Notes under the pieces: generated by a model
What the model saw: the letters and a program-made list of their open reading frames with translations, nothing else
Told to the model about the DNA's origin: nothing
The model's database searches: none
In this document: piece after piece, positions 1-61,636 of the stretch
Numbering within the stretch: position 1 is the stretch's first letter
Layout: each line of letters opens with the position of its first letter
Assembly (NCBI GenBank): GCA_013003535.1
Contig: JABDIY010000110.1
Span: forward strand, 1 to 61,636
Length of the DNA: 61,636 nucleotides
From: Acidimicrobiales bacterium
GTDB taxonomy: Bacteria; Actinomycetota; Acidimicrobiia; Acidimicrobiales; SZUA-35
Direction of reading: 5' to 3'
Translations under genes and position numbers: made by a program

Positions 1-1
1 G

Positions 2-925
2 GTCTTCGATCTCACGGCTGAGATCGTGGACTGGGAGATAGAGCCCGGCAAGTTTGTGGAAGCCTGGACCTACAACGGAGTCGTCCCTGCGCCCCAGTTC
101 ATTCTCGATCGTGGTGATGACATCGAGGTCCGCGTGGTGAACAACCTGCCGCTGGGCACAGACATCCATTGGCACGGTGTACACACCCCCAACGACCAGG
201 ACGGCGTGGCGCCCTACACCCAGGACCTCATTGCGCCAAACGGTGGCACCTTCACCTACAAGTTCACGGTGGTGGACGATGCGATCGGCATGTACCACGC
301 TCACAACCACGCCCAGATTCAGGTGGTCAACGGTATGTTCGGGGTCTTCCGGGTCGGAGAAAACCCCATCCCCTATGGCCAGACAATCAGCGGGGTAACT
401 ATTCCTGACAGTCTCGATCTCGCAGTTGATATGCCGATGATCCTCAATGACGCCGGCACAATCGGTCTCAGTCTCAATGGGAAAAGCTTCCCGGCCACAG
501 AGCCGCTGGTGCTCAATCAAGGTGAATGGGCCAGCATTACCTATTACAACGAGGGTCTCACTAGCCATCCAATGCACCTCCACCAGTTCCCGCAACTGGT
601 GTATGCCAAGGACGGCATTCCCCTCGATCAGCCGTACTACGTTGACACACTCAACGTGGCTCCCGGCGAGCGATACACCGTTCTGATGCGAGCCGACGAT
701 CCTGGCGTATGGGTCTGGCACTGCCATATCCTCAACCATGTTGAACGCGCCAACGGAATGTTCGGCATGGTCACGGCAATCATCGTGAACGAAGATCCCA
801 CCTTCGATCCAGCTGCGGTTCCGATCGATCCAACCAATTGGCGCAACACCGCTGGCGAACCGATCGATCGTACCTTGCTGGACGGCATCGACGGGGCGAC
901 GCACAACAACAGCGACGGGGCGTGA
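2..925 (+). CDS. Multicopper oxidase, 5'-truncated by window edge
   Basis: The reading frame is open to the left edge, so the N-terminus is missing. Counting from the codon at 26, copper-ligand motifs are visible: HWHG (48-51), HAHNH (91-95), HPMHLHQF (181-188) and HCHILNH followed by Met (232-245). These are the four His clusters of type 1, 2 and 3 copper sites, so the protein should couple oxidation of a substrate or metal to oxygen reduction. The short distance between the second and third clusters suggests a two-cupredoxin-domain (small laccase or NirK-like) arrangement, or the last two domains of a longer protein. It is probably exported, but the signal peptide lies outside the window. 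A strong terminator follows. Substrate unknown. Confidence 0.88.
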   Translation, partial: VFDLTAEIVDWEIEPGKFVEAWTYNGVVPAPQFILDRGDDIEVRVVNNLPLGTDIHWHGVHTPNDQDGVAPYTQDLIAPNGGTFTYKFTVVDDAIGMYHAHNHAQIQVVNGMFGVFRVGENPIPYGQTISGVTIPDSLDLAVDMPMILNDAGTIGLSLNGKSFPATEPLVLNQGEWASITYYNEGLTSHPMHLHQFPQLVYAKDGIPLDQPYYVDTLNVAPGERYTVLMRADDPGVWVWHCHILNHVERANGMFGMVTAIIVNEDPTFDPAAVPIDPTNWRNTAGEPIDRTLLDGIDGATHNNSDGA

Positions 926-966
926 GGCCACCGATAACCAGTCTCGGCTCCGACGGATGAACGCAT

Positions 967-1006
967 GGTGCCCTCGGACCTCGGTTCCGAGGGCACCGGC
1001 CTTTTT
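967..1006 (+). terminator. Rho-independent terminator of the multicopper oxidase
   Basis: A 12-bp perfect stem (967-978 with 986-997, GGTGCCCTCGGA and its complement) with a 7-nt loop is followed by GG-CC and a run of five T at 1002-1006. It lies between two convergent genes and fits an intrinsic terminator on the + strand. Confidence 0.85.
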
Positions 1007-1013
1007 CAGGTGC

Positions 1014-2480
1014 CTAGGGCGGCGGGGCTGAAACATACCGAAGTGCATGCTCCAGCGTGTCGGTGACTGACCCCTCGTTCGAAACCGACTGGGCGGTCGG
1101 CCATGGGTCCCGAGCGGCCATCGCCTGATCAAGGATCGCTGGTGTTGCGTCGGATGCTCCGTCGGCCCCTGTGCGATTGCGAAGCGCAACCCGCCGTTTC
1201 GTGGTGTCGATCTCGGCCACACATTCCAGCTCCACGAGTCCGGCGTCCCAAGACGAGGCCAGGAGACGAGCGTTGCGCCGAACCTCGGCGCTCGGCCAAC
1301 TCGCATCAATGATCACAGACTCGCCTCGAGCCATGAGCAAGGCCGCCTGATCCAACAGCGCGGCATACAGGCGAGCGGTGACCTCAGGTGTGTAAATGCC
1401 CTGTTCAAATTCCGCTCGGGCGTGCTCGCCGTGGGCATGCCCCGTGATGTCTTTGCGAAGTTCATCGGAGTTCAACACGATCCACCCCATCGAATCGCCC
1501 AGCCCCCGAGCGAGAGTTGACTTCCCGGTACCGGGTCCACCGCCTACCAGCACCAACCGGACCGCCGAGTATTCGAGATGGCGGAGGCAAAGGTCGTGAT
1601 ACGTGCGGGCTTCCGCGGCACCGCTGAAGTCGCCCTGCCCATAGCGAAGAAGTGCCACCTTTGTTCGAACGTGCGCTCGGTAGGCGACGTAGTGGTGTGC
1701 CAGCGAGGCGGGGTGGTGCTCGTTCGAAAACTCGGTGTAGTAATCCATGAATCGGCGGGCGACCGTTGGGCCCGCGAGACGATCGAGGTCCATGGCAAGA
1801 AAGGCCGTATCGGCCAGGACGTCCGCTACGCGGAGCCCACGGCTGAAGGCGAGGCAATCGAGGATTTGCGGACCCTCGGGCAGACAGAAGATGTCTTCTG
1901 CCCGAAGGTCGCCGTGGCCGTCCTTCACGAGACCCTTCCGAATCCGCCAGTCGAACAGTTCGCCGCGTTGGGAAAGATATCGATGAACGAGCGTTCGGGC
2001 GCGGTCAACCGACCGGAGGTCCAGTGCCGAACCTACAAACGGGTTCATGGACTCGAAGTTGTTCCTCCAGTTGAGCCAGACGCCGTCACGAGAAGCCCAA
2101 TCTTGTGCGTCGGGTGCAGGCCCAACATCGGCATGGAACGCAGCAATCGTGCGAGCCACTCCCCGAATCACGGCTTCCCACTCAGGGCAATCCAATAACA
2201 GTGGCAGGCGCCTCTCAGCTGGCATTCGTCGCATCACGAGTATGCGGTCGGTCAGAACGTCGTTCTCCACAACGTCGGCGGTTCCCAAGTAGACCGTTGG
2301 GGCAAACCGTCGATTGAGAACCAGTTCGTTGGTCACCGCGGCTACTCGATCCTCCGTACCGGAATAATCTAGGAACTCCAGTGAGACCGGCTTGAAGAAT
2401 TTGTACGCTCGCTCACCTCTCAAAAACACGGTAGAGATGTGTGTTTCAAAGATCTCATTTGGAAATTCGTTGTCCCTCAC
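1014..2480 (-). CDS. Rv2004c-like phosphotransferase/P-loop ATPase fusion protein
   Basis: 488 aa. The N-terminal half resembles aminoglycoside-phosphotransferase/kinase-fold proteins, with a catalytic-loop-like DGHGDLRAEDIF at 187-198. The C-terminal half is an AAA/zeta-toxin-like nucleotide kinase with P-loop GGGPGTGKST at 313-322. This two-domain order and length match Mycobacterium Rv2004c, a DosR regulon member of unknown biochemical function. It starts 5 bp after the stop of the universal stress protein gene at 2486-3316, so the two form an operon, as Rv2004c and Rv2005c are neighbours in M. tuberculosis. Expression is expected from the DosR-type box at 3362. Substrate unknown; the family assignment is secure, the function is not. 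Confidence 0.85.
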   Translation of the reverse strand: MRDNEFPNEIFETHISTVFLRGERAYKFFKPVSLEFLDYSGTEDRVAAVTNELVLNRRFAPTVYLGTADVVENDVLTDRILVMRRMPAERRLPLLLDCPEWEAVIRGVARTIAAFHADVGPAPDAQDWASRDGVWLNWRNNFESMNPFVGSALDLRSVDRARTLVHRYLSQRGELFDWRIRKGLVKDGHGDLRAEDIFCLPEGPQILDCLAFSRGLRVADVLADTAFLAMDLDRLAGPTVARRFMDYYTEFSNEHHPASLAHHYVAYRAHVRTKVALLRYGQGDFSGAAEARTYHDLCLRHLEYSAVRLVLVGGGPGTGKSTLARGLGDSMGWIVLNSDELRKDITGHAHGEHARAEFEQGIYTPEVTARLYAALLDQAALLMARGESVIIDASWPSAEVRRNARLLASSWDAGLVELECVAEIDTTKRRVALRNRTGADGASDATPAILDQAMAARDPWPTAQSVSNEGSVTDTLEHALRYVSAPPP

Positions 2481-2485
2481 TGACG

Positions 2486-3316
2486 CTAGACCTCCCGATG
2501 AACCACGAAGACGGGGACCGTGGCATTCTGAACGATCTGCAGGGCAGCCGAGCCAAAGACCAGTCTGGAGATGCCGCCACGATCACGGGATGCCACCATC
2601 AACGCCGACACCCCGGAAATTCGAGCATAATCGACCACGGTCTCGACCCGGTCTCCGCCGAAGAGCGTGACGCACTCCGGTGCTGAGGTCCCGAGACTTG
2701 CGAGGCGATAGGCCGCATGCTGCAATGCAACGGACTCAACCGGCACAGGTTCCTGACCCGTTCTGCCCATCGAGAACATTGGTGTCTGCGCTAGGTCCAT
2801 GACCGTGACGAGGATGGGGTCGAGTGCCAGGGCGGTTACAAGTTCGGTCATCGGCGCCAGAAACGGACCGGGGTCGACCTCGGTATCGATACAAGCCATT
2901 AGCGACCCGTCGAGGCTGAACGAACCAACCGCAACACTCGGTCCGACGAGTAGGGCATAGCCAGGTGGTGAATAGTGGACGAGGTCCTCAGCCACACTGC
3001 CGCCCACAACCGGCCGGGAATGAGGGTGGGTCGCCGTCGCTACCACGATGAGGGGATGCCCTTCACCAAGCCTCGTCTGCAGCGCTTGATAAACTGGGGA
3101 CCCGCTGACGACGGAGGCGACCTTCACCTCGGGTAGCCCGTTGGCCTCGATCCACCGCTGGGCGGAAGCCTCCATTCCCGCTGCGGTCGTCAGCGACGGC
3201 GCCACCGTTACCGCAATTGCACCGACATTCAGACGACTGGCGACGGCGGCTCCCACTGGGACAGCCCGCAGGGATGCCACCGTTTCGTCAAATGGGATGA
3301 TCACCTCGGTAAACAT
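2486..3316 (-). CDS. Tandem universal stress protein (USP)
   Basis: 276 aa, two USP domains (about 1-140 and 145-276). The second ends with SRDRGGISRLVFGSAA, the G-2X-G-9X-GS type ATP-binding loop; the first has a degenerate version (THPHSRPVVGGSVA). The ATG at 3316 is chosen over an upstream in-frame start because GCGGAGGTCC gives a good Shine-Dalgarno sequence and the extra N-terminal residues (upstream to 3376) would run through the DosR-type box at 3362-3375. First gene of an operon with the Rv2004c-like gene. USP proteins of this tandem type bind ATP and modulate dormancy in mycobacteria (Rv2623); the partner here is unknown. Confidence 0.88.
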   Translation of the reverse strand: MFTEVIIPFDETVASLRAVPVGAAVASRLNVGAIAVTVAPSLTTAAGMEASAQRWIEANGLPEVKVASVVSGSPVYQALQTRLGEGHPLIVVATATHPHSRPVVGGSVAEDLVHYSPPGYALLVGPSVAVGSFSLDGSLMACIDTEVDPGPFLAPMTELVTALALDPILVTVMDLAQTPMFSMGRTGQEPVPVESVALQHAAYRLASLGTSAPECVTLFGGDRVETVVDYARISGVSALMVASRDRGGISRLVFGSAALQIVQNATVPVFVVHREV

Positions 3317-3361
3317 GAGGACCTCCGCACCGAGCGTGACCCGACGCCTAGAGGATCGGTA

Positions 3362-3375
3362 GGGACCAAGGTCCA
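3362..3375 (-). promoter_or_regulatory. DosR-type box upstream of USP/Rv2004c-like operon
   Basis: GGGACCAAGGTCCA, an inverted repeat centred at 3368.5. Applying the 42.5-bp rule seen elsewhere predicts a start site near 3326, just ahead of the USP start codon at 3316. Confidence 0.75.
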
Positions 3376-3390
3376 AACCGGGCGGTGTGT

Positions 3391-4347
3391 TTAGAGAGGT
3401 GTAGTAAGCCAGCCGCTTACCAGTCCATCAGCTTCGCTAAACCTCAATGGTGACGGGAATCCGGGGGGCTTCACTGCCACGACCGAGACGGACACGGTAT
3501 CCAACACCCGCTCCGCCGTGTTGCCCATGACCAAACCGCTGATCCCGCTTCGGGCAACAGTGCCGATCACCAAGGTGTCCGCGCCGAGCTCTCGAATGGT
3601 CGAGGGGATGATCTCGGCTGCCTCGCCCCGTTGAAGATGAATCGCCCACTTTGTTTCGGATGGACGGCGCTTGTCCAGCAAGTCTTCAAGGAATAGCCTG
3701 ACCCCGCGTTCTTCCGCGGCGAGCATTTGATCGATCTCGCCTCGGCGTGCTCTCCAGAAGGCCGATTCTCGCAGCGTCTGTTCGCCGTACAACTGCCACG
3801 CCGTGACCACGTCAACTACCGCTCCCGCCGGGGCAAACGTGGCAGCCATCTCCAGGATCTGACGATTGAGTTCCTCCTCCGCGGGGTTTGGATCCACAGC
3901 GGCGAGGACCCGTTGTGTACTGGAACCCGTTGGATGAATCAACCACACCGGCGCCGGTGACTTGCGGAGAAGGCGGCGCTCCAGCGCATGGTTGCCGTGC
4001 GGTGAGCCGGCAGGAAGCGCTACCAAGTCATAACACTCAAGGTGCAGCCGTCGCAGTGCCACCAAGGCTGGGTTTCCCACCTCAATGGACACGGCCGCGC
4101 CGGAACACCCTGCGGCACGGCTCCACCGAGCGATTTCTTCCTGGAGCGACTGTGTTTGATCTCGTTGAACCTCTTCGAAATAGTCCCGGTCGTGGATGAG
4201 TTCCTGCATCCGAGACGGCGCATCAATCGTTGCAAGAACGTCCATAACCGCCCCATGCTTCGTTGCGAGCAAATGGGCCGCAGCCATCGCGGCGGCGTTG
4301 TCAACATCCGCCAAGGGCACAAACAGGACCTTTCCGAACGTGCTCAT
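3391..4347 (-). CDS. Tandem universal stress protein, UspE-like
   Basis: 318 aa with two USP-fold halves. The C-terminal half contains GTVARSGISGLVMGNTAE, the conserved loop near the nucleotide site in UspE-like proteins; the N-terminal half is degenerate (PHGNHALERRLLRKSPAPVW). It is 24 bp downstream of another USP gene (4372-5271) on the same strand, so the two are almost certainly co-transcribed. It resembles the USP at 47914-48834 in its second half (the GNTAE loop and a VVKPPGF/VVKPDGF ending), suggesting the two are paralogues. Exact role unknown; probably a nucleotide- or ligand-sensing stress protein in the cytoplasm. Confidence 0.85.
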   Translation of the reverse strand: MSTFGKVLFVPLADVDNAAAMAAAHLLATKHGAVMDVLATIDAPSRMQELIHDRDYFEEVQRDQTQSLQEEIARWSRAAGCSGAAVSIEVGNPALVALRRLHLECYDLVALPAGSPHGNHALERRLLRKSPAPVWLIHPTGSSTQRVLAAVDPNPAEEELNRQILEMAATFAPAGAVVDVVTAWQLYGEQTLRESAFWRARRGEIDQMLAAEERGVRLFLEDLLDKRRPSETKWAIHLQRGEAAEIIPSTIRELGADTLVIGTVARSGISGLVMGNTAERVLDTVSVSVVAVKPPGFPSPLRFSEADGLVSGWLTTPL

Positions 4348-4371
4348 AACCGGCGGACCTTCGAGGGTTGG

Positions 4372-5271
4372 CTACTGGACATCATCAGCTTGATGAGAAG
4401 ACTCCAAAGCGATGTCCCGATCCCGCACCCGAGCGCTGGGGACCGGCATGACCGGCTGGGTCGCCCGATGCACCAGACCCATCGTGATGCTGCCCATCGT
4501 TTTACGACGCATGTCGTTCCGGCTCCGCATGCCCGTGACAATGAAGCTGGCGCGTCGTCGAGCAGCGAAGGCAGTGATGGCTTCGATCGGGTCGTTCGAC
4601 TGGATTATTTCCCAACGAACATCAACATCCGCCGAGGTGGATTCGGCTCGACTCTGAAGCGCGCGGGCTACATCGCCGTGGTGATCGCAAAGTCCTCCGG
4701 TGGGCCGCGACACCACCCTCACCATCCATATGCGGGAACGGCTACTGAACGCCTTGGACAGGAGCACCGCTCGGTCAATGGCCGATTCGGCGGCCAGCGA
4801 TCCGTCTACGGCCACAACGATCTCGCCAGTCGTCGTTTGGATCTGCACGTTGGGCCCGATCAGCAGGAGTGGGGCGCCCACATGACCTGCCACGGACTCC
4901 GCAACCGACCCTTTGAACCTCCAGGCATCGGCGTGCTCGGTGCTCATGACCACGAACGCATGCGGATCAATCGCGTCAGCGAGAGCTCTGGCCACATCGG
5001 AGCCGAAAACGTTCACCGCCTCGATCGCCAAGCTCGGTGTCCGATGATGGAGATTGGAGACGACCGCATCGAGTGCAGGGTCACTTCCCGAAAGGGAATC
5101 TGACACATGGATCAGCCGCAGCGGAACCCCCCACTGGGCGGCAAGTTCGCTGGCGAAAGGGGCGCATCGTTCGTGTAGGTGTAGCGCCTTGGCGGGCAAG
5201 GCAACGTGGGTGACGGTCCGCCCGTATTCGAAGGTTGGGGCCGTGGTTGGTGGGCCGTCGATCTGAGTCAT
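4372..5271 (-). CDS. Tandem universal stress protein
   Basis: 299 aa, two USP domains. The N-terminal domain begins VTHVALPAKALHLHERCAPF and has the loop HADAWRFKGSVAES; the C-terminal domain begins IVVAVDGSLAAESAID and has GMRSRNDMRRKTMGSI, close to the G-2X-G-9X-GS ATP motif. The start at 5271 is supported by AAAGGA 8 nt upstream. It heads a two-USP operon (with 3391-4347) transcribed leftwards, divergent from pfkB. A weaker DosR-type box lies at 5345. The first domain probably lost a canonical ATP loop. Confidence 0.85.
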   Translation of the reverse strand: MTQIDGPPTTAPTFEYGRTVTHVALPAKALHLHERCAPFASELAAQWGVPLRLIHVSDSLSGSDPALDAVVSNLHHRTPSLAIEAVNVFGSDVARALADAIDPHAFVVMSTEHADAWRFKGSVAESVAGHVGAPLLLIGPNVQIQTTTGEIVVAVDGSLAAESAIDRAVLLSKAFSSRSRIWMVRVVSRPTGGLCDHHGDVARALQSRAESTSADVDVRWEIIQSNDPIEAITAFAARRRASFIVTGMRSRNDMRRKTMGSITMGLVHRATQPVMPVPSARVRDRDIALESSHQADDVQ

Positions 5272-5344
5272 TTTTCGAATCCTTTGCCGGTAGGTGGATC
5301 AACGACAGATGGTGGGCCAGTCGTCGAGTGAGCCAGGCTCGCAG

Positions 5345-5358
5345 GAGACCGGCGTCAA
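5345..5358 (-). promoter_or_regulatory. Weak DosR-type box, two-USP operon
   Basis: GAGACCGGCGTCAA keeps GACC and GTC half-sites at the right distance but has lost the outer G/C bases. The predicted start site (about 5309) would give a 38-nt leader before the ATG at 5271, like other Shine-Dalgarno-led units here. No good -10 T at the predicted place, so low confidence. Confidence 0.4.
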
Positions 5359-5378
5359 GGGATGTGATGTTGCATCCC
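5359..5378. repeat. Inverted repeat in USP-pfkB divergent region
   Basis: GGGATG and CATCCC separated by 8 nt. Half-site spacing differs from the DosR-type box, so it may be a second operator or a small hairpin in the leader. Function unknown. Confidence 0.4.
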
Positions 5379-5429
5379 GGAAGATGTCGCCCATGTCTCA
5401 ATTAGTTCTCACCAGCGACCGAGTCGCCA

Positions 5430-5443
5430 GAGGCTTAGGTCAC
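5430..5443 (+). promoter_or_regulatory. DosR-type box of pfkB
   Basis: GAGGCTTAGGTCAC, centred at 5436.5, exactly 42.5 bp from the GTG at 5479. GATACT occupies 5467-5472, the expected -12 to -7. Together these support leaderless initiation at the GTG. Confidence 0.7.
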
Positions 5444-5478
5444 TGGCGATTAAAACCCTAACATGGGATACTGCCCCG

Positions 5479-6432
5479 GTGCCTGTGGGGATGGTTGGTC
5501 CAATCGTTACGTTGACGCTGAACCCGTCGTTGGACCTCTCCTCAGCGGTCGACCGAGTCCAACCCGAGCGCAAACTGCGCTGCGCTCCGCCTACGAGGGA
5601 ACCTGGCGGTGGTGGAATCAATGTGGCGCGGGTCGCAAAACGATTAGGCGCAGAGACCGTGGCGGTACTGCCTGCGGGCGGCTCAACGGGCCTTGCAATT
5701 CAGCAGCGACTGACGGAGGAAGGGGTGCCCAATTTGGTCATTCCGGTCGACGCCGACACCCGAATGAGCCTCTCCGTTCAGGATCGCAGCGCCGGTTCGC
5801 AATATCGATTCGTGCTCCCCGGCCCGCTTCTCACCAGTGCCGAACTGGCGTCGGTAATCGATGCAGTAGTGACGGTTGAAACGGACCCTGGGTGTGTTGT
5901 CATCTCCGGCAGTCTGCCGCCGGGGGTTTCGCCGCTAATAATCTCCGAGCTGGCCGAGGCGTTCCGGAACCGGAACCCCCCGGGTCCACCGATCCTGGTG
6001 GACACCTCGGGCGAGGCTCTGCGAGCCGCGATCAACTGCCCGGGAGTCATCATAAAGCCCAGCGTCCGCGAGCTTGAACTGCTTCTAGACCGCCCGCTCC
6101 ACGACGAGGCCGACGTTGTGACCGCAGCCACCGAGTTGATCGGTGGTTCTCGCTGCGAGGCGCTCATAGTGTCCATTGGCTCCGGCGGCGCCTTCGTAGT
6201 TCAACGAGATGAACCGTCGGTTCGGCTCCGAGCGCCCACCGTGAAGGTACGAAGCGCGGTGGGAGCAGGCGACTCTTTGGTCGCCGGAATCGCCGTTGGC
6301 ATCAGTCGTGGGGAACCGTTGGTAGAGGCGGCGCGTTTAGGCGTTGCTGCGGGAACCGCCACGGTTCTCAGCGAGGGCACCAACCTTTGTCGACCGGAAG
6401 ATGTGGAAAGACTGCTACTCCTGGTCACTTGA
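5479..6432 (+). CDS. pfkB: PfkB-family phosphofructokinase
   Basis: 317 aa ribokinase/PfkB-fold sugar kinase. The N-terminal signature GGGGINVARVAKRLG (about 38-52) and C-terminal catalytic signature AVGAGDSLVAG (about 255-265, with Asp as catalytic base) are intact. It resembles E. coli PfkB and the DosR-regulated Rv2029c, so the likely reaction is ATP-dependent phosphorylation of fructose 6-phosphate (or tagatose-6P/fructose-1P). Three in-frame starts are possible (GTG 5479, GTG 5485, ATG 5491). 5479 is preferred because it lies exactly 42.5 bp from a DosR-type box and no Shine-Dalgarno is present. Ends convergently, 13 bp from the next gene. Confidence 0.88.
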   Translation: MPVGMVGPIVTLTLNPSLDLSSAVDRVQPERKLRCAPPTREPGGGGINVARVAKRLGAETVAVLPAGGSTGLAIQQRLTEEGVPNLVIPVDADTRMSLSVQDRSAGSQYRFVLPGPLLTSAELASVIDAVVTVETDPGCVVISGSLPPGVSPLIISELAEAFRNRNPPGPPILVDTSGEALRAAINCPGVIIKPSVRELELLLDRPLHDEADVVTAATELIGGSRCEALIVSIGSGGAFVVQRDEPSVRLRAPTVKVRSAVGAGDSLVAGIAVGISRGEPLVEAARLGVAAGTATVLSEGTNLCRPEDVERLLLLVT

Positions 6433-6445
6433 GGCCAATCCTCGA

Positions 6446-7309
6446 TCACGCTCCGATGTCGGGGACCACAACCGTGGGAACGGTTACGTGGTGCGTCAGC
6501 GACGTAGCCGTGGAACCCAGCAGCAGGTGCGACACCGAACGACGACCGCGCTGACCGATGACGAGGAGGTCAGCATCCTCAGCGCTCTCAGCAATAACGT
6601 TTCTCGGGTCACCCGCGGTGATGGTGGATACGGTCCGCACGCCGCGCTGGTTCTCGCATCGATCAATCGACACCTGCACGAGTTCTTCTGTGGCTTCACG
6701 ATTCCTGGCCAAGGTCCCCTCCGGAATCTCCAATGGTGAGAACGCCGCCACCATTTCAACGACGCCGTCGGCATCGACATGGTCGATCGCCCAGCGCAGC
6801 GCGGCCTGCCCATTGGGGGAGCCATCAACTCCGACCACCACCTTTTTCAGCTCTCCCCGCAATGCTGCCGAAGGGGGAACCACCAGGATTGGCACGGTGG
6901 AGTTACGAATGCATTTCGAACTAACCGACCCCAAGAACGCACCTCCAAGAGCAGAGTGCCCACTGGAACCCAGCACGAGAAGATTGGCGGACTTCGCTGC
7001 TTCTACGAGGCCGGTCCCGGCTCTGGACTCGAATGTCCGGATGCTCTCGATGCGAGAGTCATCGATACCCTTGAGCGCTATTTCAACCCGAGCCTCGGCC
7101 GACTCTCGATAGATCTCACCAAGGTTTGGTACCGCCGAACGCAGGCCGTACGGGGCGGCCAGCGCGGAGATGCTGTAGGTGGCGACCACCTCTATCCGGT
7201 CAACAAGTGTGGGGTGGGCCAACAACCACAGGAGGGCATGGCGCGACGCCTCAGAGCCGTCGATACCTACGACCGCAGTCTTCAAATGAACCGTCTTGTT
7301 GGTGGACAC
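6446..7309 (-). CDS. Tandem universal stress protein, Rv2005c/Rv2623-like
   Basis: 287 aa with two complete ATP-binding USP domains: GSSGHSALGGAFLGSVSS in the first and GQRGRRSVSHLLLGSTAT in the second, each preceded by an (A/V)VGVDGS strand motif. This is the canonical ATP-binding tandem USP architecture of the mycobacterial dormancy regulon. Start is GTG 7309 with no Shine-Dalgarno; it lies exactly 42.5 bp from the centre of the box at 7345, and a GAGTAT element occupies the -10 position, so the mRNA is probably leaderless. Divergent from the USP gene at 7394, which uses the same box. Confidence 0.9.
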   Translation of the reverse strand: MSTNKTVHLKTAVVGIDGSEASRHALLWLLAHPTLVDRIEVVATYSISALAAPYGLRSAVPNLGEIYRESAEARVEIALKGIDDSRIESIRTFESRAGTGLVEAAKSANLLVLGSSGHSALGGAFLGSVSSKCIRNSTVPILVVPPSAALRGELKKVVVGVDGSPNGQAALRWAIDHVDADGVVEMVAAFSPLEIPEGTLARNREATEELVQVSIDRCENQRGVRTVSTITAGDPRNVIAESAEDADLLVIGQRGRRSVSHLLLGSTATSLTHHVTVPTVVVPDIGA

Positions 7310-7344
7310 ATCCCAATACTCAAGTAGCGAACAAGCTCCCGAAA

Positions 7345-7358
7345 GGGTCCAAATCCCC
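7345..7358. promoter_or_regulatory. Shared bidirectional DosR-type box
   Basis: GGGTCCAAATCCCC centred at 7351.5. It is exactly 42.5 bp from the GTG at 7309 (minus) and exactly 42.5 bp from the ATG at 7394 (plus), so one palindrome can position both promoters. Confidence 0.85.
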
Positions 7359-7393
7359 TATTGAGAGTACCCGAGATGGCGGGTAATAAAGGC

Positions 7394-7837
7394 ATGTTCA
7401 ACACAATCGTAGTAGCCACCGATGGTTCGGAAAATGCGGCTGCGGCCGTTCGGACTGCCTGCGACTTGAAGGCCGGTGCCCCCGAAGCCGAAATGCATGT
7501 CCTCACCGCATACCATGCGATGACACCGGCGGAGATCAACGAGCTCAAGGACGCCCTTCCGGACGAGTTCGCCCCTCTTCTCCACGCCGACTACGTTGCC
7601 GACGAACGCATCGAAGCCGCCAAACAGATGGTCAAGGCGGCCGGGCTTTCGGCCACATACCACGAAATCCGTGACAACCCCGCCGATGCGATTCTCGACT
7701 TGGCCGATTTGGTGAAGGCTGACCTCATCGTGGTGGGCTCTCGAGGTCACGGAATCGGGCAACGCTTGATCCACGGCAGTGTTTCCACCAAGGTGCTGCA
7801 CCACGCGCAGTGTTCTGTTCTGGTGGTCAAGCTGTAA
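7394..7837 (+). CDS. Single-domain universal stress protein
   Basis: 147 aa, one USP domain. Begins MFNTIVVATDGSENA (nucleotide-binding Asp) and carries GSRGHGIGQRLIHGSVSTK, the full G-2X-G-9X-GS ATP loop. An in-frame ATG lies at 7376, but 7394 is preferred because it matches the usual USP start and is exactly 42.5 bp from the shared box at 7345; the T expected at -7 is present (7387). Single-domain USPs usually dimerise. Divergent partner is the tandem USP at 6446-7309. Confidence 0.88.
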   Translation: MFNTIVVATDGSENAAAAVRTACDLKAGAPEAEMHVLTAYHAMTPAEINELKDALPDEFAPLLHADYVADERIEAAKQMVKAAGLSATYHEIRDNPADAILDLADLVKADLIVVGSRGHGIGQRLIHGSVSTKVLHHAQCSVLVVKL

Positions 7838-7887
7838 CCAGCGAGAACCTGCGGAGCAGCCAGTTGACAATCCAGAACCGGCGGTCA

Positions 7888-7901
7888 CGGACCAAAGACC
7901 C
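7888..7901 (+). promoter_or_regulatory. Upstream DosR-type box of the PAP2 gene
   Basis: CGGACCAAAGACCC, centred 24 bp upstream of the second box at 7912. Two boxes in tandem, as in strongly DosR-induced mycobacterial promoters. Confidence 0.65.
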
Positions 7902-7911
7902 TGCCCCGCAT

Positions 7912-7925
7912 GGGTGATTTGTCCC
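7912..7925 (+). promoter_or_regulatory. Promoter-proximal DosR-type box of the PAP2 gene
   Basis: GGGTGATTTGTCCC centred at 7918.5; the ATG at 7960 lies 41.5 bp away, within one base of the spacing seen in the other leaderless units. Confidence 0.7.
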
Positions 7926-7959
7926 ACTGTGGATTGATGGAATACTGGGTACATGGAGA

Positions 7960-9054
7960 ATGATGCATGCGGGCAGGAGCAAGCTCACCATGTCGCCTGA
8001 CCGAGCGCCGTCTGACTTCGAACAACCGGTACTCGTCGAGGAGGCCACCCCTGCAGTGCCTGCCGAACCGCGCATGACGTGGGGAGCCGGCTGGTCAGAG
8101 CTCATCAAACAAACGATCCTCGTAGGCCTGGCCGTGCTCCTCTATTTCGCTGTCCGAGGACAAACTGAAGGAGCAGAGTCGGCAGCGCTCGAGAATGGCC
8201 GCCGGGTTCTGGATTTCGAGCAAGAGCTGCACATCGCCTACGAGAGAGACGTCCAGTCGGTGTTCTCGTCCCACATTGCCGTAACGCTGAACAACTGGGC
8301 CTACATCTGGCTCCACTGGCCAGTTATCACCGTCACGCTGTTGTGGCTGCACCGCACTCGCCGGCTCGACTACTTGATCTTGCGCAATTCCATGTTCATC
8401 TCGGGCGCGATCGGTCTCCTGATCTTCATGCGGTTCCCGGTGGCCCCACCCCGTCTGCTCCCCGGTTTCGTTGACACAGTGAGCGAATTCTCCACGTCGT
8501 ATCGCATCCTCCAACCTCCTGACCTCGTGAATAAGTACGCAGCGATTCCCAGCCTTCACGTTGGCTGGAACCTTCTCGTTGGTGTGGTGCTTTACGGCGC
8601 ATCCCGCCGGCTGGCGATCCGGCTCGCTGCGGTGCTCAGCCCGATCATCATGACCATTGCCGTGGTGGCAACCGCCAACCACTACATCGTCGATGCAGTA
8701 GCTGGGATTGTGGTGGCATTAGCCGGCTTGCTCCTCGCTAAATGGGTCACGTATCCCATTGCACAGCTTGAGCCGCACCTACTCGGCCGGCATCAAAGCG
8801 AGGTCGTCGAGGATGACACCAGTGATCCCCCACTCGGCCAGGGTCCCAATAGTGGCGGCGTCGGGAACCGCCCAGGAGAACAGCAATCCGCGCCGCAGCA
8901 GTCGCCGAGCGACCGCCTCATTGAGCAACCGCCGGTGAACCACAGCGCCGTCGATCTTCGCACGGGACGGCATCCAGAGCAGGAGAGCCAATTCAAATCG
9001 ATTCCCCGCAGAACGGATCGTGCGAATCCCTGCCATTTCTCGGAACTGATGTAG
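7960..9054 (+). CDS. PAP2-superfamily membrane phosphatase / inositolphosphotransferase-like
   Basis: 364 aa. After a charged N-terminus come about six membrane segments. The PAP2 active-site blocks are visible: an Arg/Pro-rich loop RFPVAPPRLLPG, IPSLHVGW (catalytic His of motif 2) and NHYIVDAVAG (motif 3 His and Asp). PAP2_3-type proteins hydrolyse or transfer lipid phosphates, so a role in phospholipid or phosphoinositide metabolism at the membrane is likely. The last 90 or so residues are hydrophilic, low in family resemblance, and encoded antisense to the end of the GDPD gene (8779-9054); they may be an over-run created by loss of an earlier stop. Two DosR-type boxes lie upstream and the mRNA is probably leaderless or nearly so. 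Confidence 0.85.
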   Translation: MMHAGRSKLTMSPDRAPSDFEQPVLVEEATPAVPAEPRMTWGAGWSELIKQTILVGLAVLLYFAVRGQTEGAESAALENGRRVLDFEQELHIAYERDVQSVFSSHIAVTLNNWAYIWLHWPVITVTLLWLHRTRRLDYLILRNSMFISGAIGLLIFMRFPVAPPRLLPGFVDTVSEFSTSYRILQPPDLVNKYAAIPSLHVGWNLLVGVVLYGASRRLAIRLAAVLSPIIMTIAVVATANHYIVDAVAGIVVALAGLLLAKWVTYPIAQLEPHLLGRHQSEVVEDDTSDPPLGQGPNSGGVGNRPGEQQSAPQQSPSDRLIEQPPVNHSAVDLRTGRHPEQESQFKSIPRRTDRANPCHFSELM

Positions 9055-9411
9055 ATTCCACCAGGCCTTGGTGGAGATGGTCATCGGCGATCGTTCGCCG
9101 ATAAGGCTTCGTACGGCCGTGGCCAGTCGAGGGTCCGGTCCTTTCAAGTCCAACCACAACGCCGTCCCAGGCGCAGCGGCCTGCAGGAGTTGGTCCAGAT
9201 TCGGGACTTCAGTCTCCCGCGGTAGCAGGTACCACTTCTCCCACAACCGACGAGTAGGCCACAGGCGTTTGCCATGGCGGACCTCGAGGCGCCCTCCACT
9301 GGCCAGATGTACATCAACTTCAATAGCATCAACTCCGGCCTGTTCCGCATTTACGAGCGCGGCAATACTGTTTCCGGCCCGATGGGCGATGATCTCCATT
9401 ACTGATTGCAC
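8779..9411 (-). CDS. Glycerophosphodiester phosphodiesterase family protein
   Basis: 210 aa, GDPD TIM barrel. Starts MEIIAHRAGNSIAA (catalytic HR), then AIEVDVHL and LEVRHGKRLW, matching the metal-binding Glu/Asp and catalytic His of the family, and ends WGITGVILDDLALMP, the typical last barrel strand. Hydrolyses glycerophosphodiesters to glycerol 3-phosphate and an alcohol. It is 28 bp downstream of the membrane-protein gene at 9440 and is probably co-transcribed with it from the box at 10144. Its 3' 276 bp overlap the PAP2 gene tail to tail. Confidence 0.83.
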   Translation of the reverse strand: MQSVMEIIAHRAGNSIAALVNAEQAGVDAIEVDVHLASGGRLEVRHGKRLWPTRRLWEKWYLLPRETEVPNLDQLLQAAAPGTALWLDLKGPDPRLATAVRSLIGERSPMTISTKAWWNLHQFREMAGIRTIRSAGNRFELALLLWMPSRAKIDGAVVHRRLLNEAVARRLLRRGLLFSWAVPDAATIGTLAEWGITGVILDDLALMPAE

Positions 9412-9439
9412 CGCAGCGGTACACCCCTGCCGAATCGGC

Positions 9440-10108
9440 TTATGAGGCCGCCATGGTCATCGAAGAACCAAACTCGAGCTTGAAGCCAGAGTGATGCATC
9501 TTCTTCCGAAACCACAGCACTGCGACCCCCAAGGTGACCACCGTGAATGATGGCCCGGTGAAGGACTTGATGAGCACGAAGGTGGTGACTTCCTGGGTCA
9601 GGAGCAGCCAGAGTGTGAACCCCGCGTTGACCAGGCTGGTGAAAGCCCACAGCAGCGACAAACGCAGGAAGAAGAGCCGAAGCATCGGGTGGTCTGCGGT
9701 CTCGGCATCGAAGGGACAGAAGTCGTGCGCCAGGCGCGCCGCGAGAGGACGCTTGAGAGGAACCGACACGAGGAAGGCGACGCCGACCAGTGCCGTGGTG
9801 ATCGTGGGCTGGAGGAAATAGACCACCCAGCTGCCCGTTGCCAGTGCCACCGCCGTCCGAGCAGCAAGCCCGATCGTGCTCAGGATCACCAGACCAGGGA
9901 CAGCGGAACCGGTGGTGAGGCGGTAAAAGATGATCGCCACCGACCAGGCCAACGCCGCGAGCAGGGCGCCAGTGGTGCCAAGCAGGTCTAGAAAACCGAG
10001 GAAGAGAACAAGGGGAATCACCTTGCCTTCCAAGACCTTTGGCCAGGAGTGGCGAGCAATGGCCCGCGGGCTCGGCATCACAATCGCTTTTCTCGACAAG
10101 CTGTCCAC
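9440..10108 (-). CDS. Integral membrane protein (VC0807/septation-protein-A-like)
   Basis: 222 aa with about six hydrophobic segments. The layout (charged N-terminus, LEGKVIPLVLFLGF helix, LVSVPLKRPLAARLAHDF loop, paired C-terminal helices) is like VC0807/DUF3159-type membrane proteins of unknown function; this similarity is tentative. GTG 10108 is chosen although ATG 10078 is also in frame, because the box at 10144 is exactly 42.5 bp upstream of it. Heads an operon with the GDPD gene, so a link to phospholipid turnover is an inference. Confidence 0.7.
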   Translation of the reverse strand: MDSLSRKAIVMPSPRAIARHSWPKVLEGKVIPLVLFLGFLDLLGTTGALLAALAWSVAIIFYRLTTGSAVPGLVILSTIGLAARTAVALATGSWVVYFLQPTITTALVGVAFLVSVPLKRPLAARLAHDFCPFDAETADHPMLRLFFLRLSLLWAFTSLVNAGFTLWLLLTQEVTTFVLIKSFTGPSFTVVTLGVAVLWFRKKMHHSGFKLEFGSSMTMAAS

Positions 10109-10143
10109 CTTTGGTGCATCGACGCAAAGGCGAGATTCTATAG

Positions 10144-10157
10144 GGGATTGTTGACCC
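10144..10157 (-). promoter_or_regulatory. DosR-type box, membrane protein-GDPD operon
   Basis: GGGATTGTTGACCC centred at 10150.5, exactly 42.5 bp from GTG 10108. The inner bases are weaker than in other copies and the -7 T is missing, so the spacing is the main support. Confidence 0.6.
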
Positions 10158-10178
10158 TTTTCCGGCAGGCACGATTGC

Positions 10179-11009
10179 TCACACTATGTCTCGACGCTCA
10201 AAGAGCATCTTGGTCGCGAAAACTAGGGCTCCACCAAGCGCGAGCAGATAGACGAGGCTGCCAAACGCCCATCCGTTCAACATCGGGCTGGTTCCGATTG
10301 CCCGATAGTACGGGGAAACGGAGCGGACGGGCTCGAGCCAGTCCACCAGTCCCCCCAGCCCGCTGAATATGTACCCCGCCGCCAGCAACGTGGTGGCAGT
10401 CCCGATTGCTGCAGAGCGCCGTCCCGTGGCCGCTCCAACCGCCATGGCGATCAAGCCGTGAAGCGTGACCAGCAGAACGACCCCGACGGTTGCCGCCACC
10501 AGATTACTGACCGAAATCCCCAGGTCGATAAACGCGCCGGCGGCGATCACGGTGGCAAAAACGACCGTAGCCAAGCCCGTGACGCCAACGACCATAGCGA
10601 TCGCTTTCTCGGCGACTATTCTCCCCCGGGAAATCGGATGCGAAAGTAGCAAGTCCATGAGACCACTTCGTTGATCGGCTCCCATCGACGCCCCGAACCC
10701 GATGGCGAACACGCTGAGAAGGATTGGCAACATCACCGAGTAGAGTTCGGCGTTGAGAAAGCCGGGTCCCGACGACATGTTGAAAGAGGCCTCACCGCCC
10801 AGGAACTCCTTCATTGCATCCGGGTACTCCTCGATCGCTTGGGCCATGCTGGCCGAGTCCCGAATCATCGGGAAGAAACTGACGATGAGCACGGTGTAGG
10901 CGGTGAGCCCAACGGCCCAGCCCGAAAGCCCCTTCCGACGATCGGCAAGAAATCGTTGTACAAGCTCAAACGATGGAGCGGTTTCCCGGGCACCAACCTC
11001 AGCCAACAT
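10179..11009 (-). CDS. ABC-2 type transporter permease
   Basis: 276 aa with about six membrane segments and the large extracytoplasmic loop after TM1 typical of ABC-2 export permeases; a polar N-terminus is followed by LSGWAVGLTAYTVLIVSF. The ATG at 11009 is preceded by CCGGAGGT and overlaps the end of the ATPase gene by 11 bp, indicating translational coupling. Together with the ATPase it forms a complete exporter of unknown substrate. Third gene of a small operon that starts with a 57-aa protein. Confidence 0.85.
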   Translation of the reverse strand: MLAEVGARETAPSFELVQRFLADRRKGLSGWAVGLTAYTVLIVSFFPMIRDSASMAQAIEEYPDAMKEFLGGEASFNMSSGPGFLNAELYSVMLPILLSVFAIGFGASMGADQRSGLMDLLLSHPISRGRIVAEKAIAMVVGVTGLATVVFATVIAAGAFIDLGISVSNLVAATVGVVLLVTLHGLIAMAVGAATGRRSAAIGTATTLLAAGYIFSGLGGLVDWLEPVRSVSPYYRAIGTSPMLNGWAFGSLVYLLALGGALVFATKMLFERRDIV

Positions 11010-11979
11010 GGGAAACCTCCGGAGCGGCCGGTTTGGAGTTTCTCTGGGCATCTTCTCTTGACGAGGAGCCCGGATGCCCATTGTCGTAGGCTTCAAGGAA
11101 GTAGTCCTCCAGAGAAAGCGGCTCACTGACGAGGTCAACAACGCGATAGTTGGCAAGGGTTTTGATCAAGTGATCTAGTGGTCCTGCCACGTCCATCTCC
11201 AGAACGATCCCTCGCCCATTGTTGCTGGTGAGAACCGCGAGGTTCGAGACCCCACTGATCGGTTTGGTCTCGTTGAAATCGACGCCGGGGGCGAGAAGAA
11301 CATGGACGTGCCGCCGCACGGATTCGCGAAGAACGGCCATTGTTTCGACGCTGCGCATCCGACCACCCACGATGATTCCCACTCGGTCGCAAATGTCTTC
11401 GACCTCGGTGAGTTCGTGGGAGGACAGGAACACCGTGGACCCGCTTCGTTTCGCCTCCTTCACCAGCTCCCGGAACTGCCTGCGGACGAACGGGTCGAGA
11501 CCTGAAGTTGGCTCGTCGAGCATGAGCAACTCAGGCCGGTGCATGAACGCCTGGATGACTCCTACCTTCTGCCGGTTTCCAGTGGAGAGTTCCTCGATTG
11601 AACGGCTGGGATCGAGGTCGAGACGCTCGACCAGTTCGTTCACGTATGCCGGATCGAAATTTCCCCGCAACCGCCCCAACCATCGGAACAGATCAGAAGC
11701 GGTCATCCGATCGAACAGCGCGATGTCAGCCGGAAGATAACCAACTCGAGCGTGGATCTCGACCGCCGAGCGATGCACGTCAAGCCCGAAGATCGATGCC
11801 GACCCTGAAGTGGGACGAATGAAGTCCATGAGCAACCGAATAGTGGTGGTCTTCCCGGCACCATTTGGACCGATGAAGCCGAAAACTTCGCCGGGGTTGA
11901 GTTGGAGATCAACCGACTCGATTCCCCGAACCCTGCCATAGGACTTAGTAAGTTCCACCATGCTCACGACTGGAGTCAT
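10999..11979 (-). CDS. ABC transporter ATP-binding protein
   Basis: 326 aa. Walker A GPNGAGKTTT (about 37-46), an LSTGNRQK signature, Walker B LLMLDEPTSGLD and switch His in SSHEL are all intact, followed by the C-terminal extension of the DrrA/CcmA class of drug and lipid exporters. The ATG at 11979 is preferred over 12003: the preceding 57-aa reading frame ends in TGA overlapping this ATG, and AAGGAG lies upstream. Forms an exporter with the permease at 10179-11009. Confidence 0.88.
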   Translation of the reverse strand: MTPVVSMVELTKSYGRVRGIESVDLQLNPGEVFGFIGPNGAGKTTTIRLLMDFIRPTSGSASIFGLDVHRSAVEIHARVGYLPADIALFDRMTASDLFRWLGRLRGNFDPAYVNELVERLDLDPSRSIEELSTGNRQKVGVIQAFMHRPELLMLDEPTSGLDPFVRRQFRELVKEAKRSGSTVFLSSHELTEVEDICDRVGIIVGGRMRSVETMAVLRESVRRHVHVLLAPGVDFNETKPISGVSNLAVLTSNNGRGIVLEMDVAGPLDHLIKTLANYRVVDLVSEPLSLEDYFLEAYDNGHPGSSSREDAQRNSKPAAPEVSHVG

Positions 11980-12149
11980 AAGCAGCGGCGCTCCTTCCGC
12001 CATGGTCCAGGATCGACGTTTATTTGCAGTTGCACGGGATCCTCATGATTCAACGCCCGTCGGGCCCGGTCCACGCCCCGTCGTCCGCACTCTCGCGTCT
12101 TGGCATCCAGCTCCCACGGCTCCCGCCTCCGGCGATGCCCAGCAGTCAT
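11976..12149 (-). CDS. Small basic protein (57 aa) upstream of the ABC exporter
   Basis: An ORF beginning MTAGHRRRREPWELDAK and ending GPWRKERRCL. It has a textbook Shine-Dalgarno (AAGGAG, 7 nt before ATG 12149), and its stop overlaps the ATPase ATG as ATGA. Both points argue that it is translated and coupled to the exporter. The DosR-type box at 12230 predicts a start site near 12194, giving a 45-nt leader, with GAAGAT at the -10 position. I do not recognise the protein: it is rich in Arg and has no membrane segment. It could be a true small protein or a leader cistron for the ATPase. Confidence 0.5.
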   Translation of the reverse strand: MTAGHRRRREPWELDAKTRECGRRGVDRARRALNHEDPVQLQINVDPGPWRKERRCL

Positions 12150-12229
12150 GGCCACTCCTTCGCTGTGAGTTCCTTTGCAATACGAATCTAGCTTTCTCTG
12201 ATCTTCTGCGCTGGCTCTTTCGCCGAGCA

Positions 12230-12243
12230 GGGCCTAAAGTCAC
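12230..12243 (-). promoter_or_regulatory. DosR-type box, ABC exporter operon
   Basis: GGGCCTAAAGTCAC centred at 12236.5; the predicted leftward start is near 12194, with GAAGAT in the -10 position. Confidence 0.65.
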
Positions 12244-12274
12244 GACGAGGAAGGTGCCGGACCTTCCCCGTCGT
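12242..12274. other. Strong intergenic hairpin between divergent operons
   Basis: Stem 12242-12255 with 12261-12274 (14 bp, one mismatch) around a 5-nt loop GCCGG. A TTTTTT run follows at 12288-12293. It lies between two DosR-type boxes in the 220-bp gap separating the 57-aa gene and the CBS gene, where no protein gene is seen. It could be the terminator of a small RNA or a structure limiting read-through. Confidence 0.55.
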
Positions 12275-12293
12275 CCGTTCGGTTCGATTTTTT

Positions 12294-12307
12294 GGGACGA
12301 AAGGCCA
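12294..12307 (+). promoter_or_regulatory. DosR-type box, CBS-protein operon
   Basis: GGGACGAAAGGCCA centred at 12300.5. The predicted start site is 12343 and TAGGGT at 12331-12336 is a good -10, leaving a 30-nt leader with GGAGG before ATG 12373. Confidence 0.75.
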
Positions 12308-12372
12308 TTCCGGCGTCGGTAGCCAGGCCGTAGGGTCGAGACGCAGCTGCGGATCGTCATTGAGGAGGCACG

Positions 12373-12786
12373 ATGGTAGTGAAGAGAGTTCCCAGGTCCC
12401 AGGATTCTGGGACCGTGTCCGACCCAGTTCGCTCAGTGACGGCCTTTGTGGTGCTCACCGCCGATCCTACCGATCCGCTCATCTTGCTCGCCCGGCGGAT
12501 GAAGCTGTTCGATTGTGGCGCGTTGATGGTCGAAGGTTCCCCACCCGCGATCGTCTCAGAGCGAGACCTCCTTCGAGCGATAGCTGATGGTCAAGGCCAC
12601 CTTCTGGCCAAGGACTTAGCCACCCCGAGCGCACTGTCCGTAGATGCCGACGCAGACATCGGTGAAGCTGCTGCGCTGATGGTAATGGCCCAGGTCCGGC
12701 ACCTCCTGGTGGAAGATGGGGAACGCTTTGGGATCGTCTCCATGCGCGACCTCGTGGAGCCGCTCCTTGCCTCGGCGCTTCAGTAG
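12373..12786 (+). CDS. CBS-pair protein, Hrp1 (Rv2626c)-like
   Basis: 137 aa consisting of two CBS motifs: CGALMVEGSPPAIVSERDLLRAI (written here as CGALMVEG then IVSERDLL) and, in the second half, EAAALMVMAQVRHLLVEDG followed by GIVSMRDLV. The '(V/I)xS.RDL' ends are hallmark CBS strands. Size and context match hypoxic response protein 1, a major DosR-regulated protein. CBS pairs usually bind adenine nucleotides; the ligand here is unknown. GGAGG 6-7 nt before ATG supports the start. First gene of an operon with a lipoprotein and an MFS protein. Confidence 0.85.
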   Translation: MVVKRVPRSQDSGTVSDPVRSVTAFVVLTADPTDPLILLARRMKLFDCGALMVEGSPPAIVSERDLLRAIADGQGHLLAKDLATPSALSVDADADIGEAAALMVMAQVRHLLVEDGERFGIVSMRDLVEPLLASALQ

Positions 12787-12802
12787 CGGCAGGTTGGGGG
12801 CC

Positions 12803-13351
12803 GTGCGCGGGGTGGACACTCTTGTTCGGACCCCTAGCCAGGACCGGTCCACTGCTCGCCATTGGGGCCTCACGGTGTTCATGGTGCTGGTCACCGCGTG
12901 TTCCAGCCAGCCCAAGCCCGAAACCACCGACCGGGATGCCTCAGCCTACGCGGCGGTCATCGACGCGTTGCTCCAGGGATCCCCATTGGATCAGGAGGAC
13001 CCGGATCGTCTCCCGGTGATCTACGTAGAGGCGTTCGCCCAGGAAGGAATCTCGCTCACTGTTCAGGTACAGCTCGTGACGGCCTACGCCGACACCTATC
13101 AACTCCGCTTTGTGGACGATCGAGGCGAGGCATTGCTAGTCGACCTCGAGAAGCAGCCCGTTCGTTCCAGTAGCGCTTTGATCGGCTTGGGTCCCATTCT
13201 CGGCGAGAATGAGCTCAGTATCCGAGGTGAACGCTACGTCGATCAAGACACCATCGAGGCGTACCGCTTCAGTCTCGCAGATGGTGGCAACCAAACCTGG
13301 ATACTCACCCCGACACCCATCGACCCTGAAGGTTTTGCGAGGGCACCGTGA
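12803..13351 (+). CDS. Putative lipoprotein
   Basis: About 182 aa. The signal region TARHWGLTVFMVLVTACSS has a lipobox VTAC, so the mature protein would be lipid-anchored outside the membrane. The rest is acidic with beta-rich stretches and matches no family I recognise. GTG 12803 is taken as start after GGGGG; GTG 12812 is equally possible. Its last codon overlaps the start of the next gene (GTGA), showing tight coupling with the MFS protein and suggesting that lipoprotein and transporter act together, as LprG and P55 do. Confidence 0.65.
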   Translation: MRGVDTLVRTPSQDRSTARHWGLTVFMVLVTACSSQPKPETTDRDASAYAAVIDALLQGSPLDQEDPDRLPVIYVEAFAQEGISLTVQVQLVTAYADTYQLRFVDDRGEALLVDLEKQPVRSSSALIGLGPILGENELSIRGERYVDQDTIEAYRFSLADGGNQTWILTPTPIDPEGFARAP

Positions 13352-14814
13352 GTTTGGCGATGGCCACCAACTCCGGAGGCATAGGCCGCAGATTGCTCGG
13401 CGACGCCAGGGCATCGCGCATGTTTCCGGTGCAAGCGTTTCACAGCATGGGCGAGGGCCTCTTTGCAGTTTCGCTCGTAGGCTCGCTGTTCTTCAACGTG
13501 AGCGTGGACGCCGCACGACCTCGCATCCTTCTCTATCTAGCTATCACGATGGCGCCGTTTGCAGTCTTAGCGCCCCTGATCGGGCCGGTCATCGACAAGT
13601 TCAAGGGCGGTCATCGCGCCATCCTGATCCTGTCCATCGGTGGACGGGCCGCTATGGCCCTCTTGCTCGCCACTCAACTCAAAACCCTGTTGCTCTACCC
13701 TCAGGCCTTCGTCATGGTGGTGCTTGCCAAGGTGTACGGCGTAGCCCGAAACGCCCTCGTACCCTCGTTGGTCGATGACCGAGATCACCTCGTTGTAGTC
13801 AATTCTCATCTCGCCCGTGTTGGGGCAGTAGCAGGAGTGATTGCCGCTGTTGGCGGTATCGGCATCCTGGAACTCGGAGGAGCCGGATGGGTCTTGCGAG
13901 CAGGCGCGGTCTGCTACGGGCTTGGTGCAATCGCCGCCAGCCGCCTACCCCCTCACCGGGCCCCCGATGCCATCACTGGATCTCCAGTTGTTGAAGCAAC
14001 CGAAATGCACGGTCCGGGAGTTTTGGCGGCAACGAAGGGGATGGCCGGAATTCGAATGGCAACCGGGTTCACTGTTTTCCACGTTGGCTTCACCCTGAAA
14101 AGCGCCGGCGAACCGAGTTTGCTCATCGGGTCGGTCGTAGGCATGACCGCACTCGGCGGTTTTGCCGGCACGTTCGTGGCGCCTCGCCTGCGCCGTCGGT
14201 GGGACCCCCAACTGATGATCACTGCTTCGCTTTTGTTGGTCGCACTAGTCGCGTCGGTGGCCGCGCTGCGGTTTCATGCGTCAACCGCGCTCGCCCTCGG
14301 GGCGGCGTTAGGTCTTGCGGGGAGCGTTGGGCGACGGGCCTTCGACGGTGTCGTACAGGTTGAAGCTCCGCATACGCAACGCGGCCAAGCCTTTGCCGGA
14401 TTGGAGACCCGCCTGGAAGTGGCGTGGGTTATTGGGGCGCTCATCGCTGTCATCGCTCGAGCCCCTGATTGGCTCGGGCTGTTGCTGTTGACCACAGGAC
14501 TGGGGCTGCTTTCGGCGGACCGATTGATCGGTCGCTGGACGGCGAGTCATCTTCCACTGGCGTCGACGCGAGTTGCCGTTCCGCTCCGTTTGCTCGAAAC
14601 GGCAGAGGCCGTAGCCGCCCAAGGCGACCGGCAACAAGCGGTACTCGTAGCGTTGGCAGCAGCGGATGCGCTCGCCACAATTGAAGCACTCCCGACGGAC
14701 GAGATCGCCAGCCTTCGCCGTCGTGCCATCGAGGCCTCGGCATCCAACAATCAAGAAGTCGAAGACCAACTCATCCGCGAAGTGCACGAGTTGGTTATCC
14801 AAGCCGTCAAGTAA
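13348..14814 (+). CDS. Major facilitator superfamily-like membrane protein
   Basis: 488 aa with 10-12 hydrophobic helices and the pattern of an MFS exporter (SMGEGLFAVSLVGSLFF in TM1; PLIGPVIDKFKGGHRAILIL resembling loop 2-3 motif A). The last 90 residues form a soluble helical tail rich in Ala and Glu. GTG start overlaps the stop of the lipoprotein gene. Substrate unknown; co-expression with a lipoprotein and a hypoxia-type CBS protein suggests an envelope role. Ends convergently with a small gene. Confidence 0.75.
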   Translation: MSLAMATNSGGIGRRLLGDARASRMFPVQAFHSMGEGLFAVSLVGSLFFNVSVDAARPRILLYLAITMAPFAVLAPLIGPVIDKFKGGHRAILILSIGGRAAMALLLATQLKTLLLYPQAFVMVVLAKVYGVARNALVPSLVDDRDHLVVVNSHLARVGAVAGVIAAVGGIGILELGGAGWVLRAGAVCYGLGAIAASRLPPHRAPDAITGSPVVEATEMHGPGVLAATKGMAGIRMATGFTVFHVGFTLKSAGEPSLLIGSVVGMTALGGFAGTFVAPRLRRRWDPQLMITASLLLVALVASVAALRFHASTALALGAALGLAGSVGRRAFDGVVQVEAPHTQRGQAFAGLETRLEVAWVIGALIAVIARAPDWLGLLLLTTGLGLLSADRLIGRWTASHLPLASTRVAVPLRLLETAEAVAAQGDRQQAVLVALAAADALATIEALPTDEIASLRRRAIEASASNNQEVEDQLIREVHELVIQAVK

Positions 14815-14861
14815 CCAGTAGCCCCAATGCCCGACGGGCGCATCAGTCACCGCCCACCCGT

Positions 14862-15146
14862 TCAGTCGGGGTAACGGTCCAGGATCCGTTCTTGGGGGGC
14901 CGGGGAATCTCGGAATTGGTCCTCCGCGGCCACGGCGGCGGTCTCAAATGTCTCCCACGCCGTGTGATCACCGGTTCGATCCTCGATTTCGGCTTGGACA
15001 TCGGGGGTATGGTCGGACCACTCCTCAACGAAGACTGCAGCCTCTTCCTGGGTGGCGAACCATGCGGAGTGCAAGAGCTCACCGTCTCGACGGATCGTGA
15101 CGACGAATGCCGGCATTTCATTGCGGTCTTCGGGTGTGAGTTCCAT
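14862..15146 (-). CDS. Small conserved-looking hypothetical protein (94 aa)
   Basis: Begins MELTPEDRNEMPAFVVTIRR with AAGGAG ideally placed before ATG 15146, so it is a credible gene. The fold looks like a small alpha/beta protein (FVVTIRRDGELLHSAWFATQ, then EEAAVFVEEW helix) with an acidic C-terminus. I do not recognise a family. Nearby box-like sequences are at 15193 (weak) and 15249. Confidence 0.65.
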   Translation of the reverse strand: MELTPEDRNEMPAFVVTIRRDGELLHSAWFATQEEAAVFVEEWSDHTPDVQAEIEDRTGDHTAWETFETAAVAAEDQFRDSPAPQERILDRYPD

Positions 15147-15248
15147 CTACCTTCTCCTTTGCTCGTTCCATTTAGACTACTGGCTCCAAGAATCGACGTT
15201 TGGCCGAGCCTCGCACTTCATGGAACACCACAGGGCAAGAAGCTAGAA

Positions 15249-15262
15249 GGGCCAAAGGTCAG
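15249..15262. promoter_or_regulatory. DosR-type box between divergent small genes
   Basis: GGGCCAAAGGTCAG centred at 15255.5. It lies between the minus-strand 94-aa gene and the plus-strand 148-aa gene and could act on either. Confidence 0.6.
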
Positions 15263-15309
15263 CAGCGGAAGCGCTGACATGCGCATTCCCGTCGTCACGG
15301 ACAGTGATA

Positions 15310-15323
15310 GAGCCCGATGGCCC
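15310..15323 (+). promoter_or_regulatory. DosR-type box before the 148-aa gene
   Basis: GAGCCCGATGGCCC centred at 15316.5; predicted start 15359 with GAGTCT at -10 and a 30-nt leader containing GGAGG before ATG 15389. Confidence 0.55.
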
Positions 15324-15388
15324 TTGCAGGCGCGCACAACTTCGGCGAGTCTGGAACAACTCGATCTCTCGAAAAGCGGAGGAACCAC

Positions 15389-15835
15389 ATGAATACCCAG
15401 GTAGCCGCATCACAGATTGCGCTGGACGCTGCCCGCCGTCGTAGGGGCGCCATGAAAGATGCGATTTCGCGCACCGAGGCGGCCGCATCATCCCCGACGG
15501 CCGATCCCGGCTGGCGACGTACCGTCCTCGCCGAACTTCAGAACCTCCAGCTTGCTTTGAGTGCTCACGTAGACGAAGTTGAAGGCGATGACGGCCTTTT
15601 GAACCAGCTGTGCAACGATGCCCCCCGTCTTGTCAACAAGATCCAGAACATGCGCAATGAGCATCCCCAACTCACGCGGGATCTCGCTCAGGTGATAGCC
15701 GAGACTGAAGGGGACACCGAACCGGCGACTGTGCGAACCCACGTACTCGAGGTTCTCTTGGCGCTTGTACACCACCGTCAGCAGGGATCAGATCTGGTGT
15801 ATGAGGGTTACAGCGTCGATATTGGCGGCGGCTAA
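15389..15835 (+). CDS. Helical protein of unknown function (148 aa)
   Basis: Starts MNTQVAASQIALDAARRRRG with GCGGAGGA just upstream of ATG 15389. Predominantly helical, with acidic/His-containing helices: LALSAHVDEVEGDDGLL, MRNEHPQLTRDLAQV, LLALVHHRQQGSDLVYEGYS. The His/Glu/Asp spacing recalls a four-helix bundle such as hemerythrin, but a complete HxxxE set is not evident, so no metal site is claimed. The NEHPQLT stretch also recalls the DUF4404 tail of the USP at 40073. Preceded by two DosR-type boxes. Confidence 0.7.
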   Translation: MNTQVAASQIALDAARRRRGAMKDAISRTEAAASSPTADPGWRRTVLAELQNLQLALSAHVDEVEGDDGLLNQLCNDAPRLVNKIQNMRNEHPQLTRDLAQVIAETEGDTEPATVRTHVLEVLLALVHHRQQGSDLVYEGYSVDIGGG

Positions 15836-15881
15836 AGCAGCACACTTGGTTCTCCGCTAGATCTCGAGCTGACCTGCGGCT

Positions 15882-16904
15882 CTATAGCTCGAGAAGAATC
15901 TTTCCACCTTCGCCGGCCCGGAGTAACGCCATCGCCGCCTCGTATTGCTCAAGCGGAAAGCGATGCGTGATCACCGGCTGCACCGCGAGTCCAGAATTGA
16001 GGAGAGAGACCGCTTTATACCAGGTGCCGAACATTTCTCGACCGTAGATTCCTTTGACGGTCAGTCCCTTGAAGATGATGTTGTTGAGGTCCACCATCGC
16101 CGACCCGGAGAAGAGGCCGAGGAGGCCTACCTTCGCTCCGTGATTGGAGAGGCTGAGAATATCGCTCAGCGCCGCAGGGCTTCCGGACATCTCAAATGCG
16201 ACGTCGAAGCCTTCGATCATTCCCAGGGTTGCCATCACTTCGCGTAAGGAGTTCTCGCCTGGCTCCACACCGCGAGTTGCCCCTAGGCGTTCGGCCATGC
16301 GGAGCCGATCCGGAACGGGATCGGTGATGACTATATGACGAGCGCCAACATGGCGACAGATCGCTGCGGCCATTTGACCGATAGGACCGGCGCCAGTAAT
16401 CAACACATCCTCGCCAACAAGGTCGAAGGACAGCACGGTGTGGACCGCATTGCCGAGCGGGTCAAGGATTGCTGCAAGCTCATCGGGAACCTCGGCCGGA
16501 ACCGGGTAGGCGTTGGCCGCTGGGATAGCTACATACTCGGCGAAACCACCGTCCCGTTGGATGCCGACGCTGATCGTGTTCCTGCAGAGGTGCCCCTTGC
16601 CCGCTCGGCAATTCCGGCAGTGCCCGCACGTAACGTGACCTTCACCGGCGACCCGTGTTCCTATCTCAATCTGCTCAACCTGGTCCCCGATTTCCACCAC
16701 GGTCCCAACGAACTCATGACCTACCACAACCGGGGTGCGCACAGCGTCGCGAGCCCAGTCGTCCCATTCATAGATGTGCAGATCCGTTCCACAGATCGCC
16801 GCATGGGAGACCTTGATGAGCACCTCGTCCGATCGGGGAACCGGTCGATCGATTTCAGAAAGACTGAAGCCGTGCCCTGGCCCAGTTTTGACCAGAGCCT
16901 TCAT
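15882..16904 (-). CDS. tdh: L-threonine 3-dehydrogenase
   Basis: 340 aa zinc-dependent medium-chain dehydrogenase. Catalytic Zn ligands in AAICGTDLHIYEWDDW and GHEFVGTV; structural Zn Cys cluster CGHCRNCRAGKGHLC; NAD-binding GAGPIGQMAAAICRH. The WDDW region and C-terminal GREMFGTWYK stretch are typical of Tdh, which oxidises L-threonine to 2-amino-3-oxobutyrate. Overlaps kbl by 4 bp (ATGA), the usual kbl-tdh operon. Together they convert threonine to glycine and acetyl-CoA. Confidence 0.93.
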   Translation of the reverse strand: MKALVKTGPGHGFSLSEIDRPVPRSDEVLIKVSHAAICGTDLHIYEWDDWARDAVRTPVVVGHEFVGTVVEIGDQVEQIEIGTRVAGEGHVTCGHCRNCRAGKGHLCRNTISVGIQRDGGFAEYVAIPAANAYPVPAEVPDELAAILDPLGNAVHTVLSFDLVGEDVLITGAGPIGQMAAAICRHVGARHIVITDPVPDRLRMAERLGATRGVEPGENSLREVMATLGMIEGFDVAFEMSGSPAALSDILSLSNHGAKVGLLGLFSGSAMVDLNNIIFKGLTVKGIYGREMFGTWYKAVSLLNSGLAVQPVITHRFPLEQYEAAMALLRAGEGGKILLEL

Positions 16905-18106
16905 GCTGCACCCGCCACAATACCGAGTTCGGCTCCGACGGCTACGAACGCTGCGACGGCACGATTCACGTCATCGGCGGTGTGGGCGGCGCACATCTGA
17001 GTGCGGATCCGGGCAGTTCCCTTCGGCACAACCGGAAAAGAGAACGCCGTGACATACACGCCGCGAGCCAGCAGCCCGTCCGCCATCTCGCTGGCGAGGC
17101 GAGCGTCTCCGATCATCACCGGAATGATCGGGTGCCCCTCACCGGACAGTATGAAGCCCGCCTTGGTCATCTCCGCGCGGAACTGCCGGGCGTTGGAATC
17201 CAATCGCTCGCGAAGCCCATCACCCTCCTTGGCGAGCCGTAGACCGGCCCGCCCTCCGCCAACCAGCCCTGGAGCTAGCGCATTTGAGAAGAGGTACGGC
17301 CGAGCCCGTTGACGTAGGAGATCGACCACGTTCTGACGGGCCGCAACGAATCCACCCATGCCGCCGCCCAGGGCCTTGCCCAACGTGCTGGTAACGATAT
17401 CCACCCGTTCCACTACCCCATGGAGGGCCGGCGTGCCTCTCCCCTGGGGGCCCACCAACCCCGTGGCATGGCAATCATCCACCATCACGAGCGAATCAGT
17501 GTCGTCGGCAATGGCGCAAATCGATGCGAGATCCGCAACGTAGCCATCCATGGAGAACACCCCGTCCGTGACGATGAGAACCGATCGGGCACCATCGGCT
17601 CTCGCGATCTCCACCTGCTGGCGGAGGTCAGACATGTCTCGAGTAGCGAAACGGTAGCGGCGAGCCTTGCAAAGCCGAATACCGTCGATGATCGAAGCAT
17701 GATTGAGGGAATCGGAGACGATCGCATCGGATTCGGCGAGCAATGGCTCGAAGACACCGCCATTGGCGTCGAAGCAGGCCGCAAAGCTAATGGAATCGTC
17801 AGTTCCGAGATACTCCGCTATCTCAACCTCCAGCGCACGGTGCAGGTCAGTTGTCCCGCAGATGAAACGGACCGAAGCCATCCCGTAGCCGTAGCCGTCC
17901 ATGGCAGCGGCTGCGGCGGTCCGGATCATCGGGTCATCGGCGAGGCCAAGGTAGTTGTTGGCACAGAAATTCAGTACGTGCTGGCCACCGGTGATAACCG
18001 TCCCGCCTTGAGGCGAAGTGAGCTCTCGCTCCGATTTCCAGAGCCCGTCGGCCTTTATCGAATCCAGCGACTCGTCGATCGAATCGTAAAAACCATTTCG
18101 ACTCAT
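16901..18106 (-). CDS. kbl: Glycine C-acetyltransferase (2-amino-3-ketobutyrate CoA ligase)
   Basis: 401 aa alpha-oxoamine synthase, PLP-dependent. Visible motifs: NFCANNYLGLADDP near the N-terminus, VDDCHATGLVGPQGRG (Asp and His contacting PLP) and TSTLGKALGGGMGGF with the Schiff-base Lys. Cleaves 2-amino-3-oxobutyrate with CoA to glycine and acetyl-CoA. ATG 18106 has GGGGAG upstream. I see no convincing DosR-type box before this pair, so it may be constitutive or separately regulated within the island. Confidence 0.94.
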   Translation of the reverse strand: MSRNGFYDSIDESLDSIKADGLWKSERELTSPQGGTVITGGQHVLNFCANNYLGLADDPMIRTAAAAAMDGYGYGMASVRFICGTTDLHRALEVEIAEYLGTDDSISFAACFDANGGVFEPLLAESDAIVSDSLNHASIIDGIRLCKARRYRFATRDMSDLRQQVEIARADGARSVLIVTDGVFSMDGYVADLASICAIADDTDSLVMVDDCHATGLVGPQGRGTPALHGVVERVDIVTSTLGKALGGGMGGFVAARQNVVDLLRQRARPYLFSNALAPGLVGGGRAGLRLAKEGDGLRERLDSNARQFRAEMTKAGFILSGEGHPIIPVMIGDARLASEMADGLLARGVYVTAFSFPVVPKGTARIRTQMCAAHTADDVNRAVAAFVAVGAELGIVAGAA

Positions 18107-18196
18107 GATTGTGCTCCCCGAACGTCGTTTCGTGCGACCGTACTCGGCATACGGGGAGCCACAACATCGAACCCCTACTCGTTTGGCGAGCGAACC

Positions 18197-18571
18197 TCAA
18201 ACGCCAGTGAAGCGTGAGATCACCGCAATGAGCTGCTCGAGTTTCTCGACCTCTTTGTAGACAACAGCGACGACGCCCATCTGGCGCAGATCGTGAGGCG
18301 GTGGCAGGGGCGGGATCGAACAGTGCAGAACCAGCCCCGCCCCAATGGCTCGAGCTGCCCCAAAGAAGGGATGTCCATCATCATTCGACGGTAGATGGTC
18401 GAAGACCACCACGTTGGGACGACTCCCCAACAGGGCTGCAGCCGTGTCGTGGTGACTTGCTGTAGCACCAATCACCACGAGGTTGCTGGTGGAGTTGAGG
18501 CGGTCGGCCACAAGCAGCCGTGCCGCCTCTTCTTGTTCCAAAAGGAAGACTCTTAGGTGAGAGTCGGTCAT
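18197..18571 (-). CDS. Stand-alone response-regulator receiver-like protein
   Basis: 124 aa, no output domain. The fold follows a CheY-like pattern: LRVFLLEQEEAARLLVADRL, then NVVVFDHLPSNDDG with a candidate phospho-Asp, LVLHCS, and VVAVVYKEVEKLEQLI with the conserved Lys. The first acidic pair (normally DD) is changed to EQE, so phosphorylation is doubtful. It starts 34 bp after the stop of the membrane protein at 18606 and is probably its operon partner. Could be a phosphate sink or protein-protein adaptor. Confidence 0.7.
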   Translation of the reverse strand: MTDSHLRVFLLEQEEAARLLVADRLNSTSNLVVIGATASHHDTAAALLGSRPNVVVFDHLPSNDDGHPFFGAARAIGAGLVLHCSIPPLPPPHDLRQMGVVAVVYKEVEKLEQLIAVISRFTGV

Positions 18572-18605
18572 TTCCGGACACCTCGCGACTCAGGCCGTTG
18601 CTGGC

Positions 18606-19715
18606 TTACTTCAGACCGGCCGGGACACGGACCCGAGGCGGCGCCTCGCCTTCGGCGCGGAGATCGACTCGATTGGTGCGATCCGCATCGCCGAGCTTGC
18701 TGCGCTGCTCATCGGTTCGTTGGGCGGCACGACCTCCCCACCAAGCCAAGACGGCAGCCCCCAGCACGATCCAGGCCCCAACCATCAATGTCCAGATGAT
18801 CGGGAAGAAGGAAACGGGTTCAATGGTTTCGTAATTGTCGAGATTGTCATCGAACGTCTGCGTGAGATCACCGAATCGGCCAAGCGCTTCGGGCATTGAT
18901 CCAAGCGCTTGAGCAGTAGCCGGAAAGTTCTCACCAAGGAAGCCGTTGAGCTGGGTCTGATCCATCCCTAGCTGCTGGGCCAATGCTGGCAGCATCTCGG
19001 TCTGCATCTGCGTTCCCATTGCCTCGACAGTGATCAACGCGCCCTTGGCTTGTTCCACGAGCTCTGGCGTGTAGATCGGCCGAAGGTTGTCATTGAGCTC
19101 GTCGGCGTCGGCAGCCTTGGGAATCAGGCTCAACACCAAGACAACTCCGACAACTAGGACACCGAAACCTCCGGCCAGGGCCACCGCCAGCCATCCCGGC
19201 TTGAATAGAAGGGCCCCAATGACCAGCAGGCTGATTCCGGCCACAAGGAACCCCCACGGCACTGTGGTGGCCGGCAATGCCTCGGTTGGGATTTCGTCAG
19301 CAGACTGGAAGAGATCCCTTTGGGAGTCCAGAGTGTCCACGAGTCCGTTGAACGTCGGCACGATTTCCGGCAGCGCCGCAACCCCGCTGGCGACGTCGGG
19401 AAAATTCGCTTCGATGAAGCTCATGAACTCCGCTTCCGTCATGCCGAGTTGAGGAGCGACCGCTGGCACGATTGCCGCTTCGAACTCTGCGCCTACTCCT
19501 TCGAGCATCACAAGGTCCGTCTTTGCAGTTGCGATCGATTCCTCGGTTAGTGCCGGTCGGAAATCATCGATCATCTCTTCGAAATCAGGCCCCACGGTGA
19601 AGAGATTGTTGGCCAACGTGCTGACCAGAAAGACGACTCCCACAGCTGCTACCAACAAGGCGGCGGATCGGCGATACACCGATGCCTCGCCCCTCAGTTC
19701 CACGAGTGCACTCAT
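18606..19715 (-). CDS. Membrane protein with internal duplication
   Basis: 369 aa. After RRSAALLVAAVGVVFLVSTL (TM1) comes an extracytoplasmic domain, two adjacent TM helices, a second copy of the domain, and a last TM. The repeat is clear: VAPQLGMTEAEFMSFIEANF in copy 1 against LAQQLGMDQTQLNGFLGENF in copy 2, and DDFRPALTEESIATAK against DNLRPIYTPELVEQAK. I do not recognise a known family. Start ATG 19715 has AGAGGA. A DosR-type box (19790) with GACACT at the -10 position precedes it. Likely envelope function. Confidence 0.75.
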   Translation of the reverse strand: MSALVELRGEASVYRRSAALLVAAVGVVFLVSTLANNLFTVGPDFEEMIDDFRPALTEESIATAKTDLVMLEGVGAEFEAAIVPAVAPQLGMTEAEFMSFIEANFPDVASGVAALPEIVPTFNGLVDTLDSQRDLFQSADEIPTEALPATTVPWGFLVAGISLLVIGALLFKPGWLAVALAGGFGVLVVGVVLVLSLIPKAADADELNDNLRPIYTPELVEQAKGALITVEAMGTQMQTEMLPALAQQLGMDQTQLNGFLGENFPATAQALGSMPEALGRFGDLTQTFDDNLDNYETIEPVSFFPIIWTLMVGAWIVLGAAVLAWWGGRAAQRTDEQRSKLGDADRTNRVDLRAEGEAPPRVRVPAGLK

Positions 19716-19789
19716 TGCGTTCCTCTCATTCGGTTGCCGCTCATCGGCAAGTCTGGATCGAGTGTCTGCTTGACCAGCACCACTGAACA

Positions 19790-19803
19790 GGGCCCAAGGC
19801 CCC
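19790..19803 (-). promoter_or_regulatory. DosR-type box, duplicated membrane protein
   Basis: GGGCCCAAGGCCCC centred at 19796.5; predicted start 19754, -10 GACACT, 39-nt leader with a Shine-Dalgarno. Confidence 0.7.
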
Positions 19804-19847
19804 ATCGTCAGTGGCGTGATGGCTCCGGGCCGGGGCGAGAAAACACG

Positions 19848-19877
19848 AACTCCCCGGCACCTTCGTGCCGGGGAGTT
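19848..19877 (-). terminator. Rho-independent terminator after the 236-aa membrane protein
   Basis: Perfect 13-bp stem (19848-19860 with 19865-19877, GTGCCGGGGAGTT arm) and a 4-nt loop; read leftwards it is followed by CGTGTTTTCTC. Separates the gene at 19900 from the next promoter. Confidence 0.85.
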
Positions 19878-19899
19878 GATCGATGCTCTAATCCATTGT

Positions 19900-20610
19900 C
19901 TAGGTCAGGGCATCCACCTTCTTCTTATCCACGAGGCGCTGTGGAACGGTATCGGGGAACTCGATTTCCTTCGATCCCCTCATCGCCCACGCCAGGCCAG
20001 CGCCGGTCAGCATGAGCGTTGCGCCCAAGCCACCAAACAGACCCGAGAGCGCCAGTCCCATCTGGAGAGTTGAGTGGGTGACAGTCCCCACACCCAGTTC
20101 ACCGATCAGGCCGTGGACGGTGCCACTCCAGGCTTGTTCCCGAGCAGGTCCTTCGATCGGGTGCATCCGGTCGAAGTCGGTCCAGTATTTGCCGTCAACA
20201 TTGAATTCGTGAGTTCCTGCTTCGTAGAGCACACCGTTGTATTCAACATCCTCCGGCAGAACGACCGTCTGGGTGCCGTGCAGCACGTGATAGCTGACGG
20301 TGGCCATCTGGTACATGTACTCAGTTCCGGTGTTGACCAACGGATCGTTGGGATCGAGGTCACCGTCGACTACTGGGTATTTCCAGTCTTCCTTGAGCGT
20401 CTGCAAGATAGCTTCCGCACCCTCTGTGGTGCCCCGGTCAACGAGTTGGTCGTCCTCGTTGTAGCTCAGCTGGACATCCTGGGCCTCGCTAAATGCCTCC
20501 AGCGAGTCATAGCCATCCTGGACTCGGGTATAGGCAACACCGCCAGCCACCGCGAAGGCCAAGCCGATCGCCAGAAGTGCATACCCCAGCATTGCCAGTC
20601 GTTTCCTCAT
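19900..20610 (-). CDS. Two-TM membrane protein of unknown function
   Basis: 236 aa: N-terminal TM (LAMLGYALLAIGLAFAVAGG), an extracytoplasmic acidic domain (about 35-190) containing YNEDDQLVDRGTTEGAEAIL, and a C-terminal TM (LSGLFGGLGATLMLTGAGLA) with a short basic tail. No family recognised. ATG 20610 has AGAGGA 7-8 nt upstream. A near-perfect DosR-type box at 20693 predicts a start at 20657 with AATGAT as -10. Topology resembles that of the gene to its left, and both may act in the envelope under hypoxia. Confidence 0.75.
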   Translation of the reverse strand: MRKRLAMLGYALLAIGLAFAVAGGVAYTRVQDGYDSLEAFSEAQDVQLSYNEDDQLVDRGTTEGAEAILQTLKEDWKYPVVDGDLDPNDPLVNTGTEYMYQMATVSYHVLHGTQTVVLPEDVEYNGVLYEAGTHEFNVDGKYWTDFDRMHPIEGPAREQAWSGTVHGLIGELGVGTVTHSTLQMGLALSGLFGGLGATLMLTGAGLAWAMRGSKEIEFPDTVPQRLVDKKKVDALT

Positions 20611-20683
20611 CGATTTCCTCTTTCGGTTTCCGTGATCGTGACGATTCCCGATCAACTGGTCTGATCATTTCGCCAATCGACGA

Positions 20684-21106
20684 TTACCGATAGGGACCTT
20701 CGTCACCAGGCAATGTGACGAGCGGCGCACTCTCCGGTTCGCTGGCCCAGTCCGCCAGAGCGCGCATGAAGAGTCTGATGACACTTCGGCGCAGGCAATA
20801 CCAGACCCGCGGTCCATCCGGGCGGGCCGACAACAACTCGGCATCTCGTAGGAACCGAAGATGCTCGGAAACGGTGGACTGAGCCAATCCCGATGCGGCC
20901 ACGATCTCTCCTGTTGTTCGGGAACAGCCACCACTGAACTGATTGAGGATGGCTACGCGAGCAGGGCTGGCCAATCCCCGAGCCAGTTTGGCAATCTGAT
21001 CGGGGGTCAGAGGCGAAGGTTCCGGCAATCCGAATTCAGTACACGGCGGGACCTTTTCAATTCTGTCGTTCGCTGCCCTACAGGGCATTCTCGTAGGCGT
21101 TGGCAT
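20684..21106 (-). CDS. ArsR-family winged-helix regulator
   Basis: 140 aa. The helix-turn-helix LASPARVAILNQFSGG ... TTGEIVAASGLAQSTVSEHL ... RFLRDAELLSARPDGPRVWY is a typical ArsR/SmtB DNA-binding domain; no Cys metal site is apparent in the recognition helix. ATG 21106 overlaps the end of the upstream cyclase-fold gene by 29 bp; AGGAA precedes it. Probably senses something linked to that gene product. The DosR-type box for the neighbouring gene lies inside its last codons. Confidence 0.85.
   Translation of the reverse strand: MPTPTRMPCRAANDRIEKVPPCTEFGLPEPSPLTPDQIAKLARGLASPARVAILNQFSGGCSRTTGEIVAASGLAQSTVSEHLRFLRDAELLSARPDGPRVWYCLRRSVIRLFMRALADWASEPESAPLVTLPGDEGPYR
20693..20706 (-). promoter_or_regulatory. 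DosR-type box inside the 3' end of the arsR-like gene
   Basis: GGGACCTTCGTCAC centred at 20699.5; serves the 236-aa membrane protein (start predicted 20657, -10 AATGAT). Confidence 0.72.
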
Positions 21107-22091
21107 CGTGGGATTCCTGATCTTCTTCGTTGCCGGCGGTGGGTGGTTCCCACCAATCCAGGACTCGCAACGCTCGAAGCGTTGACCACCGACTGGGGCC
21201 GCGTGCCTCCATCCTGAACCAGTGTCGCCCGGAATACGAGCGGTACATTGGCCATTTCCCATCGCTTCGGCGGGCGTTGCGAATGACCTCGATTGCATCG
21301 AGCATTCGGGGATCTCGGTCTGCTCCAGCGGCCCGAAAATGTTCGAGGCCTCGCATGATGTCGTAGTGCCACTGCGGTGGGAACGGGAATCGAGTGAACG
21401 CAAGATCGATAACATCGCCGGTGCGATGGGACTTGTAGAGGCGGTGGATAAGAAGAAACTCGCGGCCGGCCGCCATGGCGAGACCAACTTCGATCTGACC
21501 GCCGGCGTTTTGGTATTCAAGCAAAGCCTCCAGCACCGTGATTGTGGTATGCACCGAGCCGTGGGTGGCCCCTCGCCGGATGGCGTCACAGTTCCATCCA
21601 CCGTCGGCGAGCTGTTGTTCGAGTAGCCAGGCCACGGTGTCATCCACGCGCTGGTCCCTGGATCCGAAAGCGGACGCCAACAGCACCAACATCCCGGTGA
21701 TGCATGTTTCGGGCTGACGAATGGTCTTGGCGAGATTGATGCCTCCGTCATAGAACCGGGCGGCATTCCAGAGGAGTTCGGTCCCCCTGCGGGCCTGCTC
21801 GTTGCCTCCTTCGAGACCGAGGCGATGTAGCAGGAGCAGGGTGTAGGTGGTGGACGTCCATTTTGGGCTGTACAGGGCACCAGCCCAGGTGCCATCGGCG
21901 TCCTGGAGAGAGAGCAACTGAGCCCCCCACCCCTCGGTAGCCACAAGTGCCCGATCCTTGGCGATTTGTTCGCGGGGCGCGTGGAAAACCCCCTCGCTTA
22001 CCTGCCAGCGGATGGCGGGGTCAGCGTCGATCAACCAGGAACAGAGGGAACGAGTTCTCCCCTGGAGGGAGTTCACGGTTACGTCACCCAT
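21078..22091 (-). CDS. Terpenoid-cyclase/prenyltransferase-fold protein
   Basis: 337 aa, alpha/alpha-barrel type. Three QW-like repeats can be read: LQDADGTWAGALY, QQLADGGWNCDAI and ARRSDGKWPMYRS, separated by paired helices (TYTLLLLHRLGL, TTITVLEALLEY, STLRALRVLDWW). These occur in squalene/hopene cyclases and protein prenyltransferase beta subunits, but the DXDD catalytic motif of hopene cyclases is not seen and the protein is short, so enzyme activity is uncertain. ATG 22091 overlaps the stop of a 10-codon upstream ORF. Operon with an ArsR regulator; box at 22204. Confidence 0.65.
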   Translation of the reverse strand: MGDVTVNSLQGRTRSLCSWLIDADPAIRWQVSEGVFHAPREQIAKDRALVATEGWGAQLLSLQDADGTWAGALYSPKWTSTTYTLLLLHRLGLEGGNEQARRGTELLWNAARFYDGGINLAKTIRQPETCITGMLVLLASAFGSRDQRVDDTVAWLLEQQLADGGWNCDAIRRGATHGSVHTTITVLEALLEYQNAGGQIEVGLAMAAGREFLLIHRLYKSHRTGDVIDLAFTRFPFPPQWHYDIMRGLEHFRAAGADRDPRMLDAIEVIRNARRSDGKWPMYRSYSGRHWFRMEARGPSRWSTLRALRVLDWWEPPTAGNEEDQESHDANAYENAL

Positions 22092-22123
22092 CAGGGAACC
22101 CGTGCCTGCGCAAACTGATTCAT
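22091..22123 (-). CDS. Possible 10-codon leader peptide
   Basis: MNQFAQARVP: ATG 22123 is preceded by AGGAG, and its TGA overlaps the cyclase-fold ATG as TGATG, whereas that ATG has no Shine-Dalgarno of its own. This favours translation by re-initiation. The predicted start site (22168, -10 GATCCT) gives a 45-nt leader before the peptide. Confidence 0.4.
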   Translation of the reverse strand: MNQFAQARVP

Positions 22124-22203
22124 GTTGAACTCCTATCGACCGTCGAGCCGGCCTTCGCCGACCAGGTCGAATTGAGGATCGCTTCCGCAGCCAGCGGCGT
22201 GTA

Positions 22204-22217
22204 GGGCCGGAGGTCAC
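22204..22217 (-). promoter_or_regulatory. DosR-type box, cyclase-fold/arsR operon
   Basis: GGGCCGGAGGTCAC centred at 22210.5; predicted leftward start 22168. It may also assist the rightward gene at 22309. Confidence 0.65.
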
Positions 22218-22258
22218 ATGCGATCGATTGAGGCCGCGAGCGCCGGTCATGTGCCCTA

Positions 22259-22272
22259 GAGTCCGAAGTCCC
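22259..22272 (+). promoter_or_regulatory. DosR-type box, acidic 98-aa protein
   Basis: GAGTCCGAAGTCCC centred at 22265.5, 43.5 bp from ATG 22309; GATACT fits the -10 position exactly for a leaderless start. Confidence 0.65.
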
Positions 22273-22308
22273 TTGCCACGTCAGTGGTTACACGTCGATA
22301 CTCAAGGC

Positions 22309-22605
22309 ATGAGCAACACCTCCGAATCGGGCGACGATACTCCGTGGGAGTTCTACCCGGACGACGACCTTCGAGAAGAACCCGGCAAGGCCGCTGAGGA
22401 CGATGCGATGCACATCATGACCCCCGGCGCTCTCCCTGGTCCGTTCGTTCCCGACGACGATGATGCCGTGGTTGTGCATTACTTAGATGACGAAGATCCC
22501 GAGGTCCCCGACGTGTCGGTCCCCAAGGCGAGCGATGAAATCACGCCCGGCGTGGAGGATCTACTGGTCCGGCAGCATTACATGACCAATCCCGACGACG
22601 ACTGA
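22309..22605 (+). CDS. Very acidic small protein (98 aa)
   Basis: Begins MSNTSESGDDTPWEFYPDDD and is rich in Asp/Glu throughout (FVPDDDDAVVVHYLDDEDPE), with no membrane segment. Probably intrinsically disordered or a small cytoplasmic regulator. The DosR-type box 43.5 bp upstream and a GATACT -10 suggest a leaderless mRNA. I do not recognise a family. A downstream GC hairpin (22622-22647) may end the transcript. Confidence 0.65.
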   Translation: MSNTSESGDDTPWEFYPDDDLREEPGKAAEDDAMHIMTPGALPGPFVPDDDDAVVVHYLDDEDPEVPDVSVPKASDEITPGVEDLLVRQHYMTNPDDD

Positions 22606-22621
22606 CGTTTTGGCCAGATGG

Positions 22622-22647
22622 CCTTGCCCGGGGTGGCTCAGGCAAGG
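22622..22647. terminator. Hairpin between convergent genes
   Basis: CCTTGCC (22622-22628) pairs with GGCAAGG (22641-22647) across a 12-nt loop. No T run follows, so termination is only suggested by position. Confidence 0.4.
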
Positions 22648-22693
22648 AATCGTCAATGGTGAACGGTCACGAGCGATCTAGGGCTGAGACGGG

Positions 22694-24187
22694 CTACGGC
22701 TGAGACGGAGCCCGGGCGTCGGAGTCGACGAGTTCCGGAGCGTCTGCGCTGCGGAGGTCCACACTCTCCGGCGATGCACCAGCCGAGCCAACTGATGGCT
22801 CCGGTGGGGTCCGCGGCTGATCGGGTTCGCTCCCACCCTGATCCAGTCTGAACGGTGGATACTCGTCGGTCATGAATGCCACGTAGGCGATCACCCGGTA
22901 GATCCATCGATTCAGCCCGATGATCAGCGAGAAAAGCGATCGCGGGTATCGACCGGTGAAGAGCAAGACAACCCCGGCCACGAGAACGAGGAGTCCGAGG
23001 AGGCTACCCCCGTTGTTCACATTGCCCTCCGTGGTTGACCAGCTCGCCGAACCGGCAAGAACCCCCACAACAAGCAGCTGCGGGATGGCCAGAATCCACT
23101 TCACGAGCACCAGCGCCCGAGACATGCGTTCCGGGTAAACAATCTCGAGTTCGGCGTGATCGCCCGGTTCGGGAGACAGGCTGAAGGGTGGATACCGGTC
23201 GCTACCGATCCCTCCCGTGGTGGCGTAGTAGGAGACTCGCCACGTCCACCGCATCACGCCAACGTTGAACTCGAAAATGCCTCGCGGATAACGCCCGGTG
23301 AAGAGGATCGAAACTGCAGCGACGATCGTGAGAACTACGAAGATGGCCCAAAGAAAGACCAGCGCAATGAAATGAGGGATCGCTAGGAACCATTTCACCA
23401 ACCACAGCCAGCGGGACAGCGCCGGGTCGAGCCGGGCGGTCAGCGCGACCGGTTCAGGGTGAGTCCACTCCGAAAAGGCCGGATGGGTGTGGCCGACGAC
23501 TTCCCCGTCGGTGGTGCCGTGGGGGCTCCGCACACCTGCCGCGATCAGCACGCCGGCAATCCCCGTGAACAACGCCCCGACTCCGATCATCAGCAGACTG
23601 AGTGGCAGGACAAAGCCCGCCTTGGCCCCGACGTTCACATCAGCGGCCAGGCCGGGCGCACCATCAGCATTCATGAGCGCAGCAGCCCATCTCCCCGATG
23701 TGGCTTCCCAAGTCAACTCTTGCATCCCGACACCACTGGACGAAGCGACCCAGAAATCCTGAGCCGTTGGCGCAGCAACGGTCATGTTGCCAACTCTCCG
23801 GGTGAATTGCCCCTCCAGGTCATTGTTCACGTCAATCAGCTCGTCGTGCGCCACCCCGGCGAGATAACGATCCAGGTCGACCTCGCGAGCTATACCAATG
23901 AAGAGTTCATCCGAGGTGTTGGCACCGGTTGCGCGTAGGCGGATGTCGGCGTCAAGCGCGTCCAGTACCCAGTCCGGTGAGCCGGGGTCGGCCCGGAAGT
24001 CAGCGTCCTCTGCAGTGATGGCAGGAGTCAGGGTTTCCATCCGGTTGAGTGATACGTCGAAGAAGCCGTCGTCGTCGCGTTCAGCGATGTAGCCGAGTCC
24101 TAGCAGGGCTCCACCAACCAGAATGGCGACCGCTGGCAATATGAGTAGACATCCGGCGATAAGAGCAACAATTCTTCCGAAGCGCAT
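22694..24187 (-). CDS. Membrane protein with two DUF4389 domains
   Basis: 497 aa. N-terminal TM, an extracytoplasmic domain (about 40-190), another TM pair, then two DUF4389 units, each starting with a WL.LVKW.LAIPH/Q helix and containing TGRYPRGIFEFNVGVMRW or TGRYPRSLFSLIIGLNRW, followed by YPPF. The acidic Pro/Ser tail is disordered. DUF4389 proteins are of unknown function and common in Actinobacteria. A weak box lies at 24251. The ATG at 24187 has no strong Shine-Dalgarno. Confidence 0.83.
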   Translation of the reverse strand: MRFGRIVALIAGCLLILPAVAILVGGALLGLGYIAERDDDGFFDVSLNRMETLTPAITAEDADFRADPGSPDWVLDALDADIRLRATGANTSDELFIGIAREVDLDRYLAGVAHDELIDVNNDLEGQFTRRVGNMTVAAPTAQDFWVASSSGVGMQELTWEATSGRWAAALMNADGAPGLAADVNVGAKAGFVLPLSLLMIGVGALFTGIAGVLIAAGVRSPHGTTDGEVVGHTHPAFSEWTHPEPVALTARLDPALSRWLWLVKWFLAIPHFIALVFLWAIFVVLTIVAAVSILFTGRYPRGIFEFNVGVMRWTWRVSYYATTGGIGSDRYPPFSLSPEPGDHAELEIVYPERMSRALVLVKWILAIPQLLVVGVLAGSASWSTTEGNVNNGGSLLGLLVLVAGVVLLFTGRYPRSLFSLIIGLNRWIYRVIAYVAFMTDEYPPFRLDQGGSEPDQPRTPPEPSVGSAGASPESVDLRSADAPELVDSDARAPSQP

Positions 24188-24250
24188 GGCAAATCCCCTT
24201 GGGTTGAAGTGGCGCGAGTATGAACCTGTCCTCGCACTCTCCGCCCTGTC

Positions 24251-24264
24251 AGGTCATCGGACTA
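24251..24264. promoter_or_regulatory. Weak DosR-type box, DUF4389 gene / Hsp20-like mini-gene
   Basis: AGGTCATCGGACTA keeps the inner half-sites only. It could serve the leftward gene (28-nt leader) or the short ORF at 24319 (about 19-nt leader). Confidence 0.35.
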
Positions 24265-24318
24265 GAGGCTTCGGTCAACACCGGGAGACATGGTTGCAGC
24301 GGTGGTTCCACGCGGTTT

Positions 24319-24429
24319 ATGACTGACGAGACCGGCACGGCCACCTACCAAGATGGAATCCTCGAAGTCCACGTGCCAGTCCAAGGCGATCAGCCGGAAC
24401 TGACCCGTATTCCCGTGAGGAAAAGCTAG
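24319..24429 (+). CDS. Hsp20-like C-terminal mini-protein or remnant (36 aa)
   Basis: MTDETGTATYQDGILEVHVP continues to ELTRIPVRKS. The YxDGxLEVxVP strand and terminal RIPV match the end of the alpha-crystallin domain and the IxI/V tail of small heat-shock proteins. The rest of an Hsp20 domain is absent upstream in any frame I examined. It may be a remnant of an hspX-like gene (hspX is the hallmark DosR target) or a real micro-peptide able to cap Hsp20 oligomers. Coding status unproven. Confidence 0.4.
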   Translation: MTDETGTATYQDGILEVHVPVQGDQPELTRIPVRKS

Positions 24430-24524
24430 TAAGTCGACCCGACTTTTACACGGCGGTGGGCTCCCAGTGCTCACCGCCCACCAACCCATCGATCACCTAT
24501 TGGTCCTGATGAGGCGATGGTCTA

Positions 24525-24538
24525 GGGACGAAAGTCCC
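24525..24538 (+). promoter_or_regulatory. DosR-type box of the cyclopropane synthase gene
   Basis: GGGACGAAAGTCCC inside the extended palindrome TAGGGACGAAAGTCCCTA (24523-24540), closest to the mycobacterial consensus. Centre 24531.5 is exactly 42.5 bp from ATG 24574. Confidence 0.88.
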
Positions 24539-24573
24539 TACTACGCGAACCACGAGTCCACAAGGCTGAACTC

Positions 24574-25875
24574 ATGTCGACCCACGTTGCGATTGCCGCC
24601 GGGCACCACCCCAGCCTCGGCGCAAGTGCTCGATTGATGCGCTCCCTGTTGGGACCAGACCTGTGCGATCTCAGAATTGAACTGTACGACGGGACGGCGC
24701 TAGGACCCGCTCATGCCCCTACAACGGTGCGGATCACGTCGCCAGATTTTTTTCGTCGAGTCCTCCTGGGACTAGGGAGCGAACTCGCATTCAGCCGCGC
24801 CTATGTAGCGGGCGAAGTGGAGGTTGTCGGCGACATCTACGGGATCATGCGGCTCCGCGATCGCATCGCCGCGATAACTGTGGATTCCACGATGCTAGGG
24901 GATGCCGCAGAACTCCTTGGCGTCCACAGTCCGGCCGACCTCAGGAAACTTCGCCCGCTCCCGCCACCGCCGGAGGAGATTCGGCTACGGGGAAGACTCC
25001 ACTCCCCCAACCGTGATTCCCGAGCCGTTTCAGCTCACTACGACGTATCCAATGCCTTCTACAAGCAGTTTCTCGATCGCTCCATGACCTACTCATGCGC
25101 AGTCTTCGAGGACGAGTCCGACACGCTCGAACAGGCGCAACTCCAGAAGTATGAATTGATTGGCCGCAAGTTGGGGTTACGGCCGGGAATGCGCCTATTG
25201 GACGTTGGCTGCGGGTGGGGCGGAATGCTGATTCATGCCGCCCATACATTCGGTGTCCATGCGGTGGGGATCACCGTTTCACAAGAACAGCAGGAGCTCG
25301 CCGAGAAAAGGGTGGCAGAGGCTGGTCTCACCGAACAGATTCAGGTTCGCCTCCAGGACTATCGCAAGATATTGGACGGTCCGTTTGATGCGGTGAGCTC
25401 GATCGGGATGTTCGAACACGTGGGACAGAAACAGCTTGCCCGCTACTTCAACACAATCGCAGGCTTGCTCGTTCCGGGGGGGCGGCTACTCAATCACGCG
25501 ATCAACCGGTCAACTCCGCAATCACGGGCTCGGATCACGCCGAACAGCTTCATGGCCCGCTATGTGTTTCCCGACGGTGAACTCCTCGAACCCGGGCGGG
25601 TGGTGTCAGCGGCCACCGCATCAGGGTTGGAGGTCCGCCATCTAGAGTCGCTACGGGAGCACTATGCGCTCACCCTGCGGCGATGGGTGCAGAACCTGGA
25701 GGAGAACTGGGACGAGGCCGTGCGTCTGACGTCGTTGCCCAGGGCCAAGATCTGGCGTCTCTACATGGCTGGGTCAGCCCTGGCATTCGAAGCCAACGAA
25801 GTCACCGTCACGCAAATCCTCGCAACGAAGACAGTCGGCGGAGACGCCCGCTTTCCTCGCCGCCCAGAGTGGTAG
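24574..25875 (+). CDS. cfa: Cyclopropane-fatty-acyl-phospholipid synthase
   Basis: 433 aa. An N-terminal lipid-binding domain (about 1-130) is followed by the SAM-dependent methyltransferase core: SAHYDVSNAFYKQFLDRSMT, YSCAVFED, LLDVGCGWGGMLIHAA (SAM-binding) and SSIGMFEHVGQKQL with the family's catalytic/bicarbonate residues. Adds a methylene bridge to unsaturated acyl chains of membrane phospholipids, a stationary-phase and stress adaptation. No Shine-Dalgarno; the ATG is 42.5 bp from the strongest DosR-type box, so a leaderless mRNA induced by hypoxia is likely. Ends convergently, 9 bp from the next gene. Confidence 0.93.
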   Translation: MSTHVAIAAGHHPSLGASARLMRSLLGPDLCDLRIELYDGTALGPAHAPTTVRITSPDFFRRVLLGLGSELAFSRAYVAGEVEVVGDIYGIMRLRDRIAAITVDSTMLGDAAELLGVHSPADLRKLRPLPPPPEEIRLRGRLHSPNRDSRAVSAHYDVSNAFYKQFLDRSMTYSCAVFEDESDTLEQAQLQKYELIGRKLGLRPGMRLLDVGCGWGGMLIHAAHTFGVHAVGITVSQEQQELAEKRVAEAGLTEQIQVRLQDYRKILDGPFDAVSSIGMFEHVGQKQLARYFNTIAGLLVPGGRLLNHAINRSTPQSRARITPNSFMARYVFPDGELLEPGRVVSAATASGLEVRHLESLREHYALTLRRWVQNLEENWDEAVRLTSLPRAKIWRLYMAGSALAFEANEVTVTQILATKTVGGDARFPRRPEW

Positions 25876-25884
25876 CCGCTCCCG

Positions 25885-26853
25885 TCAGCCAGCGAAGATT
25901 GCAACAAGGATTTGCACCGTGCCATATACACCCAGCAACGGAATGCCCAGCCGCCAGTCGTACCGATGGCTCCTGGCAACGAGGAGCGCCGCCAGCAAGA
26001 CACCGATAGCCGCGCCGACCAAACCGATCCAGACCTCATCCGAAACGATCGATCCGAACACCGCCGGACCAATACCGATAGACAGCGAAGCGTCAACAAA
26101 CGACGACCCGAACACGTCACCGACCGCCAAGGATGACGCGCCTCTTCGAATTGCGATCCAGTCGACCGCCAATTCCGGCACGGATGTTCCAATGGAAAGG
26201 ACGATGAAACTACCGACGAATTCCGGAATTCCGAGCGTGTCAGCGATGCGAACAAACGACTCAACGATGCCGATCGCCAGAGCACCAATCAACGCTAGCC
26301 ACATCAGGGTTCGAAGAACGTCAGTTGCAACGTTAGCGGTGAACTCCGAACCTACGACCGCTGATTCCATTTGCTGCTGGCCGAGCAGCAAGCTGCCGCC
26401 CAGCCAGAGGGCGATCAACAACAGACCGTCCAGATGGCCCAATTCTCCGTCTTGCACCATGACCAAAACGGCCCCACAGGAGAAGAAGGCGGCCACGCCT
26501 ACACCAATAACGAACTTGCGGTCCACAGTGATGCCGCGACTGAAGATGCAAAGCAACGCCATGACAAGCGTGGCCTGAGTAAGGGCCGAACCCGCTGAAT
26601 CGCCAACGTTCAGGTCACCGTGTCCCGATGCGGTGCTGACCAAAGAGTTGGCGATCTCGGGCAGATCGGTCCCGATCGCCATGACCGTGAGACCGACGAC
26701 CGCTGGCGGCAGTCGGCTCGACGTCGTGATTCGGAGCGCCGCCGTGACCGCTTTCTGGCTGGCCACCGCTGTCCCAAAGATACAGGCCAGAAGCAGGACA
26801 CTCCAGAGCGCTATCACGATGTTGATGACACATAGGTTGACGGCACGACGCAC
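25885..26853 (-). CDS. Sodium/calcium exchanger family (CaCA) protein
   Basis: 322 aa, about ten TM helices. Both alpha-repeats are visible: GTDLPEIANSL with DLNVGDSAGSALTQA in the first half and SIGTSVPELAVDW with SLAVGDVFGSSFVDA in the second, giving the paired acidic ion-binding residues of YrbG/CaCA exchangers. Exchanges Ca2+ (or another cation) for Na+ or H+ at the membrane. GTG start preceded by GGGAGGA. It is 12 bp downstream of the aminotransferase gene and co-transcribed with it. Confidence 0.88.
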   Translation of the reverse strand: MRRAVNLCVINIVIALWSVLLLACIFGTAVASQKAVTAALRITTSSRLPPAVVGLTVMAIGTDLPEIANSLVSTASGHGDLNVGDSAGSALTQATLVMALLCIFSRGITVDRKFVIGVGVAAFFSCGAVLVMVQDGELGHLDGLLLIALWLGGSLLLGQQQMESAVVGSEFTANVATDVLRTLMWLALIGALAIGIVESFVRIADTLGIPEFVGSFIVLSIGTSVPELAVDWIAIRRGASSLAVGDVFGSSFVDASLSIGIGPAVFGSIVSDEVWIGLVGAAIGVLLAALLVARSHRYDWRLGIPLLGVYGTVQILVAIFAG

Positions 26854-26865
26854 TCCTCCCTGGCG

Positions 26866-28602
26866 CTACTGTCGTCCCGGTGTGGTGGGCGGTCCAGGGT
26901 CCTTGGGCCCAGCGCCCTGCTCTACATCAGATGCGTACGGGAACCAGCGAAGATGCTCAAAGTCAGCGTTTGTTTCCGGAGCAACAGCGGCCTTCATGGA
27001 CATCGTAGGAACCCGTTGAGGGTCAGAACACAGAGCGGTGGCCGCGTCGAGATACTCATGAAGCGGACGGCTGCCAGTCTGGCGCCTGTTCTCATACTTC
27101 ATCCTTCCCGCAGAAAAGGACACGTCGCTCAGGAGCATCGCCGGCTCGGACCGACGCCCGATGTGGTGCCAGAGTCCGGTGTCTGGATCGAACTGGTAGT
27201 AGCCGAGGAATCTCGCCCCGTTGGTGGCAACAAAATGGACAGCATCCACGAGATAGTCAAACATCTCTTCATCGATGAAGTAGTTGAAGTTGAGCCGTAT
27301 CCACCCCGGTTTGATTCCTTCACAGCCGCGATTGATTTCGCGTTCAAACTCCTCGGAGTGCTCCAAGTCGATTCCAAGCAGGCGATGTCCGTAGGGGCCG
27401 GCACAGGAACAACCTCCCCGAGACTGGATACCGAATAAGTCATTGAGAAGCGCTACAACGAAATTGTGGTGCAGGTGGCGATCGCCGTGCCGAACGACGA
27501 ATGACACGATCGAGAGACGGTCGGCTGAGTGGTTACCGAGGACATCGATATGCGGATTGTCCTCCCATGAACGGATGGCCCGGGTGACGAAATCATGTTC
27601 CCGGGCACTGATCGCGTCCACGCCGACCGCCGCTTTCAGCTTGAACAACAGGCCAGCCCGAATCGATTCGATGATCGCTGGCGTACCGCCTTCCTCACGA
27701 TGTTCGATCCGTTCGTCGTAGTCGTGCTTCGCAGAACTCACAAATTTCACCGTGCCGCCACCGGGGACATCAGGAACGCGATTGGAGAAGAGGTCCTTAC
27801 GGGCTACGAGAACGCCGGGTGTTCCCGGCCCCCCGATGAGTTTGTGAGGTGACATGAAGATGGCATCTTTGTAGGCCAGATTCGCTTCAGCAGATGAGCC
27901 CATGTCGATCGTGACATACGGCGCAGCGGCGGCGTAGTCCCAGAAGGACAGAGCGTTGTATCGGTGGAGAAGACGGGAAACGGCATCCGTATCCGTGATG
28001 ATGCCCGTGACGTTCGACGCGGCCGAGAACGACCCGATGAGCAACTCTCGATCCTTGTTTTTTTCTAGCTCGTCCTCGAGTTGGGAAAGGCTGATGTGCC
28101 CATCGGTGTCCTCCCCGATCACGATCACATCGGCTATCGACTCACGCCAGGGCAGCTCGTTGGAGTGGTGTTCGTAGGGGCCAATGAAGACAACTGGCCG
28201 CTCGGAAGTGGGGATGGAGTTGCGAAAACCGTAGCGATCATCAAGGCTCGAGGGGATTCTGAGACCCATCACTCCGATGAGCTTGGCGATTGCGTAAGTT
28301 GCACCGCTACCGCAGAACAACACGGCGTGGTCATCGGTGGCACCAACGCTGCCGCGAATGATTTCCCTGGCCTCCTCCCGAAACCTGGTGGTCTGGAGTC
28401 CTGTCCCGGATGACTCGGTGTGCGTGTTGGCATAGAGCGGAAGCACAACGTTCCGGATGTAGTCCTCGATGAAGGTGAGTGCCCGGCCTGAGGCCGTGTA
28501 GTCCGCATAGACCACTGGGCGCGGCCCGAACGGACCGTCGATCACTTCATCTTTCCCGATCACCGAGTCCCGGATGTAGTTGATGAGAGCCACAGAGGTC
28601 AT
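26866..28602 (-). CDS. Class V aminotransferase-fold (cysteine desulfurase-like) protein
   Basis: 578 aa, PLP-dependent. Substrate/cofactor regions are conserved: YADYTASGRALTFIEDYI, ANTHTESSGTG, VLFCGSGATYAIAKLIG, FWDYAAAAPYVTIDM and MSPHKLIGGPGTPGVLVA with the Schiff-base Lys. RGGCSCAGPYGHRLLGI places Cys residues where desulfurases carry their catalytic Cys. The C-terminal 150 residues extend beyond the usual fold. Could mobilise sulfur or act on another amino acid. Start ATG 28602 is chosen (not 28623) because the box at 28641 predicts transcription from about 28605, with GATGAT as -10. Divergent from the 837-aa membrane protein. Confidence 0.8.
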   Translation of the reverse strand: MTSVALINYIRDSVIGKDEVIDGPFGPRPVVYADYTASGRALTFIEDYIRNVVLPLYANTHTESSGTGLQTTRFREEAREIIRGSVGATDDHAVLFCGSGATYAIAKLIGVMGLRIPSSLDDRYGFRNSIPTSERPVVFIGPYEHHSNELPWRESIADVIVIGEDTDGHISLSQLEDELEKNKDRELLIGSFSAASNVTGIITDTDAVSRLLHRYNALSFWDYAAAAPYVTIDMGSSAEANLAYKDAIFMSPHKLIGGPGTPGVLVARKDLFSNRVPDVPGGGTVKFVSSAKHDYDERIEHREEGGTPAIIESIRAGLLFKLKAAVGVDAISAREHDFVTRAIRSWEDNPHIDVLGNHSADRLSIVSFVVRHGDRHLHHNFVVALLNDLFGIQSRGGCSCAGPYGHRLLGIDLEHSEEFEREINRGCEGIKPGWIRLNFNYFIDEEMFDYLVDAVHFVATNGARFLGYYQFDPDTGLWHHIGRRSEPAMLLSDVSFSAGRMKYENRRQTGSRPLHEYLDAATALCSDPQRVPTMSMKAAVAPETNADFEHLRWFPYASDVEQGAGPKDPGPPTTPGRQ

Positions 28603-28640
28603 ACAGGATTGATCATCAACCATGAGCGCTGGGGGGAGCA

Positions 28641-28654
28641 GGGTCTTTGGCCCC
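28641..28654. promoter_or_regulatory. Shared bidirectional DosR-type box
   Basis: GGGTCTTTGGCCCC centred at 28647.5, exactly 42.5 bp from ATG 28690 (plus; -10 TAGCGT) and 45.5 bp from ATG 28602 (minus; -10 GATGAT). Confidence 0.82.
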
Positions 28655-28689
28655 TGCCCAAGAACCCGCCGAACCCTTAGCGTTAGCCC

Positions 28690-31203
28690 ATGACGAGCAT
28701 GATGCACCCGCTCCACCCCGGTGCGCCGCTCCCCCAGGTGTCGCAACCTCCGCCGCCGCCAACCGGGGCTGTACCGCAGCGACTCTGCCCTGACTGTGGC
28801 ACTGCTGTTGAGCTGGAGCGGTGCCCTCGCTGCGGTCTTTTGATCGGTGGCGCTGAGGCCGGACAGTTCTGGTCTCTGGACGAACAGGTCCGACAACTAT
28901 TGTCGCAACGGGACCAGGAACTTCAGTCGCTCCGTCGGGCCAGCCAGATCCAAGCCACCCCGCCAGCACCTTCGATCGCAGTCCATCATGTAGATGCAGG
29001 CCGGCGCTGGACCCAACGATGGACAGTTCGTGATCTTCTGCTCACGCTCGGGGTGTTCTCGCTCGTCGTAGCACTCGTTTCGTTCGCGGTCGTCTCGTGG
29101 GATGACCTTTCAACGGTGGGCCGAGTGGCCGTGGTGGTGAGCGCAACAGCGCTGATGGGCGCGACCGCAGTTGCACTGGATCGGCGCAGTCTCCAGGCAA
29201 CGGCTGAAGCGGTAGCTGTGGTTTGGGCGGCCTTGCTCGTTGCCGACGTTGCGGCAGCCCGTTTCCTCCTGCAGCCAGACTCTCCCCCGTTGCTCTTCTG
29301 GGCGGGCGGCATGGCTGTTGTTGCCGGGCTCCTCTTCGCGTTCGGTCAGATCACAAGCTCCCGGGTGGCACCTGCGCTTTCGGTCCTCTCGGCGATGGTT
29401 CCAGTCCCCCTTCTTGGCTTGGAACGAGGAAGTCAGATCCTGGCAGTCGCCGGTGGTGGAGCGAGCCTGGCGATTGCCATGAGAACGAAGGATTGGCTCA
29501 GCATCAGGTCCGGTCAATTTGGCACGCTGACCACGTTCGTGGGCCGGCACGCCGCCTGGAGTTTCGCAGCGGTGGGCGGGCTGTTCGCATTGTCATGGAA
29601 CGGCGAGATGGGGGTTGCGCTCGCACTGGGTGCCAGCATCGCACTCGGCATCGTGGCCTTCGTGATCGGTGAGACCGCCGGACGGGTTCGGGCCGATATC
29701 TGGATTGCCAAACTGACGGCGCTGGTCATCGCATCCCCAATCGTTCTCACCGAACGCGCCACCGACGGTCCGTGGGTCATGCTCGCCGCGGTCCTTGCTG
29801 GATCGGCGATGTTGGCCATCGCAGACCGGTCTGCGCATCCCGGGCGATTTGGTGGAATCGCTATCAGCACGGTGGCCGTCGTGCTCGTGGCGTTTCCCGC
29901 CATCGCTCTTGGGCTCTGGTCGGCGGCAGTGATCGCCGACGAGATGTTGGAGCCTTGGTCAGGGAGCGCAACGAAGCGCTTGGAGCACACTGATTTTCAA
30001 GGGGTCACGGATCGGTTTGTGGCACTGGCAGTTGTCGGAACACTCACGGCGACAGCGGCCGACCGGCTGCGGCGCCACCGCGCCTGGCAACCGGCCGCCG
30101 CCGGGGCAATCGGATTCTTGGCCCTCACAACGACTCTTACCGTTCTTGGCTCGCCGGTCTGGACTGCGGTAGTGCTGCTGGTCGCCGTAGGCATCGTGAT
30201 CCTCGCACTATCCGGTCCATCCAATTGGCTGGAACCAGACATCGCCGCGGCAGCCTTCATGGCCTTGGGCGTTGCTTCTTCGCTCGCCACAGCCGGCCTG
30301 ACCATTGCCACCGCTGCCGTTCTCGGCTGTGCTCTCTGGGCCCTGTCCTTCCGATCCCCCTGGGCGTCGGTACGTTCACTGTGGTTGGCGGCGGCGGCCT
30401 TGATTGCTTCCGGCGGTCTCGTTTTCGCAATGACAGCGAACGCTGATTGGGACACCGGTGGCATCGCTCTTGCGGTCCTCGTAGTCGTGGGCCTCATCAC
30501 AACTGCTTTGCTTGTTCCCGCTCACACCCTCTCTTCGGGATATGTCACGGTGCGTCCCCTGCAACTGACGCTCGACACAACCGGTGCATTGGTAGTAGCA
30601 GCAGCGCTGCTGGCCATCTTTTCCGCAGGAGGGTCCGGCCAACTCACCGCTGGTTTGCTGGTCGGGGCAGGATTGTGTGTGGTCCACGCCGTCCGCCCCT
30701 CCCGCTCGTGGCTCGTGGTGGCGGCCGCAACGCTTACGGCGGCGGCCGTAGCGGTGCAGCTCCAGACTGCCGACGTCACCACGGTAGAAGCGTATTCCGC
30801 CCCGGCTGCCCTTGCCGGCGCAGTCCTCGGTCTCTACGTCTACCGGCACAACCACGACGTCAGTTCGTGGGTGACGTGGGGCCCCGCTGCCGCCATAGCG
30901 ATGGGCCCGTCGCTGGTTGTCGCTTTGGGACGGGACGCGGGCCTTCGCCCGCTGCTCCTTCCGATCGCCGGAATGGTTGTTATCGCCCTCGGTTTGCACA
31001 AGCGGATGCAGGCACCGGTAGTCATCGGCGCTGCCGCCGTCACCGCCGTGGGCGCAGACTTCCTCGTCACCCTGGCGTCGGACTTGCCGCGCTGGGTTCC
31101 CTTCGGCGTTGTGGGCGTGCTTCTCCTCTTTCTGGGAGCGGACTTCGAGCGAAACCGGGCCCGGGCCCGCCACGTCTTCCTCGAACTCCACGATCTCGGT
31201 TAG
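28690..31203 (+). CDS. Large polytopic membrane protein with N-terminal zinc ribbon (SCO7613-like)
   Basis: 837 aa. A Pro-rich start is followed by a zinc ribbon CPDCGTAVELERCPRCG (about 36-52), a helix (about 58-85) and then about 20 hydrophobic segments to the C-terminus. This architecture is like the actinobacterial SCO7613 family, whose function is unknown. The ATG lies exactly 42.5 bp from the shared DosR-type box with a TAGCGT -10, so it is probably leaderless. Possibly an envelope or membrane-stress protein. The last residues (ADFERNRARARHVFLELHDL) are a basic cytoplasmic tail. Confidence 0.82.
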   Translation: MTSMMHPLHPGAPLPQVSQPPPPPTGAVPQRLCPDCGTAVELERCPRCGLLIGGAEAGQFWSLDEQVRQLLSQRDQELQSLRRASQIQATPPAPSIAVHHVDAGRRWTQRWTVRDLLLTLGVFSLVVALVSFAVVSWDDLSTVGRVAVVVSATALMGATAVALDRRSLQATAEAVAVVWAALLVADVAAARFLLQPDSPPLLFWAGGMAVVAGLLFAFGQITSSRVAPALSVLSAMVPVPLLGLERGSQILAVAGGGASLAIAMRTKDWLSIRSGQFGTLTTFVGRHAAWSFAAVGGLFALSWNGEMGVALALGASIALGIVAFVIGETAGRVRADIWIAKLTALVIASPIVLTERATDGPWVMLAAVLAGSAMLAIADRSAHPGRFGGIAISTVAVVLVAFPAIALGLWSAAVIADEMLEPWSGSATKRLEHTDFQGVTDRFVALAVVGTLTATAADRLRRHRAWQPAAAGAIGFLALTTTLTVLGSPVWTAVVLLVAVGIVILALSGPSNWLEPDIAAAAFMALGVASSLATAGLTIATAAVLGCALWALSFRSPWASVRSLWLAAAALIASGGLVFAMTANADWDTGGIALAVLVVVGLITTALLVPAHTLSSGYVTVRPLQLTLDTTGALVVAAALLAIFSAGGSGQLTAGLLVGAGLCVVHAVRPSRSWLVVAAATLTAAAVAVQLQTADVTTVEAYSAPAALAGAVLGLYVYRHNHDVSSWVTWGPAAAIAMGPSLVVALGRDAGLRPLLLPIAGMVVIALGLHKRMQAPVVIGAAAVTAVGADFLVTLASDLPRWVPFGVVGVLLLFLGADFERNRARARHVFLELHDLG

Positions 31204-31276
31204 ACCTTGCGCCGTCTCGATCTCCACGCGCCATTGATTGAAGCGGCCGATAACTGATTACAGCGATACTCATTGA

Positions 31277-31292
31277 GGCCGCTTAGGCGGCC
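31277..31292. terminator. Hairpin between convergent genes
   Basis: GGCCGC-TTAG-GCGGCC, a 6-bp stem with a 4-nt loop, in the 127-bp gap between two convergent genes. No clear T run on either side; termination inferred from place. Confidence 0.45.
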
Positions 31293-31330
31293 CCGGCCTT
31301 CTCTGGCCCTGCGCCCGGCCCTCTCGGGTA

Positions 31331-31654
31331 CTAAGGAGCCTTCTGACTCAGATCCTGAGGTTGGGCGACGTCACGGGCTGGAGGCGGTGGGCTAGCCAGT
31401 GGAGACGCCGTTCCGAGATCGATCTCTGCCTCGGCCTGGTCTTCGGCGTCGTAGTACCCCGGAGGTGCAGGATCCAGAATCAGAGCGAGGAGGATGTAGG
31501 CGATCAATCCTCCGCCTCCAACGAGGGTCAGTGCCACGAAGGCCACCCGCACCAAGTCCGTATCGATGTCGAAGTAGTGGCCAAGTCCACCACACACCCC
31601 GCGTATTTTCTGGTCCTCGGTGTCCCGGTAAAGGACTTGGTCGCGTCGATTCAT
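31331..31654 (-). CDS. PspC-domain protein
   Basis: 107 aa. MNRRDQVLYRDTEDQKIRGV followed by CGGLGHYFDIDTDLVRVAFV and a single TM (ALTLVGGGGLIAYILLALIL) is the full PspC domain, as in phage-shock proteins that sense membrane stress. An acidic Pro-rich tail follows. ATG 31654 is preceded by GGAGG at good spacing. The DosR-type box at 31710 predicts a start at about 31674. Probably monitors or stabilises the cytoplasmic membrane during energy limitation. Confidence 0.87.
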   Translation of the reverse strand: MNRRDQVLYRDTEDQKIRGVCGGLGHYFDIDTDLVRVAFVALTLVGGGGLIAYILLALILDPAPPGYYDAEDQAEAEIDLGTASPLASPPPPARDVAQPQDLSQKAP

Positions 31655-31709
31655 CTTCTGTCCTCCTGTTTGGAACTTCATCATCGTCGGCTCCGCAGCC
31701 GGCTCAATA

Positions 31710-31723
31710 GGGACCATAGTCCT
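31710..31723. promoter_or_regulatory. DosR-type box between pspC-like and CoA-binding genes
   Basis: GGGACCATAGTCCT centred at 31716.5. Leftwards it predicts a 20-nt leader for the PspC gene. Rightwards, 42.5 bp leads to a TTG at 31759 that is in frame with the CoA-binding protein. Confidence 0.7.
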
Positions 31724-31848
31724 CACCGGCCCGGACCGGCCTGGCCCATTCGACGTTTTTGCGTCGGTTGATGACGTCCGCCTCTGGCCACCGCAGCAGT
31801 CCACGGGGACGATCGAGGCAAATCTTCCGCCGATCGAAAGGTCCAACA

Positions 31849-32325
31849 ATGCAACCGATACGTCAAGCGGCCGACGACTTCCTGTCCAAGCGACGCATCG
31901 CCGTGACCGGGGTTTCACGAACCAACGGTGGGCACGGCAGCAACACCGTCTACAACCGGCTCAGGGAGCGCGGGTACGACGTGGTGCCGGTCAATCCGAA
32001 TGCTGACAAGATCGAGGGGGATCCGTGCTACCCGGATCTCGAGTCCATCCCCGATGGCGTCGAGGCGGTGGTCATAGGGACCCGGCCCGAATTGGCGTAT
32101 CCCACAATGTGCGAGTGTGCTTCGCTGGGGATTGAACACGTGTGGCTGCACAGGGGGCCCGGCCCGGGAAGCACCTCGGACCGTGCGGCGGCATATGGGC
32201 GGGATCATGGCATCCGTGTCATCAATGGTGGTTGCCCCCTGATGTTTGGGCCAACCGCCGATTTCGCACACAAGTGCATGCGACCGATCTTGACGTTGAC
32301 TCGGGCAGTGCCCAGATCTGTCTGA
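31849..32325 (+). CDS. CoA-binding (YccU-like) protein
   Basis: 158 aa. Rossmann-like CoA-binding fold: RRIAVTGVSRTNGGHGSNTV, YNRLRERGYDVVPVNPN and GIEHVWLHRGPGPGSTS are the conserved blocks of single-domain CoA_binding_2 proteins. Ligand/role unknown. ATG 31849 with GAAAGG upstream is taken; the in-frame TTG at 31759 lies exactly 42.5 bp from the box and would add 30 Arg-rich residues, so the true start is open. Confidence 0.8.
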   Translation: MQPIRQAADDFLSKRRIAVTGVSRTNGGHGSNTVYNRLRERGYDVVPVNPNADKIEGDPCYPDLESIPDGVEAVVIGTRPELAYPTMCECASLGIEHVWLHRGPGPGSTSDRAAAYGRDHGIRVINGGCPLMFGPTADFAHKCMRPILTLTRAVPRSV

Positions 32326-32330
32326 GAACC

Positions 32331-32358
32331 CGCGATCGGCGATCCGCGATCGGCGACC
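32331..32358. repeat. Tandem 14-bp direct repeat before the LprG-like gene
   Basis: CGCGATCGGCGATC followed directly by CGCGATCGGCGACC, differing at one base. It lies 63-90 bp before the lipoprotein start. It could be an operator, or merely a recent duplication. Confidence 0.5.
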
Positions 32359-32420
32359 ATCAACCTGCTCTACGATGAGGTCTCATCTACTTTCTTTCGT
32401 CCCCACCTGGGTCCCCGCCC

Positions 32421-33137
32421 ATGAGAACTCTGCGTCCGAACCGGCTGCTCACTCTCGCGTTCGGTCTCCTCCTGCCGCTCGTTGTCACAGCGTGCTCCTC
32501 GGCGACGAACGAAGCTGGCGACGCCACGATCGAAGAAATCCTGTCCCGCTCGTCATCGGCAATGGCCAAAGTGGAGACGGCTCGCTTCGCCATCGAGCAA
32601 ACTGGTGCTGCCGTCTACATCGATCAAGCCGAACAGATCCAGTTCAGCGGAGCCACAGCTCGATTCGCGGCGCCATCGTCTGCTGATGCACTGATAGGAG
32701 TTACGGCCTTCGGCCTCTCAACCGAGGTTGGTGCCGTGGCCATAGACGGAGAAATTTGGATCACCAATCCCCTAACCGGGAAGTGGGAAGCGGCACCGGA
32801 AGGACTCTCGTTCGACCCGACAGTCCTCTTCGCGGTGGACACCGGTTGGGCCGCTGTACTCTCCGGCGGGCTTCAAGCACCAGTGTTGGTCACCGAGGAG
32901 GGCGACACCGACGAACGCCACCATGTGCGGTCCACAGTCGAAGCCAACCGGGTCTCAACGCTCACCGGTGGACTCGTGAACGAATCATCCACCCTGGACC
33001 TGTGGATCGACGCCGAGACGGGCCTCGTCGATGAGGCCTCATTCGACGTGGAAACCGGTGGCGGACTTACCAGTTGGCGTTTGACCGTGACCAATTATGA
33101 CAGTGACATCACGATCACCAAACCCGACCTGAGCTGA
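32421..33137 (+). CDS. LppX/LprAFG-family lipoprotein (LprG-like)
   Basis: 238 aa. Signal peptide LLTLAFGLLLPLVVTACSS with lipobox VTAC (lipidated Cys 25). The mature part has the LppX_LprAFG pattern: a helix EEILSRSSSAMAKVETARFAI followed by beta-strands with VGAVAIDGEIWITNP and a C-terminal LTVTNYDSDITITKP. Such proteins carry triacylated lipids in a hydrophobic cavity across the periplasm. It sits 9 bp before an MFS exporter, the same order as mycobacterial lprG-Rv1410c (P55), which exports triacylglycerol. No clear DosR-type box is seen here. Confidence 0.85.
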   Translation: MRTLRPNRLLTLAFGLLLPLVVTACSSATNEAGDATIEEILSRSSSAMAKVETARFAIEQTGAAVYIDQAEQIQFSGATARFAAPSSADALIGVTAFGLSTEVGAVAIDGEIWITNPLTGKWEAAPEGLSFDPTVLFAVDTGWAAVLSGGLQAPVLVTEEGDTDERHHVRSTVEANRVSTLTGGLVNESSTLDLWIDAETGLVDEASFDVETGGGLTSWRLTVTNYDSDITITKPDLS

Positions 33138-33146
33138 GCTGAGAAG

Positions 33147-34670
33147 GTGGATCCCCAAAGCGGTTCGCCCGCCCGGGCGTCGCTCACCCTAGGCGTCGTC
33201 GCTCTTGGCGTGTTCATCGCCGCCGATGATCTGATGGTTGTAGCCACGATGCTCCGCCCGATGATCAACAAGGTCGGAATGACACTGCCCGATGACCTCG
33301 ACGCATCCGCATGGATTGTCAACACCTACCTAGTCGCCTACATCGCCGCCATTCCCCTCGCGGGAAAACTGAGCGACCTTTTCGGCCGCCGAGCGGTGTT
33401 CCTCGGCGGCCTCGCCATCTTCGCCCTTGGCTCGGTGGTTGTACCCACTACGTCGTCATTCTCAGTTCTCCTCCTGGGCCGAGCGCTCAGCGCGATCGGA
33501 GGTGGTGCGCTTGTTCCGGTGGCGCTGGCCGTAGCCGGAGACCTCTACAAGGGGGCAGAACGACGGCGAGCGCTTGGGGTGCTCAACGCGGTTGAGACGC
33601 TGGGATGGGTGTGGGGACCGCTGTATGGGGCATTGCTGGTCCGCTTCTTGACCTGGGAATGGCAGTTCTACCTCAACGTGCCGCTGGCGTTCACTGCGAT
33701 GATGCTCGGCTGGAAGGTGCTCGAACCAAACCAGCGAGCCGGGCGCGGAATCGATTGGCTGGGCGCCACTCTCCTCACCACCGGGCTCATTTCACTAAAC
33801 GTCGCACTACTTGGGCGAGCAAAGATTCAAACCGTAGGCGGCCTCGACGAGCTGACTGGCGGTCCGTCCAATCCGCTCCTGGGTCCGTGGCTGTTTGCCG
33901 TCGCTGGTGCTGCCATTCTCTGGTTTGTTCTCGTGGAACGACGACGTTCGGGATCCGCCAAGGTCGATCCAGTGATCGCCCTTCGATTCCTCTACGATCG
34001 GCGCTCAGCTGCGGCCCTCAGCGTCAACGGACTGGTCGGAGCTGGCCTCGTGATCGCTCTGGTGAATGTGCCACTCTTCATCAACGTGGTGGAAAGCCGG
34101 GCCGGCCGGAGCATCGGCGAGGCTGCACTGCTGTCGGGTTGGCTCCTCACCGCCCTCACCGCCTCCATGGCGGCTACGTCTTACTTGGGAGGAGTCACCG
34201 CGGCCCGGCACGGCAACGCCGCCCCGACGTTGATCGGACTCCTGCTCGCCACCATCGGTTTCCTGGTGATCGGTGCAACGTGGTCGCCCACCACGTCACG
34301 ACTGGCGATGGCCGCAGAGCTGGCACTTGTGGGGATTGGAATCGGTTTGGTCTTGGCACCGACCAGCGATGCGGTGGTCGAGACGGGCGAAGAAGCGGAT
34401 CGTGGTGCTGCAGCCGGCCTGGTGGTCGTATTCCGGTTGATTGGCTTCAGCGTAGGTCTTGCCAGCCTCACCGCGTGGGGACTGCGACGGTTCAACGAGC
34501 TCCGCGACCAACTTGACCTTCCACCGCTGGGGGAAGCAGGCTTCGCGGACGCTCTGGCCGATGCCTCCGTGCAGGTCACCACCACCGCGCTGGCGGAAAC
34601 GTTCCTTGGTGCAGGGCTTGTGCTGATCACCGCGTTGGTGATTGCGGGACTGGCGGCACGGCGGCTCTAG
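33147..34670 (+). CDS. MFS exporter, P55 (Rv1410c)-like
   Basis: 507 aa with 14 predicted TM helices (DHA2 class). Motif A GKLSDLFGRRAVFLGG is intact, and AETLGWVWGPLYGALLVRFL-like motif C (VETLGWVWGPLYGALL) marks an exporter. Partner of the LprG-like lipoprotein 9 bp upstream; by analogy the pair moves lipids or hydrophobic compounds out of the membrane. GTG start. Upstream of a DosR-box-controlled acs operon. Confidence 0.87.
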   Translation: MDPQSGSPARASLTLGVVALGVFIAADDLMVVATMLRPMINKVGMTLPDDLDASAWIVNTYLVAYIAAIPLAGKLSDLFGRRAVFLGGLAIFALGSVVVPTTSSFSVLLLGRALSAIGGGALVPVALAVAGDLYKGAERRRALGVLNAVETLGWVWGPLYGALLVRFLTWEWQFYLNVPLAFTAMMLGWKVLEPNQRAGRGIDWLGATLLTTGLISLNVALLGRAKIQTVGGLDELTGGPSNPLLGPWLFAVAGAAILWFVLVERRRSGSAKVDPVIALRFLYDRRSAAALSVNGLVGAGLVIALVNVPLFINVVESRAGRSIGEAALLSGWLLTALTASMAATSYLGGVTAARHGNAAPTLIGLLLATIGFLVIGATWSPTTSRLAMAAELALVGIGIGLVLAPTSDAVVETGEEADRGAAAGLVVVFRLIGFSVGLASLTAWGLRRFNELRDQLDLPPLGEAGFADALADASVQVTTTALAETFLGAGLVLITALVIAGLAARRL

Positions 34671-34696
34671 GGGTGTCTCGCGAGGGCCGGCCCGGC

Positions 34697-34710
34697 ATGA
34701 CCTTTGGCCC
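34697..34710 (+). promoter_or_regulatory. DosR-type box of the acs-pdh operon
   Basis: ATGACCTTTGGCCC centred at 34703.5, exactly 42.5 bp from GTG 34746, with T at -7 (CCTACT). Confidence 0.75.
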
Positions 34711-34745
34711 TTCCGGAACTGCGCCCGCTGTGGCCTACTGAATCC

Positions 34746-36482
34746 GTGCAGACGTTCCCCGCTCAGCGCCCGTCCTCACAGTGGGACGAGGCTCGAAACC
34801 GGCTGGACGGGCTCCCAGAGGGACGGGGCCTGAACATAGCCTACGAAGCCCTTGACCGTCATGCCTTGCACGGACGGGGGGATCAGGTGGCGATCCAATG
34901 GGTGCCCCGTGAAGGTGATGCGGTGTCCCTCACCTACCAAGATCTGGTAGATCGAACCAACCGCTTCGCCAACGCACTTGCCGAGTTGGGCTATGAGACT
35001 GGGCACGGCGTTGCCACGTTGGCAGGCCGAATCCCGGACCTGTACGTGGCGGCACTCGGAACACTCAAGAGCCGGGGGATCTACACCCCGCTGTTCTCAG
35101 CGTTCGGGCCCGACCCGATCGCCATGCGCCTCAACCTCGGCCGCATCGCAGTGCTGGTGACCACAGCAGCGCAATACCGGCGCAAAGTGGCTGCACTCCG
35201 GCCGGATCTCCCGTCCCTCCAACACGTGCTGATCAGCGGTGACGGTGCCGAAGAGATCGACGATCCCACCGTCCTCGATTTGAACCAGTTGCTGGAGCGA
35301 GCAGCCGACCACTATGAGATCGGCCCCACCGACCCCGAGGACCGGGCACTGCTTCATTTCACCAGCGGCACCACCGGTACTCCCAAGGGTGCGCTCCACG
35401 TTCATCAAGCGGTCGAGGGCCACGCCGAAACAGGCCGACTGGCATTGGACCTGCGGAGTAGCGATACCTTTTGGTGCACTGCAGACCCCGGCTGGGTCAC
35501 CGGCACATCTTACGGCATCATCTCACCGCTGGTGAATGGGGTGACCAGTATCGTGGACGAGGCCGATTTCGACCCAGAGCGCTGGTATCGCATACTTCAG
35601 GATCAACAGGTCAGTGTTTTCTACACAGCACCTACTGCGCTCCGCATGCTGCAACGCGCTGGGGATGAGTTGGCCGCTGGCCACAAGTTTCCATCCCTTC
35701 GTCTCGTTGCCAGCGTTGGCGAACCGCTGGATCCTGAATCGGTGATCTGGGCCCAACGAGTCTTTCAGGTCCCGGTTCTCGACAACTGGTGGCAGACCGA
35801 AACGGGTGGGATCATGATTTCAAACCTGATCGATCATCCGGTCAAGCCAGGATCGATGGGGAAACCGCTTCCGGGTATCACCGCTGGTCTTTTGAAGTGC
35901 GATGAACAGGGCGAATTGGTAGTAGGGCACGACGGCGATCCCGTTGAGATCACCACCGCCGACGAGGTTGGCGAATTGGCGCTCGAGGCTGGCTGGCCTT
36001 CAATGTTCCGAGGGTACCTGGACAACGAGGAACGCTACCGCGCCTGTTTTGCCGGGCGCTGGTATCACAGCGGCGACCTGGCCCGCCGGGATTCCGACGG
36101 GTACTTCTGGTTTGTTGGCCGAAACGATGACGTGATCAAGTCGGCGGGTCATTTGATTGGTCCCTTCGAGGTGGAAAGTGCACTGACCGAGCACCCTGCA
36201 GTCGTCGAGGCGGGCGTGATCGGCAAACCAGACGAACGAGTGGGCAACATCGTGAAAGCGTTCGTTGTCCTGGCCAACAGTTACGCACCCTCGGAGGAAC
36301 TGCGGCGAGATCTCATCGGCCATGCCCGTAGCCGACTCGGTGCCGCCGTCGCTCCGCGAGAGATTCAATTCTCAACGTCGCTCCCCCACACCCGCAGCGG
36401 AAAGATCATGCGGCGTCTCTTGAGAGCGAGAGAACTGAATCTCGACGAGGGAGACACATCGACCCTGGAGAGCCAAGCATGA
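34746..36482 (+). CDS. acsA: Acetate-CoA ligase (AcsA-type acetyl-CoA synthetase)
   Basis: 578 aa ANL-superfamily enzyme. Phosphate-binding [49 protein letters not shown] and [20 protein letters not shown] are diagnostic of the AcsA/AcsM group; the C-terminal catalytic Lys is in [11 protein letters not shown]. Activates acetate (or a short acyl group) to acyl-CoA with ATP giving AMP and PPi. GTG 34746 is taken as start because of the exact spacing from the box; an in-frame start at 34704 would overlap the box. First gene of a five-gene operon with pyruvate dehydrogenase subunits; its stop overlaps pdhA by ATGA. Confidence 0.92.
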
Positions 36483-37459
36483 CGGGTCCGCAAACCAAAC
36501 TTCTTCGGGACATGATTCGCATCCGAGTATTCGAGGAACGCTGCGCGGAACTCTACGGCCAGCAGAAGATTCGCGGATTCCTCCATCTCTACATCGGCGA
36601 AGAGGCAATCGCCGCCGGGGTCATTTCCCAGCTCACGAAGGATGACTCCATCGTGGCCACCTACCGAGAGCACGGTCACGCCTTGATTCGAGGTATCCCA
36701 GCCACCGAGATCATGGCCGAAATGTACGGCAAGGCGGCCGGGTGTTCGGGGGGGCGTGGCGGATCCATGCACCTCTTCGACGCGGAAAGGAGATTCCTCG
36801 GCGGGAATGCCATCGTGGGCGGGCACCTTCCGTTGGCGACCGGTCTGGCGTTGGCTGACAAGATGCTCCACAGAAAAGGGAGAGTCACAGCATGCTTCTT
36901 CGGCGAAGGTGCAGTCGCCGAGGGGGAATTCCATGAAGCGATGAACCTTGCGTCGATCTGGAATCTCCCGGTCCTCTTCTGCTGTGAGAACAATCTCTAC
37001 GCGATGGGCACGTCGCTCCAGAGCAGCGAATCAGAGACGAACCTGTCCTTGAAGGCCAGCAGCTACAACATGCCGTCGTGGAGCGTGGACGGCATGGATG
37101 CAGAAGCGACCGCCGGCGCAGCCTCTCGGGCGCTCGACACGGTACGGGGCGGGGGCGGTCCAGTGTTTCTGGAGTTTCGCACGTATCGGTTCCGTGCCCA
37201 CAGCATGTTCGATCCGGACCTCTACCGGAAACCGGATGAGGTAGCGAAATGGACCGAGCGAGATCCGATCTCAACCTTCTCGGCACAGCTGACATCGGCC
37301 GGAACGCTCACCCAGGAACATATCGACCGGCTTTGGGTCGAGGCCAGCCAAGAGACACAGGACGCGGTGGACTTCGCGGAGGCTGCGGAGTGGGAGCCAG
37401 TGGAGAACCTCGAAGATCATGTCGGCGCAACCGACGGTGCATCGGTGGTGCTGGTATGA
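36479..37459 (+). CDS. pdhA: Pyruvate (or 2-oxoacid/acetoin) dehydrogenase E1 alpha subunit
   Basis: 326 aa, thiamine-diphosphate enzyme. [34 protein letters not shown] and the TPP motif [20 protein letters not shown]...LFCCENN are clear. The [20 protein letters not shown] segment is the phosphorylation-loop region found in AcoA/PdhA. With E1 beta it decarboxylates pyruvate (or acetoin) and transfers the acyl group to E2. Start overlaps acsA and stop overlaps pdhB (both ATGA), showing strict coupling. Confidence 0.92.
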
Positions 37460-38460
37460 CGGCACCAGAACTCGCCGCAGAGACCACGTACCGTGACGCG
37501 CTTCGTGAAGCCATACGGGAGGCGATGATCGAAGACGAACGAGTCTTCATCATGGGTGAGGATGTGGCCGAGTACGGCGGAACCTATGCGGTCACAAAAG
37601 GGCTGTATAAAGAGTTCGGCCGCGACCGCGTCCGCAATACTCCGCTCTCGGAAGCCGGATTCGTCGGTGCCGGAATCGGCGCCGCCCTGGGAGGAATGCT
37701 GCCGATCGTGGAGATCATGACGGTGAACTTCAGCCTCCTCGCATTGGATCAGATCGTCAACACTGCCGCCACCCTGCGCCATATGTCAGGCGGGCAATTC
37801 CATATCCCCGTGGTGATCAGAATGACCACAGGCGCTGGTAGACAACTGGCCGCGCAGCACTCACACAGCCTCGAGTGCTGGTTTGCGCATGTGCCTGGCC
37901 TTCGAGTCGTCGCGCCAGCAACGGTAACGGACGCTCGCTGGATGCTCAAAGCCGCAATGGCTGATCCCGATCCCGTGATCGTTTTCGAGCACAACGGGCT
38001 CTACAACTCCAGTGGACCTGTTCTGCCGGGGCCGGTGGACCTCACCACTGCGGAGATCCGACGCCCGGGAACGGACCTCACCATCGTGGCCTCGGCGGGA
38101 ATGGTCTCGAAGTCCTTGGAAGCAGCCGAACAACTCGGCGACCGGAACGTTTCGGCCGAAGTCATCGACCTTCGATCACTTCGCCCTCTCGATCGTGCCA
38201 CATTGGCGAAGTCGGTGGAGCACACCAGCCGAGCGGTCGTGGTCGACGAGGGGTGGCGCTCCGTTGGCTTGTCGGCAGAAATCGCCGCAGGAATCACCGA
38301 GGATTGCTTCTATCGGCTTGATGCACCGGTGTGCCGCGTGGCATCCCGAGAGGTGCCCATTCCCTATCCGCGTCACCTCGAGGACGCCGCAATCCCCCAG
38401 GTCCACGACATTGTTGCGGGGGCCATGACCGTGATGACGGGGAGCTTGGCTGATGTCTGA
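37456..38460 (+). CDS. pdhB: Pyruvate (or 2-oxoacid/acetoin) dehydrogenase E1 beta subunit
   Basis: 334 aa. [40 protein letters not shown] (TPP-coordinating Glu) and [20 protein letters not shown] are the standard E1 beta blocks; the transketolase C-terminal domain runs from about 200. ATG 37456 overlaps the pdhA stop. Forms the alpha2beta2 E1 component with the preceding gene. The alternative specificity (acetoin, branched-chain) cannot be excluded from sequence. Confidence 0.93.
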
Positions 38461-39706
38461 AACCGCGCCACCGCCTACGGCAACAGCCCGGATTTTCAAA
38501 ATGCCTTCGTTGGGCGCTGACATGGAGAGCGCCGCCGTGCTGGAGTGGCTGGTTCAGCCCGGTGATCTGGTGCAAAGAGGCGATGTGATCGCGCGGGTCG
38601 AAACGGAGAAGTCGGATATCGACGTGGAGATCTGGGAAAAGGGACGCGTGATTGCCCACCTCGTGGAAATCGGTGAGGACGTCCCAGTGGGCACACCGAT
38701 CCTACAACTCGGCACTTCCGTCGAGAGTACCGATCCGATCTCGGCAACGCCCGCCGTGGTTGCGCCGTCTTCGTCGTCTACCGGAACAGGGCCAGCGCCC
38801 GCCCAGGTTCGGGAGCGCGTTTTCATTCCCGAACCCGTGGCGGAACATGATCTCCCACCTACGAGTGAACCCGCTCGCGACCTGCGAGCATCACCCCTCG
38901 CACGGTCGATGGCCTCTGCACTGGACATCGATCTGGCAACAATTGCGGGTTCGGGCCCCGAGGGGGCGATCATCGCTCGGGACCTACCGTTTAACTCGAT
39001 GGAGGGCACCGTCGAGGCCCCCGCCAAATCCCAACCGGTGGCCATTGATCGCATGCGGGAAGCGATCGCTACCCGAATGGCTCGGGCCAATCACGAAATC
39101 CCGCACTATCACCTTGAAAGAGACGTAGATCTCGGAACCGCAATGGACTGGCTCGAGCGCTCAAACGAGTGCGTGCCCCCCGGAGAACGGGTGCTGCCAG
39201 CAGCGCTCTTCGTCAAAGCCGTCGCCCGGTCCATGGCTGAGCACCCAAACCTGAACGGCTTCTGGGTAGACGATCGTTTTCAAGCCGGCGATGGTGTCCA
39301 CGTGGGCATGGCAATCTCGCTGCGCACCGGGGGCCTCGTGATCCCCACGATTGTGAATGCCGACCGTCGTACGATCTCGGAGGTCATGTCATCATTGCGA
39401 GAGATGGTCGCAGGCTCGCGGAGCGGTTCGATGCGCAGCAGTTGGATGCACGAGGCCACTGTGACGGTGACGAACCTGGGAACAAACGGTGCAGACCGGG
39501 TTCATGGCGTCATCTTTCCCCCCCAGGTGGCCCTTATCGGGTTCGGTCGAATAGCCGCCCGTCCATGGGTAGCGGAGGAACAGGTTCGACCCCGGCCCGT
39601 CGTCACCATTTCGTTGGCCGCAGATCATAGAGCAACCGACGGAGCGACCGGTAGTCGATTGCTCTCGACACTCGCCCACTCTCTCGAACACCCGGAGGAA
39701 CTGTGA
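38453..39706 (+). CDS. pdhC: Dihydrolipoamide acyltransferase E2
   Basis: 417 aa. One N-terminal lipoyl domain (about 10-88) with the lipoylated Lys in [11 protein letters not shown], a flexible linker, a peripheral-subunit-binding domain ([20 protein letters not shown]) and the catalytic acyltransferase core ending in [11 protein letters not shown] (HxxxD active site). Transfers the acyl group from E1 to CoA. The E3 lipoamide dehydrogenase is not encoded here and must come from elsewhere. Overlaps pdhB by 8 bp and the acyl-carrier gene by 4 bp. Confidence 0.93.
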
Positions 39707-39990
39707 AGACCCTGACGAACGAGGCTGCCAACGCCATCGTGGTTGAGGCAATTTGTGCCGTAGCGCCTGATACTGCAAATGAATTGGCCGGCATCGGCCT
39801 GGATCAAGACGTTTTTCAGGCGCTGGAGTTGGACTCCATGGACCACGTGAACGTGATCACGCGGATCTGGGAGGAGACCGGTATAGAGATCGCCGAGCGC
39901 GACTACGGCCGGCTTCGGACCCTCGACTCCCTGACGACCTTTCTGATTTCAGCGATGGGATCCGGATCTGAGCGCCCCAAGTCGGTTTGA
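39703..39990 (+). CDS. Acyl carrier protein-like protein
   Basis: 95 aa. ALELDSMDHVNVITRIWEET contains the 4'-phosphopantetheine Ser in the DSM motif, and the four-helix layout fits an acyl carrier protein (GIEIAERDYGRLRTLDSLTT). GTG start overlaps the pdhC stop. An ACP as last gene of an acs-pdh operon is unusual: it could receive acetyl groups from E2 or AcsA, or feed a lipid pathway. That link is an inference from gene order only. Confidence 0.85.
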   Translation: MKTLTNEAANAIVVEAICAVAPDTANELAGIGLDQDVFQALELDSMDHVNVITRIWEETGIEIAERDYGRLRTLDSLTTFLISAMGSGSERPKSV

Positions 39991-40023
39991 ACCTGCTTCG
40001 AGTTGTTGATGGAGCGTACAACT

Positions 40024-40037
40024 GGGACTTTGTGCCT
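40024..40037 (+). promoter_or_regulatory. DosR-type box of the USP-DUF4404 gene
   Basis: GGGACTTTGTGCCT centred at 40030.5, exactly 42.5 bp from ATG 40073; CATGAT occupies the -10 position. Confidence 0.78.
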
Positions 40038-40072
40038 TTACATGAGAGCGTCGTAACGCACATGATCAAGGC

Positions 40073-40792
40073 ATGACAATTGGTCCTGTCCCCATACTCG
40101 TGGCCGTCGACCTTCCCGTGGACGAGAGGCAGCTGGACCCACTGTTGCGGCTCGGCCGGCAGGCAAACTGGCGAGTTCACCTCCTTCACGCTCCCGCCCC
40201 TGAACCAGATTTTGTGGGCTATTCCGGGCCGGACCAAGATCATGAGCGGCGCCGATATCAGGCCGAACTGACGGAGCTAGGCGACCAACTCACCCAAACC
40301 GCCCAACTATTCGTTGAGACTGGCATGGAGACGGAGGTGCACCTCAAGGCGGGGCCCGTCGTAGACACCATTCTGGCCACTGCGATCGAAACGAATGCTG
40401 AATTGATTGCGATCGTCGGGCATAAGCACAACGTGGCCCACCGCCTTCTCCTGGGAAGCGTGGCATCCACGATCCTGAAGGCGGCCCATCAGCCAGTCCT
40501 GGTTCTTCCCGCCTCGACGGCGGAGCCAGAACATCCGGGCGTGGAAACTGCGGTCGACCGGTTGCTTGAAGTGATTGACCGACCCGAACCGGGTCGGAGC
40601 TCTGAACTGGGAACCGAACTCCTTCGCCTGCGGGAGGCCGCCGCCGTACTCCGTGACGAACCCGAAAGCGAGACGCAGGAAAAACGGCGGAGGTCACTGC
40701 TCGATGCGCTCCATCGATTCGAGACCGAGCACCCCACCCTCACACGAGCGATCAACGACGTGGCCTATTACCTAAGTGGTACCGGAATCTGA
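40073..40792 (+). CDS. Universal stress protein fused to a DUF4404-like domain
   Basis: 239 aa. Residues 1-150 are a USP domain ending in the ATP loop GHKHNVAHRLLLGSVAS with strand VLVLPAS. Residues 160-239 are a separate helical domain (LRLREAAAVLRDE, then SLLDALHRFETEHPTLTRAI and NDVAYYLSGTGI) that matches the DUF4404 pattern, normally a small stand-alone protein. I am not aware of this fusion as a described architecture. No Shine-Dalgarno; box-to-ATG spacing indicates a leaderless mRNA. Followed by a DUF1876 gene, perhaps in the same transcript. Confidence 0.83.
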   Translation: MTIGPVPILVAVDLPVDERQLDPLLRLGRQANWRVHLLHAPAPEPDFVGYSGPDQDHERRRYQAELTELGDQLTQTAQLFVETGMETEVHLKAGPVVDTILATAIETNAELIAIVGHKHNVAHRLLLGSVASTILKAAHQPVLVLPASTAEPEHPGVETAVDRLLEVIDRPEPGRSSELGTELLRLREAAAVLRDEPESETQEKRRRSLLDALHRFETEHPTLTRAINDVAYYLSGTGI

Positions 40793-40869
40793 CCAATACC
40801 AACAACCCCTTCACGATCGGATGACATTGGACCCTTCCCTCACCGGAGGCCCCACCGGAGGATGAACTC

Positions 40870-41124
40870 ATGAAAGAACTTCTTGCCCACCCCTGGAAAC
40901 TCACCTTCCAGAGCCAGGAAACCGAAGACCATTGCGAGATGGTGGTCCATTTGGACGCCGGTGACCGGTCTCTATCGGGGCACGGTCGATCCCGTCGGAA
41001 CCCCATAGACCCCAACGTTCCCCAAATCGGGGAGGAGCTGGCAGCGGCGCGGGCTCTGCACGATCTCGCCCACCAGCTCACGGAGGACGCCCGAGGCATG
41101 ATCGAGGAGTTCTCGCGGACATGA
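40870..41124 (+). CDS. DUF1876 protein (Rv1738/Rv2632c-like)
   Basis: 84 aa. The line DPNVPQIGEELAAARALHDL and the following helix AHQLTEDARGMIEEF are the family signature of DUF1876; Rv1738 is one of the most strongly DosR-induced mycobacterial proteins and has an HPF-like fold suggesting a ribosome-related role. GGAGG lies 8 nt before ATG 40870. 77 bp downstream of the USP-DUF4404 gene, probably co-transcribed; no separate box seen. Confidence 0.88.
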   Translation: MKELLAHPWKLTFQSQETEDHCEMVVHLDAGDRSLSGHGRSRRNPIDPNVPQIGEELAAARALHDLAHQLTEDARGMIEEFSRT

Positions 41125-41186
41125 CCCCGCTACGAAGGTGAAAAGACCGAGCCAGCCCTGGAGAGAACTGAACCGCCGATCCAAGC

Positions 41187-41200
41187 GGGCCAATCGAGCC
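41187..41200 (+). promoter_or_regulatory. Possible DosR-type box of the sensor kinase gene
   Basis: GGGCCAATCGAGCC centred at 41193.5; predicted start 41236 with a 43-nt leader to ATG 41279. One key base is off, so tentative. Would imply autoregulation of the system. Confidence 0.4.
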
Positions 41201-41278
41201 AAGATTTGAACATCGTTGGCCGCTAAGGGTAAACTTTCGGGTGCTCCTCAATCGGCAGCGTGATGAAGCGGGCGAACG

Positions 41279-42847
41279 ATGCGTGTCGTCCCACCCCCCG
41301 GAGCATCAATGGCAAGGAACACCGAACGGCGTCCGTTGGTGAACGATCCTGCTGAACCTCTCGACCTCCGGGCTCATGACGAACCCGATGGCGCCATCGC
41401 ATGGGCGATGGTGGAAGCCTCCCCCGACGCCTTGGTCGTGGTGGATGATGACGGACTCATCACGCTGGTGAACAGCCAGACCGAGGTCCTCTTTGGCTAT
41501 GACCGCACGGAGCTTCTTGGTCAACCCGTCGAAATGCTCTTGAACGAGGAATTGCGTTCCACCCACGTCGCCCACCGGCGCCGCTTCGCTGCCCATCCTG
41601 GCGTTCGGTCGATGGGCAGTGGTTTGGAGCTGTCGGCACTGCGCGCCGACGGCGCTGAGTTCCCGGTGGAGATCAGCCTCTCGCCGCTGAAAGCCCATGG
41701 ACAGCGGGGAGTAATCGCCGCAATCCGAGACGTCACTGAGCGGGTGGAGGCACAGGTAAGGGAACGCGAAATCGCGACCAGATTCAGATCAGCCTTCGGC
41801 GACGGACCGGTCCCCATGACCATCGCCGAAATCTCCCCCGATAGCGATCGGGTGATAGTAGAAGCCAATCAGGCGATGGCGGACCTCCTCGGCTGCCCGA
41901 TCGAACATCTGATCGGGCGCTCCATCATGGACTTCGGCCATCCCGACGACCGGCGGGCCGACGATGAAGCAACCGCAGCCCAACTCAGTAACGAGGAACC
42001 AACGTTTACGACCCGCAAACGCTATATCCGGGCCGACGGCACCACCGTATGGGTCCAGCTGACCGTGGCCATTCTCCACCGTGAGGGAGACCTTGTTCGG
42101 ACGATCGCCCATTCGATCGATATCACCGCCGAAGTTCTGGCCGAAGCCCAGAAAGCTCGGAATCAAGAGGCGCTTGAACAAGCCAGATTGGCCGAACAGC
42201 GAGCTGAGCTTTTGGAAGATCGTGAACGCATCGGCCGTGACATGCATGACAAGGTAATCGGCAGGCTCTTCGCCACTGGCATGACAGTGCAAGCCACCGC
42301 CGCGGTCGTGACCGATCAGGCCATCCGGGAACGGCTTACCACAGCGGTGGCAGAGATCGATGAAGGCATCCGAGAGATTCGCACCACGATCTATGGACTC
42401 CGCTCACAAATGGACTGGGGTAAGGGTGTCCGCGGCGAGATTTTGGCTGCCGCCGTCGATCACAGCCAAGCCCTCGGGTTCGAGCCTCGGGTTGACCTCA
42501 CCGGTCCCATCGATGATTTGAGCCCCAGCATCGCCGTCGAGATGCTCGCAGCCCTCCGGGAGGCGCTCACCAATGCCTCGAAATACGCCCGGGCCAATGC
42601 CGTGACCATTGCGGTGACCTTGCGCGACGATCACCTCAAGATGTCGGTCTCGGACAATGGCCTTGGTTTCGTGCTCCCGGATCACGCCACTACTTCACGA
42701 GAGGGTGAACCGTTCACCGGCAAGGGCCTGGCCAATATCATCGCCCGAGCAGAGGCGCTGGGAGGGAACGCCAGCATCGACTCGCTGCCCGGCGCAGGCA
42801 CCACGGTGCTTTGGACAGTGCCGGCGTCTCCAAATTCGGATACATGA
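41279..42847 (+). CDS. PAS-PAS histidine kinase, DosS/DevS-like output
   Basis: 522 aa, no membrane segment. PAS 1 about 44-155, PAS 2 about 165-285, then the HisKA_3 helix RERIGRDMHDKVIGRLFATG with phospho-acceptor His 323, and an HATPase (ALREALTNASKYARA, DNGLGF, GKGLANIIARAEALGG). The kinase core strongly resembles DevS/DosT, but their heme GAF domains are replaced by PAS domains. It is an orphan (no adjacent regulator) and most likely phosphorylates the DosR-like protein at 60602. ATG 41279 or 41309 possible; the latter has GGAG. Ligand of the PAS domains unknown. Confidence 0.87.
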   Translation: MRVVPPPGASMARNTERRPLVNDPAEPLDLRAHDEPDGAIAWAMVEASPDALVVVDDDGLITLVNSQTEVLFGYDRTELLGQPVEMLLNEELRSTHVAHRRRFAAHPGVRSMGSGLELSALRADGAEFPVEISLSPLKAHGQRGVIAAIRDVTERVEAQVREREIATRFRSAFGDGPVPMTIAEISPDSDRVIVEANQAMADLLGCPIEHLIGRSIMDFGHPDDRRADDEATAAQLSNEEPTFTTRKRYIRADGTTVWVQLTVAILHREGDLVRTIAHSIDITAEVLAEAQKARNQEALEQARLAEQRAELLEDRERIGRDMHDKVIGRLFATGMTVQATAAVVTDQAIRERLTTAVAEIDEGIREIRTTIYGLRSQMDWGKGVRGEILAAAVDHSQALGFEPRVDLTGPIDDLSPSIAVEMLAALREALTNASKYARANAVTIAVTLRDDHLKMSVSDNGLGFVLPDHATTSREGEPFTGKGLANIIARAEALGGNASIDSLPGAGTTVLWTVPASPNSDT

Positions 42848-43012
42848 AGCAAGAAAACAGCGCCGATGCCTCGATCGCTTGGAGGCCCACTTCATGTCCG
42901 GCAATTACTTCCGGAAACCCTTAAGCAGGGCGAGCGGCGGACGCTGGATCGAGGCACCGACGTGAGTATCGACTCGGTTTGACGGGGAGTCTGACCGAGC
43001 CGAGAAACCGGT

Positions 43013-43042
43013 TGAGGAGACTTCTTTATTTTCGTCTCCTCA
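43013..43042. terminator. Hairpin between convergent kinase and hydrogenase operons
   Basis: TGAGGAGAC (43013-43021) pairs with GTCTCCTCA (43034-43042) over a T-rich 12-nt loop; a weaker CTCGGT/ACCGAG hairpin lies at 42973-42999. The rest of the 225-bp gap shows nothing coding. Probably stops transcripts from both sides; no long T tract. Confidence 0.45.
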
Positions 43043-43072
43043 TAGGATACTCACAGTTCGGCGAGCGGTTCC

Positions 43073-43597
43073 CTAGGGCACAAGGTCCCAAGTTTCGATA
43101 GCCGCGGATGCGGAATCCATGGTGAAGCCTGCGAGCAGCAGTACCTCTTGCAGAGCGAGGGGAACTGCGGCGGCGACATCCTCGGTGAGCGGATCAAACG
43201 GCCCAAAAGACTGAGCTTCCACCCCCACTACGACCAAGGACCGAGGAAGGCGGTCGAGAAGTCGAGCCAACTCGACAGTCTCGGCGAGCCCAACTCCGTG
43301 ACTGGACAGCAGCGACTCCTCAGTTGTCAACTCCGTAGCGAGTGCGTCGGTGACGGTCACTGAGCCCGGCCGCCGAGCGCTGCGCACCGCATCAACCACA
43401 ACGACGTCCTGATTTGGGGTCCACCGAAGAACCAGATCGGAAAGGTCACCCTCTGCGACCAGGGTCTGGAGCTGCGGCGCAACCTTTCGAACGTGATCGA
43501 TCACGGCGGGCCCCACGGCATCATCGCCGCGATCACGATTCCCCACCCCGATGACCAAGAGCGGCCGATCGGCAAGCGCCCCTTCAGCTCTCATCAA
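43073..43597 (-). CDS. Hydrogenase maturation protease
   Basis: 174 aa HyaD/HycI-type endopeptidase. [14 protein letters not shown] (nickel-binding Asp), [12 protein letters not shown] and [17 protein letters not shown] are the family blocks. It removes the C-terminal peptide of the large subunit once nickel is inserted. Last gene of the hydrogenase operon, overlapping the large-subunit gene by 14 bp. Other Hyp maturation genes are not in this window. Confidence 0.9.
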
Positions 43598-44879
43598 CCG
43601 TGAGTTTCAGGAAATGGGTGGAACACGAGATACAAGGGTCGTAGTTACGGATCGTCTGTTCGCAGCGCAGCTCTAGCTCGTCGAGCTCCAAATCGAGATT
43701 CGCGGTCACAAACTGGCGAAGGTCCGATTCGATCGTTGGCTGGTTCTGAGCGGTTGGCGGGACGATTTGAGCGGTGAGGACAAGGCCATCGGCGTCGGTT
43801 TCATACCGGTGATAGAGAAGCCCTCGGGGCGCCTCGGTGGCAGCCCACCCCACCCCTGCCGTCGCCGGTACGTCAACGAAGGGCGCTGGAGGGGGTGTGT
43901 AGTGGGCGATGATCCGCCGGGCTTCATCGATGGCGTAGAGCGTCTCTAAACCACGAACCACGATGCTTTTGAACGGATTGGTCACTACCGGTCCCAGACC
44001 CACTTCACCGGCAAGGTCCCGAATGGTTGCGGGCAGGCGGTCGAAATTGTTGGCATACCGCGCCAGCGGACCAACGTGGTACCACCCCCTCTCCGAGAGC
44101 CGAGAGTGCAAGGAAGTTGAATGAGCAACGTGGAATTCCTGACTCTGACTCTCGAACTCCGAGACGTCGATGTCGAGACCCTTGTTTGACACGATCCGGC
44201 CCTCGTTGAATGGATACTCCGCGGGATGGCGGAGCGAGACAAACTCATAATCCTGGGACAAATCAGGGAAGTCGAACCCGGCAGTCCAACGAATAAGATC
44301 AACACAGATCTCCCGAGCTTCTTCGAGGGGCCGGAGCAGCGTCTCCAGCTCAGTCCGAGCAGGAGCCCGGTAGAAACCACCGTTTCGGACATTCACCGGG
44401 TGGATCGGCCGCCCACCGAGAAGTTCCACCACGTCATTGCCGGTCTTCTTCAACTGAAGGACCCGCTCAACCATCTCGGGGTGATCGGCGGCGATGGCGA
44501 TGCCGGAGTGATAACCCAAGAAGTCCGGCGCATGAAGGAAACCGATGTGGAGAACATGACTCTCGATCCACTCGCCGCAATACAGCAGCCGGCGAAGCTC
44601 ACGCAATGACCCCCCAACGTTTACGCCGGCGAGGCGCTCCATCGCGTGGACAGCACTCATCTGGTAGGCAACCGGGCAGATCCCACAGATTCGAGCGGTG
44701 ATATCGACCGGCTCGGAAAAGTGTCGCCCTCGTAGGAACGCTTCGAAGAAACGAGGCGGTTCGTAGATCTCCAAACGGATGTCGGTCACTTCCCCGTCCG
44801 CAACCTTCACGTGCATGGCTCCCTCGCCCTCCACGCGAGCCAAAACGGGTACGTGGAAGTCCACGTTCTTGTGAGTCAT
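43584..44879 (-). CDS. hydA: Group 3b [NiFe] hydrogenase large (alpha) subunit
   Basis: 431 aa. Nickel-ligand motifs RICGIC (Cys 65, 68) and DPCISCSTH (Cys 416, 419) are present; His 422 is the expected cleavage point, leaving the tail FLKLTVDES to be removed by the protease encoded next. The shortish large subunit and the accompanying gamma/beta subunits indicate a group 3b (NAD(P)-linked, sulfhydrogenase-type) enzyme. Catalyses H2 oxidation or evolution with NADPH/NADH. Overlaps the small-subunit gene by 4 bp. Confidence 0.95.
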
Positions 44880-45709
44880 TGGTTTGTCCCCTGTGGGATT
44901 TCATGTTTGTCGGCTTCTTCCCGAAAGGCTTGCGCCCAGCCCGAATAGCTCCGGAATGTGCGGGCGATTTCCGAGTCGGTCAAGCCGAGATGGGTGAACT
45001 GCTGGGCCAACGCCGCGGTGTTCGGGCTTTCCATGGGGCCGAAACACCCATAGCACCCTCGGTTGTAGGTTGGGCAGAGCGCATTGCAGCCGCCCTGGGT
45101 CACGGGCCCCAAACACGGTGTCCCCTGAGACACCATGATGCACGGGGTGCCCCTCGCCTTGCACTGGACACAAACACTCGTGGTGGGAATTCGGGGCGGG
45201 CGTCCGGCCAGATGCGCTGCGATCGTCTCTACGAGCTGGCCGCGGTCTATCGGGCAGCCCCTCAGTTCGAAATCGACGGTCACGTGGTCGGCTATGGGAG
45301 TTGACGTGTCGAGCGTGGAAATGAATTCCGGGTGGGCATACACGATGCCGATGAACTCAGACACGTCGGCGCCATTGCGTAGCGCTTGGATTCCTCCCGA
45401 TGTTGCGCACGCCCCGATAGTGATCAAGAGTCCGGACTGTTCGCGGATCTCTTTGATGCGCTTGAGGTCTCCGGGGGTTGTGATCGAGCCCTCTACAAGT
45501 GAAACGTCGTACGGACCCGCCATCATCCCGCTGGAGGCTTCGGGGAAGTAGGCGATGTCCAGTCGTCCGGCTACCGCCAGCAGGTCGTCCTCACAGTCCA
45601 AGAGGCTGAGCTGACAGCCATCACACGAGGCGAATTTCCAGACGGCCAGGGTGGGATTGCCGACCTTCGTTGACGGTTTGACTTCCGTGGTCACTTCGGT
45701 TGCAGTCAC
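44876..45709 (-). CDS. hydD: Group 3b [NiFe] hydrogenase small (delta) subunit
   Basis: 277 aa. Proximal cluster ligands in [13 protein letters not shown] and [11 protein letters not shown]; distal cluster Cys in [15 protein letters not shown] and [19 protein letters not shown]. Transfers electrons between the NiFe site and the FeS/flavin subunits. No twin-arginine signal, consistent with a cytoplasmic enzyme. Lies 9 bp after the gamma-subunit gene. Confidence 0.94.
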
Positions 45710-45718
45710 AACGTTCCC

Positions 45719-46585
45719 TCACAGTTCTCGGACATGGTGAAATGGTCGAATGGATTGATAGTTGACCACGGGGCCATCTCGGCAAACGATGAATGGACCC
45801 AGTTGGCAGTGGCCGCACAAGGCGTTTCCACACTGCATGTTCCTTTCCATCGTGAACCAGATTCGGCCTTCGGGAACCCCAAGCTCAGTCAAGCGAAGGG
45901 CGCAGAAGTGCATCATGATGTCGGGACCGCAGATGAACGCGGTGGTATTTGTCCAGTCGAGTTCAACTCCGTCCTCTGACTCGAGGAGGTCTGGAACAAC
46001 ACCAACCGCACCGTCCCAGTTCTCGCTTCCTTCATCAACGATGAGCGCCACCTCCACACCGGCGTTGCGCCACCGATCTAGGTCGGCCTCGAAAATCAGC
46101 GACGAGGGATCCTTCGCTCCATAGACGACGGACAGTCTTTCTATCGGTCCGCCCTGCTCAGCGGCCGCCTCGATAGCCGCTCGCAGAGGCGCTATACCCA
46201 GGCCACCGCCAATGACAAGGAGTTGGGGGGTGGTGACCGAATCCAGAGGCCACATGTTGCCGAACGGTCCTCGAATCGTGATGACACCACCAACCGGCGT
46301 GTCCACCAAGGCTCCACTGATCGGACCGGCCCGCCGAATCGTGTAGGCGTGGAAGTCCCGGTTGCTCACCGGCGAACTGACCGAGATCGCGGCCTCGCCA
46401 ACACCGAAGGCCCCCAGCATACTCACTTGGGCCGGCGCGAACTGAGGCAGCTCCCCATCGACGGGCACCACGTGGAGGGTTACGACTTCGGGGATCTCAT
46501 CGACCTTGTGAATGACCCGGTAGGGACGGGGAATGAGCAGGTCCGAAATGACGGCCGACTCCATGGTTGCTGTCGCTGCATTCAT
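45719..46585 (-). CDS. hydG: Group 3b hydrogenase FAD/NAD(P)-binding (gamma) subunit
   Basis: 288 aa ferredoxin-NADP reductase-like protein. FAD region YTIRRAGPISGAL, NAD(P)-binding GGGLGIAPLRAAIEAA and a C-terminal [2Fe-2S] cluster MQCGNALCGHCQLGPFIVC, as in dihydroorotate-dehydrogenase electron-transfer subunits. Links the hydrogenase to NAD(P)H. ATG 46585 overlaps the beta-subunit stop (ATGA); a longer in-frame N-terminus inside that gene is unlikely. Confidence 0.92.
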   Translation of the reverse strand: MNAATATMESAVISDLLIPRPYRVIHKVDEIPEVVTLHVVPVDGELPQFAPAQVSMLGAFGVGEAAISVSSPVSNRDFHAYTIRRAGPISGALVDTPVGGVITIRGPFGNMWPLDSVTTPQLLVIGGGLGIAPLRAAIEAAAEQGGPIERLSVVYGAKDPSSLIFEADLDRWRNAGVEVALIVDEGSENWDGAVGVVPDLLESEDGVELDWTNTTAFICGPDIMMHFCALRLTELGVPEGRIWFTMERNMQCGNALCGHCQLGPFIVCRDGPVVNYQSIRPFHHVREL

Positions 46586-47733
46586 GTTGGCTGCCCCTCG
46601 AGTTCTCGTTTCGGGCCGGGGGCGGCTCGGAACTCTGACAGTTCGTGAGTGAGATCGATTCCAACAGGACACCATGTGATACATCGGCCACAACCGACGC
46701 ATCCCGACTCATCGAACTGGTCAATCCAGCTGCCCAGCTTGTGGGTCAACCACTGCCGATAACGGGATTTGACCGAGGCGCGGTGCGGACCGGGGCCCAT
46801 ATGTGAGAACTCAAGACTGAAACAGCTGTCCCAGGTTCGCCACCGGTCGGTGTGGTCGCCTGAGAGATCAGTGACGTCCTCCATGTTGGTACAAAAACAG
46901 GTGGGACACGCCAGGGTGCAGTTCCCGCACGTCAAGCAGCGCTCGGCGATTTGGTCCCAGCGCGGGCTCTCGAGATTCCCGAAAAGCAGGTCTCGTATTC
47001 CTGTGGTGTCGATCTGACGCGTGATCCGGTCAACGGCGTCGGCGATGACCTGGCGGCCCCTTTCTCGCTCCGCATCGCTCGTTACAGCAGACGGCACGCC
47101 CCGGAGAACTGCGGCCCCCAAGTCCGACCCCGGTTCGGCGATGTAACGGACCTCCGAACCATCGACCAGTTCGGTGAGGGCGAGGTCGTAACCCGGCCCC
47201 GCCTTCGGACCGGTGCCCATTGACGGGCAAAAACACGTTGCGGCTGGCTCGCCACAATTCACCACCACCACAAACGTGTTTTCTCTGTTGGCGGTGTAGA
47301 CGGGATCGGGGTGGGGTCCGTGCATGAGGACACGGTCCTGTTTGGCGATTGCGGCCAGCTCGCAAGGACGAACGCCCACGAAAGCACGGAGCGGTCGGTC
47401 CGGCTCGGTCATCGTGACTTTTAACTCCCCCGCACTGTCCCGGGTCATTGACCAAACCTTGGTCCGGGCGGGATGCAGCACCTCTTTCCACGATTGCGGG
47501 CCGACCGCGTACCCGAACCGGGCGCCATCGTTGCGACGAACCAGGCGGTACCGTCCTCCCTCCTGCTCATCGGTCCACCCGACCGGGAGATCCTCAACCG
47601 ATCTGAGTAGGTCGGGAGTGATAACGCCATTGTGGACTTGTGGCCCGTAGACCTCATACCCTCGAGCCACGAGTTCCGACACCAACTCACCGAGGCCGGT
47701 GAGATCGATGGTGACCGAAGTGGGAGTGTTCAT
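46582..47733 (-). CDS. hydB: Group 3b hydrogenase iron-sulfur (beta) subunit
   Basis: 383 aa. Two ferredoxin-type clusters: CLTCGNCTLACPTCFC and SGCVGCGRCITWCPVGID in the C-terminal half; the N-terminal 230 residues match the sulfhydrogenase beta-subunit family. Transfers electrons between the small and flavin subunits. ATG 47733 is the first Met of the family alignment; the upstream in-frame Met at 47805 adds a non-homologous stretch. First gene of the hydrogenase operon; the mycobacterial counterpart (Hyd3 of M. smegmatis) is DosR-regulated. Confidence 0.92.
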   Translation of the reverse strand: MNTPTSVTIDLTGLGELVSELVARGYEVYGPQVHNGVITPDLLRSVEDLPVGWTDEQEGGRYRLVRRNDGARFGYAVGPQSWKEVLHPARTKVWSMTRDSAGELKVTMTEPDRPLRAFVGVRPCELAAIAKQDRVLMHGPHPDPVYTANRENTFVVVVNCGEPAATCFCPSMGTGPKAGPGYDLALTELVDGSEVRYIAEPGSDLGAAVLRGVPSAVTSDAERERGRQVIADAVDRITRQIDTTGIRDLLFGNLESPRWDQIAERCLTCGNCTLACPTCFCTNMEDVTDLSGDHTDRWRTWDSCFSLEFSHMGPGPHRASVKSRYRQWLTHKLGSWIDQFDESGCVGCGRCITWCPVGIDLTHELSEFRAAPGPKRELEGQPT

Positions 47734-47771
47734 ACGTGGTGGCCCCGTTCGTTTCAGGATTCCGTCAGCAG

Positions 47772-47786
47772 GCCACCTCTGGTGGC
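47772..47786. repeat. Perfect inverted repeat upstream of the hydrogenase operon
   Basis: GCCACC-TCT-GGTGGC, about 40-55 bp before ATG 47733. Half-sites differ from the DosR-type box, so it could bind another regulator. Confidence 0.45.
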
Positions 47787-47825
47787 TCCGATTCACAGCG
47801 TTCACCTTTCGGTCTCAGCGGTGCA

Positions 47826-47839
47826 GAGTCCAAAGTCCC
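47826..47839 (-). promoter_or_regulatory. DosR-type box of the hydrogenase operon
   Basis: GAGTCCAAAGTCCC centred at 47832.5. Predicted leftward start 47790, with AACGCT at -10 and a 57-nt leader to ATG 47733. Confidence 0.68.
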
Positions 47840-47864
47840 CACCGACGCTTTGGACGGCTCTGAT

Positions 47865-47878
47865 GGGACCAAGGACCC
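47865..47878 (+). promoter_or_regulatory. DosR-type box of the USP gene at 47914
   Basis: GGGACCAAGGACCC centred at 47871.5, exactly 42.5 bp from ATG 47914; T at -7. Lies 39 bp from the hydrogenase box. Confidence 0.85.
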
Positions 47879-47913
47879 TATTTGGTGACAAAGAATCGTG
47901 GTGTGCTGCCGCC

Positions 47914-48834
47914 ATGCGCCGGTTCAAGAACATCCTTTTCGTCCCCGCCCGGGGCAGCCAAGCTGCCGACGCAGAGGATCAGGCCGTGGCACTCGCCACG
48001 AACAACAACGCCCGCATCACTTTCTACGGAGCGGTGCCACCGGTTCCGCCGCTCCAAGAGTTTGTTCGGCTGGGTAACCCGCCGCGTTCAGTCAGCGAAT
48101 TGCTGGCCCACGAACTCAGCCAGACGCTGCAATTCTCGGTGAAAGAGCGCGACACCACGCTGGGCATCGACGTTGCGGTTGACATCGGTATCCCGTCAGT
48201 GGAAATCGTCCGAAGAGTCGTCGAGAACGGTCACGACCTTGTCATCCTTGCCGCCGACTCGACCGAGGATGGCGGAACGCTCGCTCGACGAATCCTTCGA
48301 AGCTGTCCGTGTCCGGTATGGGTGATGCGCCCGGGACCCGAAACAAACCGCGTACTGGCCTCAGTGGATCCGGCGGGCGAACCGGAACTCAATCGGCGGA
48401 TCGTACAAATCGCCCAGAGTCTTGCCACCAGCCATGCCGCCGAACTCCATATCGTGCATGCCTGGCAATTCGTGGGCGAGGAGGCTCTGATGAGGAGCGA
48501 ACATGTGGAGTTGGATGCCCGGGACTTGGCCGATGCAGCAACCGATGTGGAGGCGGCGCATCGTCGCCAGCTCGATGAGCTTCTCGACGCAGTCGGTCAT
48601 GACCGCAGCCGAAACGTTCACTTCGTCAATGCATCACCGGTCGCGGCGATGGCCGGACTGGTCGAGATGTACCGCATCGATGTGCTCACCATGGGCTCGG
48701 TCGGCCGGTCGGACAACGACGATGACTATTTTGGCAACACCGCCGAGATCATGTTCAGCAAGGTGCCCTGTTCGGTTCTCGTGGTGAAACCCGACGGATT
48801 TGTTCCGCCGGCAAAACGAACGAACACCACCTAG
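47914..48834 (+). CDS. Tandem universal stress protein, UspE-like
   Basis: 306 aa. Begins MRRFKNILFVPARGSQAADA; the C-terminal half has GSVGRSDNDDDYFGNTAEIM and ends VVKPDGFVP, close to the USP at 3391-4347. The first half has a CPCPVWVM strand and a degenerate nucleotide loop. Start is fixed by the box spacing: the reading frame is open much further upstream (to 47632), but 47914 is 42.5 bp from the box and matches the family start. Leaderless mRNA likely. A SulP permease gene follows after 19 bp. Confidence 0.88.
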   Translation: MRRFKNILFVPARGSQAADAEDQAVALATNNNARITFYGAVPPVPPLQEFVRLGNPPRSVSELLAHELSQTLQFSVKERDTTLGIDVAVDIGIPSVEIVRRVVENGHDLVILAADSTEDGGTLARRILRSCPCPVWVMRPGPETNRVLASVDPAGEPELNRRIVQIAQSLATSHAAELHIVHAWQFVGEEALMRSEHVELDARDLADAATDVEAAHRRQLDELLDAVGHDRSRNVHFVNASPVAAMAGLVEMYRIDVLTMGSVGRSDNDDDYFGNTAEIMFSKVPCSVLVVKPDGFVPPAKRTNTT

Positions 48835-48853
48835 GACCTCTAGCGTTTCTCGG

Positions 48854-50525
48854 ATGACCGAACCGGCGCGCTCGTTTGCACAGACGCTACGAGCGCGTGA
48901 GTACGAATCGGCGTGGCTGGGTCCGGACGTTCTCGCCGGTTTGACCGTTGCCGCCCATGTTGGTCCCGCAGGCGATGGCCTATGCAGAGTTGGGGGGACT
49001 GCCACCTGCCGCGGGCTTCCGGGCCGTACTCCTGGCACTCCCGATCTATGCGGTCCTGGGTACAAGTCGGCATCTTGGCATCGGGCCCGAGCCTGGAACT
49101 GCCGTGCTGGCGGCACTGGCCGTCGGCCCCCTGGCTGGCGGCGACATCAACCGATACCTGACACTCATGGCGGCTCTGGCGGGAATGGTTGGAGTGCTGG
49201 CCGTCGTCGGCGCTGTTCTCCGTTTGGGATTCGTTGCTGAGCTCCTTTCAAAGCCGGTACTGGTGGGCTACATCACTGGCGTTGCTCTCACGCTCTTGTC
49301 AAGCCAGCTCCGTACGTTCACGGGTGTGAACGTCACCGCCGGTGACTTCTTTCCTCGACTCGGAGAGTTCTTCGGCAGCATCGACCAGACCGACCTCCCA
49401 ACATTGGCCGTGGGCATCGGCACCTTGACGGTCATCCTTGTTCTCCGGCGTATGGCTCCAACGCTGCCCGGGGCCTTACTTGGTCTGGCCGGATCGATCA
49501 TCGCGGTCGCCGTTCTGAATCTCGAAGTTGCCGTGGTCGGTGAGATCGATGCCGCCGTGCCCTCGTTCGCTCTTCCCACCCTTGAGCGGTCCGACCTGAG
49601 AGACCTGTTGCCAGCGGCGGCTGGACTGTTACTGATCGCCTATACCGATAACATCCTCACTGCTCGTTCCATAGCATCCAACAAGGGATATCGCATCGAC
49701 GCCAACCGGGAGCTCCTGGCTCTGGGTGCAGTCAACACCGCAGCTGCTTTCGGCGGTGGGTTTCCGATGTCCTCGAGCGCCTCACGTTCGGTTGTTCCGG
49801 CGTCGCTGGGAAGCCGAACGCAACTTTCCAGCCTGGTGTCCTTCTTGTCGGTCGCCATATTCCTCCTCGTAGGGCGATCGCTACTCGCTGAGATCCCGCA
49901 GGCCGGGTTGGCCGCCGTGGTAATTGCTGCCGCGCTGGCCATCATCGACGTCGAGGGATTTCGGCGGCTGGCGAAGGTGAGCTGGTCAGAAACGGTCTTG
50001 GCCGCCACAACCTGCCTCGCGATCATCTCCACCGACCTGCTCCTGGGCGTGCTGGTCGCATTGTCACTATCGGTGGTCATGACCCTCCACCGCGTCGCAA
50101 GACCCCACGACGCAATTCTGGGTGAGGGCGAAGGCCTGGACGGTTGGATAGACATCGCCGACCGGCGAGCAACAACCGAACCGGGGCTGTTGGTCTACCG
50201 CTTTGATGCGCCCTTGTTCTTCGCCAACGCCGAGTACTTCAGAGATCGACTCCGCCAATCTTTGGAACGAAACCCCGGCGAAGAGTGCCACGTGATACTG
50301 GACTTCGAAGGGATCGGATCACTGGATTCGACCGCAGCAGATCACCTGGCCGAACTCTGCCGAGAACTCTCGAACGAAGGGATGGAAATCGCCATCGCCC
50401 GGGCAAACAGCGAGGTGCTCGACGTGATGGAGCGCAGCGGACTTTTCGCCCAGTTGAACAGCCCCACGACGTATCCTACGATCAACTCCGCCGTCGCCAC
50501 ATACAGAAGGAACCGGTCCGTCTGA
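48854..50525 (+). pseudogene. SulP-family anion permease with STAS domain, frameshifted
   Basis: The gene begins at ATG 48854 (MTEPARSFAQTLRAREYESA) and reads into WLGPDVLAGLTVAA, but the following family sequence MLVPQAMAYAELGGLPPAAG lies in another frame. One extra C in the CCC run at 48954-48956 explains this: removing it restores TVAAMLVPQAMAY. After that, about ten TM helices and a C-terminal STAS domain (about 50190-50510) are intact. SulP proteins move sulfate, bicarbonate or other anions. Either a sequencing error, a recent mutation, or (less likely) programmed frameshifting. An internal start at 48948 would lack TM1. Confidence 0.85.
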
Positions 50526-50551
50526 AGCGGTGAGTGGTCCGGCCGACCGGG

Positions 50552-51031
50552 TTACTCCAGGCGCCGTCCGGTCATCTTGCCCGGAGTAATCCGAACCCAT
50601 CGGTCCTGATCAGCTGAGTCCGCCCACGGCTGAAGGTTGAGTTCCTCAGCCTCCATGAAATCTTCGTAATCGATGATCTCCGACGCTGTGCCCAACACCA
50701 GAACGCTCCAACCCTTGTGTTCCCATGCATCCCATTTGTCCACTTCGAACGCCACAGGCTTGTCTGCGGCGACAGCGTGGAGCTTCTGCCCCTTCCCGGT
50801 GCGGAAGATGATCTCACCATCGAAGAAACGAAACGTCACCGGCAAGATCACGGGATGACCGGCAAAGTTGAACCCGATCCGCCCTACCAGTGCTTCGGCC
50901 AGGAGTTGTTCGCATTCCCGCCGATCCAACTCCACGATCGTCCGCCGATCGCCCGCCGCGGCAGAGGCGTCGCTCGCTCTGTCCAAAGGGTCGCTCGTTC
51001 TGTCCAGTGGGTCGGGGGTGATGGCAGTCAT
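50552..51031 (-). CDS. Pyridoxamine 5'-phosphate oxidase-family (flavin-binding) protein
   Basis: 159 aa. The split-barrel core is clear: ECEQLLAEALVGRIGFNFAG, HPVILPVTFRFFDGEIIFRT, GKGQKLHAVAADKPVAFEVD and WSVLVLGTASEI. Such proteins bind FMN, F420 or heme and are frequent in actinobacterial dormancy regulons (Rv3129/Rv2074-type). An N-terminal 30-residue Ser/Asp-rich tail precedes the core. ATG 51031 has AAAGGA; a TTG at 51070 is possible. Similar to the protein at 53964, suggesting paralogues. Box at 51104. Confidence 0.85.
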   Translation of the reverse strand: MTAITPDPLDRTSDPLDRASDASAAAGDRRTIVELDRRECEQLLAEALVGRIGFNFAGHPVILPVTFRFFDGEIIFRTGKGQKLHAVAADKPVAFEVDKWDAWEHKGWSVLVLGTASEIIDYEDFMEAEELNLQPWADSADQDRWVRITPGKMTGRRLE

Positions 51032-51103
51032 AGCATCGTCCTTTCTTCCGCCACTCACGGCGGCCCTCAACGCAATGGTGTTCTGACCCGGTTGATGACT
51101 CTA

Positions 51104-51117
51104 GGGTCATAGGTCAC
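51104..51117 (-). promoter_or_regulatory. DosR-type box of the PNPOx-like gene
   Basis: GGGTCATAGGTCAC centred at 51110.5; predicted leftward start 51068, -10 CACCAT, 37-nt leader with Shine-Dalgarno. Confidence 0.7.
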
Positions 51118-51153
51118 TTGACACTCGCTGCGCTGACTGTACGGGTCACCGGG

Positions 51154-51167
51154 GGGTCTTTGGACCC
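51154..51167 (+). promoter_or_regulatory. DosR-type box of the ppdK-nifJ operon
   Basis: GGGTCTTTGGACCC centred at 51160.5; predicted start near 51203, giving a 35-nt leader with GAGGAG before ATG 51238. Confidence 0.8.
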
Positions 51168-51237
51168 TGTTGAGTCCACCGCAATTTCGTTGACCATTGA
51201 CGTACGACCGCATCCCAAATTGAGGAGTTCTCGCGAC

Positions 51238-53967
51238 ATGACAACCAAATGGCTTTACCGCTTCGACGAAATTGACGAAGTACAGCAGTCCGTTGACGGC
51301 GATTGGAGCCAGGTACTCGGTCTCCTGGGGGGTAAGGGCGCAAATCTCGGGGACATGACACGGCAGGGAATTCCGGTCCCGCCCGGCTTCACGGTCACTA
51401 CTGCAGCATGTAACGCCTACAGCGATGCCGATGGGGTCATGCCCGCCGGCCTGTGGAATCAGATGGTCCTGGCCATCCGTGAGCTCGAGAACCAAACTGG
51501 CAAGCGGTTCGGCGATCCGAGCCAACCCCTTCTCGTGGCGTGTCGCTCCGGCGCCAGATTCTCGATGCCAGGCATGATGGACACGGTTCTCGACATTGGT
51601 CTGAATGACGAAGTGGTGAAAGGCATGACAGCCGCCACCAAGGACGAACATTTCGTACTCGACTCCTATCGACGCCTGATCCAAATGTTTGGAGCGGTTG
51701 TCTTAGGAGTGGCCGACGAGGCGTTCGAAACCATTCTTCGCGCCAAACGCCAGTTGAGGCATGTGGAAACCGATGCCGATCTTTCCGCCAGTGATCTGCA
51801 GGACGTGATCAGCTCCTTCAAGGCGGTCGTGGCGCGGCAGGGCCTCGCCCCGTTCCCGACCGATCCGTTCGACCAGCTCCGGATGGCAACCGAGGCCGTT
51901 TTCGACAGCTGGCGAGGCAAGCGGGCCCACGACTACCGGGTCGCCGCCCACATACCGCATGATCTCGGGACTGCGGTCAACATCGTCTCGATGGTCTTCG
52001 GGAACATGGGAACGAACTCGGCAACGGGGGTGGCCATGAGCCGCAATGCCACCACCGGCGAGGCCCGCCTGGAGGGTGACTACCTCTTGAACGCTCAAGG
52101 CGAGGATGTTGTAGCGGGAATTCGGGCAACCAAACCGATCGAACAGCTCAATGACGACATGCCGGAGGTCGCAGCTCAGTTTGCCGAAATTGCCAAGAAC
52201 CTCGAAATCCACCATCGCGACATGCAAGACATGGAGTTCACGGTGGAGCAGGGCAAGCTTTGGATCTTGCAGACCCGGGCTGGCAAGCGAACCGCGCAGG
52301 CTGCGGTGAGGATTGCAGTAGATCAGGCGAACGAGGGTCTGATCACCAAGGAAGAGGCAGTGCTTCGGGTGAGTCCCGATCAGATCGATTTCTTCCTGCA
52401 TCCTCAGTTCAGTGCGGCCGACCTCGAGGCCTCCGAACCGTTGGCATTCGGGCTGAATGTTTCGCCGGGGGCGGCTGTTGGCGTGGCGGCATTCGATGCC
52501 GATCTGGCCGAACGGTGGGCAAACGAGGGAAAGACGGTCGTGCTCGTGCGACCGGAAACCAAACCTGATGACGTGCACGGCATGCTGGCTGCTGCCGGCA
52601 TCCTTACTTCTAGCGGGGGACGAACCAGCCACGCGGCCCTGGTGGCCAGACAATTTGGGAAGCCGGCTGTGGTTGGAGCGGCGGAGCTTGAGATCGACAT
52701 GGTCGCCCGCTCCTTCACCGTTGGCTCGCACACAGTGCACGAGGGCGAATGGATTTCGGTAGACGGTACGACCGGCAGGGTCTATGACGGCAAGATTGAG
52801 ACCAGTGCCCCGGATCTCGAAAACCCGTGGCTCACAACACTGTTGGGCTGGGCGGATGATTTTCGGACCTTGGAGATCAGGGCCAACGCCGACGACCCGG
52901 TGGAAGCGGCCCGGGCTCGGTCCTATGGAGCCACCGGTATCGGCCTGTGCCGAACCGAGCACATGTTCTTCGACCCCAAACGCCTCCCGATTGTTCAGAA
53001 GATGATTGTCGCTGTCACCGCAGCCGAGCGCCGCGAAGCGGTAGAGGCCCTACTGCCCTACCAGCGCGATGACTTTGTAGGTCTCTTCCGAGCAATGGCC
53101 GGGCATCCAGTGATCATCCGTTTGCTCGACCCACCTCTTCACGAGTTTCTGCCCAGCTTCGACGAGCTCAAAGGGCAAGAGTTTGATCTCCAGCTTGGCC
53201 TCGTCAACGCCCGGGATATCGCAGGTATCGACCGGCTGGTTGATGAGCTCACCATCGTTCGGACCATGTTGGAGCGGGTCGACGCATTGCGGGAGACCAA
53301 CCCGATGTTGGGGCTGCGGGGGGTTCGGTTAGGTCTGCGAATCCCCGAGCTCATACGGATGCAGACCCGGGCGATCACAGAGGCGGCAATCCGAGTGAAA
53401 CAAGAAGGGATCGAAGTCCGGCCCGAAATCATGGTTCCGCTTGTCACCTTCGCAACGGAGATGGAAGCAGCCCGGGCACTCATCGAAGGCGAGATGGCAA
53501 CCGTCTTCGAGGAACAAGGCGATGACCTTGCCATCCCGATTGGAACGATGATCGAGGTGCCACGGGCGGCCCTTGCCGCTGGCCAGATCGCGAAACATGC
53601 GGACTTCTTCAGCTTTGGGACAAACGACCTGACCCAGACCACGTTGGCGATCAGTCGTGACGATGCCGAGGCGAGTTTTCTCATCGGTTATGTGACCGAT
53701 GAGATCGTGGAAACCAACCCGTTTCACTCCATCGATCGCGATGGGGTCGGGCGCCTGATGAAGATGGCCGTCAGCGACGGCCGGGCCGAGCAGGAGGACC
53801 TAGCGATCGGAATATGCGGCGAACACGGTGGTGAACCAGCTTCGATCGCACTGTGCCAGAAACTCGGGCTGGACTATGTGAGCTGTTCGGCGTTCAGGGT
53901 CCCGGTGGCCCGCCTCGCCGCCGCCCACGCCGCACTACAACCGCAAGCGAAAGAGAGCAGCAAATGA
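51238..53967 (+). CDS. ppdK: Pyruvate, phosphate dikinase
   Basis: 909 aa, full length. N-terminal ATP-grasp part (GGKGANLGDMTRQGIPVPPG; RSGARFSMPGMMDT), the swivelling domain with catalytic His in GGRTSHAALVARQFGKPAVV, and the PEP-binding TIM barrel (GLCRTEHMFF, MLGLRGVRLG, FSFGTNDLTQ). Interconverts pyruvate + ATP + Pi and PEP + AMP + PPi. Start ATG 51238 follows GAGGAG; the open frame upstream to 51118 is non-family sequence. First gene of an operon with PNPOx, PFOR and DHOD-like genes; next to PFOR it suggests gluconeogenic or PPi-dependent anaerobic carbon flow. Confidence 0.96.
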   Translation: MTTKWLYRFDEIDEVQQSVDGDWSQVLGLLGGKGANLGDMTRQGIPVPPGFTVTTAACNAYSDADGVMPAGLWNQMVLAIRELENQTGKRFGDPSQPLLVACRSGARFSMPGMMDTVLDIGLNDEVVKGMTAATKDEHFVLDSYRRLIQMFGAVVLGVADEAFETILRAKRQLRHVETDADLSASDLQDVISSFKAVVARQGLAPFPTDPFDQLRMATEAVFDSWRGKRAHDYRVAAHIPHDLGTAVNIVSMVFGNMGTNSATGVAMSRNATTGEARLEGDYLLNAQGEDVVAGIRATKPIEQLNDDMPEVAAQFAEIAKNLEIHHRDMQDMEFTVEQGKLWILQTRAGKRTAQAAVRIAVDQANEGLITKEEAVLRVSPDQIDFFLHPQFSAADLEASEPLAFGLNVSPGAAVGVAAFDADLAERWANEGKTVVLVRPETKPDDVHGMLAAAGILTSSGGRTSHAALVARQFGKPAVVGAAELEIDMVARSFTVGSHTVHEGEWISVDGTTGRVYDGKIETSAPDLENPWLTTLLGWADDFRTLEIRANADDPVEAARARSYGATGIGLCRTEHMFFDPKRLPIVQKMIVAVTAAERREAVEALLPYQRDDFVGLFRAMAGHPVIIRLLDPPLHEFLPSFDELKGQEFDLQLGLVNARDIAGIDRLVDELTIVRTMLERVDALRETNPMLGLRGVRLGLRIPELIRMQTRAITEAAIRVKQEGIEVRPEIMVPLVTFATEMEAARALIEGEMATVFEEQGDDLAIPIGTMIEVPRAALAAGQIAKHADFFSFGTNDLTQTTLAISRDDAEASFLIGYVTDEIVETNPFHSIDRDGVGRLMKMAVSDGRAEQEDLAIGICGEHGGEPASIALCQKLGLDYVSCSAFRVPVARLAAAHAALQPQAKESSK

Positions 53968-54374
53968 CCGGCATGAAGGCAAACGGCCTAAAAGTTCTAG
54001 ATCGGGAGGAGTGTATCGATCTACTGGAAACCACGCCGATCGGACGGGTCGGCTTCATTTCCGACGATGGCCCGCTGGTGCTACCAGTGAACTACCACTG
54101 GCACGACGGGGGAATCGTTTTCCGGACCCATGCGGGTCAGAAACTCGAAGCGGCGGTCAAGCAGGAGAAAGTGTGCTTTGAGGTTGATCGGTGGAACTCT
54201 TCCCCCCGTTCTGGGGCAAGCGTCGTGGTGATGGGCGTGGCGCGGGAAGTGACCGACTGGGCCGAGAAGGAACAACTCGAGAACATAGGGCTCATTCCGT
54301 GGAGCCGGGATGGCTGGCGGCGGCTCTGGGTGCGCATCGAACCCACCGAGATAACGGGACGAGAACTTGCCTAG
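53964..54374 (+). CDS. Pyridoxamine 5'-phosphate oxidase-family protein
   Basis: 136 aa, same fold as the protein at 50552: ECIDLLETTPIGRVGFISDD, GPLVLPVNYHWHDGGIVFRT, GQKLEAAVKQEKVCFEVDRW and ASVVVMGVAREV. Likely flavin- or F420-binding; substrate unknown. ATG 53964 overlaps the ppdK stop (ATGA) and its own end overlaps the PFOR start, so expression is coupled with both. Confidence 0.87.
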   Translation: MTGMKANGLKVLDREECIDLLETTPIGRVGFISDDGPLVLPVNYHWHDGGIVFRTHAGQKLEAAVKQEKVCFEVDRWNSSPRSGASVVVMGVAREVTDWAEKEQLENIGLIPWSRDGWRRLWVRIEPTEITGRELA

Positions 54375-57300
54375 GGCGGTCGATCGGGACGAGCAAGTTT
54401 TCTTAACCCTCGACGGCAACGAGGCAGCCGCCCGTATCGCTCACCGAGTGAGCGAAGTTATCGCGATCTATCCGATCACGCCGGCGTCGCCGATGGGTGA
54501 ACTGGCCGATGCATGGTCCCAGTCCGGCCAGGCCAACCTTTGGGGATCCGTTCCTGAAGTCATTGAGATGCAAAGCGAAGGGGGCGCGGCCGGTGCCGTC
54601 CACGGCGCGCTTCAGGCCGGTGCACTCACCACCACCTTCACTGCTTCACAGGGCCTCCTTCTGATGATTCCCAACCTGTACAAAATCGCCGGCGAGTTGC
54701 TGCCTGCGGTGATCCATGTTGCGGCGCGATCCATTGCCACTCACGCCCTCAGCATTTTTGGTGACCACGGCGATGTGATGGCTGCCCGGCAAACAGGGAT
54801 GGCGCTGTTGGCCTCGGGATCGGTGCAGGAAGCGCATGATCTCGCGTTAGTCGCTCATGCGGCGACCCTCCGTGCCCGGGTGCCGTTCCTTCACTTCTTC
54901 GACGGGTTCCGCACCAGCCACGAGGTTGCGAAGATCGCCGCGCTCGACGATCACACGATTCGAAACATGATCGACGACGACCTCATCGCTCAGCACCGCC
55001 TTCGTGCTCTGGACCCGGATTCGCCGGTGATCCGGGGTACCGCCCAGAACCCGGATGTGTTCTTCCAGGCCACCGAGGCGGCAAATCGATTTCACGACGC
55101 CGTTCCTACCATCGTGCAGGAAGAGATGGACCGGTTGGCTGAGCACTCGGGACGGCGGTACAAGATCTTCGATTACCACGGGCACCCAGAAGCGGATCGG
55201 GCGATCGTGATCATGGGATCGGGCGCCGGGACGGTCGCAGAGGCGGTCGACGCCATGATCCAAAACGGTGAACGCGTTGGGGTTCTCACCGTGCATCTTT
55301 ACCGGCCTTTCGATGCTGTCGCGTTCGTGAACGCACTCCCTCGAACGGTTCAACACCTGGCGGTTTTGGATCGCACCAAGGAGCACGGCTCGGTTGGGGA
55401 GCCGCTCTATCTGGACACCGTCGCGGCACTCGCCCAGATGTGGCCAGACGTCGCCCTGCCCGTGGTTTCTCGAGCCCGCTATGGACTCTCATCCAAGGAA
55501 TTCACCCCGGCGATGGCGATGGCCGTATTCGGCGCACTCCGAGCGGCCGGACCGAGCGGCCAGATGACCGTGGGGATCACCGACGACGTCACCAATCTCA
55601 GCGTGGCATACGACCCCTCCGCCTGGAGCGAGCCCGCCACCGTCCGTCGAGCCGTGTTCTATGGGCTCGGCAGTGATGGCACGGTAGGGGCCAACAAGAA
55701 CACCGTGAAGATCATTGGCGATCAGACACCACTCCATGCTCAGGGCTACTTCGTCTACGACTCCAAGAAGTCGGGGTCCACAACGGTGTCCCACCTGCGA
55801 TTTGGACCGGACCCTATCCGATCCGCCTACCTCATTCAGGAGGCCGACTTCGTCGGGATTCATCATTTCGGCTCGCTGGACCGTCAGGACCTGCTGAAGG
55901 TCGCCGCCCCGGGCGCAACCGTCCTGATCAACTCCCCTTTTGGTTCCGAGGGCACGTGGGACAATCTCCCGGCCGAGGTGCAGCAGGAAATCATAGACAA
56001 GAACCTGGAGGTCTGGATACTCGATGGCGGGAAGGTGGCGCGAGAAAACGGACTCGGCAATCGGGTCAACACCGTGCTCCAGACCGGCTTCTTCGCTCTC
56101 TCCGAACTGTTGCCCGCCGAGCAGGCCGTGACCGCCATCAAGGATTCGATAACGAAGACCTATAGCAAACGCGGTCCCCTGGTACTGCAACGCAACTATG
56201 CAGCGGTCGACGCATCGATCGCAGCGCTCGCCCGGATGGAGATTCCCGCCGAGGTCAGTAGCAACCACGCTCGGCTCCCAGCTGTACCCACAATTGCCCC
56301 CGACTTCGTGCAGCGGGTTACCGGCCAGATCATCGCCGGCAACGGCGACCTTCTGCCGGTCAGTGCCTTCCCCGTCGACGGCACATTTCCCACCTCCACC
56401 TCGCAGTGGGAGAAGCGCACGATCGCCACGGAGATCCCCATCTGGGATCCCAGCATCTGCATCGACTGTGCGCGATGTGCACTGGTCTGCCCCCATGCTG
56501 CAATCCGAATCAAGGCTGTCCCTGCTGCGGAACTCGCCGATGCTCCGGAATCCTTCCAACACAAGGCCTGGAAAGACAAGAGCGACAACACCATGAGGGG
56601 CATCATTCAAGTAGCACCCGATGACTGCACGGGCTGTGGCGTTTGCGTAAACGTCTGTCCGGCCACATCCAAAGAGGTGGTGAAGCACAAATCGATCAAC
56701 ATGGAACCGATCGCCGACCACCTGAGCGTAGAACGGGTCAACTTCGACTACTTCCTGGGGCTACCCGAGTATGACCGAACCAAGCTGCGGCTCACATCGG
56801 TCAAGGGTTCCCAGCTGGCGCAGCCTTTGTTCGAGTTCTCGGGCGCATGCGCCGGCTGCGGCGAAACTCCTTATTTGAAGCTCCTTACCCAGCTGATGGG
56901 TGATCGTTTAGTCGTGGCGAACGCCACCGGCTGCTCATCGATCTACGGCGGGAATCTCCCCACTACACCCTGGACAACGAACGCCGATGGCCAGGGACCT
57001 GCATGGGCCAACTCCCTGTTCGAGGACAATGCCGAATTCGGATTGGGAATGCGGCTGGCTCTTGACCATCACCTGGAGGCTGCTCGACAGCTGGTTGCGG
57101 AGTTGGCGCCACAGCTCGGCGATCTCGCCACGCGCATCCTTGACTTTGATGGGACGGACGAAGGCGCGATTGGCGAACAACGGGGACTCCTCGCGCAGCT
57201 CCGAACTTGGCTCAATGATCACCCCGGGCCGCTCGCCAACCGTTTGGCAACCCTGGCCCATCATTTGGTCCCCCGGAGCGTATGGCTGGTTGGTGGAGAT

Positions 57301-57972
57301 GGCTGGGCCTACGACATTGGCTTCGGCGGTGTCGACCACGTCTTGGCAAGTGGGCGCGACGTCAACATCCTGGTCCTCGATACCGAGGTGTACTCCAACA
57401 CCGGCGGGCAGACATCCAAGGCCACGCCACGAGCCGCCATCGCCAAGTTCTCTGCCGGCGGAAAGGGCACGGCGAAGAAGGATCTGGGCATGCTCGCAAT
57501 GGCGCACGCTGACGTTTATGTGGCGCACATAGCGTTCGGGGCCAATATGACCCAAACCGTGAAAGCGATGACCGAGGCGGCAGCCCACCCGGGACCGTCA
57601 CTGATCATCGCCTACAGCCCTTGTATCGCCCATGGCATCGACATGACCAACATGGTTGACCATCAGAAAATGGCGGCCGATAGCGGCTACTGGCCCCTTT
57701 ATCGCTACGACCCTCGGCGGGAGTCCACACAGGACCACGCGCTCCATCTGGACAGCCGCAAACCCACGATTGCATTCAAGGATTTCGCCATGACCGAGGG
57801 CCGGTTTTCCATGCTGGAGCGAGCCAACCCCAGTGCAGCCGCCAAACTCCTCTCACAAGCTCAGCAGGATATTGATGACCGCTGGCATCTCTATGAACAG
57901 ATGGTTGATGTTGAACGCACGGCCCGGTACGGCGATTTGAGCGACGAACAGGATGAGGAGCACCACCGATGA
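54367..57972 (+). CDS. nifJ: Pyruvate:ferredoxin (flavodoxin) oxidoreductase
   Basis: 1201 aa single-chain PFOR. Domain order: pyruvate-binding N-terminus (ITPASPMGELADAW), CoA/transketolase-C part, gamma domain, a two-cluster ferredoxin domain (CIDCARCALVCPHAAIRI and CTGCGVCVNVCPAT) and the TPP domain (GACAGCGETPYLKLLTQL, GDGWAYDIGFGGVDH, EVYSNTGGQTSKATPR). Oxidises pyruvate with CoA to acetyl-CoA, CO2 and reduced ferredoxin. The TTG start at 54367 overlaps the preceding gene by 8 bp. Oxygen-sensitive family, consistent with hypoxic expression. Confidence 0.96.
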   Translation: MPRAVDRDEQVFLTLDGNEAAARIAHRVSEVIAIYPITPASPMGELADAWSQSGQANLWGSVPEVIEMQSEGGAAGAVHGALQAGALTTTFTASQGLLLMIPNLYKIAGELLPAVIHVAARSIATHALSIFGDHGDVMAARQTGMALLASGSVQEAHDLALVAHAATLRARVPFLHFFDGFRTSHEVAKIAALDDHTIRNMIDDDLIAQHRLRALDPDSPVIRGTAQNPDVFFQATEAANRFHDAVPTIVQEEMDRLAEHSGRRYKIFDYHGHPEADRAIVIMGSGAGTVAEAVDAMIQNGERVGVLTVHLYRPFDAVAFVNALPRTVQHLAVLDRTKEHGSVGEPLYLDTVAALAQMWPDVALPVVSRARYGLSSKEFTPAMAMAVFGALRAAGPSGQMTVGITDDVTNLSVAYDPSAWSEPATVRRAVFYGLGSDGTVGANKNTVKIIGDQTPLHAQGYFVYDSKKSGSTTVSHLRFGPDPIRSAYLIQEADFVGIHHFGSLDRQDLLKVAAPGATVLINSPFGSEGTWDNLPAEVQQEIIDKNLEVWILDGGKVARENGLGNRVNTVLQTGFFALSELLPAEQAVTAIKDSITKTYSKRGPLVLQRNYAAVDASIAALARMEIPAEVSSNHARLPAVPTIAPDFVQRVTGQIIAGNGDLLPVSAFPVDGTFPTSTSQWEKRTIATEIPIWDPSICIDCARCALVCPHAAIRIKAVPAAELADAPESFQHKAWKDKSDNTMRGIIQVAPDDCTGCGVCVNVCPATSKEVVKHKSINMEPIADHLSVERVNFDYFLGLPEYDRTKLRLTSVKGSQLAQPLFEFSGACAGCGETPYLKLLTQLMGDRLVVANATGCSSIYGGNLPTTPWTTNADGQGPAWANSLFEDNAEFGLGMRLALDHHLEAARQLVAELAPQLGDLATRILDFDGTDEGAIGEQRGLLAQLRTWLNDHPGPLANRLATLAHHLVPRSVWLVGGDGWAYDIGFGGVDHVLASGRDVNILVLDTEVYSNTGGQTSKATPRAAIAKFSAGGKGTAKKDLGMLAMAHADVYVAHIAFGANMTQTVKAMTEAAAHPGPSLIIAYSPCIAHGIDMTNMVDHQKMAADSGYWPLYRYDPRRESTQDHALHLDSRKPTIAFKDFAMTEGRFSMLERANPSAAAKLLSQAQQDIDDRWHLYEQMVDVERTARYGDLSDEQDEEHHR

Positions 57973-58973
57973 CCGACCTCAAGACGCAGTATCTGGGGCT
58001 CTTGTTGAAGAACCCGATCGTTGCCTCAGCATCGCCGCTCACCGGAACGATCGCTGGGCTCCTCTCGCTCGAGGAAGCAGGGGCTGCGGCCGTTGTTCTA
58101 CCATCGCTCTTCGAGGAGCAGGTGGAGCACGAATCCAGAACGCTCGAAGAAGCTTTCGGTGGCCACCACATCGTCGGGACGGAAATGCACGAGGGGTTCT
58201 TCCCCTCTCAAGCTGGTCATATCTCTATCACCCAGGACTACGTCGATCTGCTGGCAACCGCCAAGCGGGAACTTTCGATCCCGGTCTTCGCGAGCCTCAA
58301 CGGCTACTCCGACGGGGGCTGGACCCACTTTGCCGAGCTGCTGGAAGACGCAGGAGCAGATGGCATCGAACTCAACGTGTACCACATCGCCGCGGATCTC
58401 GACGCCACCGGCCTGGAAGTGGAGGACCGCTACCTCCGGCTCGTTGAACAAGTCCGCAAGACGGTGGCCATACCGCTGGCCGTAAAGATCGGCCCGTTCT
58501 TCAGCTCACCGGGCAACATGGCTCGACGGCTCATCGCCGAAGGGGCCGAGTCGCTTGTCTTGTTCAATCGCTTCTACCAACCGGATATCGACCTTGAGAC
58601 GCTCTCGGTTGTACCAGCCCTCGAGTTGAGCTCGCCAGTGGAGATGCGGCTCGTGCTGCGGTGGATGGCGATCCTGCGCGGTCGAATCGAAGCCGACTTG
58701 GCTGCCACGACCGGGGTCCACCACGCCGAAGACGTAGTCAAACTGATCCTCGCCGGCGCGGATGTTGTGATGATGACCTCCGCCCTGCTTCAGCGAGGAC
58801 CTCATCATCTCACGACCGTGCTCGAAGGGGTGCACCGCTGGTTCAATGAACGGGAGTACGTATCAAGCGATCAAGCCCGAGGAAGCATGAGCCAGGAATC
58901 GGTCCCCGACCCGGCGGCATTCGAGCGATCGAACTACATGAAGACGCTGTCGGCCTTAAACCGCCAGCATTGA
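57969..58973 (+). CDS. Dihydroorotate dehydrogenase-like protein
   Basis: 334 aa FMN TIM barrel. LKTQYLGLLLKNPIVASASP is the typical start; ADGIELNVYH, PLAVKIGPFFSS and LFNRFYQPDIDL mark the FMN and active-site regions. It belongs to the DHOD-like group often found beside PFOR (nifJ) rather than to pyrimidine biosynthesis proper, since no pyr genes are near and the catalytic Ser/Cys context is not the canonical one. ATG overlaps nifJ by 4 bp. May act as an electron partner of PFOR; this is inference. Confidence 0.87.
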   Translation: MTDLKTQYLGLLLKNPIVASASPLTGTIAGLLSLEEAGAAAVVLPSLFEEQVEHESRTLEEAFGGHHIVGTEMHEGFFPSQAGHISITQDYVDLLATAKRELSIPVFASLNGYSDGGWTHFAELLEDAGADGIELNVYHIAADLDATGLEVEDRYLRLVEQVRKTVAIPLAVKIGPFFSSPGNMARRLIAEGAESLVLFNRFYQPDIDLETLSVVPALELSSPVEMRLVLRWMAILRGRIEADLAATTGVHHAEDVVKLILAGADVVMMTSALLQRGPHHLTTVLEGVHRWFNEREYVSSDQARGSMSQESVPDPAAFERSNYMKTLSALNRQH

Positions 58974-58986
58974 CCGAGCCGTCTTC

Positions 58987-59000
58987 GGGACCATCGTCCC
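58987..59000 (+). promoter_or_regulatory. DosR-type box of the SnoaL-HPF gene
   Basis: GGGACCATCGTCCC centred at 58993.5; predicted start 59036, -10 GAAGGT, 35-nt leader with AGGAGG before GTG 59071. Confidence 0.82.
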
Positions 59001-59070
59001 GTAGCGGTGGACAACTTCTCATTGAAGGTAAGAATGGACAACTACAGACCCCAAGCCCAAGGAGGCCCAA

Positions 59071-60495
59071 GTGCCCGATGGAAGAGTGATGCGGATCGAT
59101 GCCGAGCGAGAGTGCGTGTATGTCGTACGGCGAGGACGAAGCTACGAGGCGCCGCTCTCCGAAGTCGAAGCGGCGGCACGCGTTCCGAGCGCCCGAGTTC
59201 GGTTCAATCTCCGACGGTCTAACGGCGTAGAAAGCGCCGAAAACGTAACGCTTCGATCAGGAACACGAACCAACCGACGCCAACGCCGGTTCGGCGACCT
59301 CACCGGAGCCCGGAGCCCGGGATCCAAGGTGAAGACCTCGGCCCAGAAAGAGTTCGGATTAGATGTCACCACCCAACCATTCCGGGTGGTTCGCGCATGG
59401 ATCCAGACGGTCAGCAAACGAGACCTCGATGCCGCCGCTTCGCTTTATCTCCCCAGTGCGGTCGTCTATACACCGCAGGGCGCAATTGGAGGACGAGCCC
59501 GCATTCGGGCGCTTCTGGACGAATCCTCCTGGATCGGGCACGATCCCGACGACGTAGAACTCCACGGAATGGATCAGTACGTTCAGGCGTACTGCCCCGA
59601 CCACGAAGACCTGACCACAACTTTCATGATCATCGAAAGTGGCCAGATTGCCGAGCAGTGGTTAGGTCTCATCCCGGACTTCGATCACGACGAGACCGCG
59701 GCGCCGATGCTACAGGTTCTCCAGAAAGGAGACGTCGACCGGGCGGCGGTGGACTACGCCAACCACCGACTGGAGCATCTTGCCGAATCCCTCGGTCGGC
59801 CGATCGGGCTGGGTTTGGTGAAGCTCACCCAGGCCGGTAACCCGGCGGTGCAGAAACCAGCGATGGCCGAAGCCAGTCTCGATGTGGATGGAACCTTCGT
59901 GCGCGCCCACATCGCCGCCCGAACCATGACCGAGGCAATCGATCTGGTGATCGGCCGGCTCAAAGCGAAGCTGGACCATCACAAGGACAACCGGAAGCAT
60001 CGGAAAGGAGCTCCGAACCCTGAGGAGTGGCGCCACGGCAATCTGCCATCTAGCAACACACCCTATTTCGATCGGCCCCGGCACGAACGAGAAGTCGTGC
60101 GCCACAAGTCCTTCGCCCCGGACGAAATGACCGTGGAAGAAGCGGCGTGGGACATGACACAACTGGACTATGACTTCTTCTTGTTCGTAGAGCTCAACAC
60201 CGGATTGGATTGCCTCCTCGAACGGGCTGACGACGGCGCCCCGGTGGTGCTGCACGGACTTGTGGGCAACAACGGCGGGGTCTCCTCCGACGTCATTGGA
60301 ATGGAATTCAGCGACGAGTCTCCCCCAGCACTCAAACTCAGCGAAGCGATCGAATTTCTCGACACCGCAGGAAGTCGATTTGTCTTCTTCGAGAACACCG
60401 CCACCAACCGCCGCAACGTTGTGTACCGCAGATATGACGGGCACTACGGTCTCATCACACCACCGACCAGCAACAATGACAACGACAACGAGTAA
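59071..60495 (+). CDS. Ribosome hibernation factor (HPF/RafH-like) fused to a SnoaL-like domain
   Basis: 474 aa. Residues 1-90: short beta start and a basic Arg-rich linker. 103-200: SnoaL/NTF2-like cone (AWIQTVSKRDLDAAASLYLP, GGRARIRALLDE). 215-305: HPF/RaiA-type domain (VDYANHRLEHLAES, AEASLDVDGTFVRAHIAA, IGRLKAKLDHHKDNRK). 340-398 and 408-465: two copies of the S30AE C-terminal domain (VVRHKSFAPDEMTVEEAAWD; LSEAIEFLDTAGSRFVFF). The latter two parts match mycobacterial RafH, a DosR-regulated factor that binds ribosomes in hypoxia. The SnoaL addition is unusual. GTG 59071 after AGGAGG. Ends 31 bp before the next box. Confidence 0.82.
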   Translation: MPDGRVMRIDAERECVYVVRRGRSYEAPLSEVEAAARVPSARVRFNLRRSNGVESAENVTLRSGTRTNRRQRRFGDLTGARSPGSKVKTSAQKEFGLDVTTQPFRVVRAWIQTVSKRDLDAAASLYLPSAVVYTPQGAIGGRARIRALLDESSWIGHDPDDVELHGMDQYVQAYCPDHEDLTTTFMIIESGQIAEQWLGLIPDFDHDETAAPMLQVLQKGDVDRAAVDYANHRLEHLAESLGRPIGLGLVKLTQAGNPAVQKPAMAEASLDVDGTFVRAHIAARTMTEAIDLVIGRLKAKLDHHKDNRKHRKGAPNPEEWRHGNLPSSNTPYFDRPRHEREVVRHKSFAPDEMTVEEAAWDMTQLDYDFFLFVELNTGLDCLLERADDGAPVVLHGLVGNNGGVSSDVIGMEFSDESPPALKLSEAIEFLDTAGSRFVFFENTATNRRNVVYRRYDGHYGLITPPTSNNDNDNE

Positions 60496-60525
60496 TCAGC
60501 ACCAACCCGGGCAACCGGCCTACTA

Positions 60526-60539
60526 AGGACTTTCGTCCC
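60526..60539 (+). promoter_or_regulatory. DosR-type box of the dosR-like gene
   Basis: AGGACTTTCGTCCC, part of the wider palindrome TAAGGACTTTCGTCCCTA. Predicted start near 60575 with a 27-nt leader; indicates autoregulation. Confidence 0.75.
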
Positions 60540-60601
60540 TAGCAGGCGACCAACAACTGCTCCCAAACTTGCGGGCATGGGCAGTCATAGGAAGACGTGA
60601 T

Positions 60602-61273
60602 ATGACGAACGACGAGAACGGTTCTGGAACCATCCGAGTCTTCATCCTCGATGACCACGAGATTGTGCGGAGGGGTGTAGCCGACCTCGTCAATGCCGAG
60701 CCCGACCTGGAGGTCGTTGCCGAAGAAGGCTCGGCTCAACAGGCACTGCGGGCAGTCGAACGGTTCAAGCCTGATGTAGCAGTCTTGGATGTTCGTCTTG
60801 AAGACGGCAACGGAATTGAAGTGTGCCGGGACATTCGATCGGCCCACCCTGAGGTTGCATGTCTCATCCTCACCTCATTTGCCGACGATCACGCGCTGGT
60901 GGACGCCTCCTTCGCAGGAGCAGCGGGATACGTGCTCAAACAAATCCGTAGCAACGATCTCATCGAATCCATACGGAAGGTGGCAAACGGCGCAGCTCTG
61001 TTGGACTCGGCAACGGTCCGCATGGCCATGTCACGACTGAAGGAAAGCGAAGAAGGCGCTATCGCAACTCTCACCCCACAAGAGCACCGCATCTTTGATC
61101 TCATCGGTGAAGGTTGGTCCAATCGGCAGATCGCCGAGGAACTCTTCCTCGCCGAGAAGACCGTCAAGAACTATGTATCGAACCTGCTTGCCAAGTTGGG
61201 CATGAGCCGGCGAACTGAGGCCGCCGCCTTCGCAGCCCGACTGGAGGAGCGAAGCCGGCGTCGCTACGAATAG
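60602..61273 (+). CDS. dosR: DosR/DevR-type response regulator
   Basis: 223 aa NarL-family regulator. Receiver: acidic pair Asp17-Asp18 in ILDDHEIVRRG, phospho-acceptor Asp63 in AVLDVRLEDGNGIEVCRDI, Thr91, and Lys113. The C-terminal HTH has the recognition region LAEKTVKNYVSNLLAKLGM, differing from M. tuberculosis DosR at only one of those positions, so it should bind the same GGGAC-type palindromes found all over this window. ATG 60602 has GGAAG upstream. A DosR-type box in its own promoter implies positive feedback. A PAS kinase gene overlaps its stop. Presumed master activator of the island. Confidence 0.95.
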   Translation: MTNDENGSGTIRVFILDDHEIVRRGVADLVNAEPDLEVVAEEGSAQQALRAVERFKPDVAVLDVRLEDGNGIEVCRDIRSAHPEVACLILTSFADDHALVDASFAGAAGYVLKQIRSNDLIESIRKVANGAALLDSATVRMAMSRLKESEEGAIATLTPQEHRIFDLIGEGWSNRQIAEELFLAEKTVKNYVSNLLAKLGMSRRTEAAAFAARLEERSRRRYE

Positions 61274-61636
61274 TGGATCCCTCCACCATTGGCGAGCATG
61301 TCAACCAGTCCGCCGACGCTGTCCTGATATCCGACTCAACCGGGCGAATCGTCTTCGCTAACTCGGCATCGGGGGAACTCTTCGGTTATGAAGCTGACGA
61401 GCTGATTGATGCCAACGTGAACCTACTCATCCCCGAGGTGATGCGGGAGGCCCATGAAAAGCGGATGGAATCGTACACCGCCAACCCACAGCCGAGGCCG
61501 TTCAGCAAACAACCCAAAGGGCTGCATGGTCGTCGCAAGGACGGATCGGTCTTCCCGGCAGAGATCAGCCTGACGCCGTTCGGCACTGGACGCCAGATGA
61601 CCATCATGGCCATGGTCCGCGACATTTCGGACCGGA
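61273..61636 (+). CDS. PAS-domain sensor kinase, 3'-truncated by window edge
   Basis: GTG 61273 overlaps the dosR stop (TAGTG). The visible 121 residues form a PAS domain: SADAVLISDSTGRIVFANSA, FGYEADELIDANVNLLI, then GRRKDGSVFPAEISLTPFG and MAMVRDISDR. The order regulator-kinase matches Mycobacterium dosR-dosS, but a PAS replaces the heme GAF at the N-terminus. Most similar within the window to PAS 1 of the kinase at 41279. Kinase domains lie beyond the window. Confidence 0.85.
   Translation, partial: MDPSTIGEHVNQSADAVLISDSTGRIVFANSASGELFGYEADELIDANVNLLIPEVMREAHEKRMESYTANPQPRPFSKQPKGLHGRRKDGSVFPAEISLTPFGTGRQMTIMAMVRDISDR

Follow-up and report, generated by a model that had tools for sequence, protein, structure and literature searches.

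The window analysed here, 61,636 nt of contig JABDIY010000110.1 (assembly GCA_013003535.1) from an Acidimicrobiales bacterium (GTDB SZUA-35), carries a lipoprotein gene directly followed by an MFS transporter gene, and this pair is probably an LprG/P55-type lipid-export unit with a housekeeping-type promoter of its own, which a local rearrangement in this lineage would have brought into the dormancy island. LprG/P55-type lipid export by the two predicted proteins is well supported at the level of sequence comparison. The pair had been proposed in an earlier note from the letters of the DNA, and its identity is confirmed by matches to PF07161 and MFS_1, by PDB sequence matches and by the fold matches of predicted models. 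The features of the locus are:

31710-31723, no strand assigned: nearest strong DosR-like box, score 21, two mismatches to the consensus GGGACTWWAGTCCC
31849-32325, + strand: gene for a CoA-binding protein, 95 bp before lprG; PF13380, E 8.9e-27
32330-32356, no strand assigned: 14-bp tandem repeat 65 bp upstream of lprG, with 1.9 copies at 100% match and a score of 54
32371-32376, + strand: TACGAT, inferred as a possible -10 hexamer; seen in the sequence, 44 nt before the lprG ATG
32421-33137, + strand: LprG-type lipoprotein gene (lprG), 238 aa, lipobox VVTAC
33147-34670, + strand: MFS transporter gene, Rv1410/P55-like, 507 aa, GTG start
34697-34710, no strand assigned: degenerate DosR-like site preceding the Acs-PDH operon, with a background-level score of 13
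34704-40792, + strand: Acs, PDH E1a, E1b, E2, ACP-like and Usp genes (ORF list, domain matches)

The PF13380 match was obtained on a longer ORF from 31759, the start at 31849 being our own assignment.

The lipoprotein and its transporter

The 238-aa protein is an LprG-type lipoprotein, for which triacyl-lipid binding and transfer are putative functions. It matches the LppX_LprAFG family (PF07161) with an E-value of 5.7e-13 and 49.6 bits against a curated cut-off of 24, and both a reading of the sequence and a lipobox pattern place VVTAC at residues 21-25. By sequence alone, similarity to LprG is weak (3mh9, E 0.083). For the predicted model (pLDDT 90.4, built from 49 rows), the seven best PDB matches are all M. 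tuberculosis LprG (E 1.0e-12 to 7.0e-12), including the TAG-bound structure 4zra, followed in the PDB structure search by LprF, LppX and then LolA. LppX, LprF and LolA-type carriers belong to the same fold class with weaker matches than LprG, and we know of no pairing of these carriers with an Rv1410-type MFS protein. The lipoprotein is the single PF07161 match found in the genome of the window, and the family was detected at E <= 0.001 in 21 of the 61 genomes searched.

The 507-aa protein matches MFS_1 (E 4.2e-37), and its best PDB sequence is 8pnl (E 2.7e-49; runner-up 1.7e-15), which is MHAS2168, the M. hassiacum homologue of Rv1410. Its predicted model (pLDDT 87.5, built from 67 rows) shows 14 long helices, read as membrane helices, and 8pnl ranks first both in Foldseek (32% identity) and in VIA-align (Z 46.0, rmsd 2.3 over 460 residues, compared with Z 39.6, rmsd 3.0 over 457 residues for EfpA). 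The model has extended TM11 (416-454) and TM12 (466-505) helices, in line with passages of PMC10576003 that describe such helices as an Rv1410 feature. The TM9-TM10 beta-hairpin of the mycobacterial transporter is absent from the predicted model, where loop 379-384 stands alone, and the same passages present this hairpin as dispensable for function in the mycobacterial protein (PMC10576003). Five residues, D28, D77, R112, N177 and R430, are invariant in the 67 MFS rows and align with the functional residues D35, D83, R118, N184 and R426 of MHAS2168, so that the ion-lock partner R426 has its counterpart in R430. The ion lock E157-R426 (MHAS2168 numbering) is not found in the same form, as E157 aligns with T151, a threonine in 67 of 67 rows; the acid stands one residue earlier, at position 150, in 66 of the 67 rows (E in 35, D in 31, G in one). 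Since the register is fixed by a nearby downstream GPxYG motif, this one-residue displacement is read as real, and because of it the MFS protein is not filed as a strict Rv1410 member. Further differences from MHAS2168 are the overall identity of about 31-34% and the replacement of Q121 by S, T or A (67 rows).

It is improbable that the MFS protein is an ordinary DHA2-group multidrug exporter with only a loosely associated lipoprotein. QacA, EfpA and EmrB do share the same MFS core and two linker helices and rank next in structure and sequence, and the best NCBIfam match is efflux_EmrB (E 3.6e-40), though with 138.1 bits it lies below the cut-off of 230.2; QacA, according to passages of PMC10576003, likewise has an element between TM11 and TM12. 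However, 8pnl is nearer than any drug exporter in E-value, identity and Z, with 18-23% identity to QacA, EfpA and EmrB in structure alignments versus 31-34% to MHAS2168, and an LprG-type partner accompanies the transporter in all 18 relatives' loci.

The lipid-export reading is preferred for the pair. It resembles M. tuberculosis LprG-Rv1410 (P55) and M. hassiacum MHAS2167/MHAS2168 in its gene order, the lipoprotein gene immediately preceding that of the MFS protein, in the LprG fold and in the predicted MHAS2168 fold with long TM11 and TM12. Going by family, predicted fold, gene arrangement and conserved residues, and by analogy as far as substrate, destination and coupling are concerned, the MFS protein would use proton antiport to pull a neutral lipid out of the inner membrane and pass it to the lipoprotein, with the long TM11 and TM12 guiding the lipid into the hydrophobic pocket; the membrane-anchored lipoprotein would then carry it outwards. 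Two matches to PF03007 (TAG/wax-ester synthase) are encoded in the genome of the window, and since this family is present in 55 of the 61 genomes searched, it does not single out carriers of the pair.

Pairing in relatives

In the window, lprG and the MFS gene lie on the same strand with a gap of 9 bp (ORF list). In each of the 18 relatives' loci, 16 from the same family and two from the same order, the lipoprotein gene comes first and the MFS gene next on one strand, with transporters 50-66% identical to that of the window. Within the family, an MFS match at E <= 1e-100 was obtained in 18 of 39 genomes, the window's genome included. The best 80 of 125 loci in a scan of genome contigs belong to Acidimicrobiia and Chloroflexota and come partly from the same genomes as the 18; an LprG-profile match lies upstream of the MFS gene in 63 of the 80, in 61 within 400 bp. 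The 17 loci lacking the match comprise L131 (Acidimicrobiales) and 16 Chloroflexota loci; L131 and one of the latter (L150) are cut at a contig end. With the match missing in 16 of the 18 Chloroflexota loci among these 80 (it is present in L134 and L136), the transporter branch is not always paired. Pairwise identities of lipoprotein and MFS protein correlate with r 0.79 over 42 rows, a value from which relatedness is not removed. In the tree, the window groups with L073, L074 and L075 at a support of 100/99, which applies to the group and not to the order inside the four.

Some further observations concern single lineages. The pair occurs as two lineages within one genus, with the window and G003 (L073) on one side and G001 (L095) and G004 (L101) on the other, likely by exchange between lineages or differential loss; the MFS protein of G002, from the same genus, is likewise only 52% identical. 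In 13 loci a small gene falls into one shared cluster, exemplified by the Chloroflexota locus L125 (5652-5975), where the small gene stands just before the MFS gene in the place that lprG would take; one gene of this cluster was run against Pfam and matched Nfu_N (E 3.5e-7).

Many relatives' transporters differ from the mycobacterial ones by a C-terminal extension. In five of the 18 relatives (L031, L032, L033, L035 and L038) the MFS frame runs into an extension of about 230 aa (15328-16023 in L031), which contains another hydrophobic stretch as well as repeats (VPIDETI, for example). Within the best 80 of 125 loci, 19 have at least three of our repeat motifs; a tail of 168 aa or longer is present in 16 others, the MFS tail reaches 101 aa at most in 42, and three are cut. 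By genome, the extension occurs in seven of 61, in one weakly, and is absent from the window's own. A search with one such tail returned no Pfam match over the cut-off and no PDB match. In G042 the extension is a separate frame of 282 aa directly after the MFS gene, suggesting that it is a third component of the system.

The DosR-type island and the neighbourhood of the pair

The earlier note had placed the pair in a DosR-type dormancy island, and the island is supported by a DevR/DosR-like regulator and by an excess of boxes at strict thresholds. The response regulator at 60569-61273 has DevR/DosR as best PDB match (E 6.3e-67), followed by VraR (2.8e-39), and in the kinase at 41279-42847 the first PAS part matches FixL and the ATPase part matches, among others, DevS and DosT. 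The DosR box has the consensus GGGACTWWAGTCCC; with this consensus and up to three mismatches, 16 sites were found in the window versus 5.07 in shuffles. A weighted palindrome score, the weights of which were set after the window's consensus sites had been viewed, gave seven sites at >=20 (mean 0.60, maximum 2 in 60 Markov sequences) and 18 sites at >=17.7 (6.25, maximum 12), and at the loose threshold of 14 no excess was seen (75 window sites versus 76.55 expected). At lprG itself no DosR box is present, as had been stated before, the best score between 31807 and 32430 being 13. The box at 31710 lies 711 bp upstream of lprG, between the pspC-like and CoA-binding genes and just before both.

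It has been considered that the pair belongs to a DosR-type regulon, the 31710 box driving one transcript from the CoA-binding gene through lprG, the MFS gene, Acs and PDH to Usp, so that lipid export would rise together with acetyl-CoA metabolism in hypoxia. We regard this as unlikely. The genes from 31849 through 40792 are all co-directional (window ORF list), the box scores 21, no terminator-like site lies in 31600-34900, a DosR-like regulator is encoded inside the window, and passages of PMC4709180 connect LprG-Rv1410 of M. tuberculosis with TAG levels during stress. Against this, the box directly precedes the pspC-like and CoA-binding genes as well, and no relative's locus among the 18 showed the context of the window: the CoA-binding, PDH and Usp genes stand beside the pair in 0 of 18, and for Acs there are partial matches alone (27-40% identity, four loci), with at least 3 kb of flank on both sides in 11 of the 18 and less than 3 kb on one side or more in seven. 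Conversely, the pair was not found in any of eight relatives' Acs-PDH loci within the stretch examined, although the order Acs-PdhA-PdhB-PdhC is kept in all eight, one of which is truncated at a contig end. Six relatives have the pair as well as the Acs-PDH operon (G003, G004, G016, G027, G032 and G033), and the two are on different contigs in every case. In G033, the pair contig ends 244 bp past the MFS match and the Acs contig begins 914 bp ahead of the Acs match; the sequence there is different and the two contigs have no ends in common. Adjacency of pair and Acs within a few kb is possible there. Finally, DosR-like boxes upstream of the pair are not enriched in relatives, with two of 59 loci versus about five expected (0.0855 per 800 bp). 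A DosR-specific role by read-through from the 31710 box is possible, and conservation among the compared sequences does not indicate it.

As side observations, a DosR-like box is found close before Acs in at least three of the eight relatives' Acs loci L058-L065 (L058, L062 and L063), and in G032 (L063) the Acs-PDH operon is divergent from hydrogenase genes.

Dormancy genes near the pair elsewhere were looked for in the best 80 of 125 loci, which overlap the 18, and were dismissed as support, as isolated matches alone turned up: a CoA-binding protein (63%) about 5 kb from the pair on the opposite strand in L089, the single such locus, a Na/Ca exchanger (58%) in L076, PPDK (about 61%) in L122 and low-identity ABC matches in nine loci. 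L089 (3497-5992, 12297-12770) also has an acyl-CoA-synthetase-like gene (39%) just before lprG and a single strong DosR-like box, at 8659.

An artefact of assembly, by which the pair was wrongly joined into the contig, is highly improbable as the source of the arrangement. The genome is indeed a draft of 221 contigs and the same arrangement was unseen in relatives, but the artefact requires two joins between intact genes, and GC is steady at 0.591-0.653 in 1-kb windows over 28-41 kb.

Local rearrangement in this lineage is kept as the favoured explanation for the position of the pair. The earlier note had gone on from the pair and its island to lipid storage or export during dormancy; pair and island stand, while the location was not seen in any of the 18 relatives' loci within the flanks covered. 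The dormancy role would follow from one location unseen in the relatives examined, and the step from this location to dormancy export is weak. A tie of the pair to slow growth is reasonable in view of the stress link reported in passages of PMC4709180, and such a tie needs no island location.

The region upstream of lprG

The 14-bp tandem repeat upstream of lprG, already described in the earlier note, exists and is exact. In our own scan it is the sole exact array in the window with a period of 10-20 and at least 12 matching steps. Given two further arrays of comparable or higher score, at 22678 (score 55) and 50969 (score 71), such arrays are not rare in the window. Conservation of the repeat, which the earlier note had named as a check, did not hold up. 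As a conserved operator the repeat is ruled out, an exact array of any kind occurring in one of 63 relatives' loci (L105), where it is AGTACTT-based and thus of different sequence; as an RNA hairpin or terminator it is likewise ruled out, with a fold z of 0.75 and no terminator-like site in 31600-34900. There is no support for the repeat as a regulatory element.

A sigma-70 consensus scan of 31600-34900 returned no promoter. If TACGAT at 32371-32376 served as -10 hexamer of a promoter, the repeat would cover its -35 region. In the set of 51 relatives plus the window, 24 of the 52 loci have TANNNT at 5-9 nt ahead of the assigned lprG start, the window being outside the 24; shuffles gave 1.31 on average and 6 at most. 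Starts were chosen by rule, and 12 of the original 64 loci were left out because no start could be assigned or upstream sequence was lacking. We read this motif as a probable leaderless promoter common in relatives, and the pair would most likely be under a housekeeping-type promoter of its own. CGATCG upstream of lprG is not clearly enriched (15 of 60 loci versus about 13 expected, 0.21 per 160 bp).

Significance of the pair outside mycobacteria

Unlike the mycobacterial pair, the one described here resides in an Acidimicrobiales host, and its lineage spans Acidimicrobiia and Chloroflexota. Searches of the open-access literature gave no paper joining LprG with Acidimicrobi, none joining LprG, LppX and Chloroflexi, and none joining DosR, Acidimicrobi and universal stress protein. 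As a tentative proposal, to which we give somewhat less than an even chance, a distinct LprG/P55 branch in Acidimicrobiia and Chloroflexota may export neutral lipids by means of an ion-lock acid shifted in position, many members also using a C-terminal, probably periplasmic extension of the transporter. To our knowledge, neither Acidimicrobiia nor Chloroflexota have a mycolic-acid outer membrane. Since the relatives examined do not share the location, a reading as dormancy lipid exporter matters less. If the branch exists as proposed, LprG/P55-type lipid export would predate the mycomembrane or be independent of it, and lipid extraction by an MFS protein together with a LolA-like lipoprotein would not be bound to the outer membrane of mycobacteria. 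The relatives would then offer non-pathogen models of the pair and a natural test of the ion-lock position for proton coupling.

Follow-up and report, generated by a model that had tools for sequence, protein, structure and literature searches.

A conserved N-terminal module with cold-shock-like and SnoaL-like domains on a RafH-type hibernation factor probably under DosR-type control

Mycobacterial RafH (MSMEG_3935 / Rv0079; PDB 8whx) is controlled by DosR and carries a doubled C-terminal domain that mimics, within one chain, the C-domain dimer of long hibernation promoting factor (HPF), so that 70S monosomes and not 100S particles result (PMC10799931). Two RafH linker residues, W111 and F124, stack on the anti-Shine-Dalgarno, and R120 is a further residue of this anti-Shine-Dalgarno-binding linker. 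Hibernation factors have already been extended by fusion, as in HPFcold, HibA and a reported HPF-SigE, and a 2025 preprint by Chan et al. on the evolution of hibernation factors (bioRxiv 2025.11.04.686544, as cited in PMC13392368) reports HPF fusions. In HPFcold the anti-Shine-Dalgarno wraps around a C-terminal cold-shock domain (CSD) (PMC13392368), and in HibA an N-terminal module occupies the tRNA sites and the PTC (PMC13324472). SnoaL_2 domains are known in ECF sigma factors, where they are thought to act through intramolecular contacts (PMC7730460). Our literature search, which did not extend to the Chan et al. preprint, returned no paper containing both "hibernation promoting factor" and "SnoaL".

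The gene at 59071-60495 (+) of the window (the whole stretch of DNA analyzed, 61,636 nucleotides) comes from the draft genome of an uncultured actinobacterium, assembled in 221 contigs and 96% complete. It is one intact open reading frame encoding 474 aa, with a GTG start and a perfect Shine-Dalgarno sequence, AAGGAGG, at 59059..59065 (+), 5 bases 5' of the start. Orthologues with 43-57% identity share an MPDGRV-type start and read through to the C-terminus with no internal stops. The first-pass annotation had proposed a single polypeptide with the order SnoaL-HPF-CTD-CTD, and Pfam, the predicted model and the orthologues all bear this out and show the order to be widely conserved. The protein comprises the following segments:

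59071..59256 (+), residues 1-62: CSD-like OB barrel with eroded RNA-binding aromatics (hhalign, shuffle control, predicted strands)
59257..59346 (+), residues 63-92: Arg-rich tail, GTRTxRRQRRFGDLTGA, predicted to be mobile (conservation, charge, pLDDT)
59368..59670 (+), residues 100-200: NTF2/SnoaL-like domain (Pfam SnoaL_2, PDB fold match, profile match)
59707..60000 (+), residues 213-310: HPF N-domain, putative decoding-centre binder (Pfam PF02482, alignment to RafH 8whx)
60001..60084 (+), residues 311-338: RafH linker (W320 and F333 align with RafH W111 and F124)
60085..60255 (+), residues 339-395: first S30AE C-domain (Pfam PF16321, predicted model)
60301..60462 (+), residues 411-464: second S30AE C-domain (Pfam PF16321, two stretches; predicted model)

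The C-terminal 260 aa are of the RafH type, with an HPF domain followed by two S30AE C-domains. The best match among PDB sequences is M. smegmatis RafH (8whx; E 1.3e-45, residues 221-468), and Pfam detects Ribosomal_S30AE (PF02482) at residues 221-308 with 25.8 bits against a cut-off of 23.7, as well as Ribosom_S30AE_C (PF16321) in two stretches with 82.6 bits. The duplicated C-terminal domain that had been singled out as unusual is thus present, but, because the best PDB match is RafH, it represents the ordinary RafH arrangement and not an oddity (PMC10799931). In the linker, W320 and F333 are kept and N329 occupies the position of RafH R120, whereas several rRNA contacts of the RafH HPF domain are changed (R75 to T287, R37 to L249 and W96 to R308); some relatives have lost the linker motif but retain the N-terminal module. 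The gene is the one S30AE gene detected in the source genome: we found no second HPF/S30AE gene in this 96% complete draft and no second HPF in three other fusion-carrying members of the genus, also drafts (81-96% completeness across these genomes).

The part preceding the SnoaL domain had been described as a basic linker, a description that holds for the Arg-rich tail but not for residues 1-62. Because the Pfam CSD model fell under the cut-off in every family member scanned, we turned to profile-profile comparison with five cold-shock proteins: the source genome's own Csp, two from PDB-sequence search alignments, and those of E. coli and B. subtilis. Residues 1-62 matched this set with an hhalign Prob of 95.4 and E 1.7e-8, the score of 44.9 comparing with a maximum of 12.1 among 200 column-shuffled controls. 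The predicted model places five strands in the right order (3-10, 15-20, 23-28, 42-50 and 53-61; pLDDT 92-96), and more distant orthologues open with a CSD-type GVVKWFDPxxGxxxI. When the N-module profile was run against PDB sequences, cold-shock proteins appeared at E 0.5-1.4 among unrelated aldolases, a weak result taken alone, and a fold search with the model of residues 1-212 was filled by NTF2 matches, the CSD assignment resting on profiles and strand order. On these grounds we assign residues 1-62 to the cold-shock domains, in diverged form. The RNP1/RNP2 aromatics (KWFN, KGFGFI, VFVH) are not kept in the 474-aa protein, which has RID / ECVYVV instead; most of the nucleic-acid-binding aromatics are gone from the CSD of the source's family, and retention of the WF pair is confined to other families of the order and to the stand-alone proteins described below.

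The Arg-rich tail has a mean pairwise identity of 56.8% and a net charge of +7 (+3 to +9 across the family), with pLDDT <50 at residues 68-86. Together, the CSD and tail rank among the most strongly conserved regions, with a mean pairwise identity of 51-57% as against 33% for the SnoaL domain and 33% for the HPF N-domain, and conservation of the N-terminal module equals that of the C-domains. One relative, in G006 (L011:1420-2823, -), keeps the first half of the CSD and the SnoaL domain and has no counterpart of residues 36-94, a gap that takes in the remainder of the CSD as well as the tail.

Pattern matching with the DosR consensus, together with comparison to solved structures, identified candidate regulatory features on both sides of the gene:

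58985..59003 (no strand assigned): putative DosR-type operator TCGGGACCATCGTCCCGTA, palindromic core GGGAC-N4-GTCCC (pattern match, 0 mismatches)
60526..60539 (no strand assigned): putative DosR-like core AGGACTTTCGTCCC, upstream of the response regulator (pattern match, 1 mismatch)
60569..61273 (+): next gene, DosR/DevR-like LuxR response regulator (best PDB match M. tuberculosis DevR)

The fusion gene has an exact GGGACCATCGTCCC site 70 bases 5' of its start, and sites with at most 1 mismatch occur within 200 bp upstream in 6 of 20 family members, among them the stand-alone gene of G132 with an exact site (mean of the shuffles 0.57; 0 of 300 reached this number), with none seen upstream of several more distant fused orthologues. 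Among solved structures, the product of 60569-61273 matches M. tuberculosis DevR with E 6e-67 and 228 bits, the next match being VraR with 138 bits. On this sequence evidence, 59071-60495 is probably under DosR-type control. Genes 5' of 59071 are PEP-utilising synthase/dikinase-like, pyridoxamine-oxidase-like and DHO_dh-like, and the upstream 1201-aa ORF at 54367-57972 is read, from its sequence, as a pyruvate:ferredoxin oxidoreductase. Elsewhere in the window, a cyclopropane-fatty-acid-synthase-type gene at 24574 is closely preceded by an exact GGGACGAAAGTCCC DosR-like site (24525-24538). A two-domain universal stress protein gene is located at 47632-48831, near dormancy-type genes; a near-match to the DosR site at 47865 falls inside its called ORF, so that its true start may be later.

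Most likely, the 474-aa protein is induced in hypoxia or dormancy and acts as a hibernation factor of the 70S ribosome, with further contacts to the ribosome or to RNA made by its N-terminal module. In its fuller form, in which the protein is a RafH-type factor belonging to a DosR-like dormancy regulon and its conserved CSD/Arg-tail/NTF2 module contributes ribosome contacts, this is the explanation we favor and consider reasonably probable. The protein would be induced via the DosR box in low-oxygen dormancy. By homology with RafH, its HPF domain would occupy the decoding centre, the linker would lie over the anti-Shine-Dalgarno, and the two fused C-domains would dock on the platform as one monomer, giving idle 70S monosomes and not 100S dimers, with the idle ribosomes shut down and protected. 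The Arg-rich tail and CSD may hold on to RNA left exposed in the vacant tRNA/intersubunit space, in the manner of HibA's N-terminal CBS module, and the NTF2 domain may be a non-catalytic binding or spacer domain. Counting for this explanation are the RafH homology with the linker W and F kept, the CSD barrel and NTF2 fold modelled with high confidence, the operator, the adjacent DosR homologue, the lack of another detected HPF in the genome, and the HPFcold and HibA structures as precedents; counting against it are the changed RafH contacts, linker loss in relatives, the eroded CSD aromatics, the stand-alone CSD-SnoaL proteins of genomes that have no RafH match, and the absence of the DosR box in several distant orthologues.

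A search of 60 related genomes and the source's own recovered the fusion in full length, at 43-57% identity, from eight more members of the source's family. The full architecture is present in one family (G000, G002-G004, G016, G026, G031, G034 and G036) and, in class and order searches, in five further families (G293, G421, G312, G432, G612, G630, G603 and G554); contig ends cut the G016 orthologue at the C-terminus, and the G626 and G497 matches are also cut. The domain order proposed in the first-pass annotation is accordingly found in at least 17 genomes and six families of the order. Across the class and phylum, the N-terminal extension is missing from most RafH proteins, and a related-locus search of genome contigs yielded one relative only, a RafH without it. 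A tree built from 60 RafH domains shows strong clustering of the extended form (4 changes versus 15.7 in shuffles), and the source's family forms a well-supported clade. A single origin of the fusion is unsupported, since branches with good support require the extension to have been gained or lost at least twice. The G312 orthologue (L066:5785-7599, -; 605 aa) has an extra in-frame C-terminal DksA/TraR-type zinc finger (PF01258, 39.8 bits), so that one chain holds a hibernation factor and a domain of the RNA-polymerase-regulator type.

In other lineages, the CSD-SnoaL module is present as a stand-alone protein of about 200 aa without HPF:

L064:6333-6944 (+): stand-alone CSD-SnoaL without HPF
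L063:4118-4726 (-): stand-alone CSD-SnoaL without HPF
L117:6043-6675 (+): stand-alone CSD-SnoaL without HPF
L119:6399-7031 (-): stand-alone CSD-SnoaL without HPF

The recurrence of the order in these genomes and families, along with the existence of CSD-SnoaL without HPF, argues that the N-terminal module is real. Judged from sequence comparison, the fusion itself is real and conserved; how the new part works is what we infer. Two genomes of the same class, G132 and G150, encode the stand-alone protein and one classical-type HPF match each, with no RafH match, and the stand-alone gene of each is preceded by an exact DosR-like box. In G761, G1031 and G962, from the same phylum but a different family and class, the stand-alone protein and RafH are separate genes, the G962 protein being truncated by a contig end. 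Such proteins, of which two are preceded by this type of operator, are suggestive of an unnamed, unrecognised dormancy protein family.

That the stand-alone form is encoded in G132 and G150, which have no RafH match, leaves room for a role of the module away from the ribosome. The module could be an RNA or protein binder, for example, holding mRNA or another dormancy protein, that is merely tethered to RafH, an alternative also in line with the separate genes of G761, G962 and G1031. However, the presence of the fusion in six families and its clustering on the RafH tree suggest that joint action of the module and RafH matters, and we regard a purely off-ribosome role as somewhat unlikely. A bolder version of the ribosome-bound reading, to which we give slightly less credence, is that the protein represents a separate class of hibernation factor, convergent with archaeal HibA and the sole HPF in its genus, in which the N-terminal CSD-NTF2 module would enter the intersubunit space and a second signal, in the form of RNA or a small molecule, would govern 70S release or protection. 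If so, starvation and hypoxia hibernation in the genus would rest on one protein.

That a small metabolite in the NTF2/SnoaL pocket switches ribosome binding on or off, as initially suggested, is improbable in our estimation. The domain itself was recovered by structure prediction, as the first-pass annotation had anticipated: the model matches NTF2/ketosteroid-isomerase-like folds in the PDB (Z 12.8 over 99 residues), residues 100-200 match ketosteroid isomerase by profile (E 8e-6), and SnoaL_2 is detected from residue 107 with 25.2 bits, just under the 27-bit cut-off, and in one orthologue with 28.1 bits, over it. This fold, together with an invariant W110 and a near-invariant Y126 among the aromatics of the domain, would be compatible with ligand binding. 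However, the catalytic residues of ketosteroid isomerase, Tyr14 and Asp38, are replaced at the aligned positions by W110 and T134, so that the pocket is not an isomerase site and identity with that enzyme was rejected; moreover, conservation of the domain (33%) is near the lowest in the protein. HibA offers a precedent for a nucleotide-binding module fused to HPF, but its position on the ribosome is largely unchanged by ATP or AMP (PMC13324472). In the full-length model, flexible segments join the domains, and how these are placed relative to one another is not confidently predicted (pTM 0.35). Gating of hibernation by a ligand in the SnoaL pocket is conceivable but lacks support. Finally, an assembly error joining two genes, or a wrong start, is scarcely credible even for a draft in 221 contigs, given that many independent genomes have the identical order and start with no stop; a separate-gene or frameshift origin of residues 1-205 is ruled out by these orthologues.

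Compared with known systems, the favored RafH-type hibernation factor shares with RafH the HPF domain, a linker with the W and F that in RafH stack on the anti-Shine-Dalgarno, two fused S30AE C-domains and, as read here from the operator sequence and the adjacent DevR homologue, probable DosR-type control, whereas RafH is 258 aa long and is without the N-terminal CSD-tail-SnoaL module (PMC10799931). With HPFcold of Coxiella (CBU_0020; PMC13392368) it has in common an HPF domain fused with a diverged CSD that is more conserved than the HPF domain. The CSD of HPFcold is, in contrast, C-terminal and binds the anti-Shine-Dalgarno, in a protein with neither a SnoaL domain nor S30AE C-domains, whereas the 474-aa protein has an N-terminal CSD and a SnoaL domain between CSD and HPF. 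Because the module is N-terminal, the geometry of HibA, an archaeal HPF/RaiA fused with CBS (PMC13324472), is the closer guide: both have a sensor-like module ahead of the HPF domain, although HibA has CBS in place of CSD-SnoaL and is without S30AE C-domains. The ECF41 and ECF56 sigma factors of Actinobacteria (SigJ, SigG1; PMC7730460) likewise fuse SnoaL_2 to a gene-expression factor, but they are transcription factors and their SnoaL domain is C-terminal. To the fusions already described, the 474-aa protein adds a conserved further type in Actinomycetota, bringing an RNA-binding-type and a pocket-type domain together, in a genus whose draft genomes yielded no other HPF, and it makes second-input gating of hibernation testable in one protein.
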